The notes under the pieces are model-generated. The model was not told the origin of the DNA and searched no databases. It worked only from the letters and a program-made list of their open reading frames with translations. Positions 1 through 64,000 of a DNA stretch of 64,000 nucleotides are shown here, one piece after another. The DNA is from a virus, in the IMG/VR virus record IMGVR_UViG_3300021375_000007, positions 89,458 through 153,457 of that record; one strand, 5' to 3'. Numbering within the stretch: the stretch's first letter is position 1; each line of letters starts with the position of its first letter. Made by a program: the position numbers and the translations under genes.

Positions 1-1036
1 GCATTGCTTTAAGTTGGCCTAATAATAGTGTCAACTCAGGAACTGCACCCGGAGCGCCTACCGTAGGACCGGTACCTGTTAAATATTGATATTGGGGGCT
101 AGCAGATGCTTGTTCCTGGAGTAATGATATTAAATCTTCTAATACAGTAAACAATGAATCTAAATCCATTGCCCAATTCGGAGTTGCAACAGTTACTGTT
201 TTCTTAGCTGATAATATAACCTCATCTTTCTTGCTATTGAATACCAATCGATCCGATGTAATTATTACCTGTGCTCCAGAATATGTTGAACTAGGCTGTA
301 CTCCGGCCACGACGCCTAAGTTAGATTGAGCTGATTTGAATTTTGGTAACTTTTGATCGCTAGTTAATACTATTAAACTTTTTGTAGCATCAAAATCTTC
401 GTTAACGGTTTTATTATCGCCATCCTTTTTCCATCCATTGGATAATATCGTAATTGGCGATTTGTTACCTCCTTGAAATATACCACATGGTTTATTTGAA
501 TATTCGGTACGACCTTTAGTCCAACTAGTAGAAAATCTTAATCCAGACCCAAATCGGCTACTAAATATTATATCACCTTCATATGGTTGTAAGGACGATA
601 CACGGTCTTCTTCCTCCCATGATGGCGAGGACTTACTCTTACCTACGTTCCAATCGAACTGTTCTGTACGGCTGTCATTTGCCGCCTTAAACCAATATGT
701 GCCTGGCGTAGGATTAATATTTTGATTATTGAATATATTAACCGTATTAAGATAATAATATTGGGTATCATATACAAGCGTATCCGTCTCTTCACCTGGT
801 CCAGTACATACTAATACTATCTCACCTATTATAGGTACAGTGAATCCATATTTGTTAAATGGCCGGATGCCATTAATGATGCTTGAGTTTCTTGAACTTA
901 AAGGCCGTACGGATATTAGGTTGTTGATTTCAGGAGCCTGTTCTGGTACCGGTACCGGATTATCTGGACCTTTGAATCGAGTACCAAAATCATCGGGAGT
1001 CTCAACTACTTCAGCATAGAAGAAATTTGCATTCAC
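1..1036 (-). CDS. Baseplate OB-fold/gp5-like virion protein, partial
   Basis: An open minus-strand frame runs off the left edge, so the C-terminus is missing; about 345 residues are visible. I chose the GTG at 1036 because GTGA overlaps the stop of the upstream gene. An early stretch (RPFNKYGFTVPIIGEIVLV) looks like the first strands of an OB fold. A later stretch (DRLVFNSKKDEVILSAKK followed by TVTVATPNW) resembles the repeat that follows the OB domain in gp5/VgrG-like baseplate hub proteins of T4-type marine phages. No lysozyme domain is seen in the visible part. Function is inferred from this pattern and from the position beside other virion genes; another OB-fold baseplate component is possible. 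Confidence 0.5.
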   Translation of the reverse strand, partial: MNANFFYAEVVETPDDFGTRFKGPDNPVPVPEQAPEINNLISVRPLSSRNSSIINGIRPFNKYGFTVPIIGEIVLVCTGPGEETDTLVYDTQYYYLNTVNIFNNQNINPTPGTYWFKAANDSRTEQFDWNVGKSKSSPSWEEEDRVSSLQPYEGDIIFSSRFGSGLRFSTSWTKGRTEYSNKPCGIFQGGNKSPITILSNGWKKDGDNKTVNEDFDATKSLIVLTSDQKLPKFKSAQSNLGVVAGVQPSSTYSGAQVIITSDRLVFNSKKDEVILSAKKTVTVATPNWAMDLDSLFTVLEDLISLLQEQASASPQYQYLTGTGPTVGAPGAVPELTLLLGQLKAM

Positions 1037-1395
1037 TCTTCATTCTCCTTTTGAATTTGAGCTAATTCTTCTTCCGCGGCTTGCATTAGCCTTTCACGTT
1101 CAAGTTCGGTCATTCCAAAATCATCACCTACATCCGAGGTTTTACTGGACGCTGATACTAGTCGTTGAACGATTGCGGCTAACTTAATTAAATGATCATC
1201 GTTTTTAACTTGAACATCTAAATACTCTTTCATTATAGGAGCTATTATAGTAGCATCTCCTATATTCTTAATAAGAGGTCTTAATTCTTGTATTAAGGTG
1301 GTTATTTGACGGTCTTTCTTCTTGGAATTATGATAGATATCCTTCATGAGATCCGAGAACGTAGTACCGTTAAAAAGTTCAAATTCTGAATTCAT
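1033..1395 (-). CDS. Conserved T4-type phage hypothetical protein
   Basis: 120 residues, mostly helical. The N-terminal half contains a lysine-rich segment (NSKKKDRQITTLIQELRP) and the C-terminus is very acidic. It is preceded by a late-type motif and an AAAGGG ribosome site, and overlaps the baseplate gene by GTGA, so it is probably translated with it. The family looks familiar from marine T4-type phages near baseplate genes, but I cannot name a function. Confidence 0.7.
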   Translation of the reverse strand: MNSEFELFNGTTFSDLMKDIYHNSKKKDRQITTLIQELRPLIKNIGDATIIAPIMKEYLDVQVKNDDHLIKLAAIVQRLVSASSKTSDVGDDFGMTELERERLMQAAEEELAQIQKENEE

Positions 1396-1408
1396 ACTAA
1401 CCCTTTAT

Positions 1409-1418
1409 TATAAATATG
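1409..1418 (-). promoter_or_regulatory. Late-type motif CATATTTATA
   Basis: Gene-strand CATATTTATA ends 13 nt before the ATG at 1395 and is followed at once by AAAGGG. No TTTG box lies 20 nt upstream, unlike the host-type promoters of this window. Confidence 0.5.
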
Positions 1419-1419
1419 G

Positions 1420-2121
1420 TTAGATTGTATTCTGATGCAGCCACCCCGTTTGTTGGTAATTAAGAAACATACGCTTGAAGTCTGACTTCATTACATTAAT
1501 AACTCGAGTTATGTTTTGAGTTTTAAATCCGGTTCTTTCTCGAATAAGAATATACAATGCTTTCTTATTGAAATTTTCGATGTTATCGCGTATACGGAAT
1601 AATTCTAATACCGAATCTGCTACGGCGATATCTTTACGGTTGGTAAATACTTTATTCATGTTCTCATCATACCATTCAATGTATAAATTAATAAAGTCTT
1701 TCAATTGCTCTTGATAATCAGTATACCCCATTTCTGAAGTCAGATTACGTTGCTCATCAACCTCAACCAATTCAGCCTTACGTTTCATACGCTTGTAATT
1801 GGTATTATTATTAATAATTAGATAATTCTTTGCAATAATTGAGAAGTATGAAAAGGCTTTACCTTTACCTTCTTTAAATTTATGTATCTTTTCATTTAAA
1901 AATGCAACAACTTCGTGCTGAACATCTTCAGATGGTACATCAAAATAATAAAATTTAAAAGTATGTATGATATTTTCTGATAGCTTATCAAATGGATACT
2001 TGATATGTTCCTTATATATTTTTGAACGTTGTATAGGATCTTCTGTCTTATTATATAAGATAATAGCATCCTCTGTTTCTTGTGTGAAATAAAAATTCTT
2101 AGTTTTCTTCCGCCCCATCAA
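1420..2121 (-). CDS. Late-transcription sigma factor, gp55-like
   Basis: 233 residues. The sequence follows the gp55 family of T4-type phages: an N-terminal YFTQETEDAIILYNKT segment, a region-2-like core (YPFDKLSENIIHTFKFYYF, then DVQHEVVAFLNEKIHKFKEG, then KGKAFSYFSIIAKNYLIINN) followed by a basic KRMKRK stretch, and a C-terminal helical part. gp55 proteins are reduced sigma-70 relatives that direct host RNA polymerase to short late promoters having only a -10 box, with the sliding clamp as activator. gp33 and the clamp are not in this window. The likely target is the (C)ATATTTAT(A/T) motif found before virion genes here. Confidence 0.8.
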   Translation of the reverse strand: MMGRKKTKNFYFTQETEDAIILYNKTEDPIQRSKIYKEHIKYPFDKLSENIIHTFKFYYFDVPSEDVQHEVVAFLNEKIHKFKEGKGKAFSYFSIIAKNYLIINNNTNYKRMKRKAELVEVDEQRNLTSEMGYTDYQEQLKDFINLYIEWYDENMNKVFTNRKDIAVADSVLELFRIRDNIENFNKKALYILIRERTGFKTQNITRVINVMKSDFKRMFLNYQQTGWLHQNTI

Positions 2122-2401
2122 ATTCTTTGTTTAATTCTTCTACAATATCTTTAAGTGTATTAAAGATTACCCCGGTCTCATCATCTGCTTCAAAAGAACC
2201 TATGCGATCCAATTGACGTATATATGAATAATTATTATTTGATTTTTTACGTACTGATTCAAAAAATGCATTATATCTAGAATTAGATGATTCTAATTGT
2301 TCAACATACTCTTCCACATTTTCTAATTTACGTAATAGATTAATTATAACCGGAATCAATATAATTAATATTACCGATACTATACCTAATGCCCATTCCA
2401 T
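2099..2401 (-). CDS. Small membrane-anchored hypothetical protein
   Basis: 100 residues. One N-terminal transmembrane helix (residues about 4-23, LGIVSVILIILIPVIINLL) is followed by a charged, coiled-coil-like cytoplasmic part. It overlaps the sigma-factor gene by 23 nt and abuts the HD-domain gene, so the three are co-transcribed. No function recognised. Confidence 0.7.
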   Translation of the reverse strand: MEWALGIVSVILIILIPVIINLLRKLENVEEYVEQLESSNSRYNAFFESVRKKSNNNYSYIRQLDRIGSFEADDETGVIFNTLKDIVEELNKEFDGAEEN

Positions 2402-3150
2402 TATTCAAATAATCCTTTAAAGATATCATCAACTTTATTATCGGATGATGATATTGATTTAGCATTTACTTTTTTAACTGGTGCCTTTTTAGGTGCATTG
2501 TTACTACCCGTCTTCCATCTTTCATATTCTATAACGGACGCCATATGGTCTGCATGATGCAATACGATTGGCAAGCTAACTCTTAATCTGGAATCTGGGA
2601 ATCTAGATATATAATATGGTTTATTCGATTCGTCATATAATCCATCATGGATACGAATAGCCTGGTATTCATTCCAAGATACTTTTACATTATATTGTTG
2701 TAACATCCATAAACCTAAATCAGGTACCATTGCAAATGGATTCTCTGGGTTTACTTTATAGATGCGTCCTTGGTTCTTACGATGCCATTCGGAATCATTT
2801 GGAATATATATTTCACCATTCTTGCCTGGCCAACCTACTTTACCGAGATCATGATGAATGGCAGCAAACTTAAGTTCGTTCATATCATATCCAGACATAT
2901 CTGATCCCATTGCTTCCCATGAATTATAAACCGTGGCAGCGCAATCATATACGCGTAATATATGGTCTACATAACCACCTGGAAATGCATTATGGAAATG
3001 TTCCATACTCGAAGCTGGCATTAACATAATGCGTTCTTCAAATTCATCGTATATAACGTTTAGAGCTTCTGCTCTATCTGGAAACTCTTCGTTTATAATA
3101 GTTCTTAAACGGTTCCAATTCTCTTGTATTTGTTCAGCTGTTAGTTTCAT
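2401..3150 (-). CDS. HD-domain phosphohydrolase
   Basis: 249 residues. HD-superfamily metal ligands are visible in order: His in GGYVDHILRVY, the HD pair in AAIHHDLGKVG, His in IRIHDG, and a His/Asp pair in LHHADHMAS. The C-terminal 40 residues are basic and low in complexity. HD enzymes cleave phosphate esters (nucleotides, cyclic nucleotides, ppGpp); the substrate cannot be told from sequence. It sits just upstream of the membrane protein and gp55-like sigma. Confidence 0.75.
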   Translation of the reverse strand: MKLTAEQIQENWNRLRTIINEEFPDRAEALNVIYDEFEERIMLMPASSMEHFHNAFPGGYVDHILRVYDCAATVYNSWEAMGSDMSGYDMNELKFAAIHHDLGKVGWPGKNGEIYIPNDSEWHRKNQGRIYKVNPENPFAMVPDLGLWMLQQYNVKVSWNEYQAIRIHDGLYDESNKPYYISRFPDSRLRVSLPIVLHHADHMASVIEYERWKTGSNNAPKKAPVKKVNAKSISSSDNKVDDIFKGLFE

Positions 3151-3187
3151 ATATCTTTATTTAATAAAACAATATAATAAAATAATA

Positions 3188-3376
3188 TTAAAGTTCCAAA
3201 TGCTTTGTAACGCAAGTAGAACATAATACCGCCACTACATCATCCATGGCCCTAACATACTTATCACATAATGAATACCGATAGTATTTATCTTCTTTAT
3301 CAGATCCACGACATATCATATGACGATCGCCATTGATAGTTTTTGTTTTGAAATTATACTTTAATTTTTTTGCCAT
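3188..3376 (-). CDS. Small cysteine-containing protein, possibly zinc-binding
   Basis: 62 residues, basic N-terminus. Cysteines at about 23, 37, 52 and 55 (the last two as CSTC) could bind zinc. No further match recognised. Confidence 0.6.
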   Translation of the reverse strand: MAKKLKYNFKTKTINGDRHMICRGSDKEDKYYRYSLCDKYVRAMDDVVAVLCSTCVTKHLEL

Positions 3377-3390
3377 AACTTTTTATTAAT

Positions 3391-4371
3391 TTAGTAACTA
3401 GATACGCTTTTTGTTTTGGTCGGTACTACTGGGTTAACTTCTTTTTCTTCAATTACATTTTCTTCAATGAGAGGCGCCTCCCCATTGATATCTTCGACCA
3501 TGCTATTTAAGACCTGATCTAAAGCATCATCCTCATCGAATTCTGTCGGCGTAATTTTTTCTTCTAACATATCTTCTTTTTTAGTGTTATAAAATATAGT
3601 ATTAGCAGCAATTACTAATGCCACTGCTAATGGATCAAATACTAGCATTAATGCAATTATAAACCAATTCACTACCTGGTCTATTGTTTTATCTGTTAAT
3701 TTAGCAATATACTTTAATGGACCGATTTCAGCTGCTATATCAGAATCGGTTTCTATATCTAATTTAATTATATCAATTCGAGTTATAGAATCTACTAAGG
3801 CCTCTTCAGTCGATGATAATTTATCTCGCTGTGCCTTTGAATCATTTAATTGCCGCTCCAACACCTTACGCGTTGCACTTGATGTTGTTGTGATAATATT
3901 ACCATCTTCATCTTTATATTGTATTACGTTATTAGATAATCCTTTAGATAATTCCTTAATACTTTCTGCTAGTGAATTCCGTTCAGTTCGTATATCCTCT
4001 AATTGCACCGAAAATCTATCTCTTTTTAATTCATATACGGCTATATTTTTATCTATTACTTCAAGTTTATTAGAGGTCTCGGAATATGCACTACTTAAAT
4101 AACCATAGATACCACCTGAGGTAATAATCATCAATATACCAACGGCAATGGTTAAATATACCTTTAATAACGCATTTAACCTAGACCAATATTGATAAAG
4201 TAGTGATGCTATAACTAATTTTGCAATTTCTAAACTACCAGCCATAATTGCTACTTGAATAGAAGCGCCGGCAAACATTTTACTTAATCCTATAACTGAA
4301 TAAAAAGCTGCAGACAGTGATACTGATAGCGCGGATAATGCCACCAGATAAGGTAATACTTTACGTTCCAT
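3391..4371 (-). CDS. Membrane protein with central coiled coil
   Basis: 326 residues. Three hydrophobic segments fill roughly residues 7-95, followed by a long charged coiled coil (about 100-200), two more hydrophobic segments around residues 225-262, and an acidic, proline-containing tail. Such proteins recur in marine T4-type phages and may act at the host inner membrane; the role is unknown to me. Confidence 0.7.
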   Translation of the reverse strand: MERKVLPYLVALSALSVSLSAAFYSVIGLSKMFAGASIQVAIMAGSLEIAKLVIASLLYQYWSRLNALLKVYLTIAVGILMIITSGGIYGYLSSAYSETSNKLEVIDKNIAVYELKRDRFSVQLEDIRTERNSLAESIKELSKGLSNNVIQYKDEDGNIITTTSSATRKVLERQLNDSKAQRDKLSSTEEALVDSITRIDIIKLDIETDSDIAAEIGPLKYIAKLTDKTIDQVVNWFIIALMLVFDPLAVALVIAANTIFYNTKKEDMLEEKITPTEFDEDDALDQVLNSMVEDINGEAPLIEENVIEEKEVNPVVPTKTKSVSSY

Positions 4372-4421
4372 TTATTTTTGGGTAACTATTAAGGATCCAA
4401 TATCCTATTATAGTTATTTTA

Positions 4422-4739
4422 TTATACTAGTTTACGACTCCATGGTAATCCACTAGCGGTTTGTCTGGCGCTTCGGGCAGCGATTTTAGCATCTAAAATA
4501 GATTGAACTTCTGCCTCGATAGCGGCTACATCAACTTCTGACTTAACCCAGGCTACTACATCAATTTCTTTTAGATCTTGGTAACCAATAAAATCAGGGG
4601 ATGATGGATCACCTGTTAGGTTAACAACTCCTCGTTTATCTGATACTAGTTCTTTATCGTTTGCTATTACGCGATAATTTATTTTAATTATCAAACCATC
4701 GCTTATCTGGCGTTGCATTTTTTCAATTTTCCACTTCAT
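4422..4739 (-). CDS. Conserved phage hypothetical protein beside fibre genes
   Basis: 105 residues. A beta-rich first half (MKWKIEKMQRQISDGLIIKI) precedes a helical C-terminal part. It resembles small proteins next to tail-fibre genes in marine T4-type phages (DUF7936-like), where a chaperone or connector role has been suspected. The resemblance is from memory and needs a profile search. Confidence 0.6.
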   Translation of the reverse strand: MKWKIEKMQRQISDGLIIKINYRVIANDKELVSDKRGVVNLTGDPSSPDFIGYQDLKEIDVVAWVKSEVDVAAIEAEVQSILDAKIAARSARQTASGLPWSRKLV

Positions 4740-4781
4740 TTTGCTATGCTTTTTTAGATCCGTATTAATTTTTATATCTGC

Positions 4782-5699
4782 TTATGTCATTCTTATTCTT
4801 AATGCCCCTGCATTATTATATATACCTCCTACTGGTACTCCTCCGGCTGCGGCAGCTATATCATTTGCATAGTCAAGATTGGTTATTTGCGCTGATACGA
4901 CTTGTTCTTGAAAGAACTGCATCACTGCAGTCCCAGTCACGTTGCTAATCTCAAGAAGAGAAGCGGATGTATCGGATATAGTGGTGCTTAATTGAAACCC
5001 CGAGGTTCCTAATTCTAATATTAGATCTTCTCCATTATCCAATACCTGCCCTATATCCCATTTTGCATCTTCACCTTCAACAGTGAAAGCTGTACTGATA
5101 TCAACATGCGTACCATCATCAGCTGTAAAAAGCAGACCATCGTTTATCTGCCCGGCAGGAGTTCCGCCCATGGCAGTTAGGTCATACCCCCTTAGAGTTC
5201 TAGATAGAATCGAGCCAGAATTTTGCGAACCAGAATAATGTGGTACATTCAATGTTTGGGCTGAGACTTGAGTTGGAAATGAACCCATTCCTGGAATAAT
5301 GGTATCCCCATCACCTACATAATTTCTTAGTACATAACTACTACTAGCTGGGGCGTAACTGCCCGTGACTATAGAAGCAAACACGCTACCTGAAAATGCA
5401 AGATCTGTAATAGTCCCACCTTGATTAAGTTGGTATGATCTTAAGAATAGAGCATCCTCATCTGTTATAAAACTAACTGCATCTGTGAAGTCAACATTAA
5501 GGGTTCCACTTATATCCGCGGATCCGGTAAATGGGAAAGCAGCTCCTCCACCACCTCCGCCTGTGCCGTATACGGTTACGGCTCCTGATGATTCTTTAGT
5601 AAATAATTCACCTGATTCATTTACTGAGATTAAAGTATTTCCAGATCCTGGTGCTGTCACCGATCCTGAATTTACTTGTTTTTGGTATATTCCGCTCAT
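4782..5699 (-). CDS. Tail-fibre-like protein A
   Basis: 305 residues, rich in Gly, Ser, Thr and Asn, without cysteine. The first ~45 residues (MSGIYQKQVNSGSV, then TLISVNESGELFTK, then VTVYGTGGGG) are nearly the same as those of the fibre-like protein at 6139-7917, after which the two sequences are unrelated. This is the pattern of a shared virion-attachment module joined to different distal domains. The rest is beta-rich and repetitive with no recognised receptor-binding fold. Confidence 0.65.
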   Translation of the reverse strand: MSGIYQKQVNSGSVTAPGSGNTLISVNESGELFTKESSGAVTVYGTGGGGGGAAFPFTGSADISGTLNVDFTDAVSFITDEDALFLRSYQLNQGGTITDLAFSGSVFASIVTGSYAPASSSYVLRNYVGDGDTIIPGMGSFPTQVSAQTLNVPHYSGSQNSGSILSRTLRGYDLTAMGGTPAGQINDGLLFTADDGTHVDISTAFTVEGEDAKWDIGQVLDNGEDLILELGTSGFQLSTTISDTSASLLEISNVTGTAVMQFFQEQVVSAQITNLDYANDIAAAAGGVPVGGIYNNAGALRIRMT

Positions 5700-5711
5700 T
5701 TTTGTGTTCCT

Positions 5712-6104
5712 TTAAGGTTTTTTAGGATATGTAACTAAGTTAGGATTGATAGTTTCCATTAGGCCATCTTTAATAGCTGTTATTGCAGCAACATATTCAT
5801 TCCATTGGGATTGGGTGCCACTAGGAACATCAGCTAATAGATCATCACATTCCTTAACAACTTTAGCTTTAGCTTTTACTGTTTCCCATAGTTCGGTCCA
5901 TGTTCCGGCATCATAAGAATATAATTTGGTTACCAGACTGGTAGGTAAAGTAACATCTTCTACTATATCACTATTAGAAGCGGTAACACCCCAAAGTAAT
6001 AAATCAGATCCAATACTTGTTTTATCTCCATCTTGAGATATAACAATATCATCTTCACATTTTGTTAATACTACTTTACTATTTTTATCTACTAATATTT
6101 TCAT
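5712..6104 (-). CDS. Fibre-associated hypothetical protein
   Basis: 130 residues, lying between the two fibre-like genes. An N-terminal beta-rich part (MKILVDKNSKVVLTK) is followed by a helical domain. Position suggests a fibre-assembly or adaptor role; no motif proves it. Confidence 0.6.
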   Translation of the reverse strand: MKILVDKNSKVVLTKCEDDIVISQDGDKTSIGSDLLLWGVTASNSDIVEDVTLPTSLVTKLYSYDAGTWTELWETVKAKAKVVKECDDLLADVPSGTQSQWNEYVAAITAIKDGLMETINPNLVTYPKKP

Positions 6105-6138
6105 GGTTATATTTTATTTTCAATTAGTTTTTAACGTA

Positions 6139-7917
6139 TTACCCACCAGTAACGGAATAGTATGGATGGAATATTATTTCTGTTGAGCTAATAGCAGTTC
6201 CTATTTGTATTCCTGATTCCATCCTACCATCTTCGTATGCTTCAAGAGTACCATCGCCTTGCAATAGATATATATTCCCTGGTGTGAGGCCTGTCTGTGA
6301 AGAATTAACACCTGATATAGTAACACTTACATTAGATCCACTAGTACCTGCTGCAGCTGCTAACCCTACTAATCCAGACTGATTCTGAGTACCTTGAACT
6401 GCAAATCCGTTATCTGAATTGGTAGCAATTGCACCTGCAAACTTTCGCGTACTTGGGTTATAATTAACAATGGCAAAAGATGCATCGCTAAACGGTGAGG
6501 ATGTGTTTATGTCGATATCAGGCAGACTGACCATATTGGCTAGCCCTAATATACTATCACTTGTAGTAGTCGATGTTTCATTGGCAACTCTACTTCCACC
6601 GCCTACAGGACTGATAGTATAAATATTAGCATCTTCACCAACAGCTACAACCTCCGGAGTACCATCGTCTTGGGCTATAGCTTGTATTACACGTACTACC
6701 CCATCTCCTTCGTTTACATTATGATTAAACGTATTACTATCTGAATAATTAAATACATCTACTGTCTGACTACCTGATAATGAACTTGATATCCCTAGTA
6801 ATCCTAACTGTGATATGCTGGACATCTGGTTTTGAAGATAAAAAATACCATACCTACCAGCGGATGATGAAACAGCACTTACTTGTAAATTTACAATACC
6901 ATTTATCGGATCATAAGTATCACCTAAGGTTGCATAACTTTGAGAATATGCATTTACTACCGAAGCCGATACCTCAAGAGTTTGTATATTAACTTTATAA
7001 TATGAAGGTGATTGAGATTTGTCTTGTCTTACTAATCCTGCTATTGCCTTATTGGTATCATATTTAGCCATATTAAATGTACCTATAGGGTTTAATGCAC
7101 TGCTACCTGATTGGGGTAAAGAAGAAATTGTTCCGTAGGCACCGGCCGGGGTAATTACATCGCTATTATCAACACTTATCACTGTTGCACCGGCACCCAT
7201 TGCACCAGCATCTAAACCTAAGAAAATAAATTCATTATCATTAACTGCTTGCAATCCACTACCTGCGAATGAACCTGAGATTAGTTGGCGTGATGATGTT
7301 GTAATTGTATTACTCCTATCAACATTCAAAACCATAAATGAAGCTGTGGCAGGCATCATAGCACCCCCGGCAACATGAGCGGTATCATAATATTGCAATA
7401 AAGCTTTATCTGATTGGTGAGAGGATATATTGAAATAATAATGTGCATCAGTACCACTTCCCCCTGATCCTAGATAAATATCTCCTATCCCTAGTCTTGA
7501 TCCCGTAGTAACTGTGGCACCATCTACTGTATAGGCTTCAGCCCATAAACTATTACTCTGGGTGTCATAAAATGCTATAATATGTTTGTTATCACCTATA
7601 GAAGTAGCGTCAATTGATGAGGCTCCTGTGCTTCCTAGTTCAGTTGCCAATACATATTCTGCTGCTTGTACTATAGTATTACTAACAGCACCATTGGAAT
7701 CTACGGAAACAGCACGACCATTATCTATACTTTCGGCAGCCGGAAATGATTTTGTTACGCTATCAGTAGATCCACCTCCACTACCATATACGGTTACATT
7801 ACCTTCTGAATCTTTGGTAAATAATCCATTTGATTCATTTACTGAAATTAAAGTCCGGCCTGCACTAGGATTGGCTACTGTTCCTGAATTAACTTGTTTT
7901 TGGTATATTCCGCTCAT
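6139..7917 (-). CDS. Tail-fibre-like protein B
   Basis: 592 residues, Ser/Gly/Asn-rich. The N-terminal module is shared with the 4782-5699 protein. The body has repeated, blade-like beta segments (for example VEASTFV-like strands with SGSGS loops). The C-terminal end (about the last 80 residues, LTPGNIYLLQGDGTLEAY) resembles the Gly-rich tip of phage trimeric fibres. It probably contributes to host recognition at the virion surface. Confidence 0.65.
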   Translation of the reverse strand: MSGIYQKQVNSGTVANPSAGRTLISVNESNGLFTKDSEGNVTVYGSGGGSTDSVTKSFPAAESIDNGRAVSVDSNGAVSNTIVQAAEYVLATELGSTGASSIDATSIGDNKHIIAFYDTQSNSLWAEAYTVDGATVTTGSRLGIGDIYLGSGGSGTDAHYYFNISSHQSDKALLQYYDTAHVAGGAMMPATASFMVLNVDRSNTITTSSRQLISGSFAGSGLQAVNDNEFIFLGLDAGAMGAGATVISVDNSDVITPAGAYGTISSLPQSGSSALNPIGTFNMAKYDTNKAIAGLVRQDKSQSPSYYKVNIQTLEVSASVVNAYSQSYATLGDTYDPINGIVNLQVSAVSSSAGRYGIFYLQNQMSSISQLGLLGISSSLSGSQTVDVFNYSDSNTFNHNVNEGDGVVRVIQAIAQDDGTPEVVAVGEDANIYTISPVGGGSRVANETSTTTSDSILGLANMVSLPDIDINTSSPFSDASFAIVNYNPSTRKFAGAIATNSDNGFAVQGTQNQSGLVGLAAAAGTSGSNVSVTISGVNSSQTGLTPGNIYLLQGDGTLEAYEDGRMESGIQIGTAISSTEIIFHPYYSVTGG

Positions 7918-7939
7918 TAATGGTCCTTTTTTATATATA

Positions 7940-8293
7940 TCATGGGATGAAAACTATCTCGCCGCCGTTGTTCACAATATTTTGATTATTAATAATAGAT
8001 CCACCGGATATTATAAGAATAGATCCTGGCTGTAATGTTAATATTGCATCTAAAGTTAAATTGCCAGAAACTGTTGCAGTCTGGCCGGCTTCGATAGTTA
8101 CTGGTGATGTTATGACATTTGGTATTGTGCTAACACCACTATCACCGCCACCATGAACAAACATACGTGAATAATATTCTAACCGCTCGAGATATCGCTG
8201 TTCCTCTAATCGGTATAATCTTGTCTGTTCATTCATCGGTAACCGCGCTATATGCGGTTGTCTACTAAATGATCGCCAGGTAAGTTGAAACAT
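7940..8293 (-). CDS. Small virion protein with beta-solenoid tail
   Basis: 117 residues. A basic N-terminal helix (PMNEQTRLYRLEEQRYLERL) leads into a C-terminal repeat of short beta strands (VSGNLTLDAILTLQPGSIL, then IISGGSIINNQ) typical of beta-solenoids in tail appendages. A strong AAAGGA ribosome site and a late-type motif precede it. Confidence 0.6.
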   Translation of the reverse strand: MFQLTWRSFSRQPHIARLPMNEQTRLYRLEEQRYLERLEYYSRMFVHGGGDSGVSTIPNVITSPVTIEAGQTATVSGNLTLDAILTLQPGSILIISGGSIINNQNIVNNGGEIVFIP

Positions 8294-8306
8294 ATATATC
8301 CTTTCA

Positions 8307-8316
8307 AATAAATATG
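8307..8316 (-). promoter_or_regulatory. Late-type motif CATATTTATT
   Basis: Lies 13 nt before the ATG at 8293 and directly before TGAAAGGA. Confidence 0.5.
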
Positions 8317-8322
8317 CGGTTG

Positions 8323-8502
8323 TTATTGAATACTAATGCGTTCCATTGCAAATTGAATTCTACGTCTAATTTCATTTAACCGCCGTACTGCCTCAGCCGT
8401 ATCAATAGCTTTTTTATTTGCTAAATCAACGATCATTTGTGACATATTATCTGCCTCATCTAACCGTCGTAAAATTTCGTCTTTATCTCTTACTTGTCCC
8501 AT
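8323..8502 (-). CDS. Small coiled-coil protein, 59 aa
   Basis: ATG at 8502, stop TAA at 8323. A very strong ribosome site (AAAGGAGT) lies within the end of uvdE. The protein (MGQVRDKDEILRRLDEA...) is a charged amphipathic helix throughout, ending RRRIQFAMERISIQ. No function recognised. Confidence 0.7.
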   Translation of the reverse strand: MGQVRDKDEILRRLDEADNMSQMIVDLANKKAIDTAEAVRRLNEIRRRIQFAMERISIQ

Positions 8503-8503
8503 G

Positions 8504-9556
8504 TTAAAACTCCTTTTCTAAAATTAACTCCCTATCGGGATTACTATTATAAATATCGCGATACCTAAGAATCGCTTGCTCTTTGGCCTTGGCCTCGACT
8601 ACAATATCGATATCTAATCCATATGGATCGATCTGGTCGATAATATAATCAGAATGGGCTTGCACTTTGGTCTTGTTAAAGCTAATTGCAATCTCATTGA
8701 AGGATGGCCATTTCTCTAATTCATCTAACGGAATATTGTGCTTAGCACATGCATCTTCTAACAAACGTCTATACTCATCACGCCTAGATTCAGAATAATG
8801 AGTACACTGACGAACATCAGCTGGCCAGGTCGTTGAAGCTAACTTAAGCGCTTGCTCTTCGCTAAGGTCACTCGAATGAAACTTATGATGGTGGTAATCG
8901 AACGTAATAGGAACCCCTAACTCGCTATAGATCAAATCATATAGCATCTGAGTAGAATACAAACTAGCCTTATCATCATTCTCCACGACTAATCGAGCTC
9001 GACATCGATCGGATAACCTAAGCCAATTCTTACGCCATCTAGCAGCTGCAATTTCAGGCTCACCATACGCGCCACCGATATGAATATTGATCTTGTTCTC
9101 AAAGGAAGGCTCATAGCCCATAAGATCCCAAGTCTCGGAATGACGCTCAAGACCTATAAGAGACTTAGCAACAACATCTTCTCGAGCTGAAGCAAGGCAA
9201 TGGTAAGGTCCAGGATGCGTAGTTAATCGATGACCATGCGCACGAGCATAATCGCCGGCCTCTCGGAGCACATCTCGAATCTCGTTATACTGAGGCAGGT
9301 CATGGAGCTCATACTGGTCATGCCAAGGAAAGAGCTCAGACCCTACACGGAACAGCTTAATATTATGCTCTTCGTTCCATTCTAAATATTCTAACAAATC
9401 AATAGCGTTAAGAAGAGCCAAGTCTCCTAAATAGCTAATACCTTTGGCTTGCCAGGTCGCCTTACGTGCGGTCCGGGAGGTAGTTACTCTATCTCGGCCG
9501 GAACCACGTTTCGGGTTAGTCAGAGCCATATTCATACATGCATATCCTAATCTCAT
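8504..9556 (-). CDS. uvdE: UV-damage endonuclease UvdE (UVDE family)
   Basis: 350 residues. The sequence follows UvdE/UvsE TIM-barrel nucleases closely: RLGYACMNM at the start, TSRTARKATW, YLGDLALLNAIDLLEYLEW, FRVGSELFPW, LTTHPGPYHCLASAREDVV, NKINIHIGGAYG, RLVVENDDK, PITFDYHHHKF and THYSESRRDEY. These supply the His/Glu/Asp ligands for the metal cluster. The enzyme nicks DNA 5' to pyrimidine dimers and other lesions, an alternative to photolyase or UvrABC. Its ATG is only 4 nt after a host-type promoter -7 box, so the message may be leaderless. Confidence 0.9.
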   Translation of the reverse strand: MRLGYACMNMALTNPKRGSGRDRVTTSRTARKATWQAKGISYLGDLALLNAIDLLEYLEWNEEHNIKLFRVGSELFPWHDQYELHDLPQYNEIRDVLREAGDYARAHGHRLTTHPGPYHCLASAREDVVAKSLIGLERHSETWDLMGYEPSFENKINIHIGGAYGEPEIAAARWRKNWLRLSDRCRARLVVENDDKASLYSTQMLYDLIYSELGVPITFDYHHHKFHSSDLSEEQALKLASTTWPADVRQCTHYSESRRDEYRRLLEDACAKHNIPLDELEKWPSFNEIAISFNKTKVQAHSDYIIDQIDPYGLDIDIVVEAKAKEQAILRYRDIYNSNPDRELILEKEF

Positions 9557-9560
9557 ACTA

Positions 9561-9592
9561 TAAAAATAAGTAAATAATTAATAAAATCCTAA
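9561..9592 (-). promoter_or_regulatory. Host-type promoter for uvdE
   Basis: -33 box TTAG, 20-nt spacer, -7 box TATTTTTA. Only 4 nt separate the -7 box from the ATG at 9556. Confidence 0.6.
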
Positions 9593-9594
9593 TT

Positions 9595-10071
9595 TCAAAA
9601 TAATGTATTATGCTTCTGGTCATACAGCCATTCGTCACATTCATAATCAAGGAACTCCATTTCATCCTCGGTTAACTCTCTAACCGTTTCAATCTTCTTT
9701 CCTTGATGATCCGTTACGGAAGTAAGGTATCCGGTTTGGAAATAAGCATCGGTAAAATTTGGATAATCAGAACCACTTACATTTTGCAAATCATCCATCT
9801 GAATGCGCTTTTCACTAATCGCTTCTAACAGGTGAAGATTGCTAACAAGCTGCTTAATACGGTTTAGGTTATTGCTCTTATTCTTGGCGCTAGCTACGAT
9901 AAGCTGAATCTGCACTCCTGGGTCAAGGTCATTACCACCATGGCTCTTTGTCCATTCGGGGTTGGCAACTGCCTTATCAGCAATCTCTGCAATTGCACTC
10001 ATTTCTGGTGACTGGTTGTCACTCTTTGCCATTTTGGCTACTCTCTTAAAATACTCTATCATATCATTCAT
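9595..10071 (-). CDS. Hypothetical protein, 158 aa
   Basis: 158 residues, acidic and largely helical, with a C-terminal acidic segment (ELTEDEMEFLDYECDEW). No motif recognised. It has its own host-type promoter. Confidence 0.65.
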   Translation of the reverse strand: MNDMIEYFKRVAKMAKSDNQSPEMSAIAEIADKAVANPEWTKSHGGNDLDPGVQIQLIVASAKNKSNNLNRIKQLVSNLHLLEAISEKRIQMDDLQNVSGSDYPNFTDAYFQTGYLTSVTDHQGKKIETVRELTEDEMEFLDYECDEWLYDQKHNTLF

Positions 10072-10088
10072 TCTTTAAAGGTTATATC

Positions 10089-10120
10089 TAAAGATAGGGA
10101 ATTGAATCCAAAGTACCAAA
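10089..10120 (-). promoter_or_regulatory. Host-type promoter
   Basis: -33 TTTG, 20-nt spacer, -7 TATCTTTA, followed after 17 nt (including CTTTAAAG) by the ATG at 10071. Confidence 0.65.
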
Positions 10121-10561
10121 TTATTTGGTATCTTTTTTCTCGATTTTAATACTAAATTCACTACGACTATTAAACAAGGCACGTTCATGAACACTTAAAG
10201 AGAACAGCCATTTAGCGAGAGCCTTCGTACCATATGTTTTATGATTTAAAATTTTCTCTAATTCACCTAACATACGAGTTACATCATGCTCAACATGCTC
10301 ATCATGCCAAGCCTGCAGATCTTCCGGCATTGAAATTCCATCTAACGCTAATATATTAGTAGCAGTACATAATAATTTAGTCGCTCTGTTTTGCCCTTTG
10401 GCAAATTCCGCGGCCTTTGATTCTAATTCTGCTAAACGCTTGCCATCCCCCAGGCTTTCAAGCTCGTCAATTCTTTTCTCCAAGGAAGATATATCCTTCA
10501 TCATTCCTTGGGTTCTATGATCATCTAAATAATTCATAGCACTAACATCACTACAAGGCAT
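10121..10561 (-). CDS. Hypothetical coiled-coil protein
   Basis: 146 residues. The N-terminal half is a predicted coiled coil (SSLEKRIDELESLGDGKRLA) and the C-terminal half is helical and basic. No family recognised. Confidence 0.65.
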   Translation of the reverse strand: MPCSDVSAMNYLDDHRTQGMMKDISSLEKRIDELESLGDGKRLAELESKAAEFAKGQNRATKLLCTATNILALDGISMPEDLQAWHDEHVEHDVTRMLGELEKILNHKTYGTKALAKWLFSLSVHERALFNSRSEFSIKIEKKDTK

Positions 10562-10586
10562 ATTCTATAAAATTTAAGATTAATAA

Positions 10587-10994
10587 TTAATAATTAACTG
10601 GCATCAATTCCCGCTGGCGCTTAATCTCTGCGATTATCTCGGCACCTTCCTCGGTATAGGTATCATACTCAAGAAACTCAGTGCATTGGTCATTCCAAGT
10701 CACATTGCAAATAAAGTCCCCATTTGGCTTAGGTGATTCAACATTTACAAAAGCCTCAGGCTTAGCAATTCTAAGCGATTCTGCCATCTCACATGCTTGG
10801 CGCATGGTAACATTCTCAAGCTTGATCACGGTCTTGGCCGCTCTCATTGCTTTCATAAAAGGTTCATACCATAGATCATCATGGACAGCTTTATTGAAAG
10901 CTTCAATTTTACCACGAACAACGTCATCAACGCCAATCGTAATATTTAACTCATCATGCACTCGGGTCATAAAATCTTGATTCATCTTACTCAT
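10587..10994 (-). CDS. Hypothetical protein, 135 aa
   Basis: 135 residues, mixed alpha/beta, with no recognised motif. Preceded by a well-formed host-type promoter and the ATAAACCTTTAAAG leader shared by several genes of this window. Confidence 0.65.
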   Translation of the reverse strand: MSKMNQDFMTRVHDELNITIGVDDVVRGKIEAFNKAVHDDLWYEPFMKAMRAAKTVIKLENVTMRQACEMAESLRIAKPEAFVNVESPKPNGDFICNVTWNDQCTEFLEYDTYTEEGAEIIAEIKRQRELMPVNY

Positions 10995-11012
10995 TCTTTA
11001 AAGGTTTATATC

Positions 11013-11044
11013 TAAAGATGGCGAAAAGATCAACGCGAACCAAA
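11013..11044 (-). promoter_or_regulatory. Host-type promoter with GTTCGCGTTGA box
   Basis: -33 TTTG, then GTTCGCGTTGA inside a 20-nt spacer, -7 CATCTTTA. The ATG at 10994 follows after 18 nt. Confidence 0.7.
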
Positions 11045-11070
11045 TAAAAGTTGAAAAAAGTTAAAAAAAG

Positions 11071-12789
11071 TTAGCGTATATTGATTCTAAAGTCAGGTTC
11101 TCGTGAATCAACCTTATCCCAGGTAGCATCGCTCCGGAAAATGCTAATATAATATTTTGTTTCCATCCTACCACCGCTGCTATTACTATATTCATACCGA
11201 CTATTATCAGTGCTATATATAATTCTATGCGAGGTACCATCTGTAGAATCTGCACTAACGTTGGTATCAGTCGTATTAGTGACGCGTAAGCTCGGAGCGC
11301 TCCGGTCAGGTAAATTATTCCATCCACCTCTAAAAACCAATTGCAATGTATACCGGCCGCGCGGTAAATAATTTGCTGCTGGTGGATCTACCTCGCGAGT
11401 GCTAAGTATTCTATATTCCGGGTTACTTAATGTTATCTGGGTAACCTTATCATTTATAATTGTAGTTGTAGTGCCGATAATTTCCTTACTTCTTTTCTGG
11501 TAATTAGTAGCGCCGGCAAACCGTATTGAATCTTTATTAATGTTTAAGTACTGGCCTATTTCAAGTCTAGTAATTACTTCAACCGTACCAGTAACAGCAT
11601 CACCAGATAATGTATATGATTGGCCGTTTGCTTCTTGCGTAAATGTCATACCACCTAAGCTCTGCCAGGAAACTGTATTTTTTATGGCAGATGTTTTATC
11701 TGTATCATTTTCCTTTCCAGATTCGAGTTTGGCAATACTGCCGGTAGATTGATTTTTTAAATTATTAATAGTTTTAAATGTAGCCGATCTACCTCTTCCT
11801 AACTTATTTGTCTCCTCGATATACTCATGCTTAACTCCACGGTTTACAGCTTGAATTTGTGTTGTAAGATAATTAGCAGATAATGCTTCTGACTGTGCCA
11901 GACTGGCTAATTCAGTACGTACATTATCAACTTGAGTGTTTATAGTATCTCGTGCCGTAGTATTTAAACTACCGGTAGAGGTCCATGCATTACCATTAGG
12001 TAGTGTAACATCATCAAATAATGTTGTAGTATCAATAGCATTTAATGATCCCGTTGTTCCTTGAATCTGCCTGGCGATAGACCGGTATGCTTCAATTTTA
12101 GCTGCGTCATCTGTAAAATTAGAACCATCGGCGCCGTATACTGCACTACCAACCATCTCCGTAACACTTTCTAGATATGTTGCAATTGATTGAGCTGCGA
12201 TTGCCGGCTGTCGCTTATTTAAAATTGCCTCGCCTACGTAATCTTTATTAAGCATTACATCCTTATCAGCTAAATCCAATTGAATGCCAAATAATGTACT
12301 TGAACTTACAAATAATAAATTTATAGCTGAATCAGGTGTTAGTGACGCATCTACTTCTTTAAGATGGTATGCTAATGTAGTTAATGGTGATATTGTTTTG
12401 TATTCTGGAAAGCCAACCAATCTACCTGTATATGGAATTCCTGTAACAGAATCAGTACCACCGGTTACTATTATTTCTCCGGTAGGAGTATCATCAAACG
12501 TAAATATACCAGTTGCATTGCTAATCGTACTACCTAAATTACAAGTAACAGTAGCACCATTTAATGGCCCATCAGAAGCTTGCCCTGTATATGTATTACC
12601 GGCTGCACCAGCTCCTAACCAACTACTATTATTAAATTTATAATGTAGCGATTCCTCTTTAACAAATTTATGTCGACGTTCTTCCGTTGTCAAAGGTCTA
12701 TTATCTTCGCGTATACAGAACTGCTGCCAGGTACCTGGATGGGGATAAGGCGATTGCCAATTTAATTTAATTCTAGGATCTCTATTCAT
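11071..12789 (-). CDS. Tail-fibre/adhesin-like virion protein
   Basis: 572 residues. The N-terminal ~60 residues are basic and end in a Gly/Ala hinge (SSWLGAGAAGN). Then comes an Ig-like module of the surface-adhesin kind (DGPLNGATVTCNLG, TGIFTFDDTPTGEIIVTGGTD, closing with SPLTTLAYHL), a helical middle part, and Ser/Thr/Asn-rich beta strands at the C-terminus. A role as fibre or tail adhesin is inferred. A late-type motif lies 4 nt before the ATG. Confidence 0.65.
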   Translation of the reverse strand: MNRDPRIKLNWQSPYPHPGTWQQFCIREDNRPLTTEERRHKFVKEESLHYKFNNSSWLGAGAAGNTYTGQASDGPLNGATVTCNLGSTISNATGIFTFDDTPTGEIIVTGGTDSVTGIPYTGRLVGFPEYKTISPLTTLAYHLKEVDASLTPDSAINLLFVSSSTLFGIQLDLADKDVMLNKDYVGEAILNKRQPAIAAQSIATYLESVTEMVGSAVYGADGSNFTDDAAKIEAYRSIARQIQGTTGSLNAIDTTTLFDDVTLPNGNAWTSTGSLNTTARDTINTQVDNVRTELASLAQSEALSANYLTTQIQAVNRGVKHEYIEETNKLGRGRSATFKTINNLKNQSTGSIAKLESGKENDTDKTSAIKNTVSWQSLGGMTFTQEANGQSYTLSGDAVTGTVEVITRLEIGQYLNINKDSIRFAGATNYQKRSKEIIGTTTTIINDKVTQITLSNPEYRILSTREVDPPAANYLPRGRYTLQLVFRGGWNNLPDRSAPSLRVTNTTDTNVSADSTDGTSHRIIYSTDNSRYEYSNSSGGRMETKYYISIFRSDATWDKVDSREPDFRINIR

Positions 12790-12793
12790 CGAT

Positions 12794-12803
12794 TATAAAT
12801 ATG
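12794..12803 (-). promoter_or_regulatory. Late-type motif CATATTTATA
   Basis: Ends only 4 nt before the ATG at 12789. If it is a promoter, the fibre message would be leaderless. Confidence 0.45.
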
Positions 12804-12812
12804 CCAAGCATA

Positions 12813-12998
12813 TTAATCAATTATTTCTGCTTCTGGTACTTGAATGCAGAACCATAGCTTACCATCGCGCCGCAGGACGGTATCAACTCCTAGGTGCTCT
12901 TTCCATGCATTAATAATAGGCTGGTGAGACTCCCATATAGTTCGTTTAACGATATATAAGTTATCGTTATAATTGATTATATGATCGGATGGACTCAT
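12813..12998 (-). CDS. Small hypothetical protein, 61 aa
   Basis: 61 residues with a beta-rich pattern (NDNLYIVKRTIWESHQ, LWFCIQVPEAEIID). No function recognised. Lies between the adhesin-like gene and HSP20. Confidence 0.55.
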   Translation of the reverse strand: MSPSDHIINYNDNLYIVKRTIWESHQPIINAWKEHLGVDTVLRRDGKLWFCIQVPEAEIID

Positions 12999-13034
12999 GT
13001 CGTATATAAACGTATTTGAGGTAATAAACTGATA

Positions 13035-13046
13035 AGCAGGTCGGTC
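13035..13046. repeat. Left arm of inverted repeat around HSP20
   Basis: AGCAGGTCGGTC, perfectly complementary to GACCGACCTGCT at 13507-13518. CTGATA precedes both arms when read inward, extending the match to about 18 bp with a 3-nt insertion in one arm. Confidence 0.75.
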
Positions 13047-13053
13047 TAGTTAA

Positions 13054-13467
13054 TTACTTAATTGTAACTGATTGAGGTTTGTTTTCCTCTGATTGCGGAA
13101 TGCTAAGCTGTAGTAATCCGTTTTGGAGTTTAGCGTCTAGACCACTTAGGTCGAACTTTCTACTAATTCTCCAGCCCATATTAAAAGCTCGTTTTGCGAT
13201 ATTACGTTGAATATATTCTACAGGATCATCGATCTTGTTTTTTTTGTATTCAACGCGTAAGATATCTCCTTCGATAGTAATATCAATATCTTTCTTTGTT
13301 AGACCAACACATGCAATATCAATATTCAATGAATCATTTGACTCATGAATATCTACTGGATGCTTAAATCTGATTTGGTTGAATGGAGCGAATTCCCCAT
13401 CTGCAATAAAAAAATCCTTAAAAAGGATGTCGAATGGCGATGTGCCAAAGTGTGTTAAATTTCCCAT
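13054..13467 (-). CDS. HSP20-family small heat-shock protein
   Basis: 137 residues. The alpha-crystallin domain spans about residues 35-130: PVDIHESNDSLNIDIACVG, then GDILRVEYKK, and the family's end signature DAKLQNGLLQLSIP. Such chaperones hold unfolding proteins and are common in T4-type marine phages, possibly for capsid assembly. Strong AAGGAG ribosome site. The gene lies exactly between the two arms of an inverted repeat. Confidence 0.88.
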   Translation of the reverse strand: MGNLTHFGTSPFDILFKDFFIADGEFAPFNQIRFKHPVDIHESNDSLNIDIACVGLTKKDIDITIEGDILRVEYKKNKIDDPVEYIQRNIAKRAFNMGWRISRKFDLSGLDAKLQNGLLQLSIPQSEENKPQSVTIK

Positions 13468-13506
13468 GATAAATCTCCTTAGATGATTTGTTAATTAATA
13501 AAAAGT

Positions 13507-13518
13507 GACCGACCTGCT
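13507..13518. repeat. Right arm of inverted repeat around HSP20
   Basis: GACCGACCTGCT, the partner of 13035-13046; it lies upstream of the HSP20 ribosome site. Confidence 0.75.
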
Positions 13519-13533
13519 AAGTATCAGTCTATA

Positions 13534-13543
13534 ATAAATATAT
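13534..13543 (-). promoter_or_regulatory. Late-type motif ATATATTTAT
   Basis: 66 nt before the HSP20 ATG, at the end of the upstream gene and just outside the inverted-repeat arm. HSP20 would have a leader containing that arm. Confidence 0.4.
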
Positions 13544-13992
13544 TAGTTAGGACAAATTGGATTAGCTCGTCCTATAATGGTATAACATTTAAAATAACGA
13601 TAAATGTCTTGGTCTGATTTTTTGACATCTTTTATCTGCTTTAATACAATGCCGTCATTCATAACCATTTTAAATATCCAGGCACGTAATAATTTAAGAC
13701 TAGTACAATTAACATGCAGCCTACCATTATACACAGATAATACTAGCCTAGATTTAGTAGTGAAATCATAATATTCTTCATATGCAACCATATGATTATG
13801 ATCTGTTAGTGATTGTGAATCTTCTTCAAGATCTATTTCAATCTCTTCCTCCATCTCCTCAAGGCCAGAAGTTAATGAATATTCTTTATGCATGAACTGG
13901 CAATCCCATAAGAATTCAATCTTCTCATACGACTCGAGTTCTCTTAAGAATTCAAAATCATCTCTTGTTATGTGAAGATCGTCTAAGTTCAT
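13543..13992 (-). CDS. Hypothetical protein, 149 aa
   Basis: 149 residues with an acidic central stretch (EEMEEEIEIDLEEDSQS). No motif recognised. Overlaps the next gene upstream by 35 nt. Confidence 0.6.
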   Translation of the reverse strand: MNLDDLHITRDDFEFLRELESYEKIEFLWDCQFMHKEYSLTSGLEEMEEEIEIDLEEDSQSLTDHNHMVAYEEYYDFTTKSRLVLSVYNGRLHVNCTSLKLLRAWIFKMVMNDGIVLKQIKDVKKSDQDIYRYFKCYTIIGRANPICPN

Positions 13993-14152
13993 TTATATAT
14001 ATTTGAGTTGCGACACGCGTATAATCAGTGCCATGGGTTTCAAAGTGAGCTTTAAATCCTGACAGGAATTGCTTTAAATTTAACAACCGCCGTTCCAAAT
14101 CTTTAATTTCTAGAATCTCGGTAATCACTATTTCCATTTGTTCTGAAATCAT
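13958..14152 (-). CDS. Small helical protein, 64 aa
   Basis: 64 residues, predicted helical throughout (ITEILEIKDLERRLLNLKQF). It has a good AAGG ribosome site and a late-type motif. Function unknown. Confidence 0.55.
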   Translation of the reverse strand: MISEQMEIVITEILEIKDLERRLLNLKQFLSGFKAHFETHGTDYTRVATQIYINELRRSSHNKR

Positions 14153-14168
14153 CTAAGCCTTATTTTTA

Positions 14169-14178
14169 TATAAATATG
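14169..14178 (-). promoter_or_regulatory. Late-type motif CATATTTATA
   Basis: 16 nt before the ATG at 14152, followed by AAAAATAAGG. Confidence 0.45.
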
Positions 14179-14196
14179 TTACGCAGGCAGTAACCC

Positions 14197-14216
14197 GGGC
14201 AGGTATTACCCTGCCC
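14197..14216 (-). terminator. Strong intergenic hairpin, terminator-like
   Basis: GGGCAGG and CCTGCCC form a 7-bp GC-rich stem with a 6-nt loop just after the stop of the 14226-14495 gene. There is no U-run after it on the gene strand, so intrinsic termination is uncertain; it may protect a 3' end. Confidence 0.4.
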
Positions 14217-14225
14217 TACGCTACT

Positions 14226-14495
14226 TTACCGACCTGATAATCCTAAAGAATATCCTTTATTAACCGCTTCTTTGGCCTCACGAACTGTTTGCTCGATAAG
14301 ATTAAGCTCTGAAAAGGTTAATGGAAATCGCTTATTACCAATTTCAAATGTACCTACTACCGGCTTATTTGGATTATCTCTAAATTCATCCACACTATAA
14401 TCTGATTTAATTTCGAAATCAATTGAATTATAAAATTTACCTAATTTTTCCGTGCGTTTTGTATCAAATCCAAAACTGTTATTAATTCTACCCAT
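14226..14495 (-). CDS. Hypothetical protein, 89 aa
   Basis: 89 residues with a beta-strand pair (PVVGTFEIGNKRFPLTFSE) then a helix (LNLIEQTVREAKEAV). A conserved look, but no name. The motif TTATTTATA lies 6 nt before its ATG. Confidence 0.6.
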   Translation of the reverse strand: MGRINNSFGFDTKRTEKLGKFYNSIDFEIKSDYSVDEFRDNPNKPVVGTFEIGNKRFPLTFSELNLIEQTVREAKEAVNKGYSLGLSGR

Positions 14496-14496
14496 C

Positions 14497-15237
14497 TTAC
14501 TTATAAATAATTAAACTAAACATACCATCCGCAAAGGAATGATCTAAAGCCACATACCCATTTTTGTCTGCAACTAATTTTAAAACTCTATTTAGAGTAT
14601 CACCGGCATTAAATACCGATATAGCTTCCACATCATCATTGATGAGGTCACTTGCAAGTAAAAGAATAACTCCTTTCTCACATTTATCAAACATTGTTAA
14701 TACTGTCTTATCAAAATATTCCATATCAGATGTAACAGTATCAGCATCATATCTCATATTAAGAGATCCAACGTTTATACACCAATCAGCCATATCATAT
14801 TGAGCGGTATCATTCCAATCACCACAAATAATTTGCGCGTTAGGATATACCTTAAGGCCTGCATTGATAAGAGGTTCACTTAAATCAATACCTCGGTAAT
14901 TTGGTTCTTTGTTATATGTCTGCGTATACCAGGCATAAAAGTCTCCACGACCACAGCCAAAGTCCATAATAGTATCATCCTCTCCGAAGTAAGGTGCAAT
15001 TGTAGAATAAATACCAAACTGCTGTTCTCTGTTACCATAACCAACAGCTTCAGGTGCATATTCTAAATAATCGGCAGGCAATGCCGGATTATCCATTTCT
15101 GGTAATTCTGTCGCATTTACATCTTCCGGTGGAAAGTTTTCATTATAAGCTTCCACCTGCAGATCTTCTTCCTGGATATCAATTTCTTTTGCGAAATCCG
15201 GATCGATCATTTTCTTAATTAAGCTCTTAACTCCCAT
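14497..15237 (-). CDS. Class I SAM-dependent methyltransferase
   Basis: 246 residues from the ATG at 15237. That start has an AAGGGAGG ribosome site, whereas an ATG 17 codons upstream lies inside the preceding gene. Motif I is TIMDFGCGRGDFYAWY, the acidic residue after strand 2 is in YRGIDLSE, and a later strand is ADWCINVGSLNMRY. The target (DNA, protein or small molecule) cannot be told. Confidence 0.75.
   Translation of the reverse strand: MGVKSLIKKMIDPDFAKEIDIQEEDLQVEAYNENFPPEDVNATELPEMDNPALPADYLEYAPEAVGYGNREQQFGIYSTIAPYFGEDDTIMDFGCGRGDFYAWYTQTYNKEPNYRGIDLSEPLINAGLKVYPNAQIICGDWNDTAQYDMADWCINVGSLNMRYDADTVTSDMEYFDKTVLTMFDKCEKGVILLLASDLINDDVEAISVFNAGDTLNRVLKLVADKNGYVALDHSFADGMFSLIIYK
14502..14510 (-). 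promoter_or_regulatory. Late-type motif TTATTTATA
   Basis: 6 nt before the ATG at 14495, within the end of the methyltransferase gene. Confidence 0.3.
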
Positions 15238-15514
15238 TGGTCCTCCCTTTATTTCTACGTCTACTATAACGTGATTTTTTTCTTTCATCCGAACTCAGCC
15301 CCATTCGGTTAGGATGCGTTCTATCAAAATGCTGTTTAGTGCGCATTGATAAAGCTGCATACTCCCATGCTGATGAAGGATCGCTTGTAGCAGGCATTAA
15401 GAATTCATCATTTAGATTTAATTCCCCTACCTGTACAAAACATTCTCCATTCATCCCATGGTGTAGTTTTGCGTCCGGATATTTAAGCAGGACTTTTTTC
15501 TGTTCCTTCGTCAT
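15227..15514 (-). CDS. Hypothetical protein, 95 aa
   Basis: 95 residues; the C-terminus is very basic (RKKSRYSRRRNKGR). Overlaps the methyltransferase start by 11 nt. Nucleic-acid binding through the tail is possible but unproven. Confidence 0.6.
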   Translation of the reverse strand: MTKEQKKVLLKYPDAKLHHGMNGECFVQVGELNLNDEFLMPATSDPSSAWEYAALSMRTKQHFDRTHPNRMGLSSDERKKSRYSRRRNKGRTNGS

Positions 15515-15845
15515 CTAGCATCGTTGTCATGTTATTAAATAGGTTAGGCTCATCACCATTTAACCAGAAAGCAGAAGGTTGTGTACCATCGGCATAGTTA
15601 CCAATCCATCCTACTTTAAGATTGGTAGTAATTTCACCACTACCGATTAACTTGTTAGTTAGAACGGAATCGATATATTGATTTAGTTTCGGCTTATCTA
15701 CAGCGCTATAGCTATACATCGTACCTTTTTCGGACATTACATCATAAGTATCCCCAGTGTTTTTATTATGGTGGATATCTACTACTTGTCCAACTTGATT
15801 TGAATCATAATACTTGATTATGACATTTTCTCCAATACTATACAT
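15483..15845 (-). CDS. Hypothetical protein with SH3-like N-terminus
   Basis: 120 residues. The first ~50 (IGENVIIKYYDSNQVGQVVD, then YDVMSEKGTMYSYSA) have the spacing of a KOW/SH3-type barrel. The acidic C-terminus overlaps the next gene by 32 nt. Function unknown. Confidence 0.6.
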   Translation of the reverse strand: MYSIGENVIIKYYDSNQVGQVVDIHHNKNTGDTYDVMSEKGTMYSYSAVDKPKLNQYIDSVLTNKLIGSGEITTNLKVGWIGNYADGTQPSAFWLNGDEPNLFNNMTTMLDDEGTEKSPA

Positions 15846-15866
15846 TTAAAATTGTTTAGAGGGTTA

Positions 15867-16061
15867 TTAAATAACTTTACAAATTCTGGATTGAGAAACT
15901 CCTTTCACTTCAAATTCAACTCCATCATTTTTGAAGTCTTCATTTACTTTGGTTTCTGCATGTGTCACTGATACGGCATCAACAAGATAGGATTCCGTAA
16001 CCCACTTAACACCCTTTGGGGTATCAGTGGCAATTTTTACTTTTGCTACATAAAATGGCAT
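15867..16061 (-). CDS. DUF4494-like protein
   Basis: 64 residues. The pattern YVAKVKI...KGVKWVTESYLVDAVSVTHAET followed by FEVKGVSQSRI matches my memory of DUF4494, a small family of Bacteroidota and their phages. Function unknown. The family is one of the hints to the host phylum. Confidence 0.6.
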   Translation of the reverse strand: MPFYVAKVKIATDTPKGVKWVTESYLVDAVSVTHAETKVNEDFKNDGVEFEVKGVSQSRICKVI

Positions 16062-16090
16062 AACTGATTGTTTAAAATTAATAATTAAGA

Positions 16091-16122
16091 ATAATATAAG
16101 TAATTGGTTTCAATAAACCAAA
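16091..16122 (-). promoter_or_regulatory. Host-type promoter (weak)
   Basis: -33 TTTG, 20-nt spacer, -7 TATATTAT; 29 nt before the ATG at 16061. Confidence 0.45.
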
Positions 16123-16129
16123 TTAAATC

Positions 16130-16696
16130 TTAAAATTGTTTTGGGATTGGTATATCGCGACGACCACCTCGCTTACGCATATTCTCTAATTGGTCAGCAA
16201 CATCTAATTCAGCATTTACCATATAATATAATGCTGACATTTCACCTAAGATACCACGAAGATTGCGATACATTGTATGTGACATTGGTCCACCGGAAGA
16301 TGCTTTCTTAGCTGTATCCGCGGCCGCTTCGAGTCTCGTCGCTATTCCATCACGTAATTGAGTCCGGCTATAAGTACCAAATCCCTTTACATTGATTTCT
16401 GGATCGATTGGGTCGAAATCTTTTGGATCTGCTAAAGTGCCATACGTCTTATCTTGGTTCATTGCCTCAGTTAAAGATTCTTCAATTTCATCTTCAGGAA
16501 TTAGTTTAGTTATCCAACCTGTCTTTTTAGCTGCAAGCTTAAGTGCAAGTTTCCTAGGCATCTGGTCTTGGATAATTTTACCAGATTTACGATCTACAAC
16601 TCTTGACCAACCTGTCTTATCTTGTTTCATTTCGTCTAAAGATTCTTTGATAACACCAGCAACTTCTTCTTTTAACTTTTTACGTATATCTTTCAT
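16130..16696 (-). CDS. Putative internal (capsid-targeted) protein
   Basis: 188 residues. The N-terminus MKDIRKKLKEEVAGVIKE is amphipathic and contains LKE and IKE sites, matching the leader class seen in about a dozen other proteins here. The body includes a stretch (TGWSRVVDRKSGKIIQDQ, then MPRKLALKLAAKKTGW) like those in phage head-associated proteins, and a basic C-terminus (RKRGGRRD). Packaging in the head is inferred from the leader only. Confidence 0.55.
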   Translation of the reverse strand: MKDIRKKLKEEVAGVIKESLDEMKQDKTGWSRVVDRKSGKIIQDQMPRKLALKLAAKKTGWITKLIPEDEIEESLTEAMNQDKTYGTLADPKDFDPIDPEINVKGFGTYSRTQLRDGIATRLEAAADTAKKASSGGPMSHTMYRNLRGILGEMSALYYMVNAELDVADQLENMRKRGGRRDIPIPKQF

Positions 16697-16890
16697 TAGA
16701 TAATTTTTTTTGTTTCATTCAATGATTGCTTACGGTAATCAGTAATCAATTTTTTCATTTCACTAATCGCCTTTCTAGACTTAACAGCTGCTGTCTTAAA
16801 TCCATTGGAAGCAAATCGGGTATGCTCTGATTCAAAGGTATCCCATAGCTCTTTCATGGACTCATATAATTCATGTGACGTTTTACTCAT
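16696..16890 (-). CDS. Hc1-like (histone H1-type) DNA-binding protein
   Basis: 64 residues. The pattern ELWDTFESEH...NGFKTAAVKSRKAISEMKKLITDYRKQS resembles the small histone-H1-like Hc1 proteins of Bacteroidota and Chlamydiae, which bind and condense DNA. It is coupled by TAATG to the internal-protein gene and has a late-type motif. A DNA-packing or nucleoid role is inferred. Confidence 0.5.
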   Translation of the reverse strand: MSKTSHELYESMKELWDTFESEHTRFASNGFKTAAVKSRKAISEMKKLITDYRKQSLNETKKII

Positions 16891-16905
16891 TGTATAATCC
16901 TTTCA

Positions 16906-16914
16906 AATAAATAT
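16906..16914 (-). promoter_or_regulatory. Late-type motif ATATTTATT
   Basis: 15 nt before the ATG at 16890, followed by TGAAAGGA. Confidence 0.5.
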
Positions 16915-17129
16915 TAAGCATATTCAAATTCAGAGCCCATATCCAATTCGCACCAAGACTGATAAAAATTTAATCGCAATAATCTTTCATTAGCAATATC
17001 CATGTCTTGGTATATTAATTCTCCATCTAGATATACCTCGCCAATCATGGTTTCATCATCCACAAAGAATTCTAGCTCCTCACCATCCAGCGCTGTACCA
17101 GTATTTAAATTTTCTAATGTAATCATCAT
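16914..17129 (-). CDS. Small acidic protein, 71 aa
   Basis: 71 residues, strongly acidic, beta-rich (GEELEFFVDDETMIGEVYLD). Good AAAGGAAG ribosome site. Function unknown. Confidence 0.6.
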   Translation of the reverse strand: MMITLENLNTGTALDGEELEFFVDDETMIGEVYLDGELIYQDMDIANERLLRLNFYQSWCELDMGSEFEYA

Positions 17130-17141
17130 AACTTCCTTTAA

Positions 17142-17150
17142 TATAAATAT
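17142..17150 (-). promoter_or_regulatory. Late-type motif ATATTTATA
   Basis: 12 nt before the ATG at 17129, just ahead of TTAAAGGAAG. Confidence 0.5.
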
Positions 17151-17165
17151 CGATGACAGAGCACA

Positions 17166-17363
17166 TCACTTGGCTTTTATACGCTTAATTTCATTGCTTT
17201 TGAACCCACCCATTTCAAGACGTTTATACAATTCTTGTTTGGCTAAACGATGCATTGGATCATTATAATCACAATACATTATATATGGTATCCAATCTAA
17301 TACTCCATTCTTATGTATAAGAACATTATAGGTATGTCGGTGTGGATAAGGCTTAGATATCAT
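17166..17363 (-). CDS. Small hypothetical protein, 65 aa
   Basis: 65 residues, basic (PYPHRHTYNVLIHKNGVLDW). Overlaps the end of the upstream gene by 11 nt. Function unknown. Confidence 0.55.
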   Translation of the reverse strand: MISKPYPHRHTYNVLIHKNGVLDWIPYIMYCDYNDPMHRLAKQELYKRLEMGGFKSNEIKRIKAK

Positions 17364-17649
17364 GGTTCAAAAAATCTCGTTGTTTATCTATTGCATCCTT
17401 TAGATCTGAAGATACCGATTTTTTAGACTCTTTAACAGCTTTTGTTTTACCAGTCTTATCCAGGATAAACCAAGCCGGCGGTTTCTTCTCATCTTTAATA
17501 TACTTGAAGAATTTAGCCTTAGGGTATTTGGTCTTAGTGGAATGGTCCTGGACGGTATATGAATTATCATCATTTACCTTTATAATAGTACCTTCCTTAG
17601 GATATCCTAGGAATCGATATTTAACTACATCTCCTAATTTAGCTTTCAT
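17353..17649 (-). CDS. Hypothetical protein with SH3/KOW-like start
   Basis: 98 residues. GDVVKYRFLGYPKEGTIIKV and SYTVQDHSTKTKYPKAKFFK suggest a small beta barrel of the kind that binds nucleic acid or ribosomes; the rest is lysine-rich. Start context is AAAAACAAATAAAATG, lacking a Shine-Dalgarno site. Confidence 0.6.
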   Translation of the reverse strand: MKAKLGDVVKYRFLGYPKEGTIIKVNDDNSYTVQDHSTKTKYPKAKFFKYIKDEKKPPAWFILDKTGKTKAVKESKKSVSSDLKDAIDKQRDFLNHDI

Positions 17650-17650
17650 T

Positions 17651-17740
17651 TTATTTGTTTTTATCTGGGTATTTGTTATTTAAATATTGCATTATGCTAC
17701 CTAATACAAAAAATGCACCTAAGGCAAGTAATTCTATCAT
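17651..17740 (-). CDS. Transmembrane micropeptide, 29 aa
   Basis: MIELLALGAFFVLGSIMQYL forms one membrane helix, followed by a short polar tail. Its ATG overlaps the stop of the ppGpp-hydrolase-like gene (ATGA), and its stop lies 1 nt before the next ATG, which supports translation. Confidence 0.55.
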   Translation of the reverse strand: MIELLALGAFFVLGSIMQYLNNKYPDKNK

Positions 17741-18300
17741 GTTATTTGTTTTAAGCACTGTGCACGCATTCCAGGATCACCATCCTTCATTGCTTGAAGC
17801 AATACTGCCTTTTCCTTAAGGTATACTTTAGAAAAATTAGGGTCATGTTCAGTAATGCTAAGCGTGTTATCAAATAGGTCACAGTATTTAACCGTTTGAG
17901 CATCGGCACTAGCTCGAGAAAGTCGATCGGCTTCTTTCGCCTTTCGGGTCTTTCGGTTTAGGTCTGGATATTTAACCTTTTCAAATTCATCGGTAAGGTC
18001 AATGACCATATCTAAAATATCTTCTGCTGAATCTTTTACAGCAACTGTACAAAAAAGAAACTGGCCAAGCTCGTCGACACTTACATCTGTATCTTCAAGT
18101 ACATCATGCAGATAAGCTGCTGCTTGCATTTCCATGCTACCACCAATTTCAGCAACTTTAGCCGAAACTGCTATTGGATGCACTATATAAGGCTCTCCGG
18201 TATACTTTCGTTTTTGTCCTTGATGCGCAATCGCAGCGAAATGCAGTATTTCATTTAACTCTTTTTGTATCATTGGAATATTGGCTTTTGACGTGGACAT
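17737..18300 (-). CDS. SpoT/MESH1-like (p)ppGpp hydrolase, HD domain
   Basis: 187 residues. The first 75 carry the family signature AAIAHQGQKRKYTGEPYIVH and PIAVSAKV, then AAYLHDVLEDTDV with the HD pair. A second conserved block is AQTVKYCDLFDNTLSI. Only the hydrolase half of RelA/SpoT is present, as in MESH1-type small alarmone hydrolases that remove the 3' diphosphate of ppGpp. A phage could use it to relieve the stringent response during infection; this is inference. Confidence 0.75.
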   Translation of the reverse strand: MSTSKANIPMIQKELNEILHFAAIAHQGQKRKYTGEPYIVHPIAVSAKVAEIGGSMEMQAAAYLHDVLEDTDVSVDELGQFLFCTVAVKDSAEDILDMVIDLTDEFEKVKYPDLNRKTRKAKEADRLSRASADAQTVKYCDLFDNTLSITEHDPNFSKVYLKEKAVLLQAMKDGDPGMRAQCLKQIT

Positions 18301-18497
18301 TCTTTAATGGTTTTTGAATCAACTGGCCATAATGGACAACGATCGACTGTAACTTGAAACTGGTTATGCAGATTGGTATTAACACCAATGAAGTCTGCAA
18401 TGCCAATCATTCGTCGACCTTTGAAAATAAACTCGACTCGCGTACCTAACAGGTGACGGAAGTCTGGATGGCTCATATTGAATAACTGTTCTTTCAT
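18270..18497 (-). CDS. Small hypothetical protein, 75 aa
   Basis: 75 residues, beta-rich (GTRVEFIFKGRRMIGIADFI). Overlaps the HD hydrolase gene by 31 nt and is driven by a host-type promoter, so both are likely early or middle genes. Confidence 0.6.
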   Translation of the reverse strand: MKEQLFNMSHPDFRHLLGTRVEFIFKGRRMIGIADFIGVNTNLHNQFQVTVDRCPLWPVDSKTIKECPRQKPIFQ

Positions 18498-18515
18498 CTC
18501 TCAATCTCTTATATC

Positions 18516-18547
18516 TAAAGATAGCGAAATGAGCGACGCGAACCAAC
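18516..18547 (-). promoter_or_regulatory. Host-type promoter with GTTCGCGTCG box
   Basis: -33 GTTG, 20-nt spacer starting GTTCGCGTCG, -7 TATCTTTA; 18 nt before the ATG at 18497. Confidence 0.65.
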
Positions 18548-18564
18548 CTTTTTAGAAACTTTTT

Positions 18565-19173
18565 TTAGAAACTTGCGTTTGGTATTACATATGCTACTAC
18601 AACATTACCATTAGATAACTCACCGACGAATTTACCGACGTTGTAAGTTTGAAATTTGATTGGGTTAATTTTATTTGCCTTAGCGACCGAATTCGCCATC
18701 TGCCAGGCACCTGATTCTGTACTACCGACTGTTCGTATTATTGTAAAGCTAGCTGTTTTTTTATTGTTCATCCATGCCTTCATGAAGGTTCGTCCTGGCG
18801 CGCCGTCCCAATTTTCTTCCTTAGCCATTTTAACTAAGTCTTTATATGAAACATCTTTTTGTATTTGCTTCATTGTTTCAGCTTGCATTTCTGTATTAGC
18901 AATTTGGGTAATATCTTTTACTTGCTCAGGATTCAATCCTAATGCCGGTCCTGTTAATTTAGCTAATATAGTAGCTGTCAATACACCTTTCCTGGCATAT
19001 CTTTTTACTTTGCTTAATATATCTTTAAAATCAACTTCAGCCTCGGTTAATCCTTCGCCAATGATATCATCAAATATCTTCTGTTCATCAGATGACAATT
19101 CTACTTCTTCCCTTTCACGCAATACAGCTTTGATTTCTTCTTTAATAATATTTCTTAGTTCTGATCGTTTCAT
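18565..19173 (-). CDS. Putative internal protein with cleavable leader
   Basis: 202 residues. The leader MKRSELRNIIKEEIKAVLRE is almost the same as that of the 27259-27687 protein. IKE, LRE and a later GLTE|A are T4 prohead-protease-type sites. The C-terminal ~130 residues look like a small globular domain (GAPGRTFMKAWMNNKKTA, then SFTIIRTVGSTESGAWQMAN) of unknown kind. Late-type motif upstream. Confidence 0.6.
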   Translation of the reverse strand: MKRSELRNIIKEEIKAVLREREEVELSSDEQKIFDDIIGEGLTEAEVDFKDILSKVKRYARKGVLTATILAKLTGPALGLNPEQVKDITQIANTEMQAETMKQIQKDVSYKDLVKMAKEENWDGAPGRTFMKAWMNNKKTASFTIIRTVGSTESGAWQMANSVAKANKINPIKFQTYNVGKFVGELSNGNVVVAYVIPNASF

Positions 19174-19194
19174 GATATTCCTTTAAAGGTTTAA

Positions 19195-19203
19195 TATAAA
19201 TAT
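19195..19203 (-). promoter_or_regulatory. Late-type motif ATATTTATA
   Basis: 21 nt before the ATG at 19173, followed by CTTTAAAGGAAT. Confidence 0.5.
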
Positions 19204-19742
19204 TAGAATCCGGTCGTATTAACACCTTTACCACCATTTATATTTCCAACGTATAAGTAATGGCAATTATAGCATAATAGCCTTAGGTTGTCTTTAAGGT
19301 GGTTTGTACGGTCTCCATCCTTCCAATCTAATAGCAGTGGTACTGAATAATCAACTACTCTACGCTCTTCAAATCCACACTCATCGCATTTCTCTTCGAA
19401 TATTGCATACTTAAGCAAACGCTTCTTTAAATTACCTTTACTCTTTAGTTCTGGACATTTACCGTTAAGGATTCTATCCAATGAATACTTACCCGTTGTT
19501 AAGGCACTTTTACGGTTGCCTTTCTTCATCCCCTTACCACCAGTATTCTTATGCAATTCAAAAAGGCTTTTACCTGTAGCCTCATCCTTATACATTTTTG
19601 CATACTTTTTAAAGGTATCAAATGATACCCGCAAAAATCTAGCTGCACCAGAACATGATTTGGTATTGGTCATTGCATACCGAATTTCAGTTTCGGTAAT
19701 ATTCATCGGTTGCCGGCCGAGACCGTAGATATATGAACTCAT
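19203..19742 (-). CDS. HNH-related zinc-finger protein with N-terminal HTH
   Basis: 179 residues. Residues about 15-50 form a helix-turn-helix (ITETEIRYAMTNTKSCSGAA). The C-terminal half has CDEC and CYNC pairs framing LLLDWKDGD...NLRLLCYNCHYLYVGN, an HNH-type zinc fold. The usual catalytic His before the DGD motif is replaced by Asp-Trp, so it may be a non-cutting DNA-binding relative. Such proteins recur in T4-type phages, some as homing endonucleases. Confidence 0.65.
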   Translation of the reverse strand: MSSYIYGLGRQPMNITETEIRYAMTNTKSCSGAARFLRVSFDTFKKYAKMYKDEATGKSLFELHKNTGGKGMKKGNRKSALTTGKYSLDRILNGKCPELKSKGNLKKRLLKYAIFEEKCDECGFEERRVVDYSVPLLLDWKDGDRTNHLKDNLRLLCYNCHYLYVGNINGGKGVNTTGF

Positions 19743-19761
19743 TGTATAACTCCTATTTAGG

Positions 19762-19769
19762 ATAAATAT
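19762..19769 (-). promoter_or_regulatory. Late-type motif ATATTTAT
   Basis: 19 nt before the ATG at 19742, followed by AAATAGGAGTT. Confidence 0.45.
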
Positions 19770-19828
19770 ACTATGACATCTTTTTTCTTACCGCTAGCGG
19801 TATTAACTAATCTACGTGTTATGGAATA

Positions 19829-20374
19829 TTAAGATGGATCGAATGCATCATCATAATCAGCTGTAATGCCACGATCTGCTAATGCTTTAACAATTTTATC
19901 TAATTGGTCGATATCGTAATTATTTGGCAACTCTAACTGCTTGCCACTAGATCGGTAATTATATGCATTCTTTTTTATGAAATACTTAGCCTTTTCACCG
20001 CCTAATTTTTTGTAATGCCTAGATTTCTTGTCAGGATCGGTATATAAATATAATCCATAAAATCGGCCGCCATCGGTATATGTAATTTGAGCACCTTTAA
20101 CAACTACTAACTTACCACCATCGAAATCCGTATGGTATCCTAATCCATCGAGGAAGCTCTTTAGCTCATACGTGAAATCAGATGATCCAAATCCTTCACC
20201 TTCCGGCCAATCGGCACTAGTTTCTTCTGCTACTTCTGTAGCCACATTTAATGTTGCACGTTCCCTGGCTTCTTCTTTCGAAATAAATCCACTCTGGAGT
20301 GCACGGTCGATTAATCGCTGTGGATCGTATATTAATCTACTAGCTTCTGATAATAATGATTTAAGTTTGATCAT
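19829..20374 (-). CDS. Putative internal protein with MIKLKSLLSE leader
   Basis: 181 residues. The leader MIKLKSLLSE|AS fits the T4 capsid-targeting and prohead-protease pattern (L-x-E then A). The body has a mixed alpha/beta domain (DFTYELKSFLDGLGYHTDF, then GKLVVVKGAQITYTDGGRFY) I do not recognise. Late-type motif upstream. Confidence 0.6.
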   Translation of the reverse strand: MIKLKSLLSEASRLIYDPQRLIDRALQSGFISKEEARERATLNVATEVAEETSADWPEGEGFGSSDFTYELKSFLDGLGYHTDFDGGKLVVVKGAQITYTDGGRFYGLYLYTDPDKKSRHYKKLGGEKAKYFIKKNAYNYRSSGKQLELPNNYDIDQLDKIVKALADRGITADYDDAFDPS

Positions 20375-20393
20375 GATGGTTACCTAATTTTTA

Positions 20394-20403
20394 AATAAAT
20401 ATG
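20394..20403 (-). promoter_or_regulatory. Late-type motif CATATTTATT
   Basis: 19 nt before the ATG at 20374; it lies just after the terminator of the upstream gene. Confidence 0.5.
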
Positions 20404-20410
20404 CATTAAA

Positions 20411-20441
20411 TGCAAAACCCCGAGGATATAATACCCCGGGG
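20411..20441 (-). terminator. Intrinsic terminator
   Basis: On the gene strand CCCCGGGG and CCTCGGGG form an 8-bp GC stem with one A/C mismatch and an 8-nt loop, followed by TTTTGC. It ends the band-7-like gene and precedes a late-type motif, a clear transcription boundary. Confidence 0.75.
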
Positions 20442-20466
20442 CCTGCGACCTTTAAAGAACAGCGGA

Positions 20467-20946
20467 TTATTTACTAGCCGCCTCTAGTATAGGCATATTA
20501 GCTTCAGTTGGGATATAGATCTTCTCACCATCCATTTTATCGATATTCCTTACCCATAGATAATGAATATATTGATCTGAAAGCTTTCCATCTTCAATTT
20601 CAATTGCTTCTGCCATACCTTTCGCTCGCTCTACTTCTGCTTCCGCATTAAGTTTCTGAGCATCTAGATTGGCCTGAGCTTCTTCTACAAGAATCTTTCT
20701 GTTCTGTTCCGCTTGCGCCATTTCAGCACGTCCGGACATTTCGGCTCGCCATACATTATATGTCGGCCATCCGGCAAACATTCCTACGAGTACTAACACA
20801 ATAATAATCGGCCATACTATCATTTTTACTATTGCCAGGTTTTTCTTATGCCGCTGAACTTCATACTTCTCAGCATTATTAAACATTGCTTTTCGTGCTT
20901 GATAGTTCATATTATCAAACTGGTCTTGCATATCTGCGTTTGTCAT
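20467..20946 (-). CDS. Membrane protein with band-7/SPFH-like C-terminus
   Basis: 159 residues. A transmembrane helix at about 43-62 (MIVWPIIIVLVLVGMFAG) is followed by an Ala/Glu-rich helix (ILVEEAQANLDAQKLNAEAE, then VERAKGMAEAIE) and the SPFH-type end QYIHYLWVRNI...YIPTEANMPILEA. Only the part after the band-7 core is present. Such shortened SPFH proteins occur in T4-type phages; a membrane-scaffold or protease-modulating role is possible. Confidence 0.65.
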   Translation of the reverse strand: MTNADMQDQFDNMNYQARKAMFNNAEKYEVQRHKKNLAIVKMIVWPIIIVLVLVGMFAGWPTYNVWRAEMSGRAEMAQAEQNRKILVEEAQANLDAQKLNAEAEVERAKGMAEAIEIEDGKLSDQYIHYLWVRNIDKMDGEKIYIPTEANMPILEAASK

Positions 20947-20990
20947 TTTAATTATTTATTAATGGTTATTACTTAATTATCTTAACACTA

Positions 20991-21022
20991 TAAATATGGG
21001 AAATAAATCAACGCGATCCTAA
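20991..21022 (-). promoter_or_regulatory. Host-type promoter with GATCGCGTTGA box
   Basis: -33 TTAG, spacer starting GATCGCGTTGA, -7 CATATTTA. The ATG at 20946 is 44 nt on, leaving a true 5' leader. Confidence 0.65.
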
Positions 21023-21028
21023 TAAAAG

Positions 21029-21307
21029 TTAAAAATTATTTTCCTGCTCGCGTTTAGCTACTAAGTCTTCATATTTAGTAACCGCAGGTGCTTCTTTGGT
21101 AAGGTCTGAATACATACCAGCCAATGTACCACCTTGCGTTACACTGTTCTTAAACACGTCGATAGCTTTATCAAATCGATCTGGCGTAAGTTCGTCTAAA
21201 GATTCAATAACAAAATTACCCGTAGATGGAGTATAAACCATCCAGGTATCATTTGGAGCCGTCCGAAGACTGAATCCATCTTTGATATATTGAGTTAGTT
21301 TTTTCAT
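21029..21307 (-). CDS. Hypothetical protein, 92 aa
   Basis: 92 residues, mixed alpha/beta. No motif recognised. Lies 6 nt downstream of the next gene. Confidence 0.6.
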   Translation of the reverse strand: MKKLTQYIKDGFSLRTAPNDTWMVYTPSTGNFVIESLDELTPDRFDKAIDVFKNSVTQGGTLAGMYSDLTKEAPAVTKYEDLVAKREQENNF

Positions 21308-21313
21308 CGCCCC

Positions 21314-21571
21314 CTAGGTTGTTTTTAATTGAAGCACGTCTGGTTGTTGGACTATAAAATAATAATCTAAAAATGCTTTAGGATAAAGCATAACCTTACC
21401 AGCATATTTTGAATTTGTAATTGTACGTGAATCCATTGGTACTTTATTTTCTTTGGCATACTTGTATACATCACGTCCAAGTTGCTTACCTACACCTTTA
21501 CCAAAGTAATCATATAATGACATTAGAACGGATTGTTTATTTACTGTGCTGTTTTTCATTTTAGTTTTCAT
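21314..21571 (-). CDS. Hypothetical basic protein, 85 aa
   Basis: 85 residues, basic (DYFGKGVGKQLGRDVYKYAK). Start context TACCAAATACAAAATG lacks a Shine-Dalgarno site. The gene begins directly after tRNA-Leu. Confidence 0.55.
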   Translation of the reverse strand: MKTKMKNSTVNKQSVLMSLYDYFGKGVGKQLGRDVYKYAKENKVPMDSRTITNSKYAGKVMLYPKAFLDYYFIVQQPDVLQLKTT

Positions 21572-21579
21572 TTTGTATT

Positions 21580-21667
21580 TGGTACTCGGAGCCGGGGTCG
21601 AACCGGCACGGCCTCAACGGCCACAGGATTTTAAGTCCTGCGTGTCTACCAATTCCACCATCCGAGC
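21580..21667 (-). tRNA. tRNA-Leu (UAA)
   Basis: A full class II cloverleaf: acceptor GCTCGGA/TCCGAGT (first pair G-U), anticodon stem CAGGA/TCCTG with loop CTTAAAA, long variable arm (GGCCGTTGAGGCC), T-arm GCCGG TTCGACC CCGGC, discriminator A and an encoded CCA. UUA/UUG codons are common in AT-rich genes. Confidence 0.92.
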
Positions 21668-21710
21668 ATGATATTAATATAAGAAAATAAGTTTAAATGT
21701 CCTAAGGAAT

Positions 21711-22397
21711 TTATGCAAATACTCTGTCAGGTATTTCAGCCGCCTGCTTCTTCCCGGCCTTTGTCATATCTAAAAATTGTTCGGCTTCTTTACGGCCAAT
21801 GACTTTAATAATACGTCGCAATATAACTGCTCGCTCTTGTGGTGAAGAATTTTTATACCGCATAAATAGCTTAACGAATTGTTCTTCTTTCTCTCTACCT
21901 AACCGCATCTTGTAATCTATTATATCGGCAAAGTCCATAAACCAATGCCCATCAATCAAATCAGCACGTGAAAGGATATCTGATGTCGATGCAACATTGT
22001 AATCCAGAGCCTGGTCGGCACCTAGTCTAGGATCCCATGAACTAAATACTGATAATTCTTTACCTTCTACTTCAAACTCCCAACCTTTATTATAAAGGTC
22101 TTCTTTACCGGCATTTTTCCAATATTTTTTATCAGGAATTACTATATCAATATCACCTATCGTACGATCTATTTTAACTGTCTTTATTAGTTCTGGATAT
22201 AAGAATATGCGTGCACTGCCAGCAATGAAATATGCTTGCTCTTTTGGATCGATGTCCATAGGCTCGAATATATGCTTATCTGCCAGATCTAATAGGGTTT
22301 GTAGTTTAGATGAAACCTCTGTTAGCAAATCTGATTTTGCAGACTGCCAGAGTTCCTCATGTAAGGATTCAATATATAGTGGTGCTAGCTTGTACAT
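21711..22397 (-). CDS. Nucleotidyltransferase-fold protein
   Basis: 228 residues. IAGSARIFLYPEL followed by TIGDIDIVIPD matches the GS...DxD core of minimal nucleotidyltransferases; a later DFADIIDYKMRL could supply a further acidic residue. The N-terminus contains LLTE|VSS, a possible prohead-protease site. The gene starts 45 nt upstream of tRNA-Leu. Substrate unknown: candidates are tRNA ends or protein nucleotidylylation, as in AbiEii/MenA-like toxins. Confidence 0.55.
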   Translation of the reverse strand: MYKLAPLYIESLHEELWQSAKSDLLTEVSSKLQTLLDLADKHIFEPMDIDPKEQAYFIAGSARIFLYPELIKTVKIDRTIGDIDIVIPDKKYWKNAGKEDLYNKGWEFEVEGKELSVFSSWDPRLGADQALDYNVASTSDILSRADLIDGHWFMDFADIIDYKMRLGREKEEQFVKLFMRYKNSSPQERAVILRRIIKVIGRKEAEQFLDMTKAGKKQAAEIPDRVFA

Positions 22398-22408
22398 TAA
22401 TTGTTAAA

Positions 22409-22705
22409 CTAGAAGTCAATATCACTCGGAGTGGTTCCTTTAAACATAGAATCCAGGCCTGACTGTTTTGGTCCTGACTGTCCTTCCATATACTCACCAG
22501 TCTCGATATATTCAGTCATACCTTGGAATACATAAGCTAAGCTCTTAACTAGATCTTCACCGCCGGCTGCATAGGCCTCATCAACAAAATTAACTAGGTC
22601 TTTTTCAACCGTATCAGCATCCGTCCATTTAGTCATGATATCTGATTTGATTTCAGATTCTGTTAAATTTTTACGTCTCCATTTATGTATATCGAATTGT
22701 GCCAT
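22409..22705 (-). CDS. Putative internal protein with LTE site
   Basis: 98 residues. The N-terminus MAQFDIHKWRRKNLTE|SEI ends in a prohead-protease-type site; N-termini with FDIxKW resemble head-internal proteins of T4-type phages. The rest is acidic and helical (DLVNFVDEAYAAGGEDLVKS). Late-type motif and AAAGGA upstream. Confidence 0.55.
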   Translation of the reverse strand: MAQFDIHKWRRKNLTESEIKSDIMTKWTDADTVEKDLVNFVDEAYAAGGEDLVKSLAYVFQGMTEYIETGEYMEGQSGPKQSGLDSMFKGTTPSDIDF

Positions 22706-22718
22706 TGGTATCCTTTAT

Positions 22719-22728
22719 ATTAAATATG
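22719..22728 (-). promoter_or_regulatory. Late-type motif CATATTTAAT
   Basis: 13 nt before the ATG at 22705, followed by ATAAAGGA. Confidence 0.4.
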
Positions 22729-22733
22729 CAATA

Positions 22734-23093
22734 TTAATGATTATAGCCTATAAATTTAACGTCTAAGGCAGGTACTCCTAATTGCTCTACCATATGCTCA
22801 TATTCCTCATTAAGCTGCCAATTAGCCATATCAGCTAATCCTTGAATCAACTCCTGGTATGTTTCTTGAAGATCATAGCTGCCTATATCTAACCGGCACC
22901 AGCAAATATATTTAGTTAATTCATTTAGTCTAACTAGGTCACCATCGGCAAATCGAGTCTCTATCACTTCTAGAAGATTGAATTTTATTTTTTCCGCGAC
23001 TAGATCATTATGATCATACATCTCTCGAGACCATGGTTTTGTGATTTCAATTCCATATTCAACTTTTTTTCTTTTTACGCTCATTTCATTCAT
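22734..23093 (-). CDS. Hypothetical protein, 119 aa
   Basis: 119 residues, helical and acidic. No motif recognised. Own host-type promoter. Confidence 0.6.
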   Translation of the reverse strand: MNEMSVKRKKVEYGIEITKPWSREMYDHNDLVAEKIKFNLLEVIETRFADGDLVRLNELTKYICWCRLDIGSYDLQETYQELIQGLADMANWQLNEEYEHMVEQLGVPALDVKFIGYNH

Positions 23094-23110
23094 TCTTTAA
23101 AGGTTATATC

Positions 23111-23142
23111 TAAAGATGGCAAAAAAATCAACGCGATCCTAA
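23111..23142 (-). promoter_or_regulatory. Host-type promoter with GATCGCGTTGA box
   Basis: -33 TTAG, 20-nt spacer with GATCGCGTTGA, -7 CATCTTTA; 17 nt before the ATG at 23093. Confidence 0.7.
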
Positions 23143-23346
23143 TTTTTGTTTAACTATTTTAGCACATTTCTCATAGTCTTCAATAGACTCATAATACCGT
23201 AATACCACCTCTGGATCTTCATGGTTGGCAGGAAGATAGAACACCTCCTGCGCAGCAAGCTTGTCGTAGTCTGTAGTGCCAATTAATAGGCGGTAGGCGT
23301 TGTGGTAGGACTCTTCGATTTCAGTCATGTTTTTGGTTTCTATCAT
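23128..23346 (-). CDS. Small conserved phage protein, 72 aa
   Basis: Start at 23346 chosen for its AAGAAGGA ribosome site; an ATG 11 codons upstream has none. The C-terminus RYYESIEDYEKCAKIVKQKL resembles that of the protein at 39677-39868 (EEYEKCAELAKI), suggesting two paralogues. Function unknown. Confidence 0.6.
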   Translation of the reverse strand: MIETKNMTEIEESYHNAYRLLIGTTDYDKLAAQEVFYLPANHEDPEVVLRYYESIEDYEKCAKIVKQKLGSR

Positions 23347-23413
23347 ATTCCTTCTTATATCTATACAGCGGATATGCAATTATTATTAAGAGTATCAGTG
23401 CTATTACCATCAT
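23321..23413 (-). CDS. Transmembrane micropeptide, 30 aa
   Basis: MMVIALILLIIIAYPLYRYK is one membrane helix followed by a polar tail. The start is preceded by the recurring AAACCAAAACAAAG leader. It overlaps the next gene by 26 nt. Confidence 0.5.
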   Translation of the reverse strand: MMVIALILLIIIAYPLYRYKKEYDRNQKHD

Positions 23414-23425
23414 CTTTGTTTTGGT

Positions 23426-23659
23426 TTAATATCCATAATTTACTTTAATAGCCATTGCTTGATGTTCGCCAGCCTTACCAAAATCTTTCATCACCTCAAT
23501 AGCAATATCTGTATCTAATTGGCAGATGATGTTGGAAAAATATCCTAACATACTTTCCTTATCAGTTTCATATTGTGGAGGAAACTCTAACATAAATCCT
23601 TCTATCTCTGATGTAATGGTATTTACTTTACCTTGTGTTTTTTTATCTAACTTACTCAT
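23426..23659 (-). CDS. Hypothetical protein, 77 aa
   Basis: 77 residues, helical (SNIICQLDTDIAIEVMKDFG). Starts 2 nt after the phosphoesterase gene. Function unknown. Confidence 0.6.
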   Translation of the reverse strand: MSKLDKKTQGKVNTITSEIEGFMLEFPPQYETDKESMLGYFSNIICQLDTDIAIEVMKDFGKAGEHQAMAIKVNYGY

Positions 23660-23660
23660 C

Positions 23661-24452
23661 TTATATGTATTTTACAATTGTTGTATGTCCTATTTTAAAT
23701 TCACCATCTGCATCGATAAGATATTGTCCACTAGGTAAAGTGTCAATATAATAATACTTACCACTAGTTGCTTTACCTTCGATATCAATTCGGTCTTGAT
23801 GTGTATGACCTACAATCTGAATATAATTTTTCTTTAAATCGGTATTCTTATTTGAACGTTGAAGTGAACGTGGTCTAATCCAAATTGGAGATTGCCAATC
23901 ATCATCGCCATATCCATTTGGGCTGATGCCTGTATTGTTTCTATCATAACCTGCATTGAAGGTAAATTCGTTTGGCTTATAAAGAAATAAATCATTTAGG
24001 AAATCTGATATCATTGATTCATCTACGTTATCTTGCTTCCAAAAACCTACATCTTTTAAGAATCGAGAACTAACACCAGCATGAGTACATAATCTATTAC
24101 CGATTAGTACAGATAGTTGAAAGCACTTTTCATTTTCTCTAAAGAATTGTTCGTATTGAAATGACATAGTTGATTGAAAGCCTGATGTACTACCTCGATC
24201 TTTAATACCTGGCCAATAGTGAATATCATGATTTCCTATCAAAAGGTATACTTTCTTGGTAGGATCTAATTCTTGTTTCTTTTTGAACTCAACTATCTTC
24301 TTAATATTATCTAATTGAATTACTGCCGGAATGTCAAATGAATCGAAATAATCTCCAATGAAAACAATGTTATCAGCATCTTCGTGTTCGGTAACAATAT
24401 CTTTCCATACATCTCTACCATGTATATCTCCTATGTATATTGTTTCATTCAT
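23661..24452 (-). CDS. Calcineurin-like metallophosphoesterase
   Basis: 263 residues with the full metal-ligand series: GDIHG at the N-terminus, VFIGDYFDSF, LLIGNHDIHYW, LCTHAGVS and VGHTHQDR. Such enzymes hydrolyse phosphomonoesters, phosphodiesters or dinucleoside polyphosphates, or phosphoproteins (lambda PP type). The substrate is not shown by sequence. Confidence 0.85.
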   Translation of the reverse strand: MNETIYIGDIHGRDVWKDIVTEHEDADNIVFIGDYFDSFDIPAVIQLDNIKKIVEFKKKQELDPTKKVYLLIGNHDIHYWPGIKDRGSTSGFQSTMSFQYEQFFRENEKCFQLSVLIGNRLCTHAGVSSRFLKDVGFWKQDNVDESMISDFLNDLFLYKPNEFTFNAGYDRNNTGISPNGYGDDDWQSPIWIRPRSLQRSNKNTDLKKNYIQIVGHTHQDRIDIEGKATSGKYYYIDTLPSGQYLIDADGEFKIGHTTIVKYI

Positions 24453-24576
24453 TCTTCTCGTTTAATTTTCTAATTTCTTCCAATAATGCCATAGCAACTC
24501 TTACATCAGAATCAAACATTTGGGTCAAATGCCTCTCATAATTTATAAGGTCGTTTAGTGTTTTTATCTTATCCAT
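24445..24576 (-). CDS. Small helical protein, 43 aa
   Basis: ATG at 24576, TGA at 24445, overlapping the phosphoesterase start by 8 nt. MDKIKTLNDLINYERHLTQM is an amphipathic helix. Preceded by the AAACCAAAACAAAGAAG leader. Confidence 0.5.
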   Translation of the reverse strand: MDKIKTLNDLINYERHLTQMFDSDVRVAMALLEEIRKLNEKNE

Positions 24577-24599
24577 CTTCTTTGTTTTGGTTTACTCAC

Positions 24600-24800
24600 A
24601 ATGTTGTTACAACTTCACCTAAGACACATTAAAACGATGTCTTAGCCAATAGTTGTATGCAATTAAAAAAGACATACAACAATAAATATAAGTAATGCGG
24701 AGTATAGTCTTTCTTTATTCCAGTGGTTACTTCGTCAAGATGGGTGGCTTACTATACCATCATACCAACAAGTTACCGCACTACCCATATTCTTTGTTTT
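24600..24800 (-). other. Structured intergenic region, possible small RNA
   Basis: A 230-nt gap between genes with several complementary pairs: TGCGG/CCGCA (24695-24699 with 24776-24780) enclosing AGTATAGT/ACTATACC, plus separate hairpins TTGTATG/CATACAA (24652-24678) and AAGACA/TGTCTT. The enclosed arrangement suggests a branched RNA about 90 nt long. It also holds a 17-codon frame and a late-type motif at 24681-24690. Confidence 0.4.
24735..24788 (-). CDS. Possible micro-ORF, 17 aa
   Basis: MGSAVTCWYDGIVSHPS with start preceded by AACCCAAAACAAAGAAT, the same leader used by neighbouring genes. It lies inside the structured region. It may be real, or the leader copy may be an accident. Confidence 0.25.
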   Translation of the reverse strand: MGSAVTCWYDGIVSHPS

Positions 24801-24807
24801 GGGTTAA

Positions 24808-25266
24808 TTAAAGTTCCTTAACAACTTTCATCTTTTGAGCTAACACCCAAGTTCCACCTTGAGATTCGGGTCTATTGTAAAATTCATAATCCTCCACTTC
24901 TACTTCCACCCAAACCCTACCCTTCTCAGATAGATGTGGTGCATTTTTTTCAAGAGTACAATGCCAGCCTTTTCTTTCGGCAAATCCTTTCTTTGAGTGG
25001 AACTCTGCATCCATCCATACACCCATGGGTATTCTACTTTTTTGATTTATGAATAATGGAGATAAACTACCATCTTTCATTTTTCGTATTAACTTATATG
25101 CTTTCAGGTTCTTTGTTTTTACTTCAATCATATCAGGATTCATATAAATGTGCATTAATGTGTTAGCTTTATCACATTCAATGTATTCTAAGTCATGGAT
25201 ATACTCTGATTCTTTTAATAACTTATCCTTAAGTTCTTGACTATTTACAATTATCTTAATACTCAT
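24808..25266 (-). CDS. Conserved phage hypothetical protein
   Basis: 152 residues. The block LKAYKLIRKMKDGSLSPLFI...SRIPMGVWMDAEF...KGFAERKGWHC...APHL recurs in many phage and prophage proteins of unknown function. Preceded by AAACCAAAACAAAGATG. Confidence 0.7.
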   Translation of the reverse strand: MSIKIIVNSQELKDKLLKESEYIHDLEYIECDKANTLMHIYMNPDMIEVKTKNLKAYKLIRKMKDGSLSPLFINQKSRIPMGVWMDAEFHSKKGFAERKGWHCTLEKNAPHLSEKGRVWVEVEVEDYEFYNRPESQGGTWVLAQKMKVVKEL

Positions 25267-25278
25267 CTTTGTTTTGGT

Positions 25279-25506
25279 TTAATTTATTAATTCATCTACA
25301 TTAATACTATGCACATCTAACAAATCACCCAATGCTTTTCTGTATGTTTCTAAGTTAAAATCAGTTTCATCATGTTTCCATTCCTTCCAAAAATTATGTT
25401 GTAGTTCCCAGATAAACATGGCCATGTCTGATGACTTAAGAGCTCTTCGCATTGCCATTTCTTCATCTCTGTTTGCTAAATCGTATTCTAATATTCCTTT
25501 ACTCAT
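25279..25506 (-). CDS. Hypothetical protein, 75 aa
   Basis: 75 residues, helical and acidic (MAMRRALKSSDMAMFIWELQ). Function unknown. Own host-type promoter. Confidence 0.6.
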   Translation of the reverse strand: MSKGILEYDLANRDEEMAMRRALKSSDMAMFIWELQHNFWKEWKHDETDFNLETYRKALGDLLDVHSINVDELIN

Positions 25507-25533
25507 CTTTCTTATTCTTTAAAGGTTTATACT

Positions 25534-25565
25534 TAAAGATAGGGAATTAAATTCAAAGTACTAAA
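25534..25565 (-). promoter_or_regulatory. Host-type promoter
   Basis: -33 TTTA, 20-nt spacer, -7 TATCTTTA, followed by ATAAACCTTTAAAG; ATG at 25506 after 27 nt. Confidence 0.55.
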
Positions 25566-25861
25566 TCTTCGTCTTTTTCGTCTTTTTCTTCCATATAGCG
25601 ATGCATCCTATCATCCCACATCGGGTCAAGTATTACCCAAAAAAAGCCAATTGCCCCAGCTGGCGCTGGAACCAACATCACGACCCAATATGCAATTACT
25701 TGAAGTGGATATGCCATCTCTATATTGCATGGAGGTATGCCATTCTCGATTTGCCAGGCTCGGGTAGTAGCGGCTACCATATACGTCATTATGAATACGG
25801 CAGTTGAGAATATTGCAAATGGTAACCAGATTTTTACTCTTATCCAATCGATCTTTTTCAT
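25553..25861 (-). CDS. Membrane protein, two TM helices
   Basis: 102 residues. Two hydrophobic helices at about 13-31 (WLPFAIFSTAVFIMTYMVAA) and 52-77 (VIAYWVVMLVPAPAGAIGFF), with a charged C-terminal tail. Function unknown. Confidence 0.6.
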   Translation of the reverse strand: MKKIDWIRVKIWLPFAIFSTAVFIMTYMVAATTRAWQIENGIPPCNIEMAYPLQVIAYWVVMLVPAPAGAIGFFWVILDPMWDDRMHRYMEEKDEKDEDLVL

Positions 25862-25873
25862 TTTCTTTTTGAT

Positions 25874-25972
25874 TTATATAAAATAAAAACATATTACTAT
25901 ACCTGATAGCATTCCAAACCCTAAACCTAAAACATAACCACCTAGGAATGCATTCTGTTGTTCTTTACTCAT
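25874..25972 (-). CDS. Transmembrane micropeptide, 32 aa
   Basis: MSKEQQNAFLGGYVLGLGFG followed by MLSGIVICFYFI: one membrane helix with glycine zipper spacing. ATG overlaps the stop of the upstream gene by 8 nt. Confidence 0.5.
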   Translation of the reverse strand: MSKEQQNAFLGGYVLGLGFGMLSGIVICFYFI

Positions 25973-26144
25973 CTTCTAAAAATTCTTTAATGTCAGAAAT
26001 TGCTATCCTTAATCCCCGTTTTACACCTTCATCATATGCATTTTCTAAAGGAGGATTTGTATTTATCTTCTCTTCCGATTCCCAAAAACTAAATCGAATA
26101 TCCAGTTTTTTGTTGAGGTGTTTTATTAGTTTTTCTTTACTCAT
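25965..26144 (-). CDS. Small hypothetical protein, 59 aa
   Basis: The real start is the ATG at 26144, behind AACCAAAACAAAGAAG; a longer frame would run into tRNA-Tyr. Acidic, helical (MSKEKLIKHLNKKLDIRFSF). Function unknown. Confidence 0.6.
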   Translation of the reverse strand: MSKEKLIKHLNKKLDIRFSFWESEEKINTNPPLENAYDEGVKRGLRIAISDIKEFLEDE

Positions 26145-26155
26145 CTTCTTTGTTT

Positions 26156-26241
26156 TGGTTGGGGAGGAGGGATTCGAACCCCCATGCCTCGCGAGGAACA
26201 GATTTACAGTCTGTCGAGCCAGCCAATTGCTCAACTCCCCA
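26156..26241 (-). tRNA. tRNA-Tyr (GUA)
   Basis: Acceptor TGGGGAG/CTCCCCA, D-stem GAGC/GCTC, anticodon stem ACAGA/TCTGT with loop CTGTAAA, class II variable arm CCTC GC GAGG, T-arm GGGGG TTCGAAT CCCTC, discriminator A, encoded CCA. The long variable arm fits bacterial tRNA-Tyr; a 5' U is unusual. Confidence 0.9.
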
Positions 26242-26246
26242 ATATA

Positions 26247-26399
26247 TTACTTACACTTGATTGTTAATGGATTTGCCGACCATATGGTACCATCGTCTTC
26301 TCTCAGGCATTCGATCATCGACCAAGCAAACCAATAAGGTATGCTAATGGGAAATAATACAATCGAACCTAATACTACTATTGCCATCTTAATCATCAT
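26247..26399 (-). CDS. Small membrane protein, 50 aa
   Basis: One TM helix (IKMAIVVLGSIVLFPISIPY) with a polar C-terminal half. The ATG is 3 nt after a host-type -7 box, so the message could be leaderless. tRNA-Tyr follows directly and is probably co-transcribed. Confidence 0.5.
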   Translation of the reverse strand: MMIKMAIVVLGSIVLFPISIPYWFAWSMIECLREDDGTIWSANPLTIKCK

Positions 26400-26402
26400 A
26401 CA

Positions 26403-26434
26403 TAAATATAAGGAATTAGATCCACGATACCAAA
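26403..26434 (-). promoter_or_regulatory. Host-type promoter before tRNA-Tyr unit
   Basis: -33 TTTG, 20-nt spacer with GTATCGTGGAT, -7 TATATTTA, 3 nt from an ATG. Confidence 0.6.
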
Positions 26435-26488
26435 TAATATTCAGGATATTATAAAATTTGTTTTAGGGGGAGCGGGCAAGTACGTTGT

Positions 26489-26516
26489 GTACGTTGTGAA
26501 CCACTTGCGTGGTTGT
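26489..26516. repeat. Tandem 9-mer and hairpin
   Basis: TACGTTGTG is repeated twice in tandem, followed by AACCAC-TTGC-GTGGTT, a 6-bp hairpin. Lies between the 26548-26787 gene and the next promoter; it may act as a 3'-end structure. Confidence 0.4.
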
Positions 26517-26547
26517 TTAACTAAATTATATTGTGACTATCCATACG

Positions 26548-26787
26548 CTATAACGTGCTCCAATCGCGTAAATCAGAAAGTACCTTCCATTTTCCATTAC
26601 CTATAAGTTCATTAACGTGTTTTACTTGGTATGGTACTGCTCGATAATGAGGACGATTTCGCCGATCGGCCCATGTTACCATTATAGTATCTGGTTCTTT
26701 GCCTTTATAATCCTCTATTGTATATACAATATCCGAGGCGCCTTCGTCACGGGTAAATTTAATTCCTATTAATTTGTCTTTTTCCAT
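26548..26787 (-). CDS. Hypothetical protein, 79 aa
   Basis: 79 residues, beta-rich (DTIMVTWADRRNRPHYRAVP), possibly a small barrel. Function unknown. Confidence 0.6.
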   Translation of the reverse strand: MEKDKLIGIKFTRDEGASDIVYTIEDYKGKEPDTIMVTWADRRNRPHYRAVPYQVKHVNELIGNGKWKVLSDLRDWSTL

Positions 26788-26792
26788 ATATC

Positions 26793-26824
26793 TTAAGATA
26801 AGGAATTAAACGCAATTAAACAAA
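26793..26824 (-). promoter_or_regulatory. Host-type promoter
   Basis: -33 TTTG, 20-nt spacer, -7 TATCTTAA, 5 nt before the ATG at 26787. It lies partly inside the end of the ART-like gene. Confidence 0.5.
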
Positions 26825-27259
26825 TTCAAGGGCGCGAAATACACGCGGCGGTAAATGCTGCTGCAGCCAGTCCCGATAATACTCGGTAGCCGCTATTTCC
26901 ATTGTAGCCGAACCCGAAAGCCGATCTTGTATATCCCGGATATCTCCGGAAGTGGTGATCCATTCTTGTTCATCGCTATAATCTTCTCCCGGTGCACCAT
27001 GAAACGTGAATGGCCGGAGTGGGGGGAGACTATCCGAATCGAAAGCTAAGCGTACGCCTATTTCCTGGTCGCTGTCCGGATGCTCCTGGAATGCCCATAA
27101 CTCTGGATCGCTGGTAAAAGATATCTGATTGAAAGAGGGATGCGCCTTAAGGCGATCCGATTTCCATATCTTGGCAAATGATTCTGGTGTCGTGAAATGA
27201 TATACTACCGCGGGTGGCGTGGTCCGGGATTCCGTGAGTAAGTCGATTAGCTTTATCAT
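26816..27259 (-). CDS. Putative ADP-ribosyltransferase-like internal protein
   Basis: 147 residues. The leader MIKLIDLLTE|SR matches the capsid-targeting class. Then VVYHFTTPESFAKIWKSDRL and ISFTSDPEL resemble the N-terminal core of the DarT/ART fold (YHxT, then a strand with S/T). EWITTSGDI could hold the catalytic acidic residue. Phage T4 packages and injects the ADP-ribosyltransferase Alt, also cut by the prohead protease, so the combination makes sense; the fold call itself is tentative. GC content is visibly higher than in neighbours. Confidence 0.5.
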   Translation of the reverse strand: MIKLIDLLTESRTTPPAVVYHFTTPESFAKIWKSDRLKAHPSFNQISFTSDPELWAFQEHPDSDQEIGVRLAFDSDSLPPLRPFTFHGAPGEDYSDEQEWITTSGDIRDIQDRLSGSATMEIAATEYYRDWLQQHLPPRVFRALEFV

Positions 27260-27687
27260 TATTTAATAATAACCGAGGCTATCAATGAATCGGCACTGTA
27301 TACAGTGTCACCCTGCCGCAGGCTGGTTTTGATTTTGGGCTTGTTAAGAGTATGGGTGAATCGGAAAGAGGTTTTGTTTTCCTGGTTAAATTCATCAATT
27401 GCTTGTTGGAGTAGTTTTAATTTCTTCGCGACAACCTGCTGATCATTCTTAAGGTCCTTTTCAACTTCTGCTCTGGAGTGTTTACCATGACCGCCTTCGT
27501 CGTTTATATTCGCTTTGAAAACTCCATTGTTGATAAAGCTATTATTGAATATCCAATAGTAGCCTTTTGGTTCATTGGTTAAAGTGGTCCTTGAGAACTT
27601 TACCAAATCCGACTGGGTGGAGCTATCTTCTCGCAACACGCGGAAGACTTCTTCTTTAATTATTTTTTCGAGCTCTGATCGTTTCAT
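27259..27687 (-). CDS. Putative internal protein with MKRSELEKIIKE leader
   Basis: 142 residues. The leader MKRSELEKIIKEEVFRVLRE closely matches that of 18565-19173. The body is basic (HGKHSRAEVEKDLKNDQQVV, then KKLKLLQQAIDEF) with a beta-rich end. Coupled by TAATG to the ART-like gene. Function unknown. Confidence 0.6.
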   Translation of the reverse strand: MKRSELEKIIKEEVFRVLREDSSTQSDLVKFSRTTLTNEPKGYYWIFNNSFINNGVFKANINDEGGHGKHSRAEVEKDLKNDQQVVAKKLKLLQQAIDEFNQENKTSFRFTHTLNKPKIKTSLRQGDTVYSADSLIASVIIK

Positions 27688-27703
27688 GTTATTCCGTTAT
27701 CAT

Positions 27704-27961
27704 TTATTCTGGTCGAATCGATGGGGATTGATATCTACCCCGATCGCCGTCTAGTTCATCTAGCATCAATTCAACAAATTCATCTAGCCCATCCCAATCC
27801 TGTAACCATTGGTGCAATTCTTCGATTACATATTTGCCATGCTTTGGGTCAGCTAGTAACTGCTTTAAGAGCTCGGTGTTCTCTCGCGCGCTTCGGTAAT
27901 CTTCACGTATTGCACTTTTACCACCGATTCGCAGGAAAGTTTCTAATAATGGTCGTTTCAT
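27704..27961 (-). CDS. Putative internal protein, 85 aa
   Basis: Start at 27961 chosen for its AAAGGC ribosome site; a longer frame runs into non-coding sequence. The N-terminus MKRPLLETFLRIGGKSAIRE|D has an IRE site. The rest is acidic and helical (VIEELHQWLQDWDGLDEFVE). Same late-type cluster as the two genes that follow. Confidence 0.5.
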   Translation of the reverse strand: MKRPLLETFLRIGGKSAIREDYRSARENTELLKQLLADPKHGKYVIEELHQWLQDWDGLDEFVELMLDELDGDRGRYQSPSIRPE

Positions 27962-28080
27962 GGATATGCCTTTATTATATATATTGCTCTTTTTAAAAGA
28001 GGGTGGCCTATTAGGCCAAATACATAAACCGGGGTCTATAGGTAGAAAATATATGTGCGCGATGTGTCTAGGTATAAGCA

Positions 28081-28173
28081 CCCCCTAAAACCATATCCCC
28101 CTGGTATGTTAACGAAAACCCCCTATTCCCCCCCTATTTCCCCGGGTATGCCGAAGTATACCCCTATTCCCCC
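28081..28173 (-). repeat. G-run tract with quadruplex potential
   Basis: Seven runs of 4-7 guanines on the gene strand within 93 nt (plus-strand C runs at 28081, 28097, 28119, 28128, 28140, 28161 and 28169). Spacers are short and AT-rich. Runs of this kind appear nowhere else in the window. Confidence 0.7.
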
Positions 28174-28265
28174 TGGTTTGCCGGGTTTACCTGGTATTTG
28201 CTATATAATGCATTGCTCGGGCTATATATGGGATTCGCGTTCGTATATAGTATATGCTCTACCAT
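28164..28265 (-). CDS. Possible micro-ORF, 33 aa
   Basis: MVEHILYTNANPIYSPSNAL and so on, ending in the G-run tract. The sequence just upstream (TATCGGTAGCTA then AAAAAGAAGA) recurs before the 29785-29982 gene, which hints at a shared leader. Weak evidence for coding. Confidence 0.25.
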   Translation of the reverse strand: MVEHILYTNANPIYSPSNALYSKYQVNPANQGE

Positions 28266-28318
28266 TGTCTTCTTTTTATTATAGCTACCGATACGATTGT
28301 TGTGTATATAGTGTGAGA

Positions 28319-28380
28319 AAGCCGAACCCCTACTTGCTGTTCAGGATTCGGCTTATCACGGATGGCCTGGCCTACCAGGC
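28319..28380 (-). terminator. Paired hairpins, possible terminator
   Basis: AAGCCGAA/TTCGGCTT (28319-28354) is an 8-bp stem followed on the gene strand by TCTC; GCCTGG-CCTA-CCAGGC (28365-28380) is a perfect 6-bp stem. Together they could end transcripts from the 28534-28746 gene. Confidence 0.45.
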
Positions 28381-28533
28381 TTGAAGTTGGAGATTCTTTA
28401 TTTAATTGTTGTCATAGTGTATCGATCGGCCGATCATTTGTTTAGTTGATAATAATTGTAACGGTTCTCTATTATATACAAAGGCCGAGTGCAAACCAAC
28501 ACCCGACCTAAGACTCCCATCCAATTAATTATC

Positions 28534-28746
28534 TTAGAATTGATGCTTAGCAATTAAGCTAGATAACTGCGCCTTCTTGAAGTCTTGGATTACTCCACGC
28601 ATCATTGCTTCTGGTAGGTCATGGAAGTTAACCCACATGCTACCTATTAGGACCTTAAGGCGATCTGGATACGTGGTACATCTTTTAGCTTCCGGCAATT
28701 CATTGTTATCAATAAACCACTCATTGAATTCGGTTTGGTCTAGCAT
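28534..28746 (-). CDS. Hypothetical protein, 70 aa
   Basis: 70 residues (VLIGSMWVNFHDLPEAMMRG). No family recognised. Own host-type promoter. Confidence 0.6.
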   Translation of the reverse strand: MLDQTEFNEWFIDNNELPEAKRCTTYPDRLKVLIGSMWVNFHDLPEAMMRGVIQDFKKAQLSSLIAKHQF

Positions 28747-28771
28747 TATTTCTTTCTTTAAAGGTTCATTC

Positions 28772-28803
28772 TAAATATAAGGATTACGCTAACACGATCC
28801 TAA
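28772..28803 (-). promoter_or_regulatory. Host-type promoter with GATCGTGTTAG box
   Basis: -33 TTAG, 20-nt spacer, -7 TATATTTA; ATG at 28746 after 25 nt containing CCTTTAAAG. Confidence 0.65.
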
Positions 28804-28811
28804 ATCTTTCA

Positions 28812-29027
28812 TCAGACGGTAGGTAGTAACAGATCTATAGCATTGCCGATATACATGCTTCTGAGTGCTGGTTTAGTTTTCGTGAGCGGAAGCACTTTAT
28901 CCATTCTGTGATTAGACAGTGCCGCAGCCGTTTTCGAATTCGGCTTATTATTGAAATTTGATTCCAACACTTTCAGCTTACTATTCCAAGCAGCTATATC
29001 CTTTTGATTTTGTTCAATGGTTGTCAT
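28812..29027 (-). CDS. Hypothetical protein, 71 aa
   Basis: 71 residues, basic and helical (KDIAAWNSKLKVLESNFNNK). Function unknown. Confidence 0.55.
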   Translation of the reverse strand: MTTIEQNQKDIAAWNSKLKVLESNFNNKPNSKTAAALSNHRMDKVLPLTKTKPALRSMYIGNAIDLLLPTV

Positions 29028-29057
29028 GATGATTATCCTAATTTTTATTTAAGGTTA

Positions 29058-29456
29058 TTAATCAAATACAAAATTCAATACGGTCTCACCTGCCTTATAT
29101 AGGTCTGGATGAATACCCATTCTCTCACACGCCTCAACCTCCAATCGCGAACCTAAGATATAATCCTTACGTCTCTGGATCATGCGAACAAACATCCAAA
29201 CGTCAAAGTACTTCTGGCTCAGGTTCTCTTCGAAGCTATATGTCTTACCAGTTGCAACCTTATACTCATAACGCAAGGCTGGTACCTCTCTATCCGCATG
29301 GTCCAATCCTGTCACAATGCTCAGGACCTGGTTCTCCTCATCTATCAACCCAGCCTCATTCAGCACTGCATATGCAGCATGGAACATCTGGTTGGCGAAT
29401 GGTCGGCGCGCTCCGTAACGTGGATGCGGTTTAGAATACTTTTTGGCTCTCTTCAT
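29058..29456 (-). CDS. Hypothetical protein, 132 aa
   Basis: 132 residues. A basic N-terminus (MKRAKKYSKPHPRYGARRPF) is followed by a helical body. No family recognised; own promoter. Confidence 0.6.
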   Translation of the reverse strand: MKRAKKYSKPHPRYGARRPFANQMFHAAYAVLNEAGLIDEENQVLSIVTGLDHADREVPALRYEYKVATGKTYSFEENLSQKYFDVWMFVRMIQRRKDYILGSRLEVEACERMGIHPDLYKAGETVLNFVFD

Positions 29457-29481
29457 TATCTCTTTCTTTAAAGGTTCATTC

Positions 29482-29513
29482 TAAATATAAGGATAATATC
29501 CACGCGATCCTAA
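29482..29513 (-). promoter_or_regulatory. Host-type promoter with GATCGCGTGGA box
   Basis: -33 TTAG, 20-nt spacer, -7 TATATTTA; ATG at 29456 after 25 nt, leader nearly identical to that of the 28534-28746 gene. Confidence 0.65.
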
Positions 29514-29546
29514 TAAAATGTTACGCGCAATACCTACTGCAGCGAA

Positions 29547-29756
29547 TCATACGTAACGATATCGGCGCATGGTGGGTCTATATAAAAAGAATTTGGAAGG
29601 ACGCGATATATATCTAACCACTCTCCCACAATATTCTTTAACGAGATCATCTCCGGATATACTCTTGTGTCTGGTAATCCTTATAACCCTGCAAATAAAA
29701 CTCTTAAGGCCTCTATACGATTCGTATACCACTGAACTCCATACTACTAAATACAT
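29547..29756 (-). CDS. Possible small basic protein, 69 aa
   Basis: A frame rich in Arg and Tyr (FFLYRPTMRRYRYV at the end). No clear ribosome site. It fills the gap between confident genes on the expected strand, but a plus-strand frame of similar length overlaps it, so coding is uncertain. Confidence 0.35.
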   Translation of the reverse strand: MYLVVWSSVVYESYRGLKSFICRVIRITRHKSISGDDLVKEYCGRVVRYISRPSKFFLYRPTMRRYRYV

Positions 29757-29784
29757 ATACCATTCTGGTTACCCTGTTCGTATA

Positions 29785-29982
29785 TCAACGCAATACACGC
29801 TCTATGGCATATATCACTATCCCTAGGGGCCAAAAGCATAATGCAGCCACTATTTGCAATGGGTTCCAATACATAGGGGGATTGGATAAATGCTGTCTTA
29901 TATATATCCATATTAATCCTGCTATGCTATATGCTATTATTATTGCTATTGCTATGCTTATGCTATAGAACATGCTTATCAT
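29785..29982 (-). CDS. Small membrane protein, two TM helices
   Basis: 65 residues: SISIAIAIIIAYSIAGLIWI and MYWNPLQIVAALCFWPLGIV are membrane helices. Start preceded by AAAAGAAGAAAG. The WNPL motif recurs in the small membrane protein at 37307-37486. Confidence 0.6.
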   Translation of the reverse strand: MISMFYSISIAIAIIIAYSIAGLIWIYIRQHLSNPPMYWNPLQIVAALCFWPLGIVIYAIERVLR

Positions 29983-30025
29983 CTGCTTTCTTCTTTTTCT
30001 TTTAGCTACCGATACTGGTTAAGGC

Positions 30026-30187
30026 CTATAGGCTGAGCAAAGTGCATACCTGCAAGCAATTGAGCCTCTGGCAGAAGTCTGGCTTAGGCACGTGCCATTG
30101 CTTACCATACACCGTAATAGCATGTTGCTTTATATAAAGCTTCTCATGTATACCTAATTCTGAACGCTCTGGTAATAGTTTTGTCAT
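30026..30187 (-). CDS. Small hypothetical protein, 53 aa
   Basis: MTKLLPERSELGIHEKLYIK, then a Cys-containing end (DFCQRLNCLQVC). It follows the membrane micropeptide by 7 nt in the same run of small genes. Function unknown. Confidence 0.45.
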   Translation of the reverse strand: MTKLLPERSELGIHEKLYIKQHAITVYGKQWHVPKPDFCQRLNCLQVCTLLSL

Positions 30188-30194
30188 ACCTATA

Positions 30195-30293
30195 TTATTG
30201 CTCTTCGCGATTATTTCTTAATGTGATTATGCACCAACCTATCCAATACATTATCCATATGATGCTTACTATCAATGCTATATCTTCGATCAT
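30195..30293 (-). CDS. Transmembrane micropeptide, 32 aa
   Basis: MIEDIALIVSIIWIMYWIGW then CIITLRNNREEQ: one membrane helix and a charged tail. Its ATG overlaps the upstream stop (ATGA). Confidence 0.5.
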   Translation of the reverse strand: MIEDIALIVSIIWIMYWIGWCIITLRNNREEQ

Positions 30294-30463
30294 GCTTCTT
30301 TTTCTTTTTGCTTCCGTAACCGATCCACATCCTCTTGCAATTCCACTTCATCTTCCTTCCGCATTGCACATGACACGCAACACATTGAAGATTGCACTTG
30401 ACCTGAGAATAGCACTGTGATTGTGCTCAATAGGGTCATCATTATCATTCTTGCTCTTTTCAT
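30290..30463 (-). CDS. Small secreted cysteine-containing protein, 57 aa
   Basis: A Sec-type signal peptide (MKRARMIMMTLLSTITVLFS, then GQVQS) precedes a short domain with MCCVSC and a charged coiled tail (DEVELQEDVDRLRKQ). ATGA overlaps with both neighbours support translation. Could act in the periplasm; function unknown. Confidence 0.55.
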   Translation of the reverse strand: MKRARMIMMTLLSTITVLFSGQVQSSMCCVSCAMRKEDEVELQEDVDRLRKQKEKEA

Positions 30464-30684
30464 TCTTCGATCCGTTTAGTTTCAACCTTTGCTGTTTCAC
30501 AATAATCTAATTCCCATTGGTCTCTGTGACTTGGGAGTATGCTTTCCGTTCGCTTATATCCTTTGCCCTCGAGGTATTGTTCTGCTCGGTCTCGTGACGT
30601 GAAGTATAAGGTCTCCTTTGTGTCTGACCACTTACCATTATAACTCTCTAATCGAACCATGGCTATCTCTTTCATGATTCCCAA
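30460..30684 (-). CDS. Hypothetical protein, 74 aa
   Basis: 74 residues with an alternating beta pattern (MVRLESYNGKWSDTKETLYF). Overlaps neighbours on both sides. Function unknown. Confidence 0.6.
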   Translation of the reverse strand: MGIMKEIAMVRLESYNGKWSDTKETLYFTSRDRAEQYLEGKGYKRTESILPSHRDQWELDYCETAKVETKRIEE

Positions 30685-30995
30685 TGATTGTTAGCAGTGG
30701 TTTCTTCTTGTAAGCCGACGACCTCGTCTAGAGGGAGTTGGCGTATGTAATCGTCCACGGCGTACGCCACCGTACTCATTATCGACTCCCCTTCGCTGAA
30801 TGACTTATACGTCATGCAAAGTGCTACTTTTGTATGCTGGATCAACACTCCTCTATTGGTCATCTCCCATACAGTGTTACGTTCTCTTGTTAATTTCTTT
30901 AACGCTTGCATGATGATACCCCACGATGGGTATAATGGATATTCTACTTCACCTGTATAGTCATACAATGCATCTGGTTTATTTTCTTCTTTCAT
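30672..30995 (-). CDS. Hypothetical protein, 107 aa
   Basis: 107 residues, mixed alpha/beta. No family recognised. Overlaps the HELLH peptidase gene by 17 nt. Confidence 0.6.
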   Translation of the reverse strand: MKEENKPDALYDYTGEVEYPLYPSWGIIMQALKKLTRERNTVWEMTNRGVLIQHTKVALCMTYKSFSEGESIMSTVAYAVDDYIRQLPLDEVVGLQEETTANNHWES

Positions 30996-31275
30996 TTTGT
31001 ATTTTGATTTTAGATAATAGGTCTATTGATAATTCATATTCAGCAAATGTTTCATCCTCTTCTTGCTCTGGATATACTATATGCAATAACTCATGCACTA
31101 TACTATGTTCACATAATTCAATATCGTGATAGATAGTTGCTTCTTTTTCTTTGAAGTCCCGTTCAATGGCTATGAAATAATCCTCACCATTGTAATCAAT
31201 TTGATCAATATGGACTCCGGAGGTCTTGATATTCCAACTCCGGAGTCCTAATATGCCTTGCCATTTTTCTATCAT
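30979..31275 (-). CDS. Zinc metallopeptidase-like protein (HELLH)
   Basis: 98 residues. SIVHELLHIVYPEQEEDETF contains the zincin HExxH motif (HELLH) with a downstream glutamate that could be the third ligand (ETFAEYE). Size and layout resemble small SprT/WSS1-like or ImmA-like domains. Its ATGA junction with the VWA-protein gene suggests joint function. Confidence 0.65.
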   Translation of the reverse strand: MIEKWQGILGLRSWNIKTSGVHIDQIDYNGEDYFIAIERDFKEKEATIYHDIELCEHSIVHELLHIVYPEQEEDETFAEYELSIDLLSKIKIQNERRK

Positions 31276-33362
31276 CCTTTTGGAACTAGGAATTTGGCAT
31301 TCATTGTATTGGCTATATCTGCTACAGATTCTACATTAACAAATCTAGCATCAGCACCATACATAAACTTGAAAGCTGCTACTGTACTCTCACACTTGTA
31401 ATCACTCTCACTTACATAATATGATAGCACATGCAAGCCGTTCTTCTTCATCATATTTACCTGGTCTCTGGTATGCTGTCTAGCTGCCTGGCCATCGTAA
31501 TTGTTAGCTCCTGGCATACCATCACTTAAGTTAAGGAAGTAACCTTCTTTACCTTTCTTCATTGCAATTAATTGATTTTGAATAGCTTCAAAACAAAGGC
31601 CTTCCGGAGTACATCCCTGAGGTCTAATTTGGGTCATCACCTTACGGAATCTGGCAATGTTATCCTTAGTGGAATCATATGTTACCATTATGATAGGACG
31701 CTCGCCTGACGTATTTCCTATCCAATCAGAAGCTCTAACAGATATCACTACATCTAATCCTTCTATCATACTAGCGGCCTTTGCGATAGCGGATGCCATT
31801 GTAACGCTTTGAGACCAATTCTTACCTCTCATTGATGAACTAGCATCAATTGAAATATGAATAGCAGCATCATCGTATAGCATGGTCTCTACTTTCTGGA
31901 AGACCGTACCGGTACCAAATCCTAAGTTTGAAATACGTCTCTTATCAATCGAACCTGATCGAAGTCTATTATACTTAAGAGATTTATCTTCATTTCTGGC
32001 CTTAAGCTTTTTACCTAATCTCTGCCCCATTATGAATCCTTTTGCAATTGATTCTAAATTATTTTTCGCACCACGACTTTCAATACCCCATTTACCAGTC
32101 ATTATCATTCCAATATCCAATGCATTACTCTCTAGCATTTCATTGGTCACTCTAGGCAATACCATTACTCTATGCTTATTAGCAGCGCCCCAATTACTTT
32201 TAGTTTCAAGATCAACAATCTTAGCATCGGCCTCTTGAGCAGCTTTAATTGCTTTAGCATCCTGCTTAGAAACCTTTTTCTTACGAGTCACACCATCCTG
32301 GAACTCCTTCTGCTTCTTAATAGCATTCTCCAACATCACCTTCTGGCGATCACTTAGTTCAGGATGATCAGAATCGGATTCAGATTCATTACCACTACCA
32401 GCATTCATCCCACCTTCATTTCCTACTTCTGCTTCAGATCCATCGGCGGCCTCTCCATCATCATCATCTCCAACTGTTCCTTCACCATCTCCTATTCCGG
32501 CATCTTTAGTATTACCAGATCTAACCTGATCATCTCCTTCTTGGCCTTCACCATCACCATCATCTCCTCCTTGCCCTTCTCCTTCCTGACCTTGGCCACT
32601 CTCATCCTCTTTCTTTTGCTCCTTCTCTGCTACATCTAAATGGCTACGAACGATATCATATATATTAAATGCAACATCCAAAGCATCTTCGGTACTCTTA
32701 AGACGATCTATAGCACGTAGATCTAATTCTGACCAAATAGCTCTAAGGCCTTTCAAAGCATCTAAATCTCTATTCGGATTAGTTATGTTACAAATACGAA
32801 AGAAATAAGACTCCCATGTCTCGTCTCGGTATTCTGAAGACTCTAATCCTTTATTGATAATACTGGTATTGAAATACTTGGCATATAATGCATGGTAATA
32901 CCCTTGGTAACCAGGAGCGGTAGATATCACCCATTTATCAATCCTGCGGTCCTCAACGATATTCAATAGGTCCTTTACAATACCGGCCTCCTTATGATCA
33001 TGAACGCCATATTTGTTTTGGTATGTAAGCCTAATATTTCTAACAAGATCAAAATTGCTCTTAACAACATGCGAACCTTCATGCAAGGCTAACCCAACTG
33101 CATGATCAAACTCCTTATCGGATAGCTTAGCACTAATAACAACGCTCTTACCATCTGTATAAGAATCACCTGCGGTATTAAACTTAACAGGTACATTCTG
33201 CTGAGTAACAATTCTAACAAAGTTTGCAATTGAATTTCGATATGCTGCCAATGCAACAACATCATTACTACTACGCTTCTGGCCGGTGATTACATCGACT
33301 TCATCATCGAAGAAGCTCTCACCTGCCCAAAAACTGGATTTCTGATTAACTAATTTTCTCAT
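31272..33362 (-). CDS. VWA-domain protein with N-terminal zincin-like motif (CobT-like)
   Basis: 696 residues. N-terminal part: GLALHEGSHVVKSN holds an HExxH motif (HEGSH) and LNIVEDRRIDKWV the EDxRID block typical of VWA-associated zincins. The middle (about 245-345) is a Gly/Asp/Glu-rich acidic linker. The C-terminal third is a VWA domain with the MIDAS motif DASSSM and a later NLSDGMPG. Proteins of this design work with MoxR/CobS-type AAA+ ATPases, one of which is encoded just upstream. Confidence 0.8.
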   Translation of the reverse strand: MRKLVNQKSSFWAGESFFDDEVDVITGQKRSSNDVVALAAYRNSIANFVRIVTQQNVPVKFNTAGDSYTDGKSVVISAKLSDKEFDHAVGLALHEGSHVVKSNFDLVRNIRLTYQNKYGVHDHKEAGIVKDLLNIVEDRRIDKWVISTAPGYQGYYHALYAKYFNTSIINKGLESSEYRDETWESYFFRICNITNPNRDLDALKGLRAIWSELDLRAIDRLKSTEDALDVAFNIYDIVRSHLDVAEKEQKKEDESGQGQEGEGQGGDDGDGEGQEGDDQVRSGNTKDAGIGDGEGTVGDDDDGEAADGSEAEVGNEGGMNAGSGNESESDSDHPELSDRQKVMLENAIKKQKEFQDGVTRKKKVSKQDAKAIKAAQEADAKIVDLETKSNWGAANKHRVMVLPRVTNEMLESNALDIGMIMTGKWGIESRGAKNNLESIAKGFIMGQRLGKKLKARNEDKSLKYNRLRSGSIDKRRISNLGFGTGTVFQKVETMLYDDAAIHISIDASSSMRGKNWSQSVTMASAIAKAASMIEGLDVVISVRASDWIGNTSGERPIIMVTYDSTKDNIARFRKVMTQIRPQGCTPEGLCFEAIQNQLIAMKKGKEGYFLNLSDGMPGANNYDGQAARQHTRDQVNMMKKNGLHVLSYYVSESDYKCESTVAAFKFMYGADARFVNVESVADIANTMNAKFLVPKG

Positions 33363-33386
33363 CTCTCTATCTTTAAAGGTTATATC

Positions 33387-33418
33387 TAAAGATGGCGAAA
33401 ATTTCGACGCGATCCAAC
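33387..33418 (-). promoter_or_regulatory. Host-type promoter for VWA-protein operon
   Basis: -33 GTTG, spacer starting GATCGCGTCGA, -7 CATCTTTA; ATG at 33362 after 24 nt. Confidence 0.7.
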
Positions 33419-33439
33419 CTTTTTGGAAACTTTTTTGAA

Positions 33440-33886
33440 TTATTTTATCATCGTATTCAATACCGGCAATTCCTTTCTGACCTTCTTGAATTCTTTGAGT
33501 AATGCTTCTTCCAGGCCAGCTGTATAGGATGTCTTCACTTCATACCCTAACACTGTTGATTGAAACTTAGGCATTGTATATACATATACCAGTATTTCTT
33601 CTTTACCTCGTATATGTTCTCTAATACGGTCATTAGTAGCATTAACAGTAGATTTATACTGACTATAGAATCTATCTCGCACATTATAGGTCTGACCTAC
33701 TTTAAGTACTTCACCATCCTTATTAGCTAATACATACACGGCTGGCATACTTTCGAACTGCCGGCCTTTGTTATTATGTACATCATCATCATGATATTTG
33801 ATATCAATGCCTTGCATATATTTGGTAGATGGCATCATTGTACAATGCGGCTTAAAGCCTTTCTCTTCGTAATATTTGATATTCAT
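33440..33886 (-). CDS. GIY-YIG-type nuclease-like protein
   Basis: 148 residues. AVYVLANKDGEVLKVGQTYN with VRDRFYSQY is the GIY-YIG core in variant form (Y-V, then K-V-G with downstream Arg), and LEEALLKEF carries the conserved Glu. PVLN closes the domain as in phage relatives. May be a nuclease of homing or repair type; lies between the VWA and MoxR genes. Confidence 0.65.
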   Translation of the reverse strand: MNIKYYEEKGFKPHCTMMPSTKYMQGIDIKYHDDDVHNNKGRQFESMPAVYVLANKDGEVLKVGQTYNVRDRFYSQYKSTVNATNDRIREHIRGKEEILVYVYTMPKFQSTVLGYEVKTSYTAGLEEALLKEFKKVRKELPVLNTMIK

Positions 33887-33912
33887 TTTATTAGATTGGT
33901 TAACGTATATAT

Positions 33913-33950
33913 ATGTGAGGAGAGAGCCCGTAGGCTCAATCCCATCACAT
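33913..33950 (-). terminator. Long imperfect hairpin after MoxR gene
   Basis: ATGTGA/TCACAT, GGA/TCC and GAGCC/GGCTC stack into a long stem with a CGTA loop, 45 nt after the MoxR stop. No U-run follows, so it may be a 3'-end stabiliser as much as a terminator. Confidence 0.45.
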
Positions 33951-33994
33951 GAAATTCATAATAATTAAAATGGCATCCCTGGATTATCATCCAT

Positions 33995-35167
33995 TCATGC
34001 ATCAATGGCCTGCGCCTGAGCACTCAGCTCGGCACTTAATCCAAATAGATCTGCCTCTTCAGCCTCACCTGCATACTTCTGAACAATCTGCTTAACAAAG
34101 ACTCTTTCAGAATCCATACCTCCATCGGCATCAAAGAAAGGATAGACACAAACCTCAGCTGATTCAGTAATGGTAAATCCATCAACTAACAATCCTGCCA
34201 TCTCAACACATAACCTGGTTGATATTGAATTGCTTAGCCTGGCTGCTTCAGAGGCTTTCTCTGTTCTGGTCGCTTCTGCAATGCTACTAATGTTACGAGC
34301 ATCATCAATTGATATGCCAGGATGAAGCTTTCTTAATAATGCAATCTCATCTTCAACCTTAAGAGAATCCATCTCCATAATAACAAATCGATCAACTAAC
34401 GCACGGTCCATTGACCTGGTTGCGGTATATTCATTACCAATGTTCGCGGTTGCAATAAAGGTAACACCATCGGCTACTTTCACAATAGGCGAATCCGGAT
34501 GCTCATCCAACCTTAGGTATCTCTGACCGTAATCTAACACGCTCATCAATATATTCCAGGCCTCTGGATGCGCTCGGCTAATCTCATCAAGCAAGATAAC
34601 GGCATTCTCCGTCTGGATGGCCTTTACAAAGGTTGATTGCTGGAACACTGTCCCGGTCTCCTTTTCAAAGTGCGTATTACCAACCAACGTCCCCCTAGGG
34701 TCTTGAGTTGCACCAAGATTGAAATAAAACTCTGGCCTATCTAATGCAACAACTAATTGCTGAGCGGCAAAGGTCTTACCACAACCAGAATCACCGGTCA
34801 TCATAATATTCTTACCACGCATTGCCGATCGAACTAGATACTTCCATTTCAAATCGGTCATCACCAACGTCCCAGGCTTGATACTGGCACTATTATTAAT
34901 GAATGCCAATACCGGGTCATTCATATCAACTTTAGTGGCCTTAGGCTTTTCAACTTCAACCGGTGCACTATCAAAACCTGCATCTACTAGGGGTACTCTC
35001 CTAACTTTACCGGTAGCGATATGTAATGACATTGCCATGCCCGAGGCATATGCTGATGCTATCATCGCAGACCGGATGGCACCGTTATCTTTATTGCCAT
35101 CGGCATCAATGGCGATTAATGCTCCGTTCCTTTCAACTGCCTGGTAATACTTATACTCTCTTTTCAT
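33995..35167 (-). CDS. MoxR/CobS-type AAA+ ATPase
   Basis: 390 residues. Walker A is MTGDSGCGKTFAAQQL, Walker B AVILLDEISRAHPEAWNILM, sensor 1 FIATANIGNEY and the arginine-finger region TRSMDRALVDRF. An N-terminal ~110 residues precede the AAA core. MoxR ATPases act with VWA-domain partners as metal-insertion chaperones or remodelling factors; the CobT-like VWA/zincin protein is downstream. T4-type cyanophages carry a comparable CobS-like gene. Confidence 0.85.
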   Translation of the reverse strand: MKREYKYYQAVERNGALIAIDADGNKDNGAIRSAMIASAYASGMAMSLHIATGKVRRVPLVDAGFDSAPVEVEKPKATKVDMNDPVLAFINNSASIKPGTLVMTDLKWKYLVRSAMRGKNIMMTGDSGCGKTFAAQQLVVALDRPEFYFNLGATQDPRGTLVGNTHFEKETGTVFQQSTFVKAIQTENAVILLDEISRAHPEAWNILMSVLDYGQRYLRLDEHPDSPIVKVADGVTFIATANIGNEYTATRSMDRALVDRFVIMEMDSLKVEDEIALLRKLHPGISIDDARNISSIAEATRTEKASEAARLSNSISTRLCVEMAGLLVDGFTITESAEVCVYPFFDADGGMDSERVFVKQIVQKYAGEAEEADLFGLSAELSAQAQAIDA

Positions 35168-35209
35168 GTGATATAATTTAATGGTTATTACTTAATTATC
35201 TTAACACTA

Positions 35210-35241
35210 TAAATATGGCAAATAAATCAACGCGATCCAAC
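35210..35241 (-). promoter_or_regulatory. Host-type promoter for MoxR gene
   Basis: -33 GTTG, spacer with GATCGCGTTGA, -7 CATATTTA; ATG at 35167 after 42 nt. Nearly identical to the promoter at 20991-21022 over both boxes and the leader ATAGTGTTAAG. Confidence 0.7.
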
Positions 35242-35502
35242 CTTTTCGAAAACTTTTTTTGAAATTTGTTTAGGCGCGGTCTGATATTGATATACAGACT
35301 GGATGTGATTGACATATATTTTAACGCTCTGCTTATTAACCCCAGGCCGGCTGAAGACTCTAATAAACTCCGCATTAACCTCTTTGGCCGGCCCCATCAT
35401 GGACCACCATGATTGACTACCAGATCCGGCACCGAAATTGCTAACACAATTAAATTCATATGTCTGGCCAACTCGGACCTTTGAAAGTGGAACTTTTTTC
35501 AT
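35227..35502 (-). CDS. Hypothetical protein, 91 aa
   Basis: 91 residues, beta-rich and basic (VPLSKVRVGQTYEFNCVSNF). No family recognised. Contains the MoxR promoter within its 3' end. Confidence 0.6.
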   Translation of the reverse strand: MKKVPLSKVRVGQTYEFNCVSNFGAGSGSQSWWSMMGPAKEVNAEFIRVFSRPGVNKQSVKIYVNHIQSVYQYQTAPKQISKKVFEKVGSR

Positions 35503-35527
35503 TCTCTTATTTTTTAAAGGTTATATC

Positions 35528-35558
35528 TAAAGATAAGAAAAAATCTTACGAGTCCAAC
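35528..35558 (-). promoter_or_regulatory. Host-type promoter (19-nt spacer)
   Basis: -33 GTTG, 19-nt spacer, -7 TATCTTTA; ATG at 35502 after 25 nt. Confidence 0.55.
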
Positions 35559-35559
35559 C

Positions 35560-35796
35560 GTTTTGAAAAAAAAGTTTCGCCCAACACATTTCTATGCTGT
35601 CCCAACGCTTATTGCAGCAGCTGCCGATTTATCTCTCCCATCCGTCGACTGGTTAGGGCTTGTACTTTACCTTGCTACTGGTATGGCGTACATAACCATA
35701 CTCACTTAGATTCAATTGTGAGCCAAAGTCCCTGTGTTGCTACATCACTTCTCATCATGCGGGAGCACATTAGCCAATGGCATTGGCACGTATCTT
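35560..35796 (-). other. Intergenic stretch without recognised gene
   Basis: Only frames under about 25 codons occur on the gene strand. I see no tRNA and no strong hairpin. It may be the remnant of a lost gene or carry an RNA I cannot recognise. Confidence 0.4.
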
Positions 35797-36015
35797 CTAG
35801 AAAGGCAAATCATTATCCTTTTCTAATGTCTTTTCATAATCTCTCATATTTACAAACCAATCACATGTCACTGATATGCAGATAGCGTTTCTTTCTGCTG
35901 CCCAACTATTACCAATAGCCTGACCGCCTTGACGCCACCAGGTGGATGGATACTGACCTCGTACGATTGTTTGGAGGCCTTCCTCTGTCACCCATATTTG
36001 TATTACTGGCTTCAT
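35797..36015 (-). CDS. Hypothetical protein, 72 aa
   Basis: 72 residues, tryptophan-rich (YPSTWWRQGGQAIGNSWAAE). Shares the WWR motif with the 36376-36576 protein. Function unknown. Confidence 0.55.
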   Translation of the reverse strand: MKPVIQIWVTEEGLQTIVRGQYPSTWWRQGGQAIGNSWAAERNAICISVTCDWFVNMRDYEKTLEKDNDLPF

Positions 36016-36386
36016 CGTTTAGATAGCCAATGGTTAATCCAATATACAGCTGTACCAACTATTGCTACCATTGATAGGCCTGCCACTGAAATCAATGGTG
36101 TATTCTGCATTACACTCCATATACCCGGAGCAACAACTCCTACAAGTACAATAGCGAATAAAATAGGCGTTTCCATCTTCATCTTTTTGGATACTTTAGA
36201 TACTTTATCTACTCTCTCATTCCATATGAGTCGACTAATAGCATCTTGCATATCTTTACCATATGCAGGCTGGGTATAAGTACTACCATCAGTTTCCTGG
36301 ATAACTACTTCATATTTAAAATAGCCTGGATTTGAATTACTAGGCCTTACTAGTTTACAATCTACTGCTTTACGCTTATTCGTCAT
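36012..36386 (-). CDS. Membrane protein, two C-terminal TM helices
   Basis: 124 residues: a soluble N-terminal half (YFKYEVVIQETDGSTYTQPA), then two membrane helices (ILFAIVLVGVVAPGIWSVMQ and ISVAGLSMVAIVGTAVYWI). ATGA overlap with the next gene. Function unknown. Confidence 0.6.
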   Translation of the reverse strand: MTNKRKAVDCKLVRPSNSNPGYFKYEVVIQETDGSTYTQPAYGKDMQDAISRLIWNERVDKVSKVSKKMKMETPILFAIVLVGVVAPGIWSVMQNTPLISVAGLSMVAIVGTAVYWINHWLSKR

Positions 36387-36576
36387 TTGTTCTAGTTATA
36401 TTGGTTAATGGTTTTGGATTACCTTCCTGTTGCCACATCCGGTGGATTTTTGAACTGCTCCGTACTATACCAATGGCAGGACTACTAGGCCAATGCCATT
36501 TAATTAATTTCTCATGATCAGCTGATGCAAGTGATCTCCACCAGGCTAATGCTAATTGCCTATTTCTATTCGTCAT
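36376..36576 (-). CDS. Hypothetical protein, 66 aa
   Basis: Start at 36576 has GGAG six nt upstream; another ATG lies two codons before. Trp-rich (LALAWWRSLASADHEKLIKW). Function unknown. Confidence 0.5.
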   Translation of the reverse strand: MTNRNRQLALAWWRSLASADHEKLIKWHWPSSPAIGIVRSSSKIHRMWQQEGNPKPLTNITRTNDE

Positions 36577-36949
36577 CGTCATCTCCAAAATTAACTACGG
36601 TAAATCCAGGATGTCCTGCTTCAAACTCAGAATTCTTAGGATATCCTAGCATTTCTTCCAATGCATTAACCATTTCATCAATAGTGGCTAATTGATTTGG
36701 AATCTGGTCTTCGTAAAAGCCATCTATATCATTATCATATTCAGACCGCATATCGGAATCAGCCTCTAATAGATATTCATATAGATACATAACATCGTTA
36801 CCATATACTTCCAAAGCTTGCATCAATGCCAGCATTACATAATAGTCATGCTCTTCATCCCCATTTAGCTTGTTATTAGCATTCTGGATGGTTGCGATTT
36901 GTTCATCGCTTAATATTACTTTTGACGGTTCAATTGAGTATTCAATCAT
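36566..36949 (-). CDS. Hypothetical acidic protein, 127 aa
   Basis: 127 residues, acidic, ending GDDDDE, helical in the middle (MLALMQALEVYGNDVMYLYE). Acidic phage proteins of this size sometimes mimic DNA; nothing specific shows this here. Confidence 0.6.
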   Translation of the reverse strand: MIEYSIEPSKVILSDEQIATIQNANNKLNGDEEHDYYVMLALMQALEVYGNDVMYLYEYLLEADSDMRSEYDNDIDGFYEDQIPNQLATIDEMVNALEEMLGYPKNSEFEAGHPGFTVVNFGDDDDE

Positions 36950-36974
36950 ATCTAATTATTTAAGGTTATAGTTT

Positions 36975-37006
36975 TAAAGGTAAGTAAATAATTTCAAAGT
37001 TCCAAC
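36975..37006 (-). promoter_or_regulatory. Host-type promoter
   Basis: -33 GTTG, 20-nt spacer, -7 TACCTTTA; ATG at 36949 after 25 nt. Confidence 0.55.
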
Positions 37007-37036
37007 TACTAATAGTAGCTTGACCTTTTTCTTTTT

Positions 37037-37234
37037 TTATGCCTGCTTAGTTTCGACATAGCTCTTAACTCTGTCACAGGTTGCTCTGAACTTCTCCATT
37101 GCGGTTAACGATCCAACTGCCTTTGCATGAATGGTTTCCCCATTCTCTCTCACTCGCAACAGCGAACCTGTCAATTCAACTTCGAAGTTACCATACTCTT
37201 TCAAATACTTACTACTAATGCTATTCTCACTCAT
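37037..37234 (-). CDS. Small hypothetical protein, 65 aa
   Basis: 65 residues, beta then helix (FEVELTGSLLRVRENGETIH). Function unknown. Own promoter. Confidence 0.55.
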   Translation of the reverse strand: MSENSISSKYLKEYGNFEVELTGSLLRVRENGETIHAKAVGSLTAMEKFRATCDRVKSYVETKQA

Positions 37235-37270
37235 TTCTTAAAGGTTTAAATGGTTTAATTATCTAACACT

Positions 37271-37302
37271 TAAATATAAGAATCATATGAACGCGATCCA
37301 AC
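37271..37302 (-). promoter_or_regulatory. Host-type promoter with GATCGCGTTCA box
   Basis: -33 GTTG, 20-nt spacer, -7 TATATTTA; ATG at 37234 after 36 nt. Confidence 0.6.
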
Positions 37303-37306
37303 CTTT

Positions 37307-37486
37307 TTAGTAACTTTTTTTATTTAAAGCCTTACCGACGGCAATTAGCACCCAAATTCCATATACGCCTCTCATCCAGATTGGCCATTCCATAATTAAG
37401 GGGTTCCATGCTATAAATGCACAAATGCCATATATTCCTACTGGGATAAGTATGGCTAATATAATACTGATAATTGCTTGTTTCAT
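37307..37486 (-). CDS. Small membrane protein, 59 aa
   Basis: Two membrane helices (AIISIILAILIPVGIYGICA and MRGVYGIWVLIAVGKAL) around a WNPLIMEWPIW loop. Its stop lies just before the next promoter. Function unknown. Confidence 0.55.
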   Translation of the reverse strand: MKQAIISIILAILIPVGIYGICAFIAWNPLIMEWPIWMRGVYGIWVLIAVGKALNKKSY

Positions 37487-37849
37487 TTAGTCCTTTGGGT
37501 TATATTGTGTATACGTTAATAAAATTTCTTCGCCTTCCTTGATATCATTCAAAGTATGTAACTGCCATTCTACTGGGGTTACTGTTATGTCTTGAAGCAA
37601 TCTGCAGTTAGGTGTTTCATTATGATTTATGAATCCACCCAATGGCGTACGTACTATTTTATGACTACCACCGGACATATCAGGCACAGACTCGAAATCT
37701 AAATAATAATGCGTAACACCTAAACATACACCTTCTGATATATCTTGTGTAGCAAATACTCCTAATTCTCTTCTACCTGTTTTAGATGATAAGCTGGAAT
37801 CTTTAATAGTAAGGCTACTGGGTAATGGTCTGTAATGTTCTTTGCTCAT
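37487..37849 (-). CDS. SET-domain protein (putative lysine methyltransferase)
   Basis: 120 residues from the ATG at 37849; the longer frame would overlap the upstream gene. GRRELGVFATQDISEGVCLG is the N-terminal SET motif, GGFINHNETPNC the NHxxxPNC signature that binds SAM, and DIKEGEEILLTYTQY the closing motif with catalytic Tyr. Small SET proteins occur in T4-type marine phages; the target protein is unknown. Confidence 0.8.
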   Translation of the reverse strand: MSKEHYRPLPSSLTIKDSSLSSKTGRRELGVFATQDISEGVCLGVTHYYLDFESVPDMSGGSHKIVRTPLGGFINHNETPNCRLLQDITVTPVEWQLHTLNDIKEGEEILLTYTQYNPKD

Positions 37850-37850
37850 T

Positions 37851-38267
37851 TTATTTGTTTTTGGTACACCATTTAATATATGAAAGTAAACACGTATTAC
37901 CAAATTTGCGATACGCTTTTTTATCTAACTCTAATCCTAACTGCTCTGCCAATTTCTCACCTTCATCCCAGGCATTGAATTCTTCACGAACTGTATCAAC
38001 TCGGTAATTGTTATATCCGGATGCGTTCTCTGATACCAATGCGGCTGTTATGCCCGGATACCGGCACATAAAGGTAGCTGGATTAGATCGTATAATCATA
38101 TGGCCACATTCATGTAGTAATGTCCAATATAATTTCTTACCACGTGTTTGGTAATTGATATTGATACATTTTGAAAAATGATCGGCTTCATTGCGTCTAG
38201 AATTAAGATTTACCATCCATCCAGATTCATATATGTAATCGATTATTCTTGCGATTCGTTCTTTCAT
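37851..38267 (-). CDS. Zinc metallopeptidase-like protein (HECGH)
   Basis: 138 residues. LYWTLLHECGHMII contains HExxH, and REEFNAWDEGEKLAEQLG supplies a downstream Glu, as in ImmA/IrrE-type zincins. No HTH is present. It may cleave a host or phage regulator. The gene starts 14 nt after the tmRNA coding piece. Confidence 0.7.
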   Translation of the reverse strand: MKERIARIIDYIYESGWMVNLNSRRNEADHFSKCININYQTRGKKLYWTLLHECGHMIIRSNPATFMCRYPGITAALVSENASGYNNYRVDTVREEFNAWDEGEKLAEQLGLELDKKAYRKFGNTCLLSYIKWCTKNK

Positions 38268-38280
38268 AACTGTTGTTTAA

Positions 38281-38505
38281 TACCTCTTACCACCCGAGGC
38301 TTTTACGACATGGCCTCTTTTTACCGTTAGCTCAGGGTGCCTATTAGGCAGCCATTGCTAGTTCAACTTGTTCGCCAGTTGTGCGTATGATCTCCCAATG
38401 CTCCTTTCTTGCTGTCAAAACCAGGCACCCCCATATTATTAATACTCTAGTGGAGGTGGAGGGAATCGAACCCTCGTCCAAACAAGCGGCTGACATTAGT
38501 CAGAC
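38281..38505 (-). ncRNA. ssrA: Circularly permuted (two-piece) tmRNA
   Basis: Read on the gene strand, the 3' half comes first: hairpin CTGAC-TAAT-GTCAG, then GGAC, T-arm GAGGG TTCGATT CCCTC, acceptor strand CACCTCC and discriminator A (38451); CCA is not encoded. After an 18-nt spacer (38433-38450) comes the 5' half: GGGGGTG (38426-38432), pairing with CACCTCC and placing G-U at the third pair as in tmRNA/tRNA-Ala, then CCTGGTTTTGACAGC. The tag frame ends ...GEQ VELAMAA then TAA TAG (38344-38346) in a TGCC-TAATA-GGCA hairpin, followed by a CACCC/GGGTG, GAGGC/GCCTC stem. This order is that of two-piece tmRNAs. The tag start codon is not certain. Confidence 0.88.
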
Positions 38506-38511
38506 GATCAA

Positions 38512-38859
38512 TTATAAATATACTTCTCCACCGTTCTCATCATCCTCGAAGACTGATACATATTCACATTCAAACTTCTCAAGCAATTCCTTTGCAATCA
38601 TTTCACAGCTTTTGGCTCCAAAATAATGAGACCTGTAATCTGATCTATAATATCTCATATTCAGATAATCCATTACATCTCTTTTGAACATAATAAACTC
38701 AACATCTCTATCATCATGATTGACTTTCTTCTTAAGTGTAACATGAAACATATGACGATGAATATCAGATAGGAATCCAACTTCAGGAAATATCTTTTTA
38801 GCATCCGGCCAATTATGGAGGCCATCTATTGCTAACTTAACTATTACATTTGTCTGCAT
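38512..38859 (-). CDS. Conserved phage hypothetical protein
   Basis: 115 residues. The block GLHNWPDAKKIFPEVGFLSD then IHRHMFHVTLKKKV and FGAKSCEMIAKEL is shared by a phage/bacterial family without known function. His-rich positions might bind a metal. The stop codon lies at the tmRNA promoter. Confidence 0.65.
   Translation of the reverse strand: MQTNVIVKLAIDGLHNWPDAKKIFPEVGFLSDIHRHMFHVTLKKKVNHDDRDVEFIMFKRDVMDYLNMRYYRSDYRSHYFGAKSCEMIAKELLEKFECEYVSVFEDDENGGEVYL
38513..38521 (-). promoter_or_regulatory. Late-type motif before tmRNA
   Basis: ATATTTATA directly before the acceptor piece, inside the last codons of the upstream gene. It would start the precursor near 38505. Confidence 0.5.
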
Positions 38860-38886
38860 ACTTTCTTCTTTAATGGTTATAATCTA

Positions 38887-38918
38887 TAAAAATAAGAAAT
38901 AAAACAACACTATCCTAA
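38887..38918 (-). promoter_or_regulatory. Host-type promoter with GATAGTGTTGT box
   Basis: -33 TTAG, 20-nt spacer, -7 TATTTTTA; ATG at 38859 after 27 nt. Confidence 0.6.
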
Positions 38919-39431
38919 TTTCTTCAACTGTTTTTTTACTTTTTTCCAATACCGGTTCGTTTTGCGGTTTGCATATCCTTTTGGTCCGCCATTCCAATTT
39001 CTGGCTATCTTTTCCAATGTATCATTTGGATGATGGTACTGTCGCCATATATTAAACATCTGCAATGATTTATCACGAGACCACCGATCATCTAAATCAA
39101 AGAACAATCCATTATCTGTCATATTACATATTCGATTTACTTCATGAAGCATAATCTGTCTTATCTGAATACAACCAACTGCGTTTTCTTTTTTATTTAA
39201 GGCAGAATCATTGTTACTACTTTCAATCCATATTATTGCTGTAATGAGCTTATTAATACTATCTGGTACATACTTTCGCAGTTCTTCATTTTCCTGTTCT
39301 AAGACATCAATACGTTCATTTAAATGAATGTTCAGTACTTCAACTTGCTCAACCTTCAAGGCCAATCCAACATCCAATATCATTAAAGCAAGTATTAGAA
39401 ATCCTACTATTACGGTTTTTGAATTTATCAT
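38910..39431 (-). CDS. Membrane-anchored SLT-type muramidase (putative endolysin)
   Basis: 173 residues. N-terminal TM or signal-anchor helix (VIVGFLILALMILDVGLALK), a short coiled coil (LNERIDVLEQENEELRK), then a lytic-transglycosylase-like domain: AIIWIESSNNDSALNKKENA with the catalytic Glu in IESS, VGCIQIRQIMLHEV, and IARNWNGGPKGY. It would cut the glycan strand of peptidoglycan. The anchor suggests a SAR-type endolysin or entry enzyme. Confidence 0.7.
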   Translation of the reverse strand: MINSKTVIVGFLILALMILDVGLALKVEQVEVLNIHLNERIDVLEQENEELRKYVPDSINKLITAIIWIESSNNDSALNKKENAVGCIQIRQIMLHEVNRICNMTDNGLFFDLDDRWSRDKSLQMFNIWRQYHHPNDTLEKIARNWNGGPKGYANRKTNRYWKKVKKQLKKLG

Positions 39432-39676
39432 ATTTGTTTATCTAAAAGTTTAACAGTTAAGCCAGCCTTTGCTAAAGCTGCATATATACCGAATATCGTA
39501 GGCTCGAATCCAGACATTACTTGACATTTACCAGTTGCTTCTATAATCTGAATTATTTGTGCTGATACTATAGGATTCTTATTACATGCCGTACGCAATA
39601 TATGGTCTACGTATGTCACGGCATTATAATCATCATTGTATAAGTACAAATAAATACGCTTACGTCTTGCTGGCAT
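39428..39676 (-). CDS. clpS: ClpS-like adaptor
   Basis: 82 residues. LYLYNDDYNAVTYVDHILRT fits the ClpS start (NDD-N, then V..L), followed by ACNKNPIVSAQIIQIIEATG and KCQVMSG, and LAKAGLTVKLL at the end, close to ClpS of flavobacteria (GKC, then AGL). ClpS presents N-degron substrates to ClpA/ClpC. It lacks the long N-terminal extension of host ClpS. Lies about 0.9 kb from the tmRNA. A ClpS domain call is from pattern only. Confidence 0.7.
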   Translation of the reverse strand: MPARRKRIYLYLYNDDYNAVTYVDHILRTACNKNPIVSAQIIQIIEATGKCQVMSGFEPTIFGIYAALAKAGLTVKLLDKQI

Positions 39677-39868
39677 TTATATATTATCTTTGATCTTTGC
39701 TAATTCAGCACATTTTTCATACTCTTCCTTTAGTGTATAATGCTCTAGTAATGTATCAATAAAATCTGCTTTATGTGCCGGCGTAAAGTGTCCCGGCCAT
39801 GGATCGATGTCTTCATCAATAAGCGTGTTATATATCTCATCTAATGCTTGATCTAAATAATTTTCCAT
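39677..39868 (-). CDS. Small conserved phage protein, 63 aa
   Basis: Start set at 39868, because a host-type promoter lies just before it and the longer frame would begin upstream of the promoter. Ends EEYEKCAELAKIKDNI, like the 23128-23346 protein. The message is probably leaderless. Confidence 0.55.
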   Translation of the reverse strand: MENYLDQALDEIYNTLIDEDIDPWPGHFTPAHKADFIDTLLEHYTLKEEYEKCAELAKIKDNI

Positions 39869-39871
39869 ATC

Positions 39872-39903
39872 TAAATATAATAAAATTGTTTTAAAGGACC
39901 AAA
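39872..39903 (-). promoter_or_regulatory. Host-type promoter, leaderless start
   Basis: -33 TTTG, 20-nt spacer, -7 TATATTTA, 3 nt before the ATG at 39868. Confidence 0.6.
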
Positions 39904-39927
39904 TCAATGATACTTTATCTGATGGCT

Positions 39928-40524
39928 TCACGGTAACTTGAATTTGATGTAATCTTTCTCGTCAGCCGGTACTTCCTGAGAACCAGGTATCATTTTCTTC
40001 ATGTATGCTCTATAGAGCTTATCACGTCTATTATCATCCTTACCAGTTGTTTTAGATGGTTCATATGTTAAATATTTGTATTCTGGATTAGATTGTAGAT
40101 AATATAATACAATTACAGCTACCGTAGACATTACCTTAAACAACTCGCCTCTGTTAGTAACTGTACTATATTCTGCTCGATCGAAATAGGTGGCACCAGG
40201 CACTTCTGCGACAAAGGATACTTCTATAGTATCATCTCCTACATCCCAAAAATTAACAGAATATTCAAGTCCCGAATCTGTTGCAAATGTAAATTCATTT
40301 GAATATGTTCCACGACCAGCTGGCTTCCATTTATATGCATCTGCACTTGCATCCCCAACCTCATTTACATTTTCTTTGTTGATTTCAATGGCGGCTAATT
40401 GCTTGAGTGCCTTTTCTTTGGTAGCATGAGTACCTAATCGCTTTCCACCTTTCTTCGGATATACGACCCATTTGTCATCTACCTTCTTAATAGTTTCTGA
40501 TAATAAATCTATTAGCTTGATCAT
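39928..40524 (-). CDS. Putative internal protein, MIKLIDLLSE leader
   Basis: 198 residues. The leader MIKLIDLLSE|T is followed by a short module WVVYPKKGGKRLGTHATKEK and ALKQLAAIE, which is common in T4-type head-associated proteins, then a second site ENVNE|V. The C-terminal domain (about 65-198) ends in a GNAT-like stretch (KYLTYEPSKTTGKDDNRRDK, then LYRAYMKK). The acyltransferase idea is tentative. Confidence 0.6.
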   Translation of the reverse strand: MIKLIDLLSETIKKVDDKWVVYPKKGGKRLGTHATKEKALKQLAAIEINKENVNEVGDASADAYKWKPAGRGTYSNEFTFATDSGLEYSVNFWDVGDDTIEVSFVAEVPGATYFDRAEYSTVTNRGELFKVMSTVAVIVLYYLQSNPEYKYLTYEPSKTTGKDDNRRDKLYRAYMKKMIPGSQEVPADEKDYIKFKLP

Positions 40525-40542
40525 TAGTATACCTTTAATATT

Positions 40543-41175
40543 TTAATTGTCCCAAATAACGTTTTTGAACTTCTCAGGTGATAATCCAAAATAATCAGTG
40601 CGCCATTTTGTTTGTTCAAAGAAATCCAGATGATACCATTCATCTTTCTTTTTCCATAGCGTTATAGCAACATCATCCCAATCCTGATTCATTACAAATT
40701 GCTCTATTTGAATCTTCTTTTCCGTAACGGCATCATATTCAAAAGAATCCCATTCATAATGAAATACTTCAAATACGGCATCAGGTGATACATAATCAAT
40801 TGATATATCAATTCCCCATTTAGGTTTCATTTTTACGAGTTTATATAGCATTGGATTATGGTCTCGCGCTACCTCTTCCAATTGATCTTTAGCCTCTTCG
40901 GCAAAGCCTTTACGCTCGAACAGGTCTGAATGATTTATATGAGCACCATCTCTTTTATCCCACGTGAGCCAATCATATCGCAAGCAATCTTCATGTCGCC
41001 TCTCGATAGGATTAAATCCATTTGATGCTAAAAACGCTTGTTCGGCTTTAGTTAAATGGTAACCATTTTGATCAAATAGGTTTACAGAATTTTTATCTTT
41101 TAATATCTCAAGATTTTGAGTTGGGGTTATAAAGCAATCTTGCCTATGTAAACTATCCAAGCTGGATACTAGCAT
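40543..41175 (-). CDS. Conserved phage hypothetical protein
   Basis: 210 residues. Blocks such as NGFNPIERRHEDCLRYDWLT and KPKWGIDISIDYVSP with EVFHYEWDSFEYD recur in marine T4-type phages. Function unknown. Confidence 0.65.
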   Translation of the reverse strand: MLVSSLDSLHRQDCFITPTQNLEILKDKNSVNLFDQNGYHLTKAEQAFLASNGFNPIERRHEDCLRYDWLTWDKRDGAHINHSDLFERKGFAEEAKDQLEEVARDHNPMLYKLVKMKPKWGIDISIDYVSPDAVFEVFHYEWDSFEYDAVTEKKIQIEQFVMNQDWDDVAITLWKKKDEWYHLDFFEQTKWRTDYFGLSPEKFKNVIWDN

Positions 41176-41177
41176 TA

Positions 41178-41513
41178 TTACCCTTTAAGTAACTTATTTT
41201 CTGTCTCGAGCTTAGATACTTCTTTTTCAAGGTATTCAACTTTAGTAGTTAATATAGCAACTTCAGCTGTCAATGCAATTACCTTTTCACGTAAAGTATC
41301 TTTCTGTTCTGCTGAATCATCTAATAATTCTTCCAGCTTTCGTACTCTATCCTTTAAATCATCACGGTATAGATTCTTTTCTTCTTGTTCGTGCGAATCT
41401 TCTTGTTTACGTAGTTCCATTCTCTTCTTATAATAGTCCCAAGCAGCTGTAGAACCTAATACGGTTATCAAAGTAACTACTATACTAATAACATTAGTGT
41501 TCTCTATTGGCAT
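41178..41513 (-). CDS. Membrane-anchored coiled-coil protein (spanin-like?)
   Basis: 111 residues. N-terminal TM helix (VISIVVTLITVLGSTAAWDY) then a long coiled coil to the end. The layout is that of an inner-membrane spanin or tether, and holin-like and muramidase genes are close, but no partner lipoprotein is seen here. Confidence 0.5.
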   Translation of the reverse strand: MPIENTNVISIVVTLITVLGSTAAWDYYKKRMELRKQEDSHEQEEKNLYRDDLKDRVRKLEELLDDSAEQKDTLREKVIALTAEVAILTTKVEYLEKEVSKLETENKLLKG

Positions 41514-41911
41514 TTCTTCTCCCTCGTCCTGCAGAAATTAAGCTGCTTTTTTGTTTTCCATAATACAAACCAAACTACACTTAACTGTACCATAAATGTA
41601 ATCATATCCGTCGACCAACACCAGCACCAAGCGCATTGAGCTAGCATTACTAATAAATATGTCCAAATGATCTTCACACCCCAATATCGTAACGCAAGAT
41701 TATGATTTAATAATCCTAACAAATTAACACCTGCGCCAATAATTCCTATGCCTGCCCACCATGATGGTATGCCTGGTACTATATCTACTTGAAATGGATT
41801 AATAAAAGCTGCTACTAATAATATAGCAACCTCAAGTAAATCAGTATCAGAAAATAAGTATATCTCCCGGATGTTTCGCTTCCATTCTGATAATTTATTA
41901 GGTAGTTTCAT
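41504..41911 (-). CDS. Multi-pass membrane protein
   Basis: 135 residues, three or four hydrophobic helices (LEVAILLVAAFINPFQV, AGIGIIGAGVNLLGLLNH, IIWTYLLVMLAQCAWCW, FM VQLSVVWFVLW). Between holin-like and coiled-coil membrane genes; a lysis role is possible. Confidence 0.55.
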   Translation of the reverse strand: MKLPNKLSEWKRNIREIYLFSDTDLLEVAILLVAAFINPFQVDIVPGIPSWWAGIGIIGAGVNLLGLLNHNLALRYWGVKIIWTYLLVMLAQCAWCWCWSTDMITFMVQLSVVWFVLWKTKKQLNFCRTREKKCQ

Positions 41912-42138
41912 TCAGATGCCTTTTTTGGTATAATCTTATCTAAAGACGTACCAAAAAGAGCTCCAATTGTTATATATTCAACTGCTGTGACTAATTCTGG
42001 TGCTGGTGCAATATCTAATGTAGTAAAGCTATTACAAACCATTGTTACTGTTAATGCTATAAATCCTAGAAAGCCTATCACCCGTTTAGATGATATCTTT
42101 GAAGATTCAGAAAGCATGCTTGACATAAATGTTTTCAT
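41908..42138 (-). CDS. Holin-like membrane protein
   Basis: 76 residues. SSKRVIGFLGFIALTVTMVC and ELVTAVEYITIGALFGTSLD form two membrane helices. The pattern closely recalls small holin-annotated proteins of Bacteroidota phages. The N-terminus MKTFMSSMLSE|SS also fits the (L/I)-x-E pattern, which may be chance. Confidence 0.55.
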   Translation of the reverse strand: MKTFMSSMLSESSKISSKRVIGFLGFIALTVTMVCNSFTTLDIAPAPELVTAVEYITIGALFGTSLDKIIPKKASE

Positions 42139-42174
42139 TTATTCCTCCATATGACGTTCATAACGTTAGTTTTA

Positions 42175-42657
42175 TCATTTTATTGGTCCTCCGCCTACCC
42201 AGGCATCACATGTACGTGCACCTGCACACTTAAACCAAAAGAATTCACAAAACCCTATATTAGCATTTTTAACTACTGCCTTACCTTCATCTCCAATTGC
42301 CTTTTCTATTTTAGCTAATGTTGATTTTTTTTGATCAAACGCTCCACAATTGCCACATCTAGATGCTTTGGCAGATTCCAATGTAGTATCCCATAACTGT
42401 GCTTTCTTTTCCCAGAATTCAACAGAACCTTTTTCATCTGATGGATTAATAGGACCATAGCTATATTCTTTGATAGTTTGGTTGCGATTTAATGTGTTGA
42501 GATCTAAATCAGTTATAGAATCTTCTGGCTTTACTTTTTTGCCTTTGATTTCTTTTTCTTTTTCTAGAGCCGCTGGAGTATTATATCCTGGCCAATCCGA
42601 TAAGGCTCGGCCTTCAAGTATAATATCCTTTAATGTATTCTTTAAAGATATTTTCAT
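42175..42657 (-). CDS. Putative internal protein with four-cysteine cluster domain
   Basis: 160 residues. Leader MKISLKNTLKDIILE|G. The C-terminal half has ASRCGNCGAFDQ, then GFCEFFWFKCAGARTCDAW and GGGP. Cysteine spacing and the final C-x2-W recall high-potential iron-sulfur proteins and a known T4-type phage family; a zinc site is the alternative. TAATG/ATGA-type coupling to the polyprotein gene. Confidence 0.6.
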   Translation of the reverse strand: MKISLKNTLKDIILEGRALSDWPGYNTPAALEKEKEIKGKKVKPEDSITDLDLNTLNRNQTIKEYSYGPINPSDEKGSVEFWEKKAQLWDTTLESAKASRCGNCGAFDQKKSTLAKIEKAIGDEGKAVVKNANIGFCEFFWFKCAGARTCDAWVGGGPIK

Positions 42658-45600
42658 TACATTGTCTCTAATTGATCTAAGGTTTTAGTTAATCTCATTC
42701 CTGGCTTAAAAGTATCTCCGGAATTGGTAACAGAATATGTTAACTCTTCTGGTTCAACTGACATTACAATTCCTTTGGATCCATGATGTGGACAGGTTGG
42801 ATTAACATTTTGAACCAAATCACCTACCTGATAGATATATGGGGAAGATACATCTTCATTCATTTCATAAGGTGTCTTAGTAAGATCTAAATCAGCCAAT
42901 TGCTTGCGAAACTCATCTTCAAGATTATATTTCTTAAGAACAATTCTAAATGCATCTAAATACTCTCCACCATTAATCTCTCTATCCGAAACAAACATAT
43001 CAACCATTTCTTCGAAATCCTTACGCTTAACTGCTTTTCCAAATGCATTAATGGCATCGGCCATTGCTTGCTTTTCTAATTGGTTTCCACGTTCCTTCCA
43101 AGAATCATATGAATTGGCTTCATTAACTGACTCTTGAATGTACTCTGGATTGATTTCGTGCTTTTTACCTTTAGCATCTTTTACAATTAAAAACTCTGAA
43201 GGTCCACTTATTAGACCAGTTTTCTTATATCCTATAACCTCTAGATCTTGATCCTTTATATCGAGAAAGCTTATAAGATTAATATCTGGCTGTAGTTTTA
43301 CTATTGAACCTTTCTTAGGCAGACTTGCTTCATTAACTGATTCTTCATCTAGATTTGCCCATGGTCCAAGTTTCTTGATAGAACCATATGAGATATCTTC
43401 TTTTTCTTTAATATCAAGAATTTCCTTTGTATGAGTTATGAGATCCTTAATATCGGCTCTTGGATCTATATCTGCCTTTTGCAAATAACTTTTCACGCGG
43501 TCCTTGTCAGATTTTGAAATGCCCATACCATTGATATGCTTGAGAAGCTCCTTATCTAATTTATTGGCAGCTTCGTTAACTTTTGATTCTTTATATGAGA
43601 ATGGGTACGCTATATATTCTTTTCTATCCCAGGCCTTTTTAAATTTGGCCATTGGTAATTTTTCGGACTGATTATAAAATTCTTTAGCTTCTGGTCCGAA
43701 TTCATTACGTAATGATTTCATATCATCATATACAACTGTTACGCTATTACCATCAATTGATTTGATAGTAGCGATTACACCATCATATTGATTTTGTACT
43801 TTATCGCCTACCTTGAGTCCATCAATGCTTTCATTAACTGATTCTTTCATTAAAGATTTCAATAAGTTCATAGCCTTTTTATATGCTATATCTATATTTC
43901 CTGATTTTTCAATATCTTTAATCGATTTACCATGTCCTAATGATTTTAATATTTTTATAGCCTTTTTATATGCTATATCTATATTACTAGAGTCTTCAAC
44001 ATCATCAATTTGTTTTTGGGTTAGACCTTCATTAACTGATTCCCTTAATAAAGCCTTAAGACGTTTTAATTCCTTTTGCAGAATCATTTCTGTTTCATTG
44101 GTTAATGGATCGCCATTAGCATCAATTTCAGTATCGAGCATTTCTTCAACATCTTTGATTAATCGCTTTACTCCAGCCTTGCTAGGTCCTTTTGGAAAGT
44201 CATGCGCTTCATTCTTAGCTAATTTACCATAATGTTTTTTCAGATACTTTACAATAGATTGGACACTGTCATCCTTATATCCTAAGGTTGGTGTTTTCCT
44301 AGTTGCCATATTCTTTACAGCTCCATCGTCATATATGTTATATGAGCCACCATCAAATTCTACACCATCATAATCCAGATCAAATGAATCTTCATCTAAT
44401 GTTGTCATATTAACGGTAACCTTTACGCCATCAGTTATCGAAAGTGCTTTTGCAAATCTCTTTGCAACTTCCAATGTTTCTTCTTTTGATAGGCCGTACG
44501 GACGTCCTCCTCTAGATTCTTTAACACTGACTGATTCGGCCATTGCTTCTATATCATATTGAATTCTTTCCAATGGCGTTTCATCATTAAACACTACATT
44601 TTTCTTAACCCAATCAATTAAGCCTGGCTCATTATTAGCATTCTGTGCCATATCATATGCATTTCTCCAACCTTCATTGGATGATACATCATCAATCCAT
44701 TGATCGTATTTTTTCTGAGTCCATTGGACTTTAGGTGCTTTTGCTTTCGCTTTATAAGTATCCTTCGAAGGATCATAAACTCCTATAGGATCGCCTGTAT
44801 ATCCTTGCATTTGCTGTCTAAACTTCTTGAGTGCGTAATCAGCATCTTCAATAGCAGAACTATCAGAATAAGCACCATACTTCTCTCGGCCTAATTTGAT
44901 TTTCATCTTTTTCTGCCTGGCAGGATCTATTTCAAAATGAAGATCTCGTAACATTGTCCGAGCATCCTGGCTCTCGTTAGTAAGTTCATCAATTGGCTCT
45001 TTCTTAAGTGCGGCTTCTTTATCCTTTAGCTCTTTCTCTTGCTTCTTAATAACATCCATTTTAGCTTTGAACACCTCTTTAGAAATTTCAGTTATTCCAT
45101 TAATGGTTTCATATACTGATTCTTGCTTTGGTGATTCATCTTTAAGCTTCTGGATGAATTTCTTAATATCATCTTTGTTCTTAATACCTAGATCATATAG
45201 CAATTTAGCTATCACTGGAATACTTACTGTTAATAATGCACCCCATGATGGATCCATATGTGGTGGCAATGCTTCGGATAAGTTTCTTTTTGTCATTTTA
45301 AATCCTTCCTCGGTAGTTGGCTCTTCTTCTGGCTCTTCTTCTGGCACTTCTTCGTCTGGCATATCATCCTCACCTTCTTCACCTCCCTCCTCGGGAGCTT
45401 CTTCATCACCTTCCGGTGCTTCCTCAGGCTCATCTGGTTTGAATTGATCTGCCATTGCCGTATTATATGTTTCTAAATCAATAATATTATCAGCAACTAA
45501 TAAATGATCGATATCTTGATATGAGAATGGTTCCATTTCGCCATTCGGTTCCATACCGTGTCCTATTATAGGATTTTCTACATCATCAGCATCGGTAATA

Positions 45601-45692
45601 GTTAAATACCGGCTATCGACATATACTTTTAGAGGAACACCTGTTACTGCATATTGAGCAATAATAGTGTTGTCAAAGAATTTTTTGTCCAT
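42657..45692 (-). CDS. Giant polyprotein-like internal protein with ESVNE linkers
   Basis: 1011 residues. An N-terminal ~80-residue domain is followed by an acidic Pro/Glu linker (86-130) and NLSE|A at 140. The C-terminal half has ESVNE followed by A, G or S at residues 551, 617, 784 and 854, plus ESKVNEA at 702, spaced 66-85 residues and separating small modules. One module is a tandem repeat (SNIDIAYKKAIKILKSL, SGNIDIAYKKAMNLLKSL). The last ~65 residues (YQVGDLVQNVNPTCPHHGSK) are a small domain common in T4-type phages. Cleavage by the prohead protease into many peptides is inferred. Confidence 0.7.
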   Translation of the reverse strand: MDKKFFDNTIIAQYAVTGVPLKVYVDSRYLTITDADDVENPIIGHGMEPNGEMEPFSYQDIDHLLVADNIIDLETYNTAMADQFKPDEPEEAPEGDEEAPEEGGEEGEDDMPDEEVPEEEPEEEPTTEEGFKMTKRNLSEALPPHMDPSWGALLTVSIPVIAKLLYDLGIKNKDDIKKFIQKLKDESPKQESVYETINGITEISKEVFKAKMDVIKKQEKELKDKEAALKKEPIDELTNESQDARTMLRDLHFEIDPARQKKMKIKLGREKYGAYSDSSAIEDADYALKKFRQQMQGYTGDPIGVYDPSKDTYKAKAKAPKVQWTQKKYDQWIDDVSSNEGWRNAYDMAQNANNEPGLIDWVKKNVVFNDETPLERIQYDIEAMAESVSVKESRGGRPYGLSKEETLEVAKRFAKALSITDGVKVTVNMTTLDEDSFDLDYDGVEFDGGSYNIYDDGAVKNMATRKTPTLGYKDDSVQSIVKYLKKHYGKLAKNEAHDFPKGPSKAGVKRLIKDVEEMLDTEIDANGDPLTNETEMILQKELKRLKALLRESVNEGLTQKQIDDVEDSSNIDIAYKKAIKILKSLGHGKSIKDIEKSGNIDIAYKKAMNLLKSLMKESVNESIDGLKVGDKVQNQYDGVIATIKSIDGNSVTVVYDDMKSLRNEFGPEAKEFYNQSEKLPMAKFKKAWDRKEYIAYPFSYKESKVNEAANKLDKELLKHINGMGISKSDKDRVKSYLQKADIDPRADIKDLITHTKEILDIKEKEDISYGSIKKLGPWANLDEESVNEASLPKKGSIVKLQPDINLISFLDIKDQDLEVIGYKKTGLISGPSEFLIVKDAKGKKHEINPEYIQESVNEANSYDSWKERGNQLEKQAMADAINAFGKAVKRKDFEEMVDMFVSDREINGGEYLDAFRIVLKKYNLEDEFRKQLADLDLTKTPYEMNEDVSSPYIYQVGDLVQNVNPTCPHHGSKGIVMSVEPEELTYSVTNSGDTFKPGMRLTKTLDQLETM
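43870..43985 (-). repeat. 29-nt perfect direct repeat inside polyprotein gene
   Basis: Identical 29-nt copies at 43870-43898 and 43957-43985, period 87 nt (29 codons), encoding the IDIAYKKA repeat. The linker codons (plus strand TTCATTAACTGATTC) are also nearly identical at 43119, 43329, 43830 and 44028. Confidence 0.85.
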
Positions 45693-45709
45693 TAAATTAT
45701 ACCCTTTGT

Positions 45710-45718
45710 TATAAATAT
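45710..45718 (-). promoter_or_regulatory. Late-type motif ATATTTATA
   Basis: 17 nt before the ATG of the polyprotein-like gene, followed by CAAAGGG. Confidence 0.5.
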
Positions 45719-45728
45719 AGGTTAAGTA

Positions 45729-46070
45729 TCATTTCCAGAAGATTTGAATGCATAATATTATAACGCATAACATTATAGATATCGCCGTTTTAATATTAAT
45801 ACCTTCTCCCATGAAGTACCACGTGAAGATGCTCATTATAATCATTCCTGATGCAAATGAAAGCATTCTGCCTGGCCATAAGAGTCCATCGAAATGTTCT
45901 ACGGCATATCTAGTTGATAGTAAAAATATGTATGATACTACGCTGCCGGCGGTTATTGATATCAAAACCGGGTTCTTTCTTGCCCATTCATTAAAGAATT
46001 GTGAATTAAGCTGTAACCATACCAACGCCTGGCCTATTATTAGTAAGGCCATACTAATTAATAACTTCAT
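45729..46070 (-). CDS. Multi-pass membrane protein, 113 aa
   Basis: Four hydrophobic helices (LLISMALLIIGQALVWLQ, LISITAGSVVSYIFLLS, MLSFASGMIIMSIFTWYF, AISIMLCVIILCIQIFW). Overlaps the hydrolase gene by ATGA. Function unknown. Confidence 0.6.
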   Translation of the reverse strand: MKLLISMALLIIGQALVWLQLNSQFFNEWARKNPVLISITAGSVVSYIFLLSTRYAVEHFDGLLWPGRMLSFASGMIIMSIFTWYFMGEGINIKTAISIMLCVIILCIQIFWK

Positions 46071-46546
46071 ATAAATTTAAATTCTTTAAATGCTGTTTCT
46101 AATACTCCAGCTGGGGTTCTATGGCCGTGACTACCTGTATATATCTTTGGCATTAACTCTTCTTCATTTATAATACTAACGGTCTTCTTTGGATCAATAA
46201 TATTATCAGCCTCACCAAATACAAAATACATTGGTGGCGCATGATTGCCTGGCGGCCCTACCTTAGGTTCAAAATATCTACTATGCAAGGCCGGATTAAG
46301 CATCATAGCTGGTATATTATAACGTCTACTTATTATATACGCCAGGTAACCACCCATACTAGATCCTATTATTAAATCTGGTTTAAATGACTCTACGAAT
46401 GCAATAACGCGTTCTAACGGGTCGTTACGATAATCAATGGCTGGATTAAGTACTTCATATCCTAATGAACGTAACCATTTCACTTTATCGCAATTAGTCT
46501 TGCTTTCTAATCCATGCAAATAAGCTATCTTCTTCATCTCTCTCAT
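46067..46546 (-). CDS. Alpha/beta-hydrolase, YqiA-like esterase
   Basis: 159 residues. YLHGLESKTN near the start, nucleophile in LIIGSSMGGYLA, acid in FGEADNIIDP and His in GSHGHRTPAG, the layout of YqiA/UPF0227 esterases. A second ATG three codons in has a similar context. The promoter lies 10 nt before the first ATG. Confidence 0.7.
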   Translation of the reverse strand: MREMKKIAYLHGLESKTNCDKVKWLRSLGYEVLNPAIDYRNDPLERVIAFVESFKPDLIIGSSMGGYLAYIISRRYNIPAMMLNPALHSRYFEPKVGPPGNHAPPMYFVFGEADNIIDPKKTVSIINEEELMPKIYTGSHGHRTPAGVLETAFKEFKFI

Positions 46547-46556
46547 CTTTTACAAT

Positions 46557-46588
46557 TAAAGATAAGAAATTTAATTCAATAAACCAAA
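46557..46588 (-). promoter_or_regulatory. Host-type promoter
   Basis: -33 TTTG, 20-nt spacer, -7 TATCTTTA, 10 nt before the ATG at 46546. It lies just after the internal-protein operon. Confidence 0.6.
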
Positions 46589-46593
46589 TGTAA

Positions 46594-47592
46594 TTACAGG
46601 TTACCTATAAGAATTTTTGTAACAGGCTTACCACCAATCATGCGTGTATACCAGCCTTCACCTGGCTTTGCACCTTTTGGATGTGCCCCATGCCATTCGA
46701 TATCTTTCTTCAAGACCTTGCGTACGGTATCTTCATCATTTATGGTAGGTACTCCACCTCTCTTATAAAATGAATCAAAGGCTGCTCCTGATATTTCTAC
46801 GTAATGGCCAGGCTTCTTTAATTCTTTAGTCTTTTGTATTAATACATGCTTGATATGTGATCTTACCCCGTCATGCCCAATACCGGTATGCTTTACACCT
46901 ATAGGCGTATTCCTGCCAAAATACGTAACATCGATTTCCGGATCGGCATCTATATCAGCTACCATCCAATAATCTAAATCCGTATTGGTAATATCAGCTG
47001 GCGAATTAATCTTAAGATGGCCTCCTATAGGTGCATAGGCAGTTTGAATCAAATCAAAAAGAACTTGCTTGATATCTTCAAGGTCATCACGTGATGGTGC
47101 CACATATTTACCTTTTGGTAATTCTAATTCTGATAATATATCACTTAATTTATATCTAGACCTATTTAAATCCTTAGAATATCCAGTATCAATAAATTGT
47201 TCTTTTCCAACAGGATCATATATAACACCATTATCATCTTTTAACCAATAATGGGGAATAAATTTCCATTGGTCTGAATACTTACTATTCTCTACCCACT
47301 CTTCTCTTTCCGTGGCATTATTAAAATTCCCTCCATCATTTAAAAATTCTTGTTTCATTTCTAGAGTGAAATCGTGTTTTTGGGATGCTACTTTATCTGC
47401 TTTAAAAAAGCCTTCTATTCTATTTAATTTTATACCTTTTCTTTCAGCAAAAGATTTAAAGTCTAATGCTGCCGGTCCGCAATTATCTCTAACACAATAC
47501 ATTTTTAGTTCTGATGAGGAAAGACTTTGTTTCCATGCATCAATTAAATATACTGGGCTAGTTTCGAATAATATATCTTTTAATTTAATCAT
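46594..47592 (-). CDS. Putative internal protein: cysteine-peptidase-like and GNAT-like domains
   Basis: 332 residues. Leader MIKLKDILFE|T. First domain (about 30-140): NCGPAALDFKSFAERKG with a Cys, FIPHYWLKDDNGVIYDPVG with His and Asp, the order of a papain/C39/transglutaminase-like triad. Second domain (about 185-332): YAPIGGHLKI...DYWMVADIDADPEID...GVKHTGIGHDGVRS...EWHGAHPKGAKPGEGWYTRM, similar to acetyltransferase-like phage proteins. Last gene of a coupled late operon. Confidence 0.6.
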   Translation of the reverse strand: MIKLKDILFETSPVYLIDAWKQSLSSSELKMYCVRDNCGPAALDFKSFAERKGIKLNRIEGFFKADKVASQKHDFTLEMKQEFLNDGGNFNNATEREEWVENSKYSDQWKFIPHYWLKDDNGVIYDPVGKEQFIDTGYSKDLNRSRYKLSDILSELELPKGKYVAPSRDDLEDIKQVLFDLIQTAYAPIGGHLKINSPADITNTDLDYWMVADIDADPEIDVTYFGRNTPIGVKHTGIGHDGVRSHIKHVLIQKTKELKKPGHYVEISGAAFDSFYKRGGVPTINDEDTVRKVLKKDIEWHGAHPKGAKPGEGWYTRMIGGKPVTKILIGNL

Positions 47593-48344
47593 TCGGCCAA
47601 TTCAGTTTCAATATCTAAATCTGGATATTTTTGTTTAAGTGTATCTACCGCGGCTATATTCTTTGGAGAATCATCTATAAAGAAAATACTATTATATCCT
47701 TTCTTGATATGCGCCTCTATCCATTTTGCTTTTTTCATTGGATCGGAAGAACCTACTCCAACCACATAAGGACTAATACCTACTTCATTCTTAAAGAAAT
47801 GACGTAATGGAAATGCTAATCCTCTAGCAGTTAATACTGTTACCCTTGTTTGTGGATTACCCAATTCTGCCTTAAGGCGTTTAATATTAGCATCTATTGT
47901 TTGTGGATTCTTTAGTTTGCTATTGAAATCTCGGAAATCAAATTTATCTCCTGACTCTTCTTCATATACGGCATATTCAGCTGGATCTAATTTAAGCTCT
48001 TCACCGTTTGATTTGGTAACATAAATATAAGCTTCTGATTTGGCTAGTGTGTCATCAAAATCAAATACAGCTAATCGCTTGCCTTGGAATTCATTTAATG
48101 AACTATCAATTTCATCTACCTTTTTATATCCAGTCTCTTTAGCATCATCCTCTTCTTCTTTAGGAATAGGTAATCCTTTTCTTCCTACCGGACCATACTT
48201 CCAATCTTTACTCTTTTTGAATGGACCACCATAATCTGCGAAATCACCTTTCTTACCAAATGGTCCTTTTGGCCATTTAGATTGATCGCTTGATCGGAAT
48301 AAATCTTCTCGAGCCTCGTTTAATAAATCTGCTAATCTAATCAT
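47589..48344 (-). CDS. Putative internal protein with HAD phosphatase domain
   Basis: 251 residues. Leader MIRLADLLNE|A, a basic Gly/Lys/Pro linker, a second site SLNE|F at about residue 84, then a HAD hydrolase: motif I AVFDFDDTLAKS, motif II VTVLTARG, the conserved Lys in KKAKWIEAH and motif III FFIDDSPKNI. The site before the domain suggests release of a free phosphatase in the head. HAD enzymes of this kind include nucleic-acid 3' phosphatases. Confidence 0.75.
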   Translation of the reverse strand: MIRLADLLNEAREDLFRSSDQSKWPKGPFGKKGDFADYGGPFKKSKDWKYGPVGRKGLPIPKEEEDDAKETGYKKVDEIDSSLNEFQGKRLAVFDFDDTLAKSEAYIYVTKSNGEELKLDPAEYAVYEEESGDKFDFRDFNSKLKNPQTIDANIKRLKAELGNPQTRVTVLTARGLAFPLRHFFKNEVGISPYVVGVGSSDPMKKAKWIEAHIKKGYNSIFFIDDSPKNIAAVDTLKQKYPDLDIETELAE

Positions 48345-49090
48345 ATGCCATACATCCTTTTGACAACCGTACCACCTTTCTTAAGGTCTCTTTCATAATA
48401 TCCATCTTCAAGATGCTTTATGAATTTTGGTCCAACCATTTTTTCTAATCGAGGCTGGTCCATAATAACCGGAGCTCCTTTAGCGATCATAATGTCATTC
48501 ATCTTTTTGGATGCTTCTAAAGTATAGCCTTCTGACTTAACCATATCAACAACTTTTTGTACCACGGCCTTTTTAGCTTCTCTGCCTCCATCCGTTGCTA
48601 ATAATTTGATACGTCCTTTTCTTACCAATATAAATGCATCTGGCATTGGATCTTCATCTACATCAATTAGCATTACTATTTCATAGCTGGATTGTAGTTC
48701 TGATGCTGAAAAGGCAGATAATTGAAGTCCTTCTGCATTATAAACTGTCTTATACATCTGAAACAACTCTTCCATAATGGATGGGTCTATGGTAGTGAGA
48801 TCTTGCTTAATCCATTCTTTCTTAGGATGGTTATCTAAATCATAATCCTCTTCTATTGGCTCTGGTGGATGTTCTGCTGTTTCCTCATCATATCCTTCAA
48901 GGTCTTTTCCTTCTTCTGCCCACATTTTAGCTTCTTCTTCAGTATCAAAGCTATTACGCCAACCGTACTTTGGAGAACGTGCATACCAGGTATCTGATAT
49001 TGCGCCTTTCCAATAATCGCCTGGTTTCTTTCTTGCATCTAGCATTGTGCCTGGTACGAATTCTTTTATTAAATCTTTTAGTTTAATCAT
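48341..49090 (-). CDS. Putative internal protein with GNAT-like domain
   Basis: 249 residues from the ATG at 49090, chosen because it gives the shared leader MIKLKDLIKE|F. An aromatic segment (SDTWYARSPKYGWRNSFDTE) and an acidic linker precede a domain with PDAFILVRKGRIKLLATDGG, AKKAVVQKVVDM and EASKKMNDIMIAKGAPV, matching acetyltransferase-like phage proteins. ATGA overlaps both sides. Confidence 0.6.
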   Translation of the reverse strand: MIKLKDLIKEFVPGTMLDARKKPGDYWKGAISDTWYARSPKYGWRNSFDTEEEAKMWAEEGKDLEGYDEETAEHPPEPIEEDYDLDNHPKKEWIKQDLTTIDPSIMEELFQMYKTVYNAEGLQLSAFSASELQSSYEIVMLIDVDEDPMPDAFILVRKGRIKLLATDGGREAKKAVVQKVVDMVKSEGYTLEASKKMNDIMIAKGAPVIMDQPRLEKMVGPKFIKHLEDGYYERDLKKGGTVVKRMYGI

Positions 49091-49446
49091 TTCTTTAACA
49101 TATTTTTTACGGCATCCGGACCGGACCACATTCTACATGACCAATATCCTGCTTTGGTTCTATCTTTCTTCTGATCGCATTTGTGTCTTGCTCTAAACGA
49201 TTTACGTCTGGCAGGATCTTTGGTTTTGATACTTAATCCAGTAGTGTCTCCAAATGATACTTTCTTAACATTTTTGGTCTTTGGATCTTTAACATATACA
49301 TAGAACTTTTTATCTCCACCTCTCTTAACCTGGCCAAGTTCTACGTCTTTACCTTGGTATTCAGCTTCTTGTATTGTGAAAGGAGCATTTGATTCTACAA
49401 TCTCTATACCTAAGGATTCGTTTTGATATATTATTTTTTCTGCCAT
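49087..49446 (-). CDS. Conserved T4-type phage protein (RRKSFRARH motif)
   Basis: 119 residues from the ATG at 49446, which overlaps the upstream stop as TAATG behind AAAGGAAAA. The block KKFYVYVKDPKTKNVKKVSF then DPARRKSFRARHKC and AGYWSCRMW recurs widely in T4-type marine phages. Basic and Cys/Trp-containing, so nucleic-acid binding inside the head is plausible. Confidence 0.7.
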   Translation of the reverse strand: MAEKIIYQNESLGIEIVESNAPFTIQEAEYQGKDVELGQVKRGGDKKFYVYVKDPKTKNVKKVSFGDTTGLSIKTKDPARRKSFRARHKCDQKKDRTKAGYWSCRMWSGPDAVKNMLKK

Positions 49447-50162
49447 TATTTTCCTTTTCTCCATCCACCACCAAGCTCTTTGTATTTCTTAGACGCCCAT
49501 GCATTTGCATACGCCGATGGATATACATCATATTTCTTTTTTGCTTGGGCTTTTGCATATGCCCATTTTTCTGGTTTAGTTGGAACATTCTTTTCTAAAA
49601 ATAAATTTAACTTTTCTTCTAATTGCTTGTAACCAGATCCATATGGAGCTGCTTTTCCATCATGTCCCGGAGCTGTATTTTCTCTTTTCACACAGTTAGG
49701 AACTCGCTTACCAAATTTAGTTTTCATTCCTTTCTTCTCATATCCTTTCCAACATCGAGTTCCTTCTTCGATATCGAATGGTTTAAACTCGGCAGTACCT
49801 AATTGATAATAGTCTGGCTTATGGCCTCGAGATAATTTAGAATGCAAGTCAGCTTCTGTTTTTACCTTGATAGGCTTTTGTCCTTTTTTGCTCTCTCCGC
49901 CTTTTTTAGCATCCCCACCTTTCTTTTGTGCAGCGCGCTTGCGTTTAACAAATGAGGCTCTTCCTGACTTTCCTAATTTTTTAGCTTTTTCTTTTGATAG
50001 GCAGGCTGAATATGCATCGCCTTCCTTGCCATCACCACATTTACCAGTGCGGGCTCCTTGAGCATTATAGCGATCCCAGCCGCCTCCACCAACACCACCT
50101 TTACCGCCTTTACCAAACCATTTACGTAGGTCTTCGGATATTAAATCTACTAGTGATATCAT
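49446..50162 (-). CDS. DUF5872-like basic internal protein
   Basis: 238 residues. Leader MISLVDLISE|D, then LRKWFGKGGKGGVGGGGWDR and KCGDGKEGDAYSACLSKEKA as in DUF5872, a Lys-rich linker, RCWKGYEKKGMKTKFGKRVP with NCVK, and a C-terminal KKKYDVYPSAYANAWASKKY module. All three modules recur in T4-type phages. Strongly basic, so it may bind packaged DNA. Confidence 0.7.
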   Translation of the reverse strand: MISLVDLISEDLRKWFGKGGKGGVGGGGWDRYNAQGARTGKCGDGKEGDAYSACLSKEKAKKLGKSGRASFVKRKRAAQKKGGDAKKGGESKKGQKPIKVKTEADLHSKLSRGHKPDYYQLGTAEFKPFDIEEGTRCWKGYEKKGMKTKFGKRVPNCVKRENTAPGHDGKAAPYGSGYKQLEEKLNLFLEKNVPTKPEKWAYAKAQAKKKYDVYPSAYANAWASKKYKELGGGWRKGK

Positions 50163-50758
50163 TTTATATCGTTGCTATCAATTAGTGTATAGGTAAATGA
50201 ATTACCCCATATATCTTCAGCTTGTAATGCCAACCACATTAGCTTATTGAAATCTTCATTATTGGCAATAACCTGGCAGCCGGCACTCCATTTATCTACT
50301 TGCGTGGATGTACCGGTGGCGGATGCTCTATGTATATTAATGCCATATATTCCTTCATGAATATTTTCTTCAAGCATATCATAGCATCTATCTCGGTTCT
50401 TATCTCTATATACCTTTATTGGCCTGGCCTGTTTCAATGCTTTATATTTACCTTGATGCATTCCAATTACGTGAGAACTTCGATATTGTCCCGGAACTAA
50501 TATTGCGACGCCATCGGCATTAAGTAAATTCTCTGTATAATATTTACCTGGATCTGTTGTACAATTCCATTGATGGTATTGCAAATCATTACCTACTTTA
50601 TATGATACCGTAAGCAAATCATCAAACTTGTTAGTTACTTCATCAAATGTATCTGAATTTCTAATACCTACAATATTAAGATTATAGTTACCATTCTCAA
50701 ACCATTTATATCCTTTAGCCTTAACAGCCTCTTCTACTTGTTCTCGGGTAAATTGCAT
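50159..50758 (-). CDS. YkuD-type L,D-transpeptidase/peptidoglycan enzyme
   Basis: 199 residues. GINIHRAS...VDKWSAGCQVI is the YkuD signature (His, then S-x-G-C with the catalytic Cys). The N-terminal half is alpha/beta without recognised motif. In phages such domains act as endolysins or virion peptidoglycan enzymes. First gene of the late operon of leader-bearing proteins, though it lacks that leader itself. Confidence 0.7.
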   Translation of the reverse strand: MQFTREQVEEAVKAKGYKWFENGNYNLNIVGIRNSDTFDEVTNKFDDLLTVSYKVGNDLQYHQWNCTTDPGKYYTENLLNADGVAILVPGQYRSSHVIGMHQGKYKALKQARPIKVYRDKNRDRCYDMLEENIHEGIYGINIHRASATGTSTQVDKWSAGCQVIANNEDFNKLMWLALQAEDIWGNSFTYTLIDSNDIK

Positions 50759-50774
50759 ACAAACTCCTATTTGA

Positions 50775-50784
50775 AATAAATATG
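50775..50784 (-). promoter_or_regulatory. Late-type motif CATATTTATT
   Basis: 16 nt before the ATG at 50758, followed by CAAATAGGAG; candidate promoter for the 46594-50758 operon. Confidence 0.5.
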
Positions 50785-50787
50785 AAG

Positions 50788-50997
50788 CTAATCCTTTTTA
50801 AAGAATTTTTTTAACTCGTCCGGGGTTGGATATCTTAACCCAATTTGGCAAATGTTACAGTACCATCTTACTTCGCTACGATTTTGTTTGAGACTTATAT
50901 CGGCGTGGGTGCAATTTGACTGGATGTCTTTGAGCTCATTTTCAATAGTCTGTTTATCGGAAACAAGCTTCTTGACTCGATATTTATCTGAATCCAT
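50788..50997 (-). CDS. Small zinc-ribbon-like protein, 69 aa
   Basis: Cys and His in SNCTHADISL and a CNIC pair in RWYCNICQIG could bind one zinc. N-terminal coiled coil. Function unknown. Confidence 0.6.
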   Translation of the reverse strand: MDSDKYRVKKLVSDKQTIENELKDIQSNCTHADISLKQNRSEVRWYCNICQIGLRYPTPDELKKFFKKD

Positions 50998-51021
50998 TTC
51001 GAAGATAAATACCAGGCTGAC

Positions 51022-51108
51022 TTATATAACCATCAATCCAATTGTAATTAAAGCAAGTACTGCTACAGATATCCACCAGAATATATTCAACCAATTATAT
51101 ATCTTCAT
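51022..51108 (-). CDS. Possible transmembrane micropeptide, 28 aa
   Basis: MKIYNWLNIFWWISVAVLAL then ITIGLMVI is a clear membrane helix. A GTG further upstream in frame would add about 30 residues including a second hydrophobic stretch. No ribosome site supports either start. Confidence 0.4.
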   Translation of the reverse strand: MKIYNWLNIFWWISVAVLALITIGLMVI

Positions 51109-51154
51109 GTGTAGTGTTATTAACACAATCACTGTCCCTAGATCGCTGGTTACT

Positions 51155-51283
51155 TTATTGACCCGTCTTTTTATCTGAGCTATAATATTCTGTTTCACTT
51201 TTTTTTGGCTTTTTTCTTTTAATTTTTTGTTTTACCGGCCGCTCATCCATGTAATCATCTAAATCCTGCACTCGAATTTTCAT
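51155..51283 (-). CDS. Small basic protein, 42 aa
   Basis: MKIRVQDLDDYMDERPVKQK then a Lys-rich run. The ATG overlaps the upstream stop (ATGA). Function unknown; basic tail may bind nucleic acid. Confidence 0.5.
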   Translation of the reverse strand: MKIRVQDLDDYMDERPVKQKIKRKKPKKSETEYYSSDKKTGQ

Positions 51284-51528
51284 TCTGGTATCCTTACTTT
51301 TAACTTAGCAATCCGAGTTAAAAACTCTTCAATAGTATGAGATTTATTTCCTGCGTCTTTGATTGTAACATGAGGGAGCATATCTGGTCTTTTATCAACC
51401 ATATTCATTAAGGCCTTTAGTCCGGACCCTGCCCAGAATACACCAAACCCATTATCCTCACCTAAGGTGTTTGTATCTTTGAAACAATCTTCTGCCGATT
51501 CTCCTGGCAACATTATGTAAAATATCAT
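51280..51528 (-). CDS. Conserved T4-type phage protein, 82 aa
   Basis: MIFYIMLPGESAEDCFKDTN, LGEDNGFGVFWAGSGLKALM and IEEFLTRIAKLKVR match a small family seen in T4-type cyanophages. Function unknown. ATGA overlap with the glycosyltransferase gene. Confidence 0.65.
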   Translation of the reverse strand: MIFYIMLPGESAEDCFKDTNTLGEDNGFGVFWAGSGLKALMNMVDKRPDMLPHVTIKDAGNKSHTIEEFLTRIAKLKVRIPE

Positions 51529-52766
51529 TTTCGTACTATTAAGTCTCGTTCATAACTCTCAATATTAAATATCGAGATTTTAAGGTTCCCTAACTCGAAT
51601 TCTCCTAATTCACCTGTATCCTGTATAATATCTGCTAGCTGCTGTATATTGCCAAAGTCTGGTTGTGTAAATGTTTTGCCATCTATCTCAACTAATATAC
51701 TATCAAATTCATTGCTATCATATGGAGCTACTCTTTCTGATAGATCAAATAAAGTATTCTCTTGCTCTTTTTCTATGTAATCCTGAGCTCTGCCTATTGT
51801 AAAAGTTTCTTCTGTATAAATAGTATCACACCAGGGCTCTAGCAATTCTAGTAACTGCAGATTACCATTTATTAGCTTGATACCTATATTATATTTAGGT
51901 GATATGATTGGTTTCATATACTGGTCATGTTTAATAGTAGTGCCCCATTTACGAATGAAGTTTCTCATATTAACAGTAGTAGTATGCAACCATTCCGGAG
52001 AATCCTTACCTGGAGCTCCGCCTGAGGCTGGATTGAATCTACTACCACGGCTAGTCATATGATATACAAATCCTTCCCAGGTCTGAATGAACTTAACTCC
52101 ATTCAATTGAAACCGGTTAAAGATATCACTATCTTCTTTTGACTGTGGTGCGAATAATTTATCATGACCACCTATCTCTTGGAAGTCTTTTTTCCAAAAT
52201 GCCCAAGGTGCGAATATACCTTCCGTGGTACCAGGATCATTTCTATGTAATACCTTTAATTCTTGTACTTCATTTAATAATCCATCCTCATCAAACTCTT
52301 CTGGTTCGACTCCGAAGTCTCTTAATACTTTTTCAGGTCCAGGTGGATGTAATGGTGGTTCAATTCTAGTAAGTGATATGATAGTTTTTTCATTCTTCCA
52401 TCGTTGCCCATTATCACCAGCATCAACAACAGTATACATATGCTTCTCAATGCTATCCAATGCGCCAGGACATAAATACATATCAGCATGATAAATCATA
52501 CAGATATCATGTTTAGCTACTTCATTGACCAATCTATCATTTAATATAACTAATCCTTGCCTTTCTGGACCTTCGTTTCTAATTGCCTGAAACCGCGAAT
52601 CTGTTGCCATTGTCTCCTGACACCATTCCCAGGTTTCATCTGTAGATGCGTCATCTGCAACACATATCTGTACATCATGGATTCCTTGATTCCTTCTAAT
52701 AGAATCATATGCCCATTTAAGATATTTGAAATTATTGCGTGACGGTATTATGAAGCTTATTTTCAT
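51525..52766 (-). CDS. Family 2-type glycosyltransferase
   Basis: 413 residues. GT-A core: KISFIIPSRNNFKYLKWAYD, ICVADDASTDETWEW, and MIYHADMYLCPGALDS for the metal/nucleotide-sugar site. The C-terminal ~110 residues form an extra domain of unknown fold. First of a run of sugar-handling genes. Confidence 0.8.
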   Translation of the reverse strand: MKISFIIPSRNNFKYLKWAYDSIRRNQGIHDVQICVADDASTDETWEWCQETMATDSRFQAIRNEGPERQGLVILNDRLVNEVAKHDICMIYHADMYLCPGALDSIEKHMYTVVDAGDNGQRWKNEKTIISLTRIEPPLHPPGPEKVLRDFGVEPEEFDEDGLLNEVQELKVLHRNDPGTTEGIFAPWAFWKKDFQEIGGHDKLFAPQSKEDSDIFNRFQLNGVKFIQTWEGFVYHMTSRGSRFNPASGGAPGKDSPEWLHTTTVNMRNFIRKWGTTIKHDQYMKPIISPKYNIGIKLINGNLQLLELLEPWCDTIYTEETFTIGRAQDYIEKEQENTLFDLSERVAPYDSNEFDSILVEIDGKTFTQPDFGNIQQLADIIQDTGELGEFELGNLKISIFNIESYERDLIVRK

Positions 52767-53625
52767 TTTCTATAATATTTTTTACATACTCATTAAGATT
52801 TCTCTTTGGAGCGTATCCTAATACTTCTGTTGCTTTACTGAAATCAGCTAATGTTGTTTTTGCTTCACCCGGCCGCTTAGGAATATGTACATATTCCGTG
52901 CCATACATTTCTGCTACTTCATTAATGGAATAATTCTTACCACGTCCTAATTCAAAAAACTCTCCTTGAAGTTCTGGATGGTCTATACAAGCAACTAGAG
53001 CATCACAAATATCCAATACATGAGTGAAGTCTCTTCTCTGTTCCCCATCACCCGTTACTGTAAGTGGTTTATTAGCCGCATACTGTTCATCAAATATCTG
53101 TACTACTGTTGAATAAGCAGAATCCCCAGGTATCATATGGTCGCCGTATACATTATAAAAACGTGTTATAATGGTAGGTACCCCATATACTTCAGAATAC
53201 ATTTTACATAACTCTTCTCCTACCCATTTAGAGAATGTATATGGATTCTTATATACACCTCCATGCGTTGAACTAGAACCGGCGTAGATAACAGGTGTTT
53301 TCTTTTTGCGTGCATATTCCAATATCTTTTGAGTTCCTACCATATTAGAATCAAATGTAGGATTAGGATTGGCAAATGATGGCTGAATTCTTGCAAGTGC
53401 AGCTAGATGATATATCACGTCTGGATTGATACTTTCTATTATGGCAGTTCCTGATTGCGATTCTATATTAGCATTTAAATATTCTACTCCAGGTTGTTTA
53501 TTTTCTAAATACCCTGTTGAATAATTATCAATTACTACTATAGTAGCTTCCGGAGTCTTTTCTTTAAGTGTTTTGATTAGATTAGTACCTACGAATCCGG
53601 CACCTCCTGTTACTAGTATTTTCAT
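52732..53625 (-). CDS. NAD-dependent sugar epimerase/dehydratase (SDR)
   Basis: 297 residues. Rossmann motif ILVTGGAGFVGTNLI, VIDNYSTGYLE, IYHLAALARIQPS, catalytic region SSSTHGG...NPYTFSKWVGEEL (YxxxK) and RFYNVYGDHM, as in UDP-glucose 4-epimerase and relatives. It would make a nucleotide-sugar for the nearby transferases. Confidence 0.87.
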   Translation of the reverse strand: MKILVTGGAGFVGTNLIKTLKEKTPEATIVVIDNYSTGYLENKQPGVEYLNANIESQSGTAIIESINPDVIYHLAALARIQPSFANPNPTFDSNMVGTQKILEYARKKKTPVIYAGSSSTHGGVYKNPYTFSKWVGEELCKMYSEVYGVPTIITRFYNVYGDHMIPGDSAYSTVVQIFDEQYAANKPLTVTGDGEQRRDFTHVLDICDALVACIDHPELQGEFFELGRGKNYSINEVAEMYGTEYVHIPKRPGEAKTTLADFSKATEVLGYAPKRNLNEYVKNIIENENKLHNTVTQ

Positions 53626-54575
53626 ATCTTCTCCATTATTTTGTTAAACTGTTCTATATATTTACTTTCCGCATAATGTTCTTTATACATCAATTTTGCT
53701 ATATTACTGCAATATAAATAAAAATCATTATCATTCCTAAGCTTCCGTGCTATTTTTTTAGCTGATTCTAAATCTCCTAACTCTACGGTGCAATCTGGAT
53801 GACACGTTTCTTGAGTATCTAATCCTTTATAACCAATGCAAGGAATACCTAAATAAGCACAATTCAAAGCAAATGTACCCGCGGCATGAGTTCTCATCAT
53901 ATGAACTCCATATTTTACCATACTCAATTCATCTATCCATTGCACCCAGTTCATATATGGTAAATGGTTGATATCTAATTCATCTTCTCTTTCGATCTTT
54001 CTACCCATGCTTGGAGCTTTGATTTCACATCCAAATTCTTGTGCGACTATCATTGAATCAAACCCACCATACCAGCTGGTCATGTTACCACCGATCATAA
54101 CTTCATTCATATTTTTATACCGGCCGGTAGTTATATCTTTGATACTATCCTCGATCATTAAACTAGGCATTACATATGTATCCTTGCCGGTTAAGCCTTT
54201 ATAATATTTCTGATCAGCTTTATTATGACATAATAGAAAATCGGCTTCCTGTAATGTGTTATAATACCATACTTGCAAGTCCATTGAATAATCCTGCCAT
54301 CCCCAATTCGGACCTTCTTGCATTACAGCTACTTTCTTGCATATCCTTTTAGCATCTTGTATAAAATTTTTGCTAAGGTCATCGACAAAGGTTAACTGTT
54401 TTGGTATGATTACAATACCTAAATCATATTGCTTATCTTCTGGCCATGGTATAATTCGGAATGAATGATGATCTGCATTTAACGCACACCGCCAGGCTAA
54501 ATCCGTACGCATATTTGGATAGTTGCGTGGAATTTTTTGATTGATATTTCCTTCTGTAAAAAATGCTATTTCCAT
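53622..54575 (-). CDS. GT-B-like glycosyltransferase
   Basis: 317 residues from the ATG at 54575, which has GGAAAG just upstream; another ATG lies 4 codons before. IAFFTEGNINQKIPRNYPNM starts the N-terminal Rossmann part, and GTFALNCAYLGIPCIGYKG...VELGDLESAKKIARKL is the C-terminal donor-binding pattern of GT-B enzymes. Confidence 0.65.
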   Translation of the reverse strand: MEIAFFTEGNINQKIPRNYPNMRTDLAWRCALNADHHSFRIIPWPEDKQYDLGIVIIPKQLTFVDDLSKNFIQDAKRICKKVAVMQEGPNWGWQDYSMDLQVWYYNTLQEADFLLCHNKADQKYYKGLTGKDTYVMPSLMIEDSIKDITTGRYKNMNEVMIGGNMTSWYGGFDSMIVAQEFGCEIKAPSMGRKIEREDELDINHLPYMNWVQWIDELSMVKYGVHMMRTHAAGTFALNCAYLGIPCIGYKGLDTQETCHPDCTVELGDLESAKKIARKLRNDNDFYLYCSNIAKLMYKEHYAESKYIEQFNKIMEKI

Positions 54576-55552
54576 ACGTCTTTCCATGTAAATGATTTAT
54601 AGTTTGGGTTGAACATGTTCAAATAATTTTGCTCACACATCTGATTAGCTTTTATATACCAATCATTACTTCTTCTCTTTTCATTCATTGTCCCATCCTC
54701 GCGCTCACCATCAATATGCATTCGCTTATTAGGATGGTTGCGGTTATGAACTAGCAATATATTCTTTATCACATATTGCGGTATATTACCTAATACTTTA
54801 TTTGTCATATACATAAATGCCGAATCTTCATGAACAAAGAAAACTGACCTAGGTATATTAACTCCTGATTTGATTACTTCCGAAGATATTACTAATCCAC
54901 ATCCATTGAATTTATGTTGTGGCAATACACGTAAATCTACTTCATCTATCTTTTCATTAATAGCATTCATCTCATCTTTGTTCATTGTATATCTTAAACT
55001 CCACCACTGGTCTGGTGTGTACATATCCGGTGAATCATAGAATGGTTTATCGGTAAAGTTTGGATGCTCTAAAGACTTCCACGAATCATCCCACATCTTG
55101 CAAGTTCCAAAGAATCCTAAATACTTTGGAGCATTCCGTCGTAAAGACATTTGGTGAAGTTGATCTAGTATAACAAATGCTTGTTTAGGTATCAAAGCAT
55201 CGGATTCGCCCCACATAAGAACATCAGAACCATTGCAATAAGCTGAATTGAAATCTCTCCTGTAATCAGCAATTGTATATAAATTGGACGAGAAGTTAAC
55301 ATTCCAATCTCCCCGATCAGGGCTATCTGCCATATATGGCTCAAGGATATTTGTTATTTTTTTAATGCATTCTTTTTTAGTTGCCTTTGAAATACATTTT
55401 TCTAGATCTTCATTAAGTACAATATCAAAATCAACCTGGACTTCGCCATCATATGCTTCGATAGCATCTGCCAACGATTCAACATACTCTTCAATGATAT
55501 CACATTCGTACCACTGTACCAAACATCCTATTGCAAATTTAGTGTTATTCAT
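54566..55552 (-). CDS. Putative glycosyltransferase (GT-A-like)
   Basis: 328 residues. DVLMWGESDALIPKQAFVIL holds a plausible acidic nucleotide-sugar site, and RSVFFVHEDSAFMY a later acidic pair. Otherwise weakly conserved. Assigned mainly from this motif and from context in the sugar island. Confidence 0.5.
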   Translation of the reverse strand: MNNTKFAIGCLVQWYECDIIEEYVESLADAIEAYDGEVQVDFDIVLNEDLEKCISKATKKECIKKITNILEPYMADSPDRGDWNVNFSSNLYTIADYRRDFNSAYCNGSDVLMWGESDALIPKQAFVILDQLHQMSLRRNAPKYLGFFGTCKMWDDSWKSLEHPNFTDKPFYDSPDMYTPDQWWSLRYTMNKDEMNAINEKIDEVDLRVLPQHKFNGCGLVISSEVIKSGVNIPRSVFFVHEDSAFMYMTNKVLGNIPQYVIKNILLVHNRNHPNKRMHIDGEREDGTMNEKRRSNDWYIKANQMCEQNYLNMFNPNYKSFTWKDVWK

Positions 55553-56141
55553 GATAACTAAGTATTACGCCTTCTTGCTTAATAAGTTGAAATTGGGTAT
55601 TATTTGGTCTTTGCACGATATATCCAACTGGTTCTCCAATATATTTTTCAGCTACTAATCCTGTATTAATAGCTTGATCTATAGCTTGGTATACTCCGGT
55701 GGATTCTGGATGTCCATGATCATCAAATACAATATATATTTTTTTATCCTGATAATATCCTAATGCCCTATTGATATCTTCGATAACAGCATCATACGTA
55801 TGTATACAATCAATTATGATAACATCTATATCACGTGGAATTATGTTATAAGTATTATCTTTATATGCATCTCCATTGATTAGCGTTATATTATCTCGAC
55901 CTGTACATTTTTCTTTAGCTGATATATATCGATTGTAATCATATTCAATTGAATATACGTGATCGAATATAAATGAACTCCAGTATGCAGTCCAGCCGTG
56001 ATTAGTACCAATTTCCAAACAATTCTTTACATCTTTATCTTTAAAGAATTCATATAATTCCCATTTCCATTTTCGGCTAGTAGTATCTTTCCATTCTAAC
56101 TGTTTGTCTGGGATTTTTTCTAAAATATCTATTTTATGCAT
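55545..56141 (-). CDS. Methyltransferase_24-type SAM methyltransferase
   Basis: 198 residues. CLEIGTNHGWTAYWSSFIFD is motif I, VYSIEYDYNRY the ribose-binding strand, and DVIIIDCIHTYDAVIEDINR with IYIVFDDHGHP later motifs. Likely modifies a sugar or small molecule; coupled to both neighbours. Confidence 0.7.
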   Translation of the reverse strand: MHKIDILEKIPDKQLEWKDTTSRKWKWELYEFFKDKDVKNCLEIGTNHGWTAYWSSFIFDHVYSIEYDYNRYISAKEKCTGRDNITLINGDAYKDNTYNIIPRDIDVIIIDCIHTYDAVIEDINRALGYYQDKKIYIVFDDHGHPESTGVYQAIDQAINTGLVAEKYIGEPVGYIVQRPNNTQFQLIKQEGVILSYHE

Positions 56142-56880
56142 AATTTTCCTTTATCGTATTCCATGTTTGCATCATTAATCCATTTCGATGTTCTCTAGGC
56201 AATCCATTGAAATGCCATATGTATCCACATTTAATATAAATGTTATCTATTAGTGCCTGAGTTGCATGTAAATGCGTCATATTAAACTTCTTTGGGAGAT
56301 AATTTATAGAATCGCCAAAAAATTCTCTAGCTAAAAAGTTTATCGGTGTTTGATCTGTACCTTTTTTTAGAGTATGGTGTTGCATTTGTCGCAATTCATC
56401 AACATTATCTATATAGAATTTTTTTACTATATCACAGAATTCCTTACCATTAGTAGGCAATACTAACATCCCATTATTAATATAGTTTGTCCATTCTAAA
56501 ACAACTTCCGGAAAAAACTTCTGGTATCCCCATATACTATTATTCGTCCATTCTAGACTAAAATCATCAATTACTCCAGCATATGAATCACCGGCTACCT
56601 CAAATATATTTGGACAATCCCATCTAACCATCGTATCGATATCTATTAAAGCTATTTGATTATATTCAATTCCATTTGCTTCAAGTAAATCATATACATA
56701 CCATCGTTGCCAAGTTGGTCGCATCCATTCTGTATCATATAATGGCTCTTCTAAAATAAACAGTTCACAATTATGTCGTTTAGCATAATGATTCCATGTT
56801 TTTAATGACCATTCCTTATATGCCATCATATTTGGATCATTTGCCTTAAGTGCGGTAAAGAATAGTATATTTTTTTTCAT
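56134..56880 (-). CDS. Glycosyltransferase with DxD motif
   Basis: 248 residues. NILFFTALKANDP, then NQIALIDIDTMVRWDCPNIF with a DxD site, and GTDQTPINFLAREFFGD resembling family 8/34-type transferases. Confidence 0.65.
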   Translation of the reverse strand: MKKNILFFTALKANDPNMMAYKEWSLKTWNHYAKRHNCELFILEEPLYDTEWMRPTWQRWYVYDLLEANGIEYNQIALIDIDTMVRWDCPNIFEVAGDSYAGVIDDFSLEWTNNSIWGYQKFFPEVVLEWTNYINNGMLVLPTNGKEFCDIVKKFYIDNVDELRQMQHHTLKKGTDQTPINFLAREFFGDSINYLPKKFNMTHLHATQALIDNIYIKCGYIWHFNGLPREHRNGLMMQTWNTIKENYA

Positions 56881-56886
56881 GTTAAC

Positions 56887-57462
56887 TTATTTATATTTAT
56901 ATCCAAAATACGCAATCTCATCATGATATATCTTAGATATTAAATCAATGCTAGTCGTATTTAATTTAGTTTTTTTGGTTGTCATATGCACTTTTTTACG
57001 TATGAGCTTTATATTAAATAACGATTCAAGTTCATCAAATATGCAATTGACATCTGAATATAATGCTATTTTATTATATTGTGTCATATCCCCAGCCCAT
57101 CTTAAAGAACTCCAAAATCGATACTGATCTCGTGTTACTTGCATGTTATGTAGTTCATGTGAAATAAAGTCATTAACATCTTTATACTTGCGGTATTCAT
57201 GACTTATTTCATGCCCCCAGCGATATAAAGAACTCATACGGCTCCATGGATCTCTATGCAACAAAAATTTATATGTGTTATCAGGTAATATAATACATTC
57301 ACGTGGTAAATGTTTATTTTTAATTGCTAGACCAGAATAGTTTTTTGATATAAACGGGGTATATTCATGAATAAACTCTGATAATACTCTGTCAGCCGTA
57401 GTTGATGCCGCCCTTATAAGGCCCGGGCAGTATATATATGTATCATTAATTTTGCCAAACAT
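56887..57462 (-). CDS. Sulfotransferase-like protein
   Basis: 191 residues. YKFLLHRDPWSRMSSLYRWG fits the 3'-phosphate-binding motif of the Sulfotransfer_2 family (RDPxxRxxS), and LISKIYHDEIAYFGYK is its usual C-terminal signature. The 5'-PAPS loop is less clear (PGLIRAASTTADR). It would move sulfate from PAPS to a glycan. Confidence 0.7.
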   Translation of the reverse strand: MFGKINDTYIYCPGLIRAASTTADRVLSEFIHEYTPFISKNYSGLAIKNKHLPRECIILPDNTYKFLLHRDPWSRMSSLYRWGHEISHEYRKYKDVNDFISHELHNMQVTRDQYRFWSSLRWAGDMTQYNKIALYSDVNCIFDELESLFNIKLIRKKVHMTTKKTKLNTTSIDLISKIYHDEIAYFGYKYK

Positions 57463-57465
57463 GAC

Positions 57466-58032
57466 TTATAAAAAATTAAGGCCATTATAGGATTCATAAT
57501 TTACTTTCATATTTGAAAATATATTCATTTTATTTAATAGCTGATTATTATCATCTTTCGTCTTTCCTACTTTATGGGTATGAAATTCTAAATAAAACTC
57601 ATCTATATATTCAAATGTATTAGTATCAACCATATATTCGATTAATTCATATTCTCCACCCTCGATATCAAGCTTCAATATAATATAATCATCTTTACTA
57701 TACTTAGATTGTATAAAATTTGCTATATCAACTGATGGTACAATTGTTGGTATTTTATCTAAATTACCAGAAATTTTTGTACCTATTATAGATGATCCAT
57801 ATTGTTGACTCGTTCCATCTAAATAAAATTCAACAGTATCATCTGTTAACCAAACAGCTTTATTATAAAACTGTATATTTGGCATATTATCAAACCGCTT
57901 AAAATGTTGAACTAGTCTAGGATTAGCTTCAAATGAATGTATATCATATTCTTGCCAGTCTGGCCAATGTTTAATAAAATTATCAATTGATTGCCCTTTA
58001 TTAGCACCGGCATCTATAAATACTTTTTTCAT
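57466..58032 (-). CDS. FkbM-family methyltransferase
   Basis: 188 residues. VFIDAGANKGQSIDNFIKHW (motif I), IHSFEANPRLVQHF, IQFYNKAVWLTDDT, VDIANFIQSKYSKDDYIILK then LDIEGGEYELIEYM are typical of FkbM O-methyltransferases acting on sugars. Confidence 0.8.
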   Translation of the reverse strand: MKKVFIDAGANKGQSIDNFIKHWPDWQEYDIHSFEANPRLVQHFKRFDNMPNIQFYNKAVWLTDDTVEFYLDGTSQQYGSSIIGTKISGNLDKIPTIVPSVDIANFIQSKYSKDDYIILKLDIEGGEYELIEYMVDTNTFEYIDEFYLEFHTHKVGKTKDDNNQLLNKMNIFSNMKVNYESYNGLNFL

Positions 58033-58033
58033 A

Positions 58034-58612
58034 TTAGTCTTTATTTTTTACTACTATTATTACTCTATCATGCTTACCATTAACAGCAAAAACATCTGTA
58101 ACTGTATATTTTTTATTTATGAGATTAATTAGCTCGTCTTTTGATATACCAAAGCAATCTGCTTTATTCATACCCGATTCGGTATGTGCAGGCGACCATT
58201 CCAAAAAACAAGCACCATCTTTAATTAAACATTCCATCCATACTTCTAATGCTTTTTCAAAGTCATAACTATGATCCCATGAATTAGAATAAATAAATCC
58301 AACTTGATTTTTCCATATGGGATTTGCATCATGGAAGTCCCAGTGGATTACATTTTTAAACTGAGTAGCTGTATCAGAAATTTCAGTACCAATAATTTCT
58401 GTATCAAGTATTTCCTTAAGAATCTTAACTTCATATCCATTCCGCACCCCATGGCATATCCCTAATTCAATTGGTATGTTATTAGTCTTGATCCAATTTG
58501 CAATTTGAACTAATTCATTTTTTGTAGCCCATACATTATTTAGTTTAGCTTTATTTGTAATCGTTTGCTGCATTGCATATGCTTCATATGATTCATGTTT
58601 TATATATTTCAT
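58034..58612 (-). CDS. Putative SAM-dependent methyltransferase
   Basis: 192 residues. PIELGICHGVRNGYEVKILK, IIGTEISDTATQF and VGFIYSNSWDHSYDFEKALE have the order of Rossmann methyltransferase motifs, with a weak glycine motif. Lies in the sugar island. Confidence 0.55.
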   Translation of the reverse strand: MKYIKHESYEAYAMQQTITNKAKLNNVWATKNELVQIANWIKTNNIPIELGICHGVRNGYEVKILKEILDTEIIGTEISDTATQFKNVIHWDFHDANPIWKNQVGFIYSNSWDHSYDFEKALEVWMECLIKDGACFLEWSPAHTESGMNKADCFGISKDELINLINKKYTVTDVFAVNGKHDRVIIVVKNKD

Positions 58613-59337
58613 TTTAATCCAAGCTTGTTATTAGTTAATATCATTTTTAATGATTCCGAAAGTAGATTTTTATCATTAAATAATTTCCATCCAGGATGGT
58701 TAGGTTTAAATGCTCCTACATGTATTGGCTTAGCTGCCGTGCTATATCTCATTTCAAATTGGGTACATCCAACGTTATAACGATTATCAAGTAATGAAAC
58801 TCTAGATTGTATTTCGGGATATAAGTGATATACCATATTAACAATGTTTTCGTCACCTTTATTATCAACAGATGAGTGTAATTGGTTTGTTTTCATAAAT
58901 TCAACAATCAACTCCCATATATCAACACTTTCAGATTTAACAAATATCGAGCCAGTGTTCCACTGTTCTCCATTAATATATTTACACATACCTATATCAC
59001 CACTAAACTCAGGAAATTCAAATTTCTGTAATGGCCAATCGTCAAAATCATGAAACCAGAATGGCTCTTTTATCAAACCTTTATCTAGCAATTCCCATAT
59101 TCCAAATTGTTTATTGAAATATTTATTGAATTTACATTCATGTTCTAACCTAATAATAGTTACCTCTTTATAGCTAAAATCTAAGTTTGTACATATGATA
59201 ATATCTTCTCGCGCCCAACCTAGCTGCAAGCTAATATCAATCTGTGCTCGAAAATAGTTAAATAATTCCTGTCGGCCCCATTGAGTACCATATGTTACAT
59301 TATTAACAAAATTTTGAAATATCATTACATTTTTCAT
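58609..59337 (-). CDS. Putative glycosyltransferase (GT-A-like)
   Basis: 242 residues. PFWFHDFDDWPLQKFEFPEF contains a DxDD site, and GEQWNTGSIFVKSESVDIWE fits the acceptor side of such enzymes. Family assignment is uncertain. Confidence 0.5.
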   Translation of the reverse strand: MKNVMIFQNFVNNVTYGTQWGRQELFNYFRAQIDISLQLGWAREDIIICTNLDFSYKEVTIIRLEHECKFNKYFNKQFGIWELLDKGLIKEPFWFHDFDDWPLQKFEFPEFSGDIGMCKYINGEQWNTGSIFVKSESVDIWELIVEFMKTNQLHSSVDNKGDENIVNMVYHLYPEIQSRVSLLDNRYNVGCTQFEMRYSTAAKPIHVGAFKPNHPGWKLFNDKNLLSESLKMILTNNKLGLK

Positions 59338-59972
59338 AACTTCCTATAAAATTCATTTTGTCGTTCTTGTCGTGCTATATCTTTAATATGCCATAATGCA
59401 AATGAACCATCTACTGGTAGTTTAGATATAGTCCGGTAACCGGTTAATCTTTCGTGAACTTTCCTTTCCCAAACAATCTCAGGTTTATTCTTATACAAAC
59501 GTAACTGAAAATCATTAGGCCAATTAACCCAACCATCTTCGTTAACGGACCATCCCCATTTAGCAACATGTTCTTCTGTAAGGCCGTTAACAATATTAAC
59601 GCGGGGTACCCATATGGCATCGACATTATCATTTGTTTCTAATATTCCTGGTAAGTTAAGCATTAATGGTTCAGCTGGTAATTCATCTGCATCAATTTGA
59701 AATATCCAATCTCCAGTACAGCAGTTGTTTAAGAAGTTCTTATGTGCTGCAAAATCATTGTTTAATGGATGGTATATGACTCGCATATCAATGCGATCCT
59801 TGTATACTATTAAAAAGTCTTCAACATAGTCTTCAACTTCATTATTTCCATTTTCATCATCAATCATAATGACCAGCTGGTCTGATTGGCGAATATATTG
59901 CTGTAAGAAGTCTAGCAGTTTTTGGATTTCTTCTAGCTCGTTGCAAACTGGTATTGCATATGATATTGTCAC
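59334..59972 (-). CDS. Family 2 glycosyltransferase
   Basis: 212 residues from a GTG start that overlaps the upstream stop (GTGA). ISYAIPVCNELEEIQKLLDF, VIMIDDENG, and WIFQIDADELPAEPLMLNL (DxD) are the GT2 core; the size suggests a compact single-domain enzyme. Confidence 0.75.
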   Translation of the reverse strand: MTISYAIPVCNELEEIQKLLDFLQQYIRQSDQLVIMIDDENGNNEVEDYVEDFLIVYKDRIDMRVIYHPLNNDFAAHKNFLNNCCTGDWIFQIDADELPAEPLMLNLPGILETNDNVDAIWVPRVNIVNGLTEEHVAKWGWSVNEDGWVNWPNDFQLRLYKNKPEIVWERKVHERLTGYRTISKLPVDGSFALWHIKDIARQERQNEFYRKL

Positions 59973-60148
59973 GCTAAAATTCCCTTACTTAAGATTAATG
60001 GCGATCCATCTTTATGGCTGTTTATTAGAAAGCATCTACCGTTTTCACTTTCACTGATAATTAATTTCTTATCCTTAAGTGATTTGTAGTTAGCATATAC
60101 ATATGCCGTTACTTCTTCTATAATATTACCTGGTGATTTTTCTTGCAT
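59969..60148 (-). CDS. Small hypothetical protein, 59 aa
   Basis: MQEKSPGNIIEEVTAYVYAN, mixed alpha/beta. ATG at 60148, TGA at 59969 overlapping the glycosyltransferase start. Function unknown. Confidence 0.55.
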   Translation of the reverse strand: MQEKSPGNIIEEVTAYVYANYKSLKDKKLIISESENGRCFLINSHKDGSPLILSKGILA

Positions 60149-60278
60149 GAGTTTTAATTTTAAATTTTATAAATGAAAATGCTTGGTGTGCTCCTGTAGC
60201 TCCTAACAATATTGTAAAAATATTTGGATGCCAATGTTCTCCACAAAAGCCAAATAAGTGTCTTAAAAATTCTATCAT
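60126..60278 (-). CDS. Small membrane-associated protein, 50 aa
   Basis: MIEFLRHLFGFCGEHWHPNI then FTILLGATGAHQAF: a CxEHxHPN motif before one hydrophobic helix. The same motif is known to me from small T4-type phage proteins. Function unknown. Confidence 0.5.
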   Translation of the reverse strand: MIEFLRHLFGFCGEHWHPNIFTILLGATGAHQAFSFIKFKIKTHARKITR

Positions 60279-60279
60279 A

Positions 60280-60900
60280 TTATAAGTTAAATGCGTTTAT
60301 TGTTTTTTCATATGGATTACCTTCGATATCTTTTACTAGCTTGAGCATTTCCTGTGCTAACTCTCTTACTTCCAATTGTGCATGTTCATCATTACGTAGT
60401 TTCTGAAAATGATAAAATGACCTCCAATTGAACATTACATCCATTGTGATTTGGCTATTCATCATTTTAAAGAATCTAGCAGACTCCTTAGCTCTCTTCC
60501 TACCTAATACCGGAGTAAGCTCTTCTAAGCATTCATGATATGCTTCATTGGTTCTTATAGTATATTCTTCTAGCATACTAGACCATTTATCTGGCCAATC
60601 TTCTGGTGTATATGTTTTGTCTTCTTTCAATTCTTTATATCGAGCCGACTCTCCATTGATAGATACCCCTATACGGTGTTTTATGAGATGTATATGAGTT
60701 GCTTGATCTACCGTCACCAGGAAATGCAAGGATGACTTTTCGAATGGCGTATGATGGCCATCCGTGGCGAGCATTGTAAGTAATTTATCAACTCTCGCTA
60801 GCTTGCTATCTGTTAAGTCACGTGATGTAGAAGTCCAGGCAGATTGAGCATGTACTAAATCTGAACCATAATATCCTAATAATTCTACGGTGTTTTTCAT
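60280..60900 (-). CDS. thyX: Flavin-dependent thymidylate synthase ThyX
   Basis: 206 residues from the ATG at 60900, which overlaps the lipoprotein stop (TAATG). The ThyX motif is KHRIGVSINGESARYKEL (variant RHRxxSxNxxSxRY), with GHHTPFEKSSLHFLV upstream and AQLEVRELAQEML near the end. It makes dTMP from dUMP with FADH2 and methylene-THF, supplying thymidine for AT-rich phage DNA. Confidence 0.93.
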   Translation of the reverse strand: MKNTVELLGYYGSDLVHAQSAWTSTSRDLTDSKLARVDKLLTMLATDGHHTPFEKSSLHFLVTVDQATHIHLIKHRIGVSINGESARYKELKEDKTYTPEDWPDKWSSMLEEYTIRTNEAYHECLEELTPVLGRKRAKESARFFKMMNSQITMDVMFNWRSFYHFQKLRNDEHAQLEVRELAQEMLKLVKDIEGNPYEKTINAFNL

Positions 60901-61070
60901 TATGGACAATTTATTTCACGGCCAGCTAAATCATAGCAGCATGCACATTCTTCATTAACTGATAGATTGGAATTGTTGATTGTTGTCCAATAATTATATG
61001 AACAACAATCAACTTCCTTTTCACATCCGATAAAGGTTAAACTTAGTATTACTATTATCAGATATTTCAT
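60900..61070 (-). CDS. Small cysteine-rich lipoprotein, 56 aa
   Basis: MKYLIIVILSLTFIGCEKEV is a lipoprotein signal peptide with lipobox FIGC; the mature part has CC, CACC and a final Cys. It overlaps both neighbours (ATGA, TAATG). Could be an outer-membrane spanin-like or superinfection-related lipoprotein; function unknown. Confidence 0.6.
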   Translation of the reverse strand: MKYLIIVILSLTFIGCEKEVDCCSYNYWTTINNSNLSVNEECACCYDLAGREINCP

Positions 61071-61360
61071 TTTTTAGCTTGTGGTCGTTTTCTTGGACCT
61101 CTACGAGTTTTAGATTTTTTTATCGGCTCTTCCTGGTGGTCCGAGGCTTTATTTTTACTAGCCTCGCATCTTGCTAACCCAGATCTAAGCTTACCAATCT
61201 TTTCTTCATGTTCGATATAATTACGAGTTATTCTATCATGTATCTGCTGATAATTTGCGTTGCAATCTAAGTTACGATCTCGAATATCTCGAGCTAATTT
61301 AATATTTGCATAAACAGCTAATATAAATGCTGTTAATGTCATTAGGTTTGTAATAATCAT
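61067..61360 (-). CDS. Membrane-anchored basic protein, 97 aa
   Basis: N-terminal TM helix (IITNLMTLTAFILAVYANIK), a coiled region, and a very basic tail (KKSKTRRGPRKRPQAKK). With the adjacent lipoprotein it has the shape of an inner/outer membrane spanin pair (i-spanin here, o-spanin at 60900-61070). Inference from layout only. Confidence 0.55.
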   Translation of the reverse strand: MIITNLMTLTAFILAVYANIKLARDIRDRNLDCNANYQQIHDRITRNYIEHEEKIGKLRSGLARCEASKNKASDHQEEPIKKSKTRRGPRKRPQAKK

Positions 61361-61524
61361 TTTTTCTCTTTGTATTTAAATTCAAATTCTAATTGGTTAT
61401 ATGTACTTGTTGATACATATTCTTTTTCTTCTTCAATAAGCTTATTATAATAAATTCTTATCAAATTTCCTAATTCGGCATCATTAGGAACCGTTACTAT
61501 TAATTGCCGGATCTCATCATTCAT
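61357..61524 (-). CDS. Small hypothetical protein, 55 aa
   Basis: MNDEIRQLIVTVPNDAELGN and a Lys/Glu-rich helix. ATGA overlap with the next gene, 8-nt overlap with the previous. Function unknown. Confidence 0.5.
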   Translation of the reverse strand: MNDEIRQLIVTVPNDAELGNLIRIYYNKLIEEEKEYVSTSTYNQLEFEFKYKEKK

Positions 61525-62014
61525 TGACAACCTCCTCTTCCTGGTATGTCTTCGTAATTACTCCGTAGAAAGCATCTAATGCCAATTCAAACTCAGGTTG
61601 CTTGAATTGTTTAGCATTTTCAATATCAACCCGGTTGGTATAATATTGATTCTCAACTCCTGGTACTGGATATTTTAATCTTTCTTCTCCTTCTATTGCA
61701 ATAACTTCTGCAACTTCCCAGTACCATTCTGCAATATCCTGACCTTTAGGATATAACATTACCGTAGGAGTTACCATTGTAGACGGATACCAGGTTAATC
61801 CAGAGGCATCATCTTCAAATTTAAGCTCCCGCATTAATTCCGTTACATGCTCTTCATAATGCTTAATTATATCAGAACCAGTCTTCCAACTATCTTTGGT
61901 AGTATATCCTGATTCCATACATAATCGAGATTCTTCATTGGTCTTTTCATCGGACTCGATTATCACACATTTATTGCCTGTTATTGGTGATGTATCATCA
62001 TAATCTATTTTCAT
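61517..62014 (-). CDS. Conserved T4-type phage hypothetical protein
   Basis: 165 residues. MKIDYDDTSPITGNKCVIIE, RLCMESGYTTKDSW, and IAIEGEERLKYPVPGVENQY match a family common in marine T4-type phages, always without function. Confidence 0.7.
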   Translation of the reverse strand: MKIDYDDTSPITGNKCVIIESDEKTNEESRLCMESGYTTKDSWKTGSDIIKHYEEHVTELMRELKFEDDASGLTWYPSTMVTPTVMLYPKGQDIAEWYWEVAEVIAIEGEERLKYPVPGVENQYYTNRVDIENAKQFKQPEFELALDAFYGVITKTYQEEEVVNE

Positions 62015-63336
62015 GCTTCAACTTTTTTAAGTTTTGGTAATTTAAGTTTAGGAGCTTCACTAGCACCTACCTTTTTAAGTTTTGGTAATTTAAGTGCTAT
62101 CGGCTCTGGTATGGTAATGGCACTCGCTTCAACCATTTCAACTAATTTATCTGCCATGGCATCCATATTGAAATTTTCATTAATATGCTCAGCTTGCTTT
62201 TTAGCTCCTGGTTTATATCGGTCATAATTGCTAAATACATCATGCATTGCTTTTGCAGCCTGCGAGTAATCTACTGTAAACCATTTGCCTTCTTTAAGGA
62301 TATGATTATCTACGGCTGATGCATGTACATCTGTTAATTTGCCTGGTAATAGCAATGTGCAATCTGGCTTTAAGAAGTCTACATGCCCTGACCAGCTGGT
62401 AGTGATGATAGGCTTTTCACAAGTACCAAATTCTGCTAATGGCCGGCCATACCCTTCGCCTTTGGTAAGCGATACCATTGATTTTACTTTAGGATGATTA
62501 TATAATGAATTGATTTCAGCTTCAGTCATATCACCATGTAGTAAATAAACATTTGGAGCTTTGTTACCATATGGAGCAAGTATACTTGCTATTTTATTCA
62601 TAATATCATCTCTGTCCATTATACTAAAAGTAGCACCACTAGTTTTAAGTATTAAGGCAGGCTTCTTTGTTCCTGAGGTATGTTTGAATGCTTCTGCAAA
62701 TGTCTTTATAAGCATTCCAATATCTTTTCGGTCCTGTCCAATATCTCCCCTGAGCCAATGGCCAAGGAACAAAAAGCAAAACTTTTCTTTAACATCTTTC
62801 ATTTCAGTGATAATAGATTTTTCAATATCATTTGTCCTATGAAAGATATCTAGATCTACCCCTTCAAAAAGCACTTCAATTGGTTTTTCTAATCGTACTT
62901 CACCAATTTTTTGTGTAGTCTTTTCATCGACTTTATCAAACACACAATCCTGAAACACCTTTTTAGAATGCTCTGATACTGTAATAATCTTATCCATTCG
63001 GTTGCAACCTTCAATCCATTGTGGAGCACAAACCGTAGTTTCAATTCCAGCTGTAATACCAATATTATATTTTCCATGTGGCTGAAACTCATTTGGAACT
63101 GATACTTGAATATGTATATCAGGCTGCCTGGTAATATTAGCGTTTGCAATTCTACTAATAATATCTTGATCTGCTTCTGGATCTAATGCTGTCATTGGAC
63201 AAGCGCCCCATGGCATTGATACTATTTGAATTTCATATTTATCAGAATCAATTAATGATCTCACAATATCTCTTGTATGGTTGCCATACCCGGACCTAGT
63301 TGCTACCGGCCCCATTACTACAACGAACTTTTTCAT
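62011..63336 (-). CDS. Family 4-type glycosyltransferase (GT-B)
   Basis: 441 residues. VVVMGPVATRSGYGNHTRDI begins the acceptor domain; GVDLDIFH, FLFLGHWLRGDIGQDRKDIG and KGEGYGRPLAEFGTCEKPII (E-x7-E) are donor-domain motifs. The C-terminal tail carries two copies of LKLPKLKKV with a short spacer, perhaps a binding repeat. Confidence 0.8.
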   Translation of the reverse strand: MKKFVVVMGPVATRSGYGNHTRDIVRSLIDSDKYEIQIVSMPWGACPMTALDPEADQDIISRIANANITRQPDIHIQVSVPNEFQPHGKYNIGITAGIETTVCAPQWIEGCNRMDKIITVSEHSKKVFQDCVFDKVDEKTTQKIGEVRLEKPIEVLFEGVDLDIFHRTNDIEKSIITEMKDVKEKFCFLFLGHWLRGDIGQDRKDIGMLIKTFAEAFKHTSGTKKPALILKTSGATFSIMDRDDIMNKIASILAPYGNKAPNVYLLHGDMTEAEINSLYNHPKVKSMVSLTKGEGYGRPLAEFGTCEKPIITTSWSGHVDFLKPDCTLLLPGKLTDVHASAVDNHILKEGKWFTVDYSQAAKAMHDVFSNYDRYKPGAKKQAEHINENFNMDAMADKLVEMVEASAITIPEPIALKLPKLKKVGASEAPKLKLPKLKKVEA

Positions 63337-64000
63337 AGTACTCCCATTTTTTCATTAATCTTTTGCGGTTTCACCTGATACATTGAAATCTTTTTTCTAG
63401 GTGTCCATTTTTCTAAACATTCATTAATACATTCAACAAATCTAAATGACATTCTTCTTGCTGACATATTAGACTCATCACTTAATACCCAGTCTCTACC
63501 ATCTGCTCCCATTTGCTCTCTATCATCCGGTGCTATATCATACCAATACTTAATAGCCTTTGCAGCATCATTGAAATCAGCTCGGTCATCAAATATAAAA
63601 GGCGTTACAGGCGAACCTGCTAAAGATCGGTTGCTAGGAAATACTGGTTTCGACCATCTTCCATGGAATGTATATGCCGCGGCATGGTTAGTTGGAAAAT
63701 CAGTTGAGAATTCAATCCATTTACCATCATCATCCGTAAATCTACATCCATCTTGCAACCCACCTGTTACATTATTAATGATAGGGGTACCTGTATGCAA
63801 TGATTCACACCATGAAATACCAAACCCTTCATTAGATGCCATATTAATAGTTACATCTGCGATATTGTACATGAAATTCATCATTGTAGTATCTACTGGC
63901 CTATCACTAAAGATAACTTTATATTTAGGACAAACTGCATTTTTAACTGCATATAGATCTGTTCCATTCTGGTCAATTGGCTGAGTATGCATAAGTAATG
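63333..64000 (-). CDS. Family 4-type glycosyltransferase, partial
   Basis: The frame stays open past the right edge, so the N-terminal domain is missing; about 222 residues are visible. LLMHTQPIDQNGTDLYAVK begins the donor domain and MASNEGFGISWCESLHTGTP is the E-x7-E region. GTDL-type spacing is typical of GT4. It overlaps the next glycosyltransferase by ATGA. Confidence 0.75.
   Translation of the reverse strand, partial: LLMHTQPIDQNGTDLYAVKNAVCPKYKVIFSDRPVDTTMMNFMYNIADVTINMASNEGFGISWCESLHTGTPIINNVTGGLQDGCRFTDDDGKWIEFSTDFPTNHAAAYTFHGRWSKPVFPSNRSLAGSPVTPFIFDDRADFNDAAKAIKYWYDIAPDDREQMGADGRDWVLSDESNMSARRMSFRFVECINECLEKWTPRKKISMYQVKPQKINEKMGVL

What the first reader, a model, noticed from the sequence alone, without database searches (positions are those of the whole stretch)
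38281..38521. Phage-encoded circularly permuted tmRNA
Seen: the tRNA-like 3' half with T-arm lies upstream of the GGGGGTG...GGTTTTGACAGC 5' half, separated by 18 nt; the halves pair over 7 bp with G-U at the third pair; the tag frame ends VELAMAA-stop inside a hairpin. Known: permuted two-piece tmRNAs occur in alphaproteobacteria, some cyanobacteria and some betaproteobacteria; phage ssrA genes I know of (mycobacteriophages) are one-piece. Bacteroidota hosts normally use one-piece tmRNA. A permuted phage copy, apparently under late-type control, is striking.
Basis: partly seen in the sequence, partly recalled or inferred. Interest (0 to 1): 0.88.

Follow-up and report, generated by a model that had tools for sequence, protein, structure and literature searches.

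The report
Phage-borne split tmRNA, Bacteroidota type
This virus of bacteria, probably one that infects Bacteroidota, carries its own gene for a two-piece, circularly permuted version of the RNA that rescues stalled ribosomes; such phage genes were already known elsewhere, but this one belongs to a large, compact, little-described group that resembles its hosts' ordinary one-piece RNA.

Summary
The feature is real. At least 87 contigs carry the same family (66 distinct sequences, none one-piece). In 61 aligned members the pairs joining the two pieces covary, G3-U70 never varies, and the tag frame changes mostly synonymously, so it is under selection as a working tmRNA. A phage late-type promoter (TATTTATA) sits just before the acceptor piece.

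Two-piece tmRNAs in phages were published in 2022, and deposited Bacteroidota phages carry permuted genes: Chryseobacterium phage MA9V-3, Maribacter phage Panino, crAss-like phages. I also found one in a prophage of a Bacteroidota chromosome that keeps its own one-piece tmRNA.

What looks new: the family has no room for pseudoknot 1 (9-14 nt linker), mostly lacks an encoded CCA, and has a Bacteroidota-type tRNA domain and Gly-initial tag. That suggests, without proving, a fourth origin of the permuted form. A ClpS-like gene lies 0.9 kb upstream, with the same order in three related contigs. Function is inferred; RNA processing and charging are untested.

The parts
38513..38520 (-). TATTTATA late-type phage promoter element overlapping the end of the upstream ORF
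   Evidence: In the 153-kb record 21 of 41 gene-strand copies are intergenic (6.8% of the DNA; P = 2e-14) against 0 of 5 on the other strand; one precedes the portal gene. TATTTAT sits 41-44 nt before GGAC in 75 of 87 family members.
38451..38510 (-). predicted acceptor (tRNA 3') piece up to discriminator A; nt 74-76 read CTA, not CCA
   Evidence: The 5' end is inferred from the promoter and the P2 helix.
38459..38475 (-). T stem-loop GAGGG-TTCGATT-CCCTC
   Evidence: 100% paired in 61 members, compensatory changes at 2 of 5 pairs.
38452..38458 (-). 3' strand of acceptor stem, CACCTCC
   Evidence: 100% paired with 38426-38432 in 61 members; pair 5 is G-C, A-U or C-G; G3-U70 invariant.
38433..38450 (-). 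18-nt intervening segment, expected to be removed
   Evidence: 16-22 nt in 78 of the 84 members measured, 68-90 nt in 6.
38279..38432 (-). predicted coding (mRNA) piece; the 3' end is approximate
38426..38432 (-). 5' strand of acceptor stem, GGGGGTG
38411..38422 (-). D-region GGTTTTGACAGC, with TTGAC as in many Bacteroidota one-piece tmRNAs
38506..38510 (-). TGATC, acceptor-piece side of the outer P2 helix
   Evidence: 97.4% paired with 38388-38392 in 61 members, double changes at 2 of 5 pairs.
38388..38392 (-). GATCA, coding-piece side of the outer P2 helix
38344..38376 (-). tag reading frame GEQVELAMAA-stop
   Evidence: ARAGORN; synonymous variation at Ala codons 7, 9 and 10, stop codon interchanged.
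38338..38350 (-). hairpin TGCC-TAATA-GGCA holding the stop codon
   Evidence: 95.8% paired, double changes at 2 of 4 pairs.
38296..38327 (-). single pseudoknot after the tag: GAGGC/GCCTC with ACGG/TCGT
   Evidence: 86% and 99% paired; stem 1 has double changes at 5 of 5 pairs.
39428..39676 (-). ClpS-like protease adaptor gene, possibly linked in function
   Evidence: Pfam ClpS 30.9 bits, cut-off 23; clpS, then the phrog_17812 gene, then tmRNA also in L097, L103, L203; low-confidence model matches ClpS structures best.
38512..38859 (-). phrog_17812 gene just upstream of the tmRNA
   Evidence: 67-69% identical homologues at the same place in L097, L103, L203.

Best explanation
It is a functional, compact two-piece tmRNA of a T4-like phage that probably infects Bacteroidota. 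A phage late-type promoter starts a transcript at or near the 5' end of the acceptor piece (inferred). Host RNase P and tRNase Z, with CCA addition, remove the 18-nt segment and leave a ~60-nt acceptor piece and a ~150-nt coding piece (inferred from known two-piece tmRNAs). The pieces join through the acceptor stem and three P2 helices (shown by covariation). Host AlaRS charges it through G3-U70, and host SmpB delivers it to ribosomes stalled on cut mRNA (inferred; no smpB was found in the phage record). The ribosome resumes at GGC, adds GEQVELAMAA and is recycled; host Clp proteases degrade the product, perhaps steered by the phage ClpS. Likely benefit: it keeps ribosomes available late in infection, alongside or in place of the host's one-piece tmRNA.
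For: Profile score and ARAGORN. 87 complete family copies, 66 distinct, none with a downstream T-arm. Covariation between and within the pieces in 61 sequences. Invariant G3-U70 with compensatory changes at acceptor pair 5. Synonymous tag variation and interchanged stop codons. Late-type promoter at a fixed distance. Host: capsid protein nearest Microcystis phage Mel-JY01 (57.7%) and Flavobacterium phage immuto (54.9%); A-rich, mostly SD-less starts; GroEL scores highest against all five Bacteroidota genomes tested, apart from one MAG contig; Bacteroidota-type TTGAC and Gly-initial tag.
Against: No RNA, charging or SmpB data. MFE z-score -0.23. No room for PK1 upstream of the tag. CCA is not encoded in most members, although the phage's two tRNAs do encode it. 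The host is inferred; the nearest capsid is from a phage recorded on Microcystis.
Confidence: 0.82

Rival explanations
1. It is a decoy or antagonist: it binds host SmpB, AlaRS or EF-Tu and blocks host trans-translation rather than carrying it out.
For: A tag-less tmRNA of mycobacteriophage DS6A inhibits the endogenous tmRNA in E. coli (PMC11915505). PK1 is absent here.
Against: The tag frame, stop codon and 3' pseudoknot are all kept under selection, which a decoy would not need.
Confidence: 0.09
2. It is a relic or attachment-site fragment left by integration into a host tmRNA gene.
For: tmRNA genes are common integration sites, and the tRNA-domain core is nearly identical to a host one-piece gene (35 of 36 positions).
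Against: A permuted gene with covarying pairs in 61 sequences is not a fragment, and 395 of 396 genomes of the phylum lack a match to the permuted model, so there is no such host gene to integrate into.
Confidence: 0.03
3. On origin: the gene was captured from a known permuted lineage (alpha, beta/gamma or cyano, perhaps via marine T4-like phages) and then adapted to Bacteroidota, rather than being a new permutation.
For: Cyanophage S-CAM1 and Stenotrophomonas phage Yut2 carry permuted genes with tRNA-domain cores 83% and 86% identical to the window's; permuted genes are frequent in marine phages (PMC9004378).
Against: Alpha cores are only 56% identical; the D-loop TTGAC, Gly resume codon and missing PK1 are not seen in the alpha or cyano examples. 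The 36-nt tree is unresolved.
Confidence: 0.5

Closest known systems
Permuted two-piece tmRNA (Rfam RF04321; RF01849 alpha, RF01850 beta, RF01851 cyano)
   Same: Gene order, acceptor stem with G3-U70, T-arm, D-region, P2 helix between pieces, tag frame, pseudoknot after the tag.
   Different: Linker to the tag is 9-14 nt with no PK1; Gly resume codon; TTGAC instead of TCGAC; CCA mostly not encoded; the beta model scores only 49.2 bits (cut-off 84).
Two-piece tmRNA of marine phages (Melnitz, pelagimyophages; PMC9004378)
   Same: Permuted ssrA on T4-like marine phages.
   Different: Those are described as belonging to alphaproteobacterial, gammaproteobacterial or cyanobacterial lineages, and Melnitz's is described with an early promoter; here the type is Bacteroidota-like with a late-type promoter.
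Permuted tmRNA of Chryseobacterium phage MA9V-3, Maribacter phage Panino, crAss-like phages cr114_1, cr125_1, cr10_1, cr50_1 and the G272 prophage
   Same: Permuted, Gly-initial tags; TTGAC in all but MA9V-3.
   Different: Other tag families (GNVIDINKYVAKLEVAA, GKVMNVSFAPTVRQFA, GNFYVTDYTRIAA and others) and longer intervening segments.
One-piece tmRNA of Bacteroidota
   Same: tRNA-domain core up to 97% identical, AACTGGCGAA resume context in L219, tags such as GENNYALAA and GNTQYAMAA.
   Different: Not permuted; about 350-400 nt, with further structured regions on both sides of the tag that the phage gene lacks.

Membership tests
tmRNA, permuted form (RF04321) | Score above the curated cut-off of the permuted model | tested here: met
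   70.3 bits, cut-off 47
tmRNA, permuted form (RF04321) | Acceptor half encoded upstream of coding half, halves paired by the acceptor stem | tested here: met
   100% paired in 61 members
tmRNA, permuted form (RF04321) | Alanine identity pair G3-U70 | tested here: met
   Invariant in 61 sequences
tmRNA, permuted form (RF04321) | Tag reading frame ending in a hydrophobic degron and stop codon | tested here: met
   GEQVELAMAA-stop, synonymous variation
tmRNA, permuted form (RF04321) | Two mature RNA pieces | not testable with these tools
   Needs RNA from infected cells
tmRNA, permuted form (RF04321) | Alanylation and work with SmpB | not testable with these tools
   No smpB found in the phage record, so it would have to use the host's
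tmRNA, permuted form (RF04321) | PK1 upstream of the tag (typical of two-piece tmRNA per PMC3985003; typical rather than defining) | tested here: not met
   9-14 nt unfoldable linker in 61 members; the model hairpin is deleted in the alignment
Betaproteobacterial two-piece lineage (RF01850) | Score above its cut-off | tested here: not met
   49.2 bits, cut-off 84
Alphaproteobacterial two-piece lineage | Ala (GCA/GCC) resume codon, encoded CCA, PK1, TCGAC D-region | tested here: not met
   Compared with L224 and L225 only
ClpS (PF02617), upstream gene | Score above Pfam cut-off and ClpS fold | tested here: met
   30.9 bits against 23; relatives 28.6-51.2; best PDB fold matches are ClpS, model confidence low
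Bacteroidota phage (host) | Direct host link | tested here: inconclusive
   Indirect evidence only; no isolate or CRISPR match

The most novel reading that the evidence does not exclude
Permuted tmRNA arose a fourth time, in phages of Bacteroidota, from their hosts' one-piece tmRNA, and gave a minimal form without PK1 that phages maintain although the hosts never adopted it; in this phage group it is linked to a phage ClpS adaptor that redirects tagged proteins.
Probability: 0.35. Interest if true: 0.75.

Novelty: new variant of a known kind. Interest (0 to 1): 0.58.

Why it matters
Three cellular lineages with permuted tmRNA were known. A viral lineage in a phylum whose cells keep the one-piece form would show that the permuted form can arise and persist in phages, and it offers a natural PK1-less tmRNA for testing what the ribosome needs to find the resume codon. 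A cultured phage with a permuted gene of the same phylum, Chryseobacterium phage MA9V-3, makes the claim testable now.

Tried and rejected
Origin in a known permuted lineage: a 36-nt tRNA-domain tree has low support and cannot decide. Genome relatives found through the 1011-aa protein and through capsid hits carry no permuted tmRNA above cut-off, so the gene is patchy. SmpB in the phage: none found. ClpS linkage: only in three other family contigs of those held, so not general. A sequence search of PDB with the ClpS protein found nothing. The genome contigs pattern scan gave mostly chance 17-mers; one real hit (L203) lies in an archaeal MAG, probably mis-binned. MFE z-score was uninformative. 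My first counts of the nucleotides after the discriminator A and of host D-loop motifs were wrong through pattern errors; replace them.

Full report
Observation. ARAGORN finds a permuted tmRNA at 38253-38540 on the minus strand with tag GEQVELAMAA, and cmscan finds RF04321 tmRNA_permuted at 38344-38510 with 70.3 bits (cut-off 47). The folding energy of the strand is not unusual (z -0.23), so the case rests on the profile score and on comparison.

The family. A pattern on the acceptor half and D-region found 14 viral contigs, 13 of which score as permuted tmRNA or overlap it. A pattern on the resume site and the first tag codons found 109 viral stretches. Including the window and one MAG contig (L203), 87 complete genes with tags G[EA]QVE[LMY]AMAA remain, 66 of them distinct, and none has a T-arm downstream as a one-piece gene would. 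Codons 1-5 were partly fixed by the search pattern, so their conservation is not evidence; codons 6-11 are outside it. There, the Ala codons vary synonymously and all three stop codons occur.

Structure. In 61 aligned members the helices that hold the two pieces together are paired in 100% (acceptor stem), 97% (outer P2), 92% (middle P2) and 98% (inner P2) of cells, all above shuffled and slid controls, with double changes in each (I moved one alignment gap by hand near the inner P2 helix before counting). The T stem, the stop-codon hairpin and one pseudoknot after the tag also covary. Acceptor pair 5 occurs as G-C, A-U or C-G, while G3-U70 never changes. Between P2 and the resume codon there are only 9-14 nt with no predicted fold, so PK1 is absent, whereas a review describes two-piece tmRNAs as typically having PK1 and PK2 (PMC3985003). 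Nucleotides 74-76 are CTA in 52 and CCA in only 10 of 84 members; the two tRNA genes of the window do encode CCA.

Expression. TATTTATA occurs 41 times on the gene strand of the 153-kb record and 5 times on the other. Twenty-one of the 41 are intergenic although only 6.8% of the DNA is (P = 2e-14), and one precedes the portal gene. I read it as this phage's late-type promoter. One copy lies at 38513-38520, directly before the acceptor piece, and TATTTAT sits 41-44 nt before GGAC in 75 of 87 members. The primary transcript would thus begin close to the mature 5' end. That is inference from sequence.

Phage and host. The record is an IMG/VR virus of 153,457 bases; the window is 89458-153457. It has T4-like capsid, portal, terminase and DNA polymerase genes. 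The capsid protein is nearest to Microcystis phage Mel-JY01 (57.7%) and Flavobacterium phage immuto (54.9%), then, among named isolates, Rhodothermus phage RM378. Start sites are A-rich with few Shine-Dalgarno motifs. Its GroEL scores higher against the five Bacteroidota genomes tried than against the other phyla, except for one contig of a Limnohabitans MAG that may be contamination. A Bacteroidota host is therefore probable, not shown.

Hosts and other phages. Forty of 41 sampled genomes of the phylum match the one-piece model. Only 1 of 396 matches the permuted model. That copy (tag GKVIQMNNAPVRLAA) lies on a 1.6-Mb contig beside phage DNA polymerase, rIIA/rIIB and integrase genes, that is, in a prophage, and the same genome has a normal one-piece gene. 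Permuted genes with Gly-initial tags also occur in Chryseobacterium phage MA9V-3, Maribacter phage Panino and four crAss-like phages; all six are annotated as tmRNA in their records. Cellulophaga phage Calle_1 has a one-piece gene. Published work already reports 53 two-piece structures in phages, mostly marine (PMC9004378). So phage-borne permuted tmRNA is not new; I found no paper, in the open library searched, that describes the Bacteroidota-phage group.

Origin. The window's tRNA-domain core differs at 1 of 36 positions from the one-piece gene of a Bacteroidota genome and is 56% identical to two alphaproteobacterial permuted genes. Twelve of 35 host one-piece genes have TTGAC in the D-region and all twelve have Gly-initial tags, as the phage family does; the alpha, beta, cyanophage and Stenotrophomonas-phage examples have TCGAC. 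This fits an independent permutation from a Bacteroidota tmRNA, but capture followed by adaptation to host SmpB cannot be excluded, and the tree is too short to decide.

Neighbours. A ClpS-like gene (39428-39676) lies 0.9 kb upstream on the same strand. The order clpS, phrog_17812 gene, tmRNA recurs in L097, L103 and L203. The AlphaFold model is of low confidence (pLDDT 63) but its best PDB matches are ClpS. ClpS in jumbo phages is known (PMC6102473, PMC7824862). A joint role with tagging is a hypothesis.

Verdict. A real, conserved, most likely functional two-piece tmRNA of a compact Bacteroidota-phage type: a new variant of a known kind.

Noticed in passing
L067:3674-3748 (-) within tmRNA 3480-3844; L229:1245-1317 (+) within tmRNA 1144-1586: A complete tRNA gene sits inside the intervening segment of a permuted tmRNA: tRNA-Ala(TGC) in a viral contig and tRNA-His(GTG) in crAss-like phage cr114_1. 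Cutting out the tRNA would itself help create the tmRNA ends.
   Followed up: partly
window 39428-39676 (-); L097, L103, L203: ClpS-like adaptor gene in conserved order with a phrog_17812 gene and the tmRNA.
   Followed up: partly
window record, e.g. 38513-38520 and 21 intergenic sites: TATTTATA appears to be the late-type promoter of this phage, the reverse complement of the T4 late element TATAAATA.
   Followed up: partly
intervening segments of L068, L070, L122, L123, L142: Repeated AT-rich units resembling TATATTCA-TTAGATATAAT enlarge the intervening segment to roughly 70 nt.
   Followed up: no
G272:C1:960001-1012000 (L213-L215): Prophage in a Bacteroidota chromosome carrying a permuted tmRNA beside tRNA-Met and tRNA-Ile, while the genome has its own one-piece tmRNA.
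   Followed up: partly
G000:C1:3369-4994 (L051): Phage-encoded GroEL, about 60% identical to Bacteroidota GroEL.
   Followed up: partly
window 37487-37903 and 37851-38267 (-): SET-domain-like protein and a protein with an HECGH motif, both just downstream of the tmRNA and possibly on the same transcript.
   Followed up: no
window 8504-9556 (-): UV-endonuclease UvdE homologue (Pfam 182 bits).
   Followed up: no
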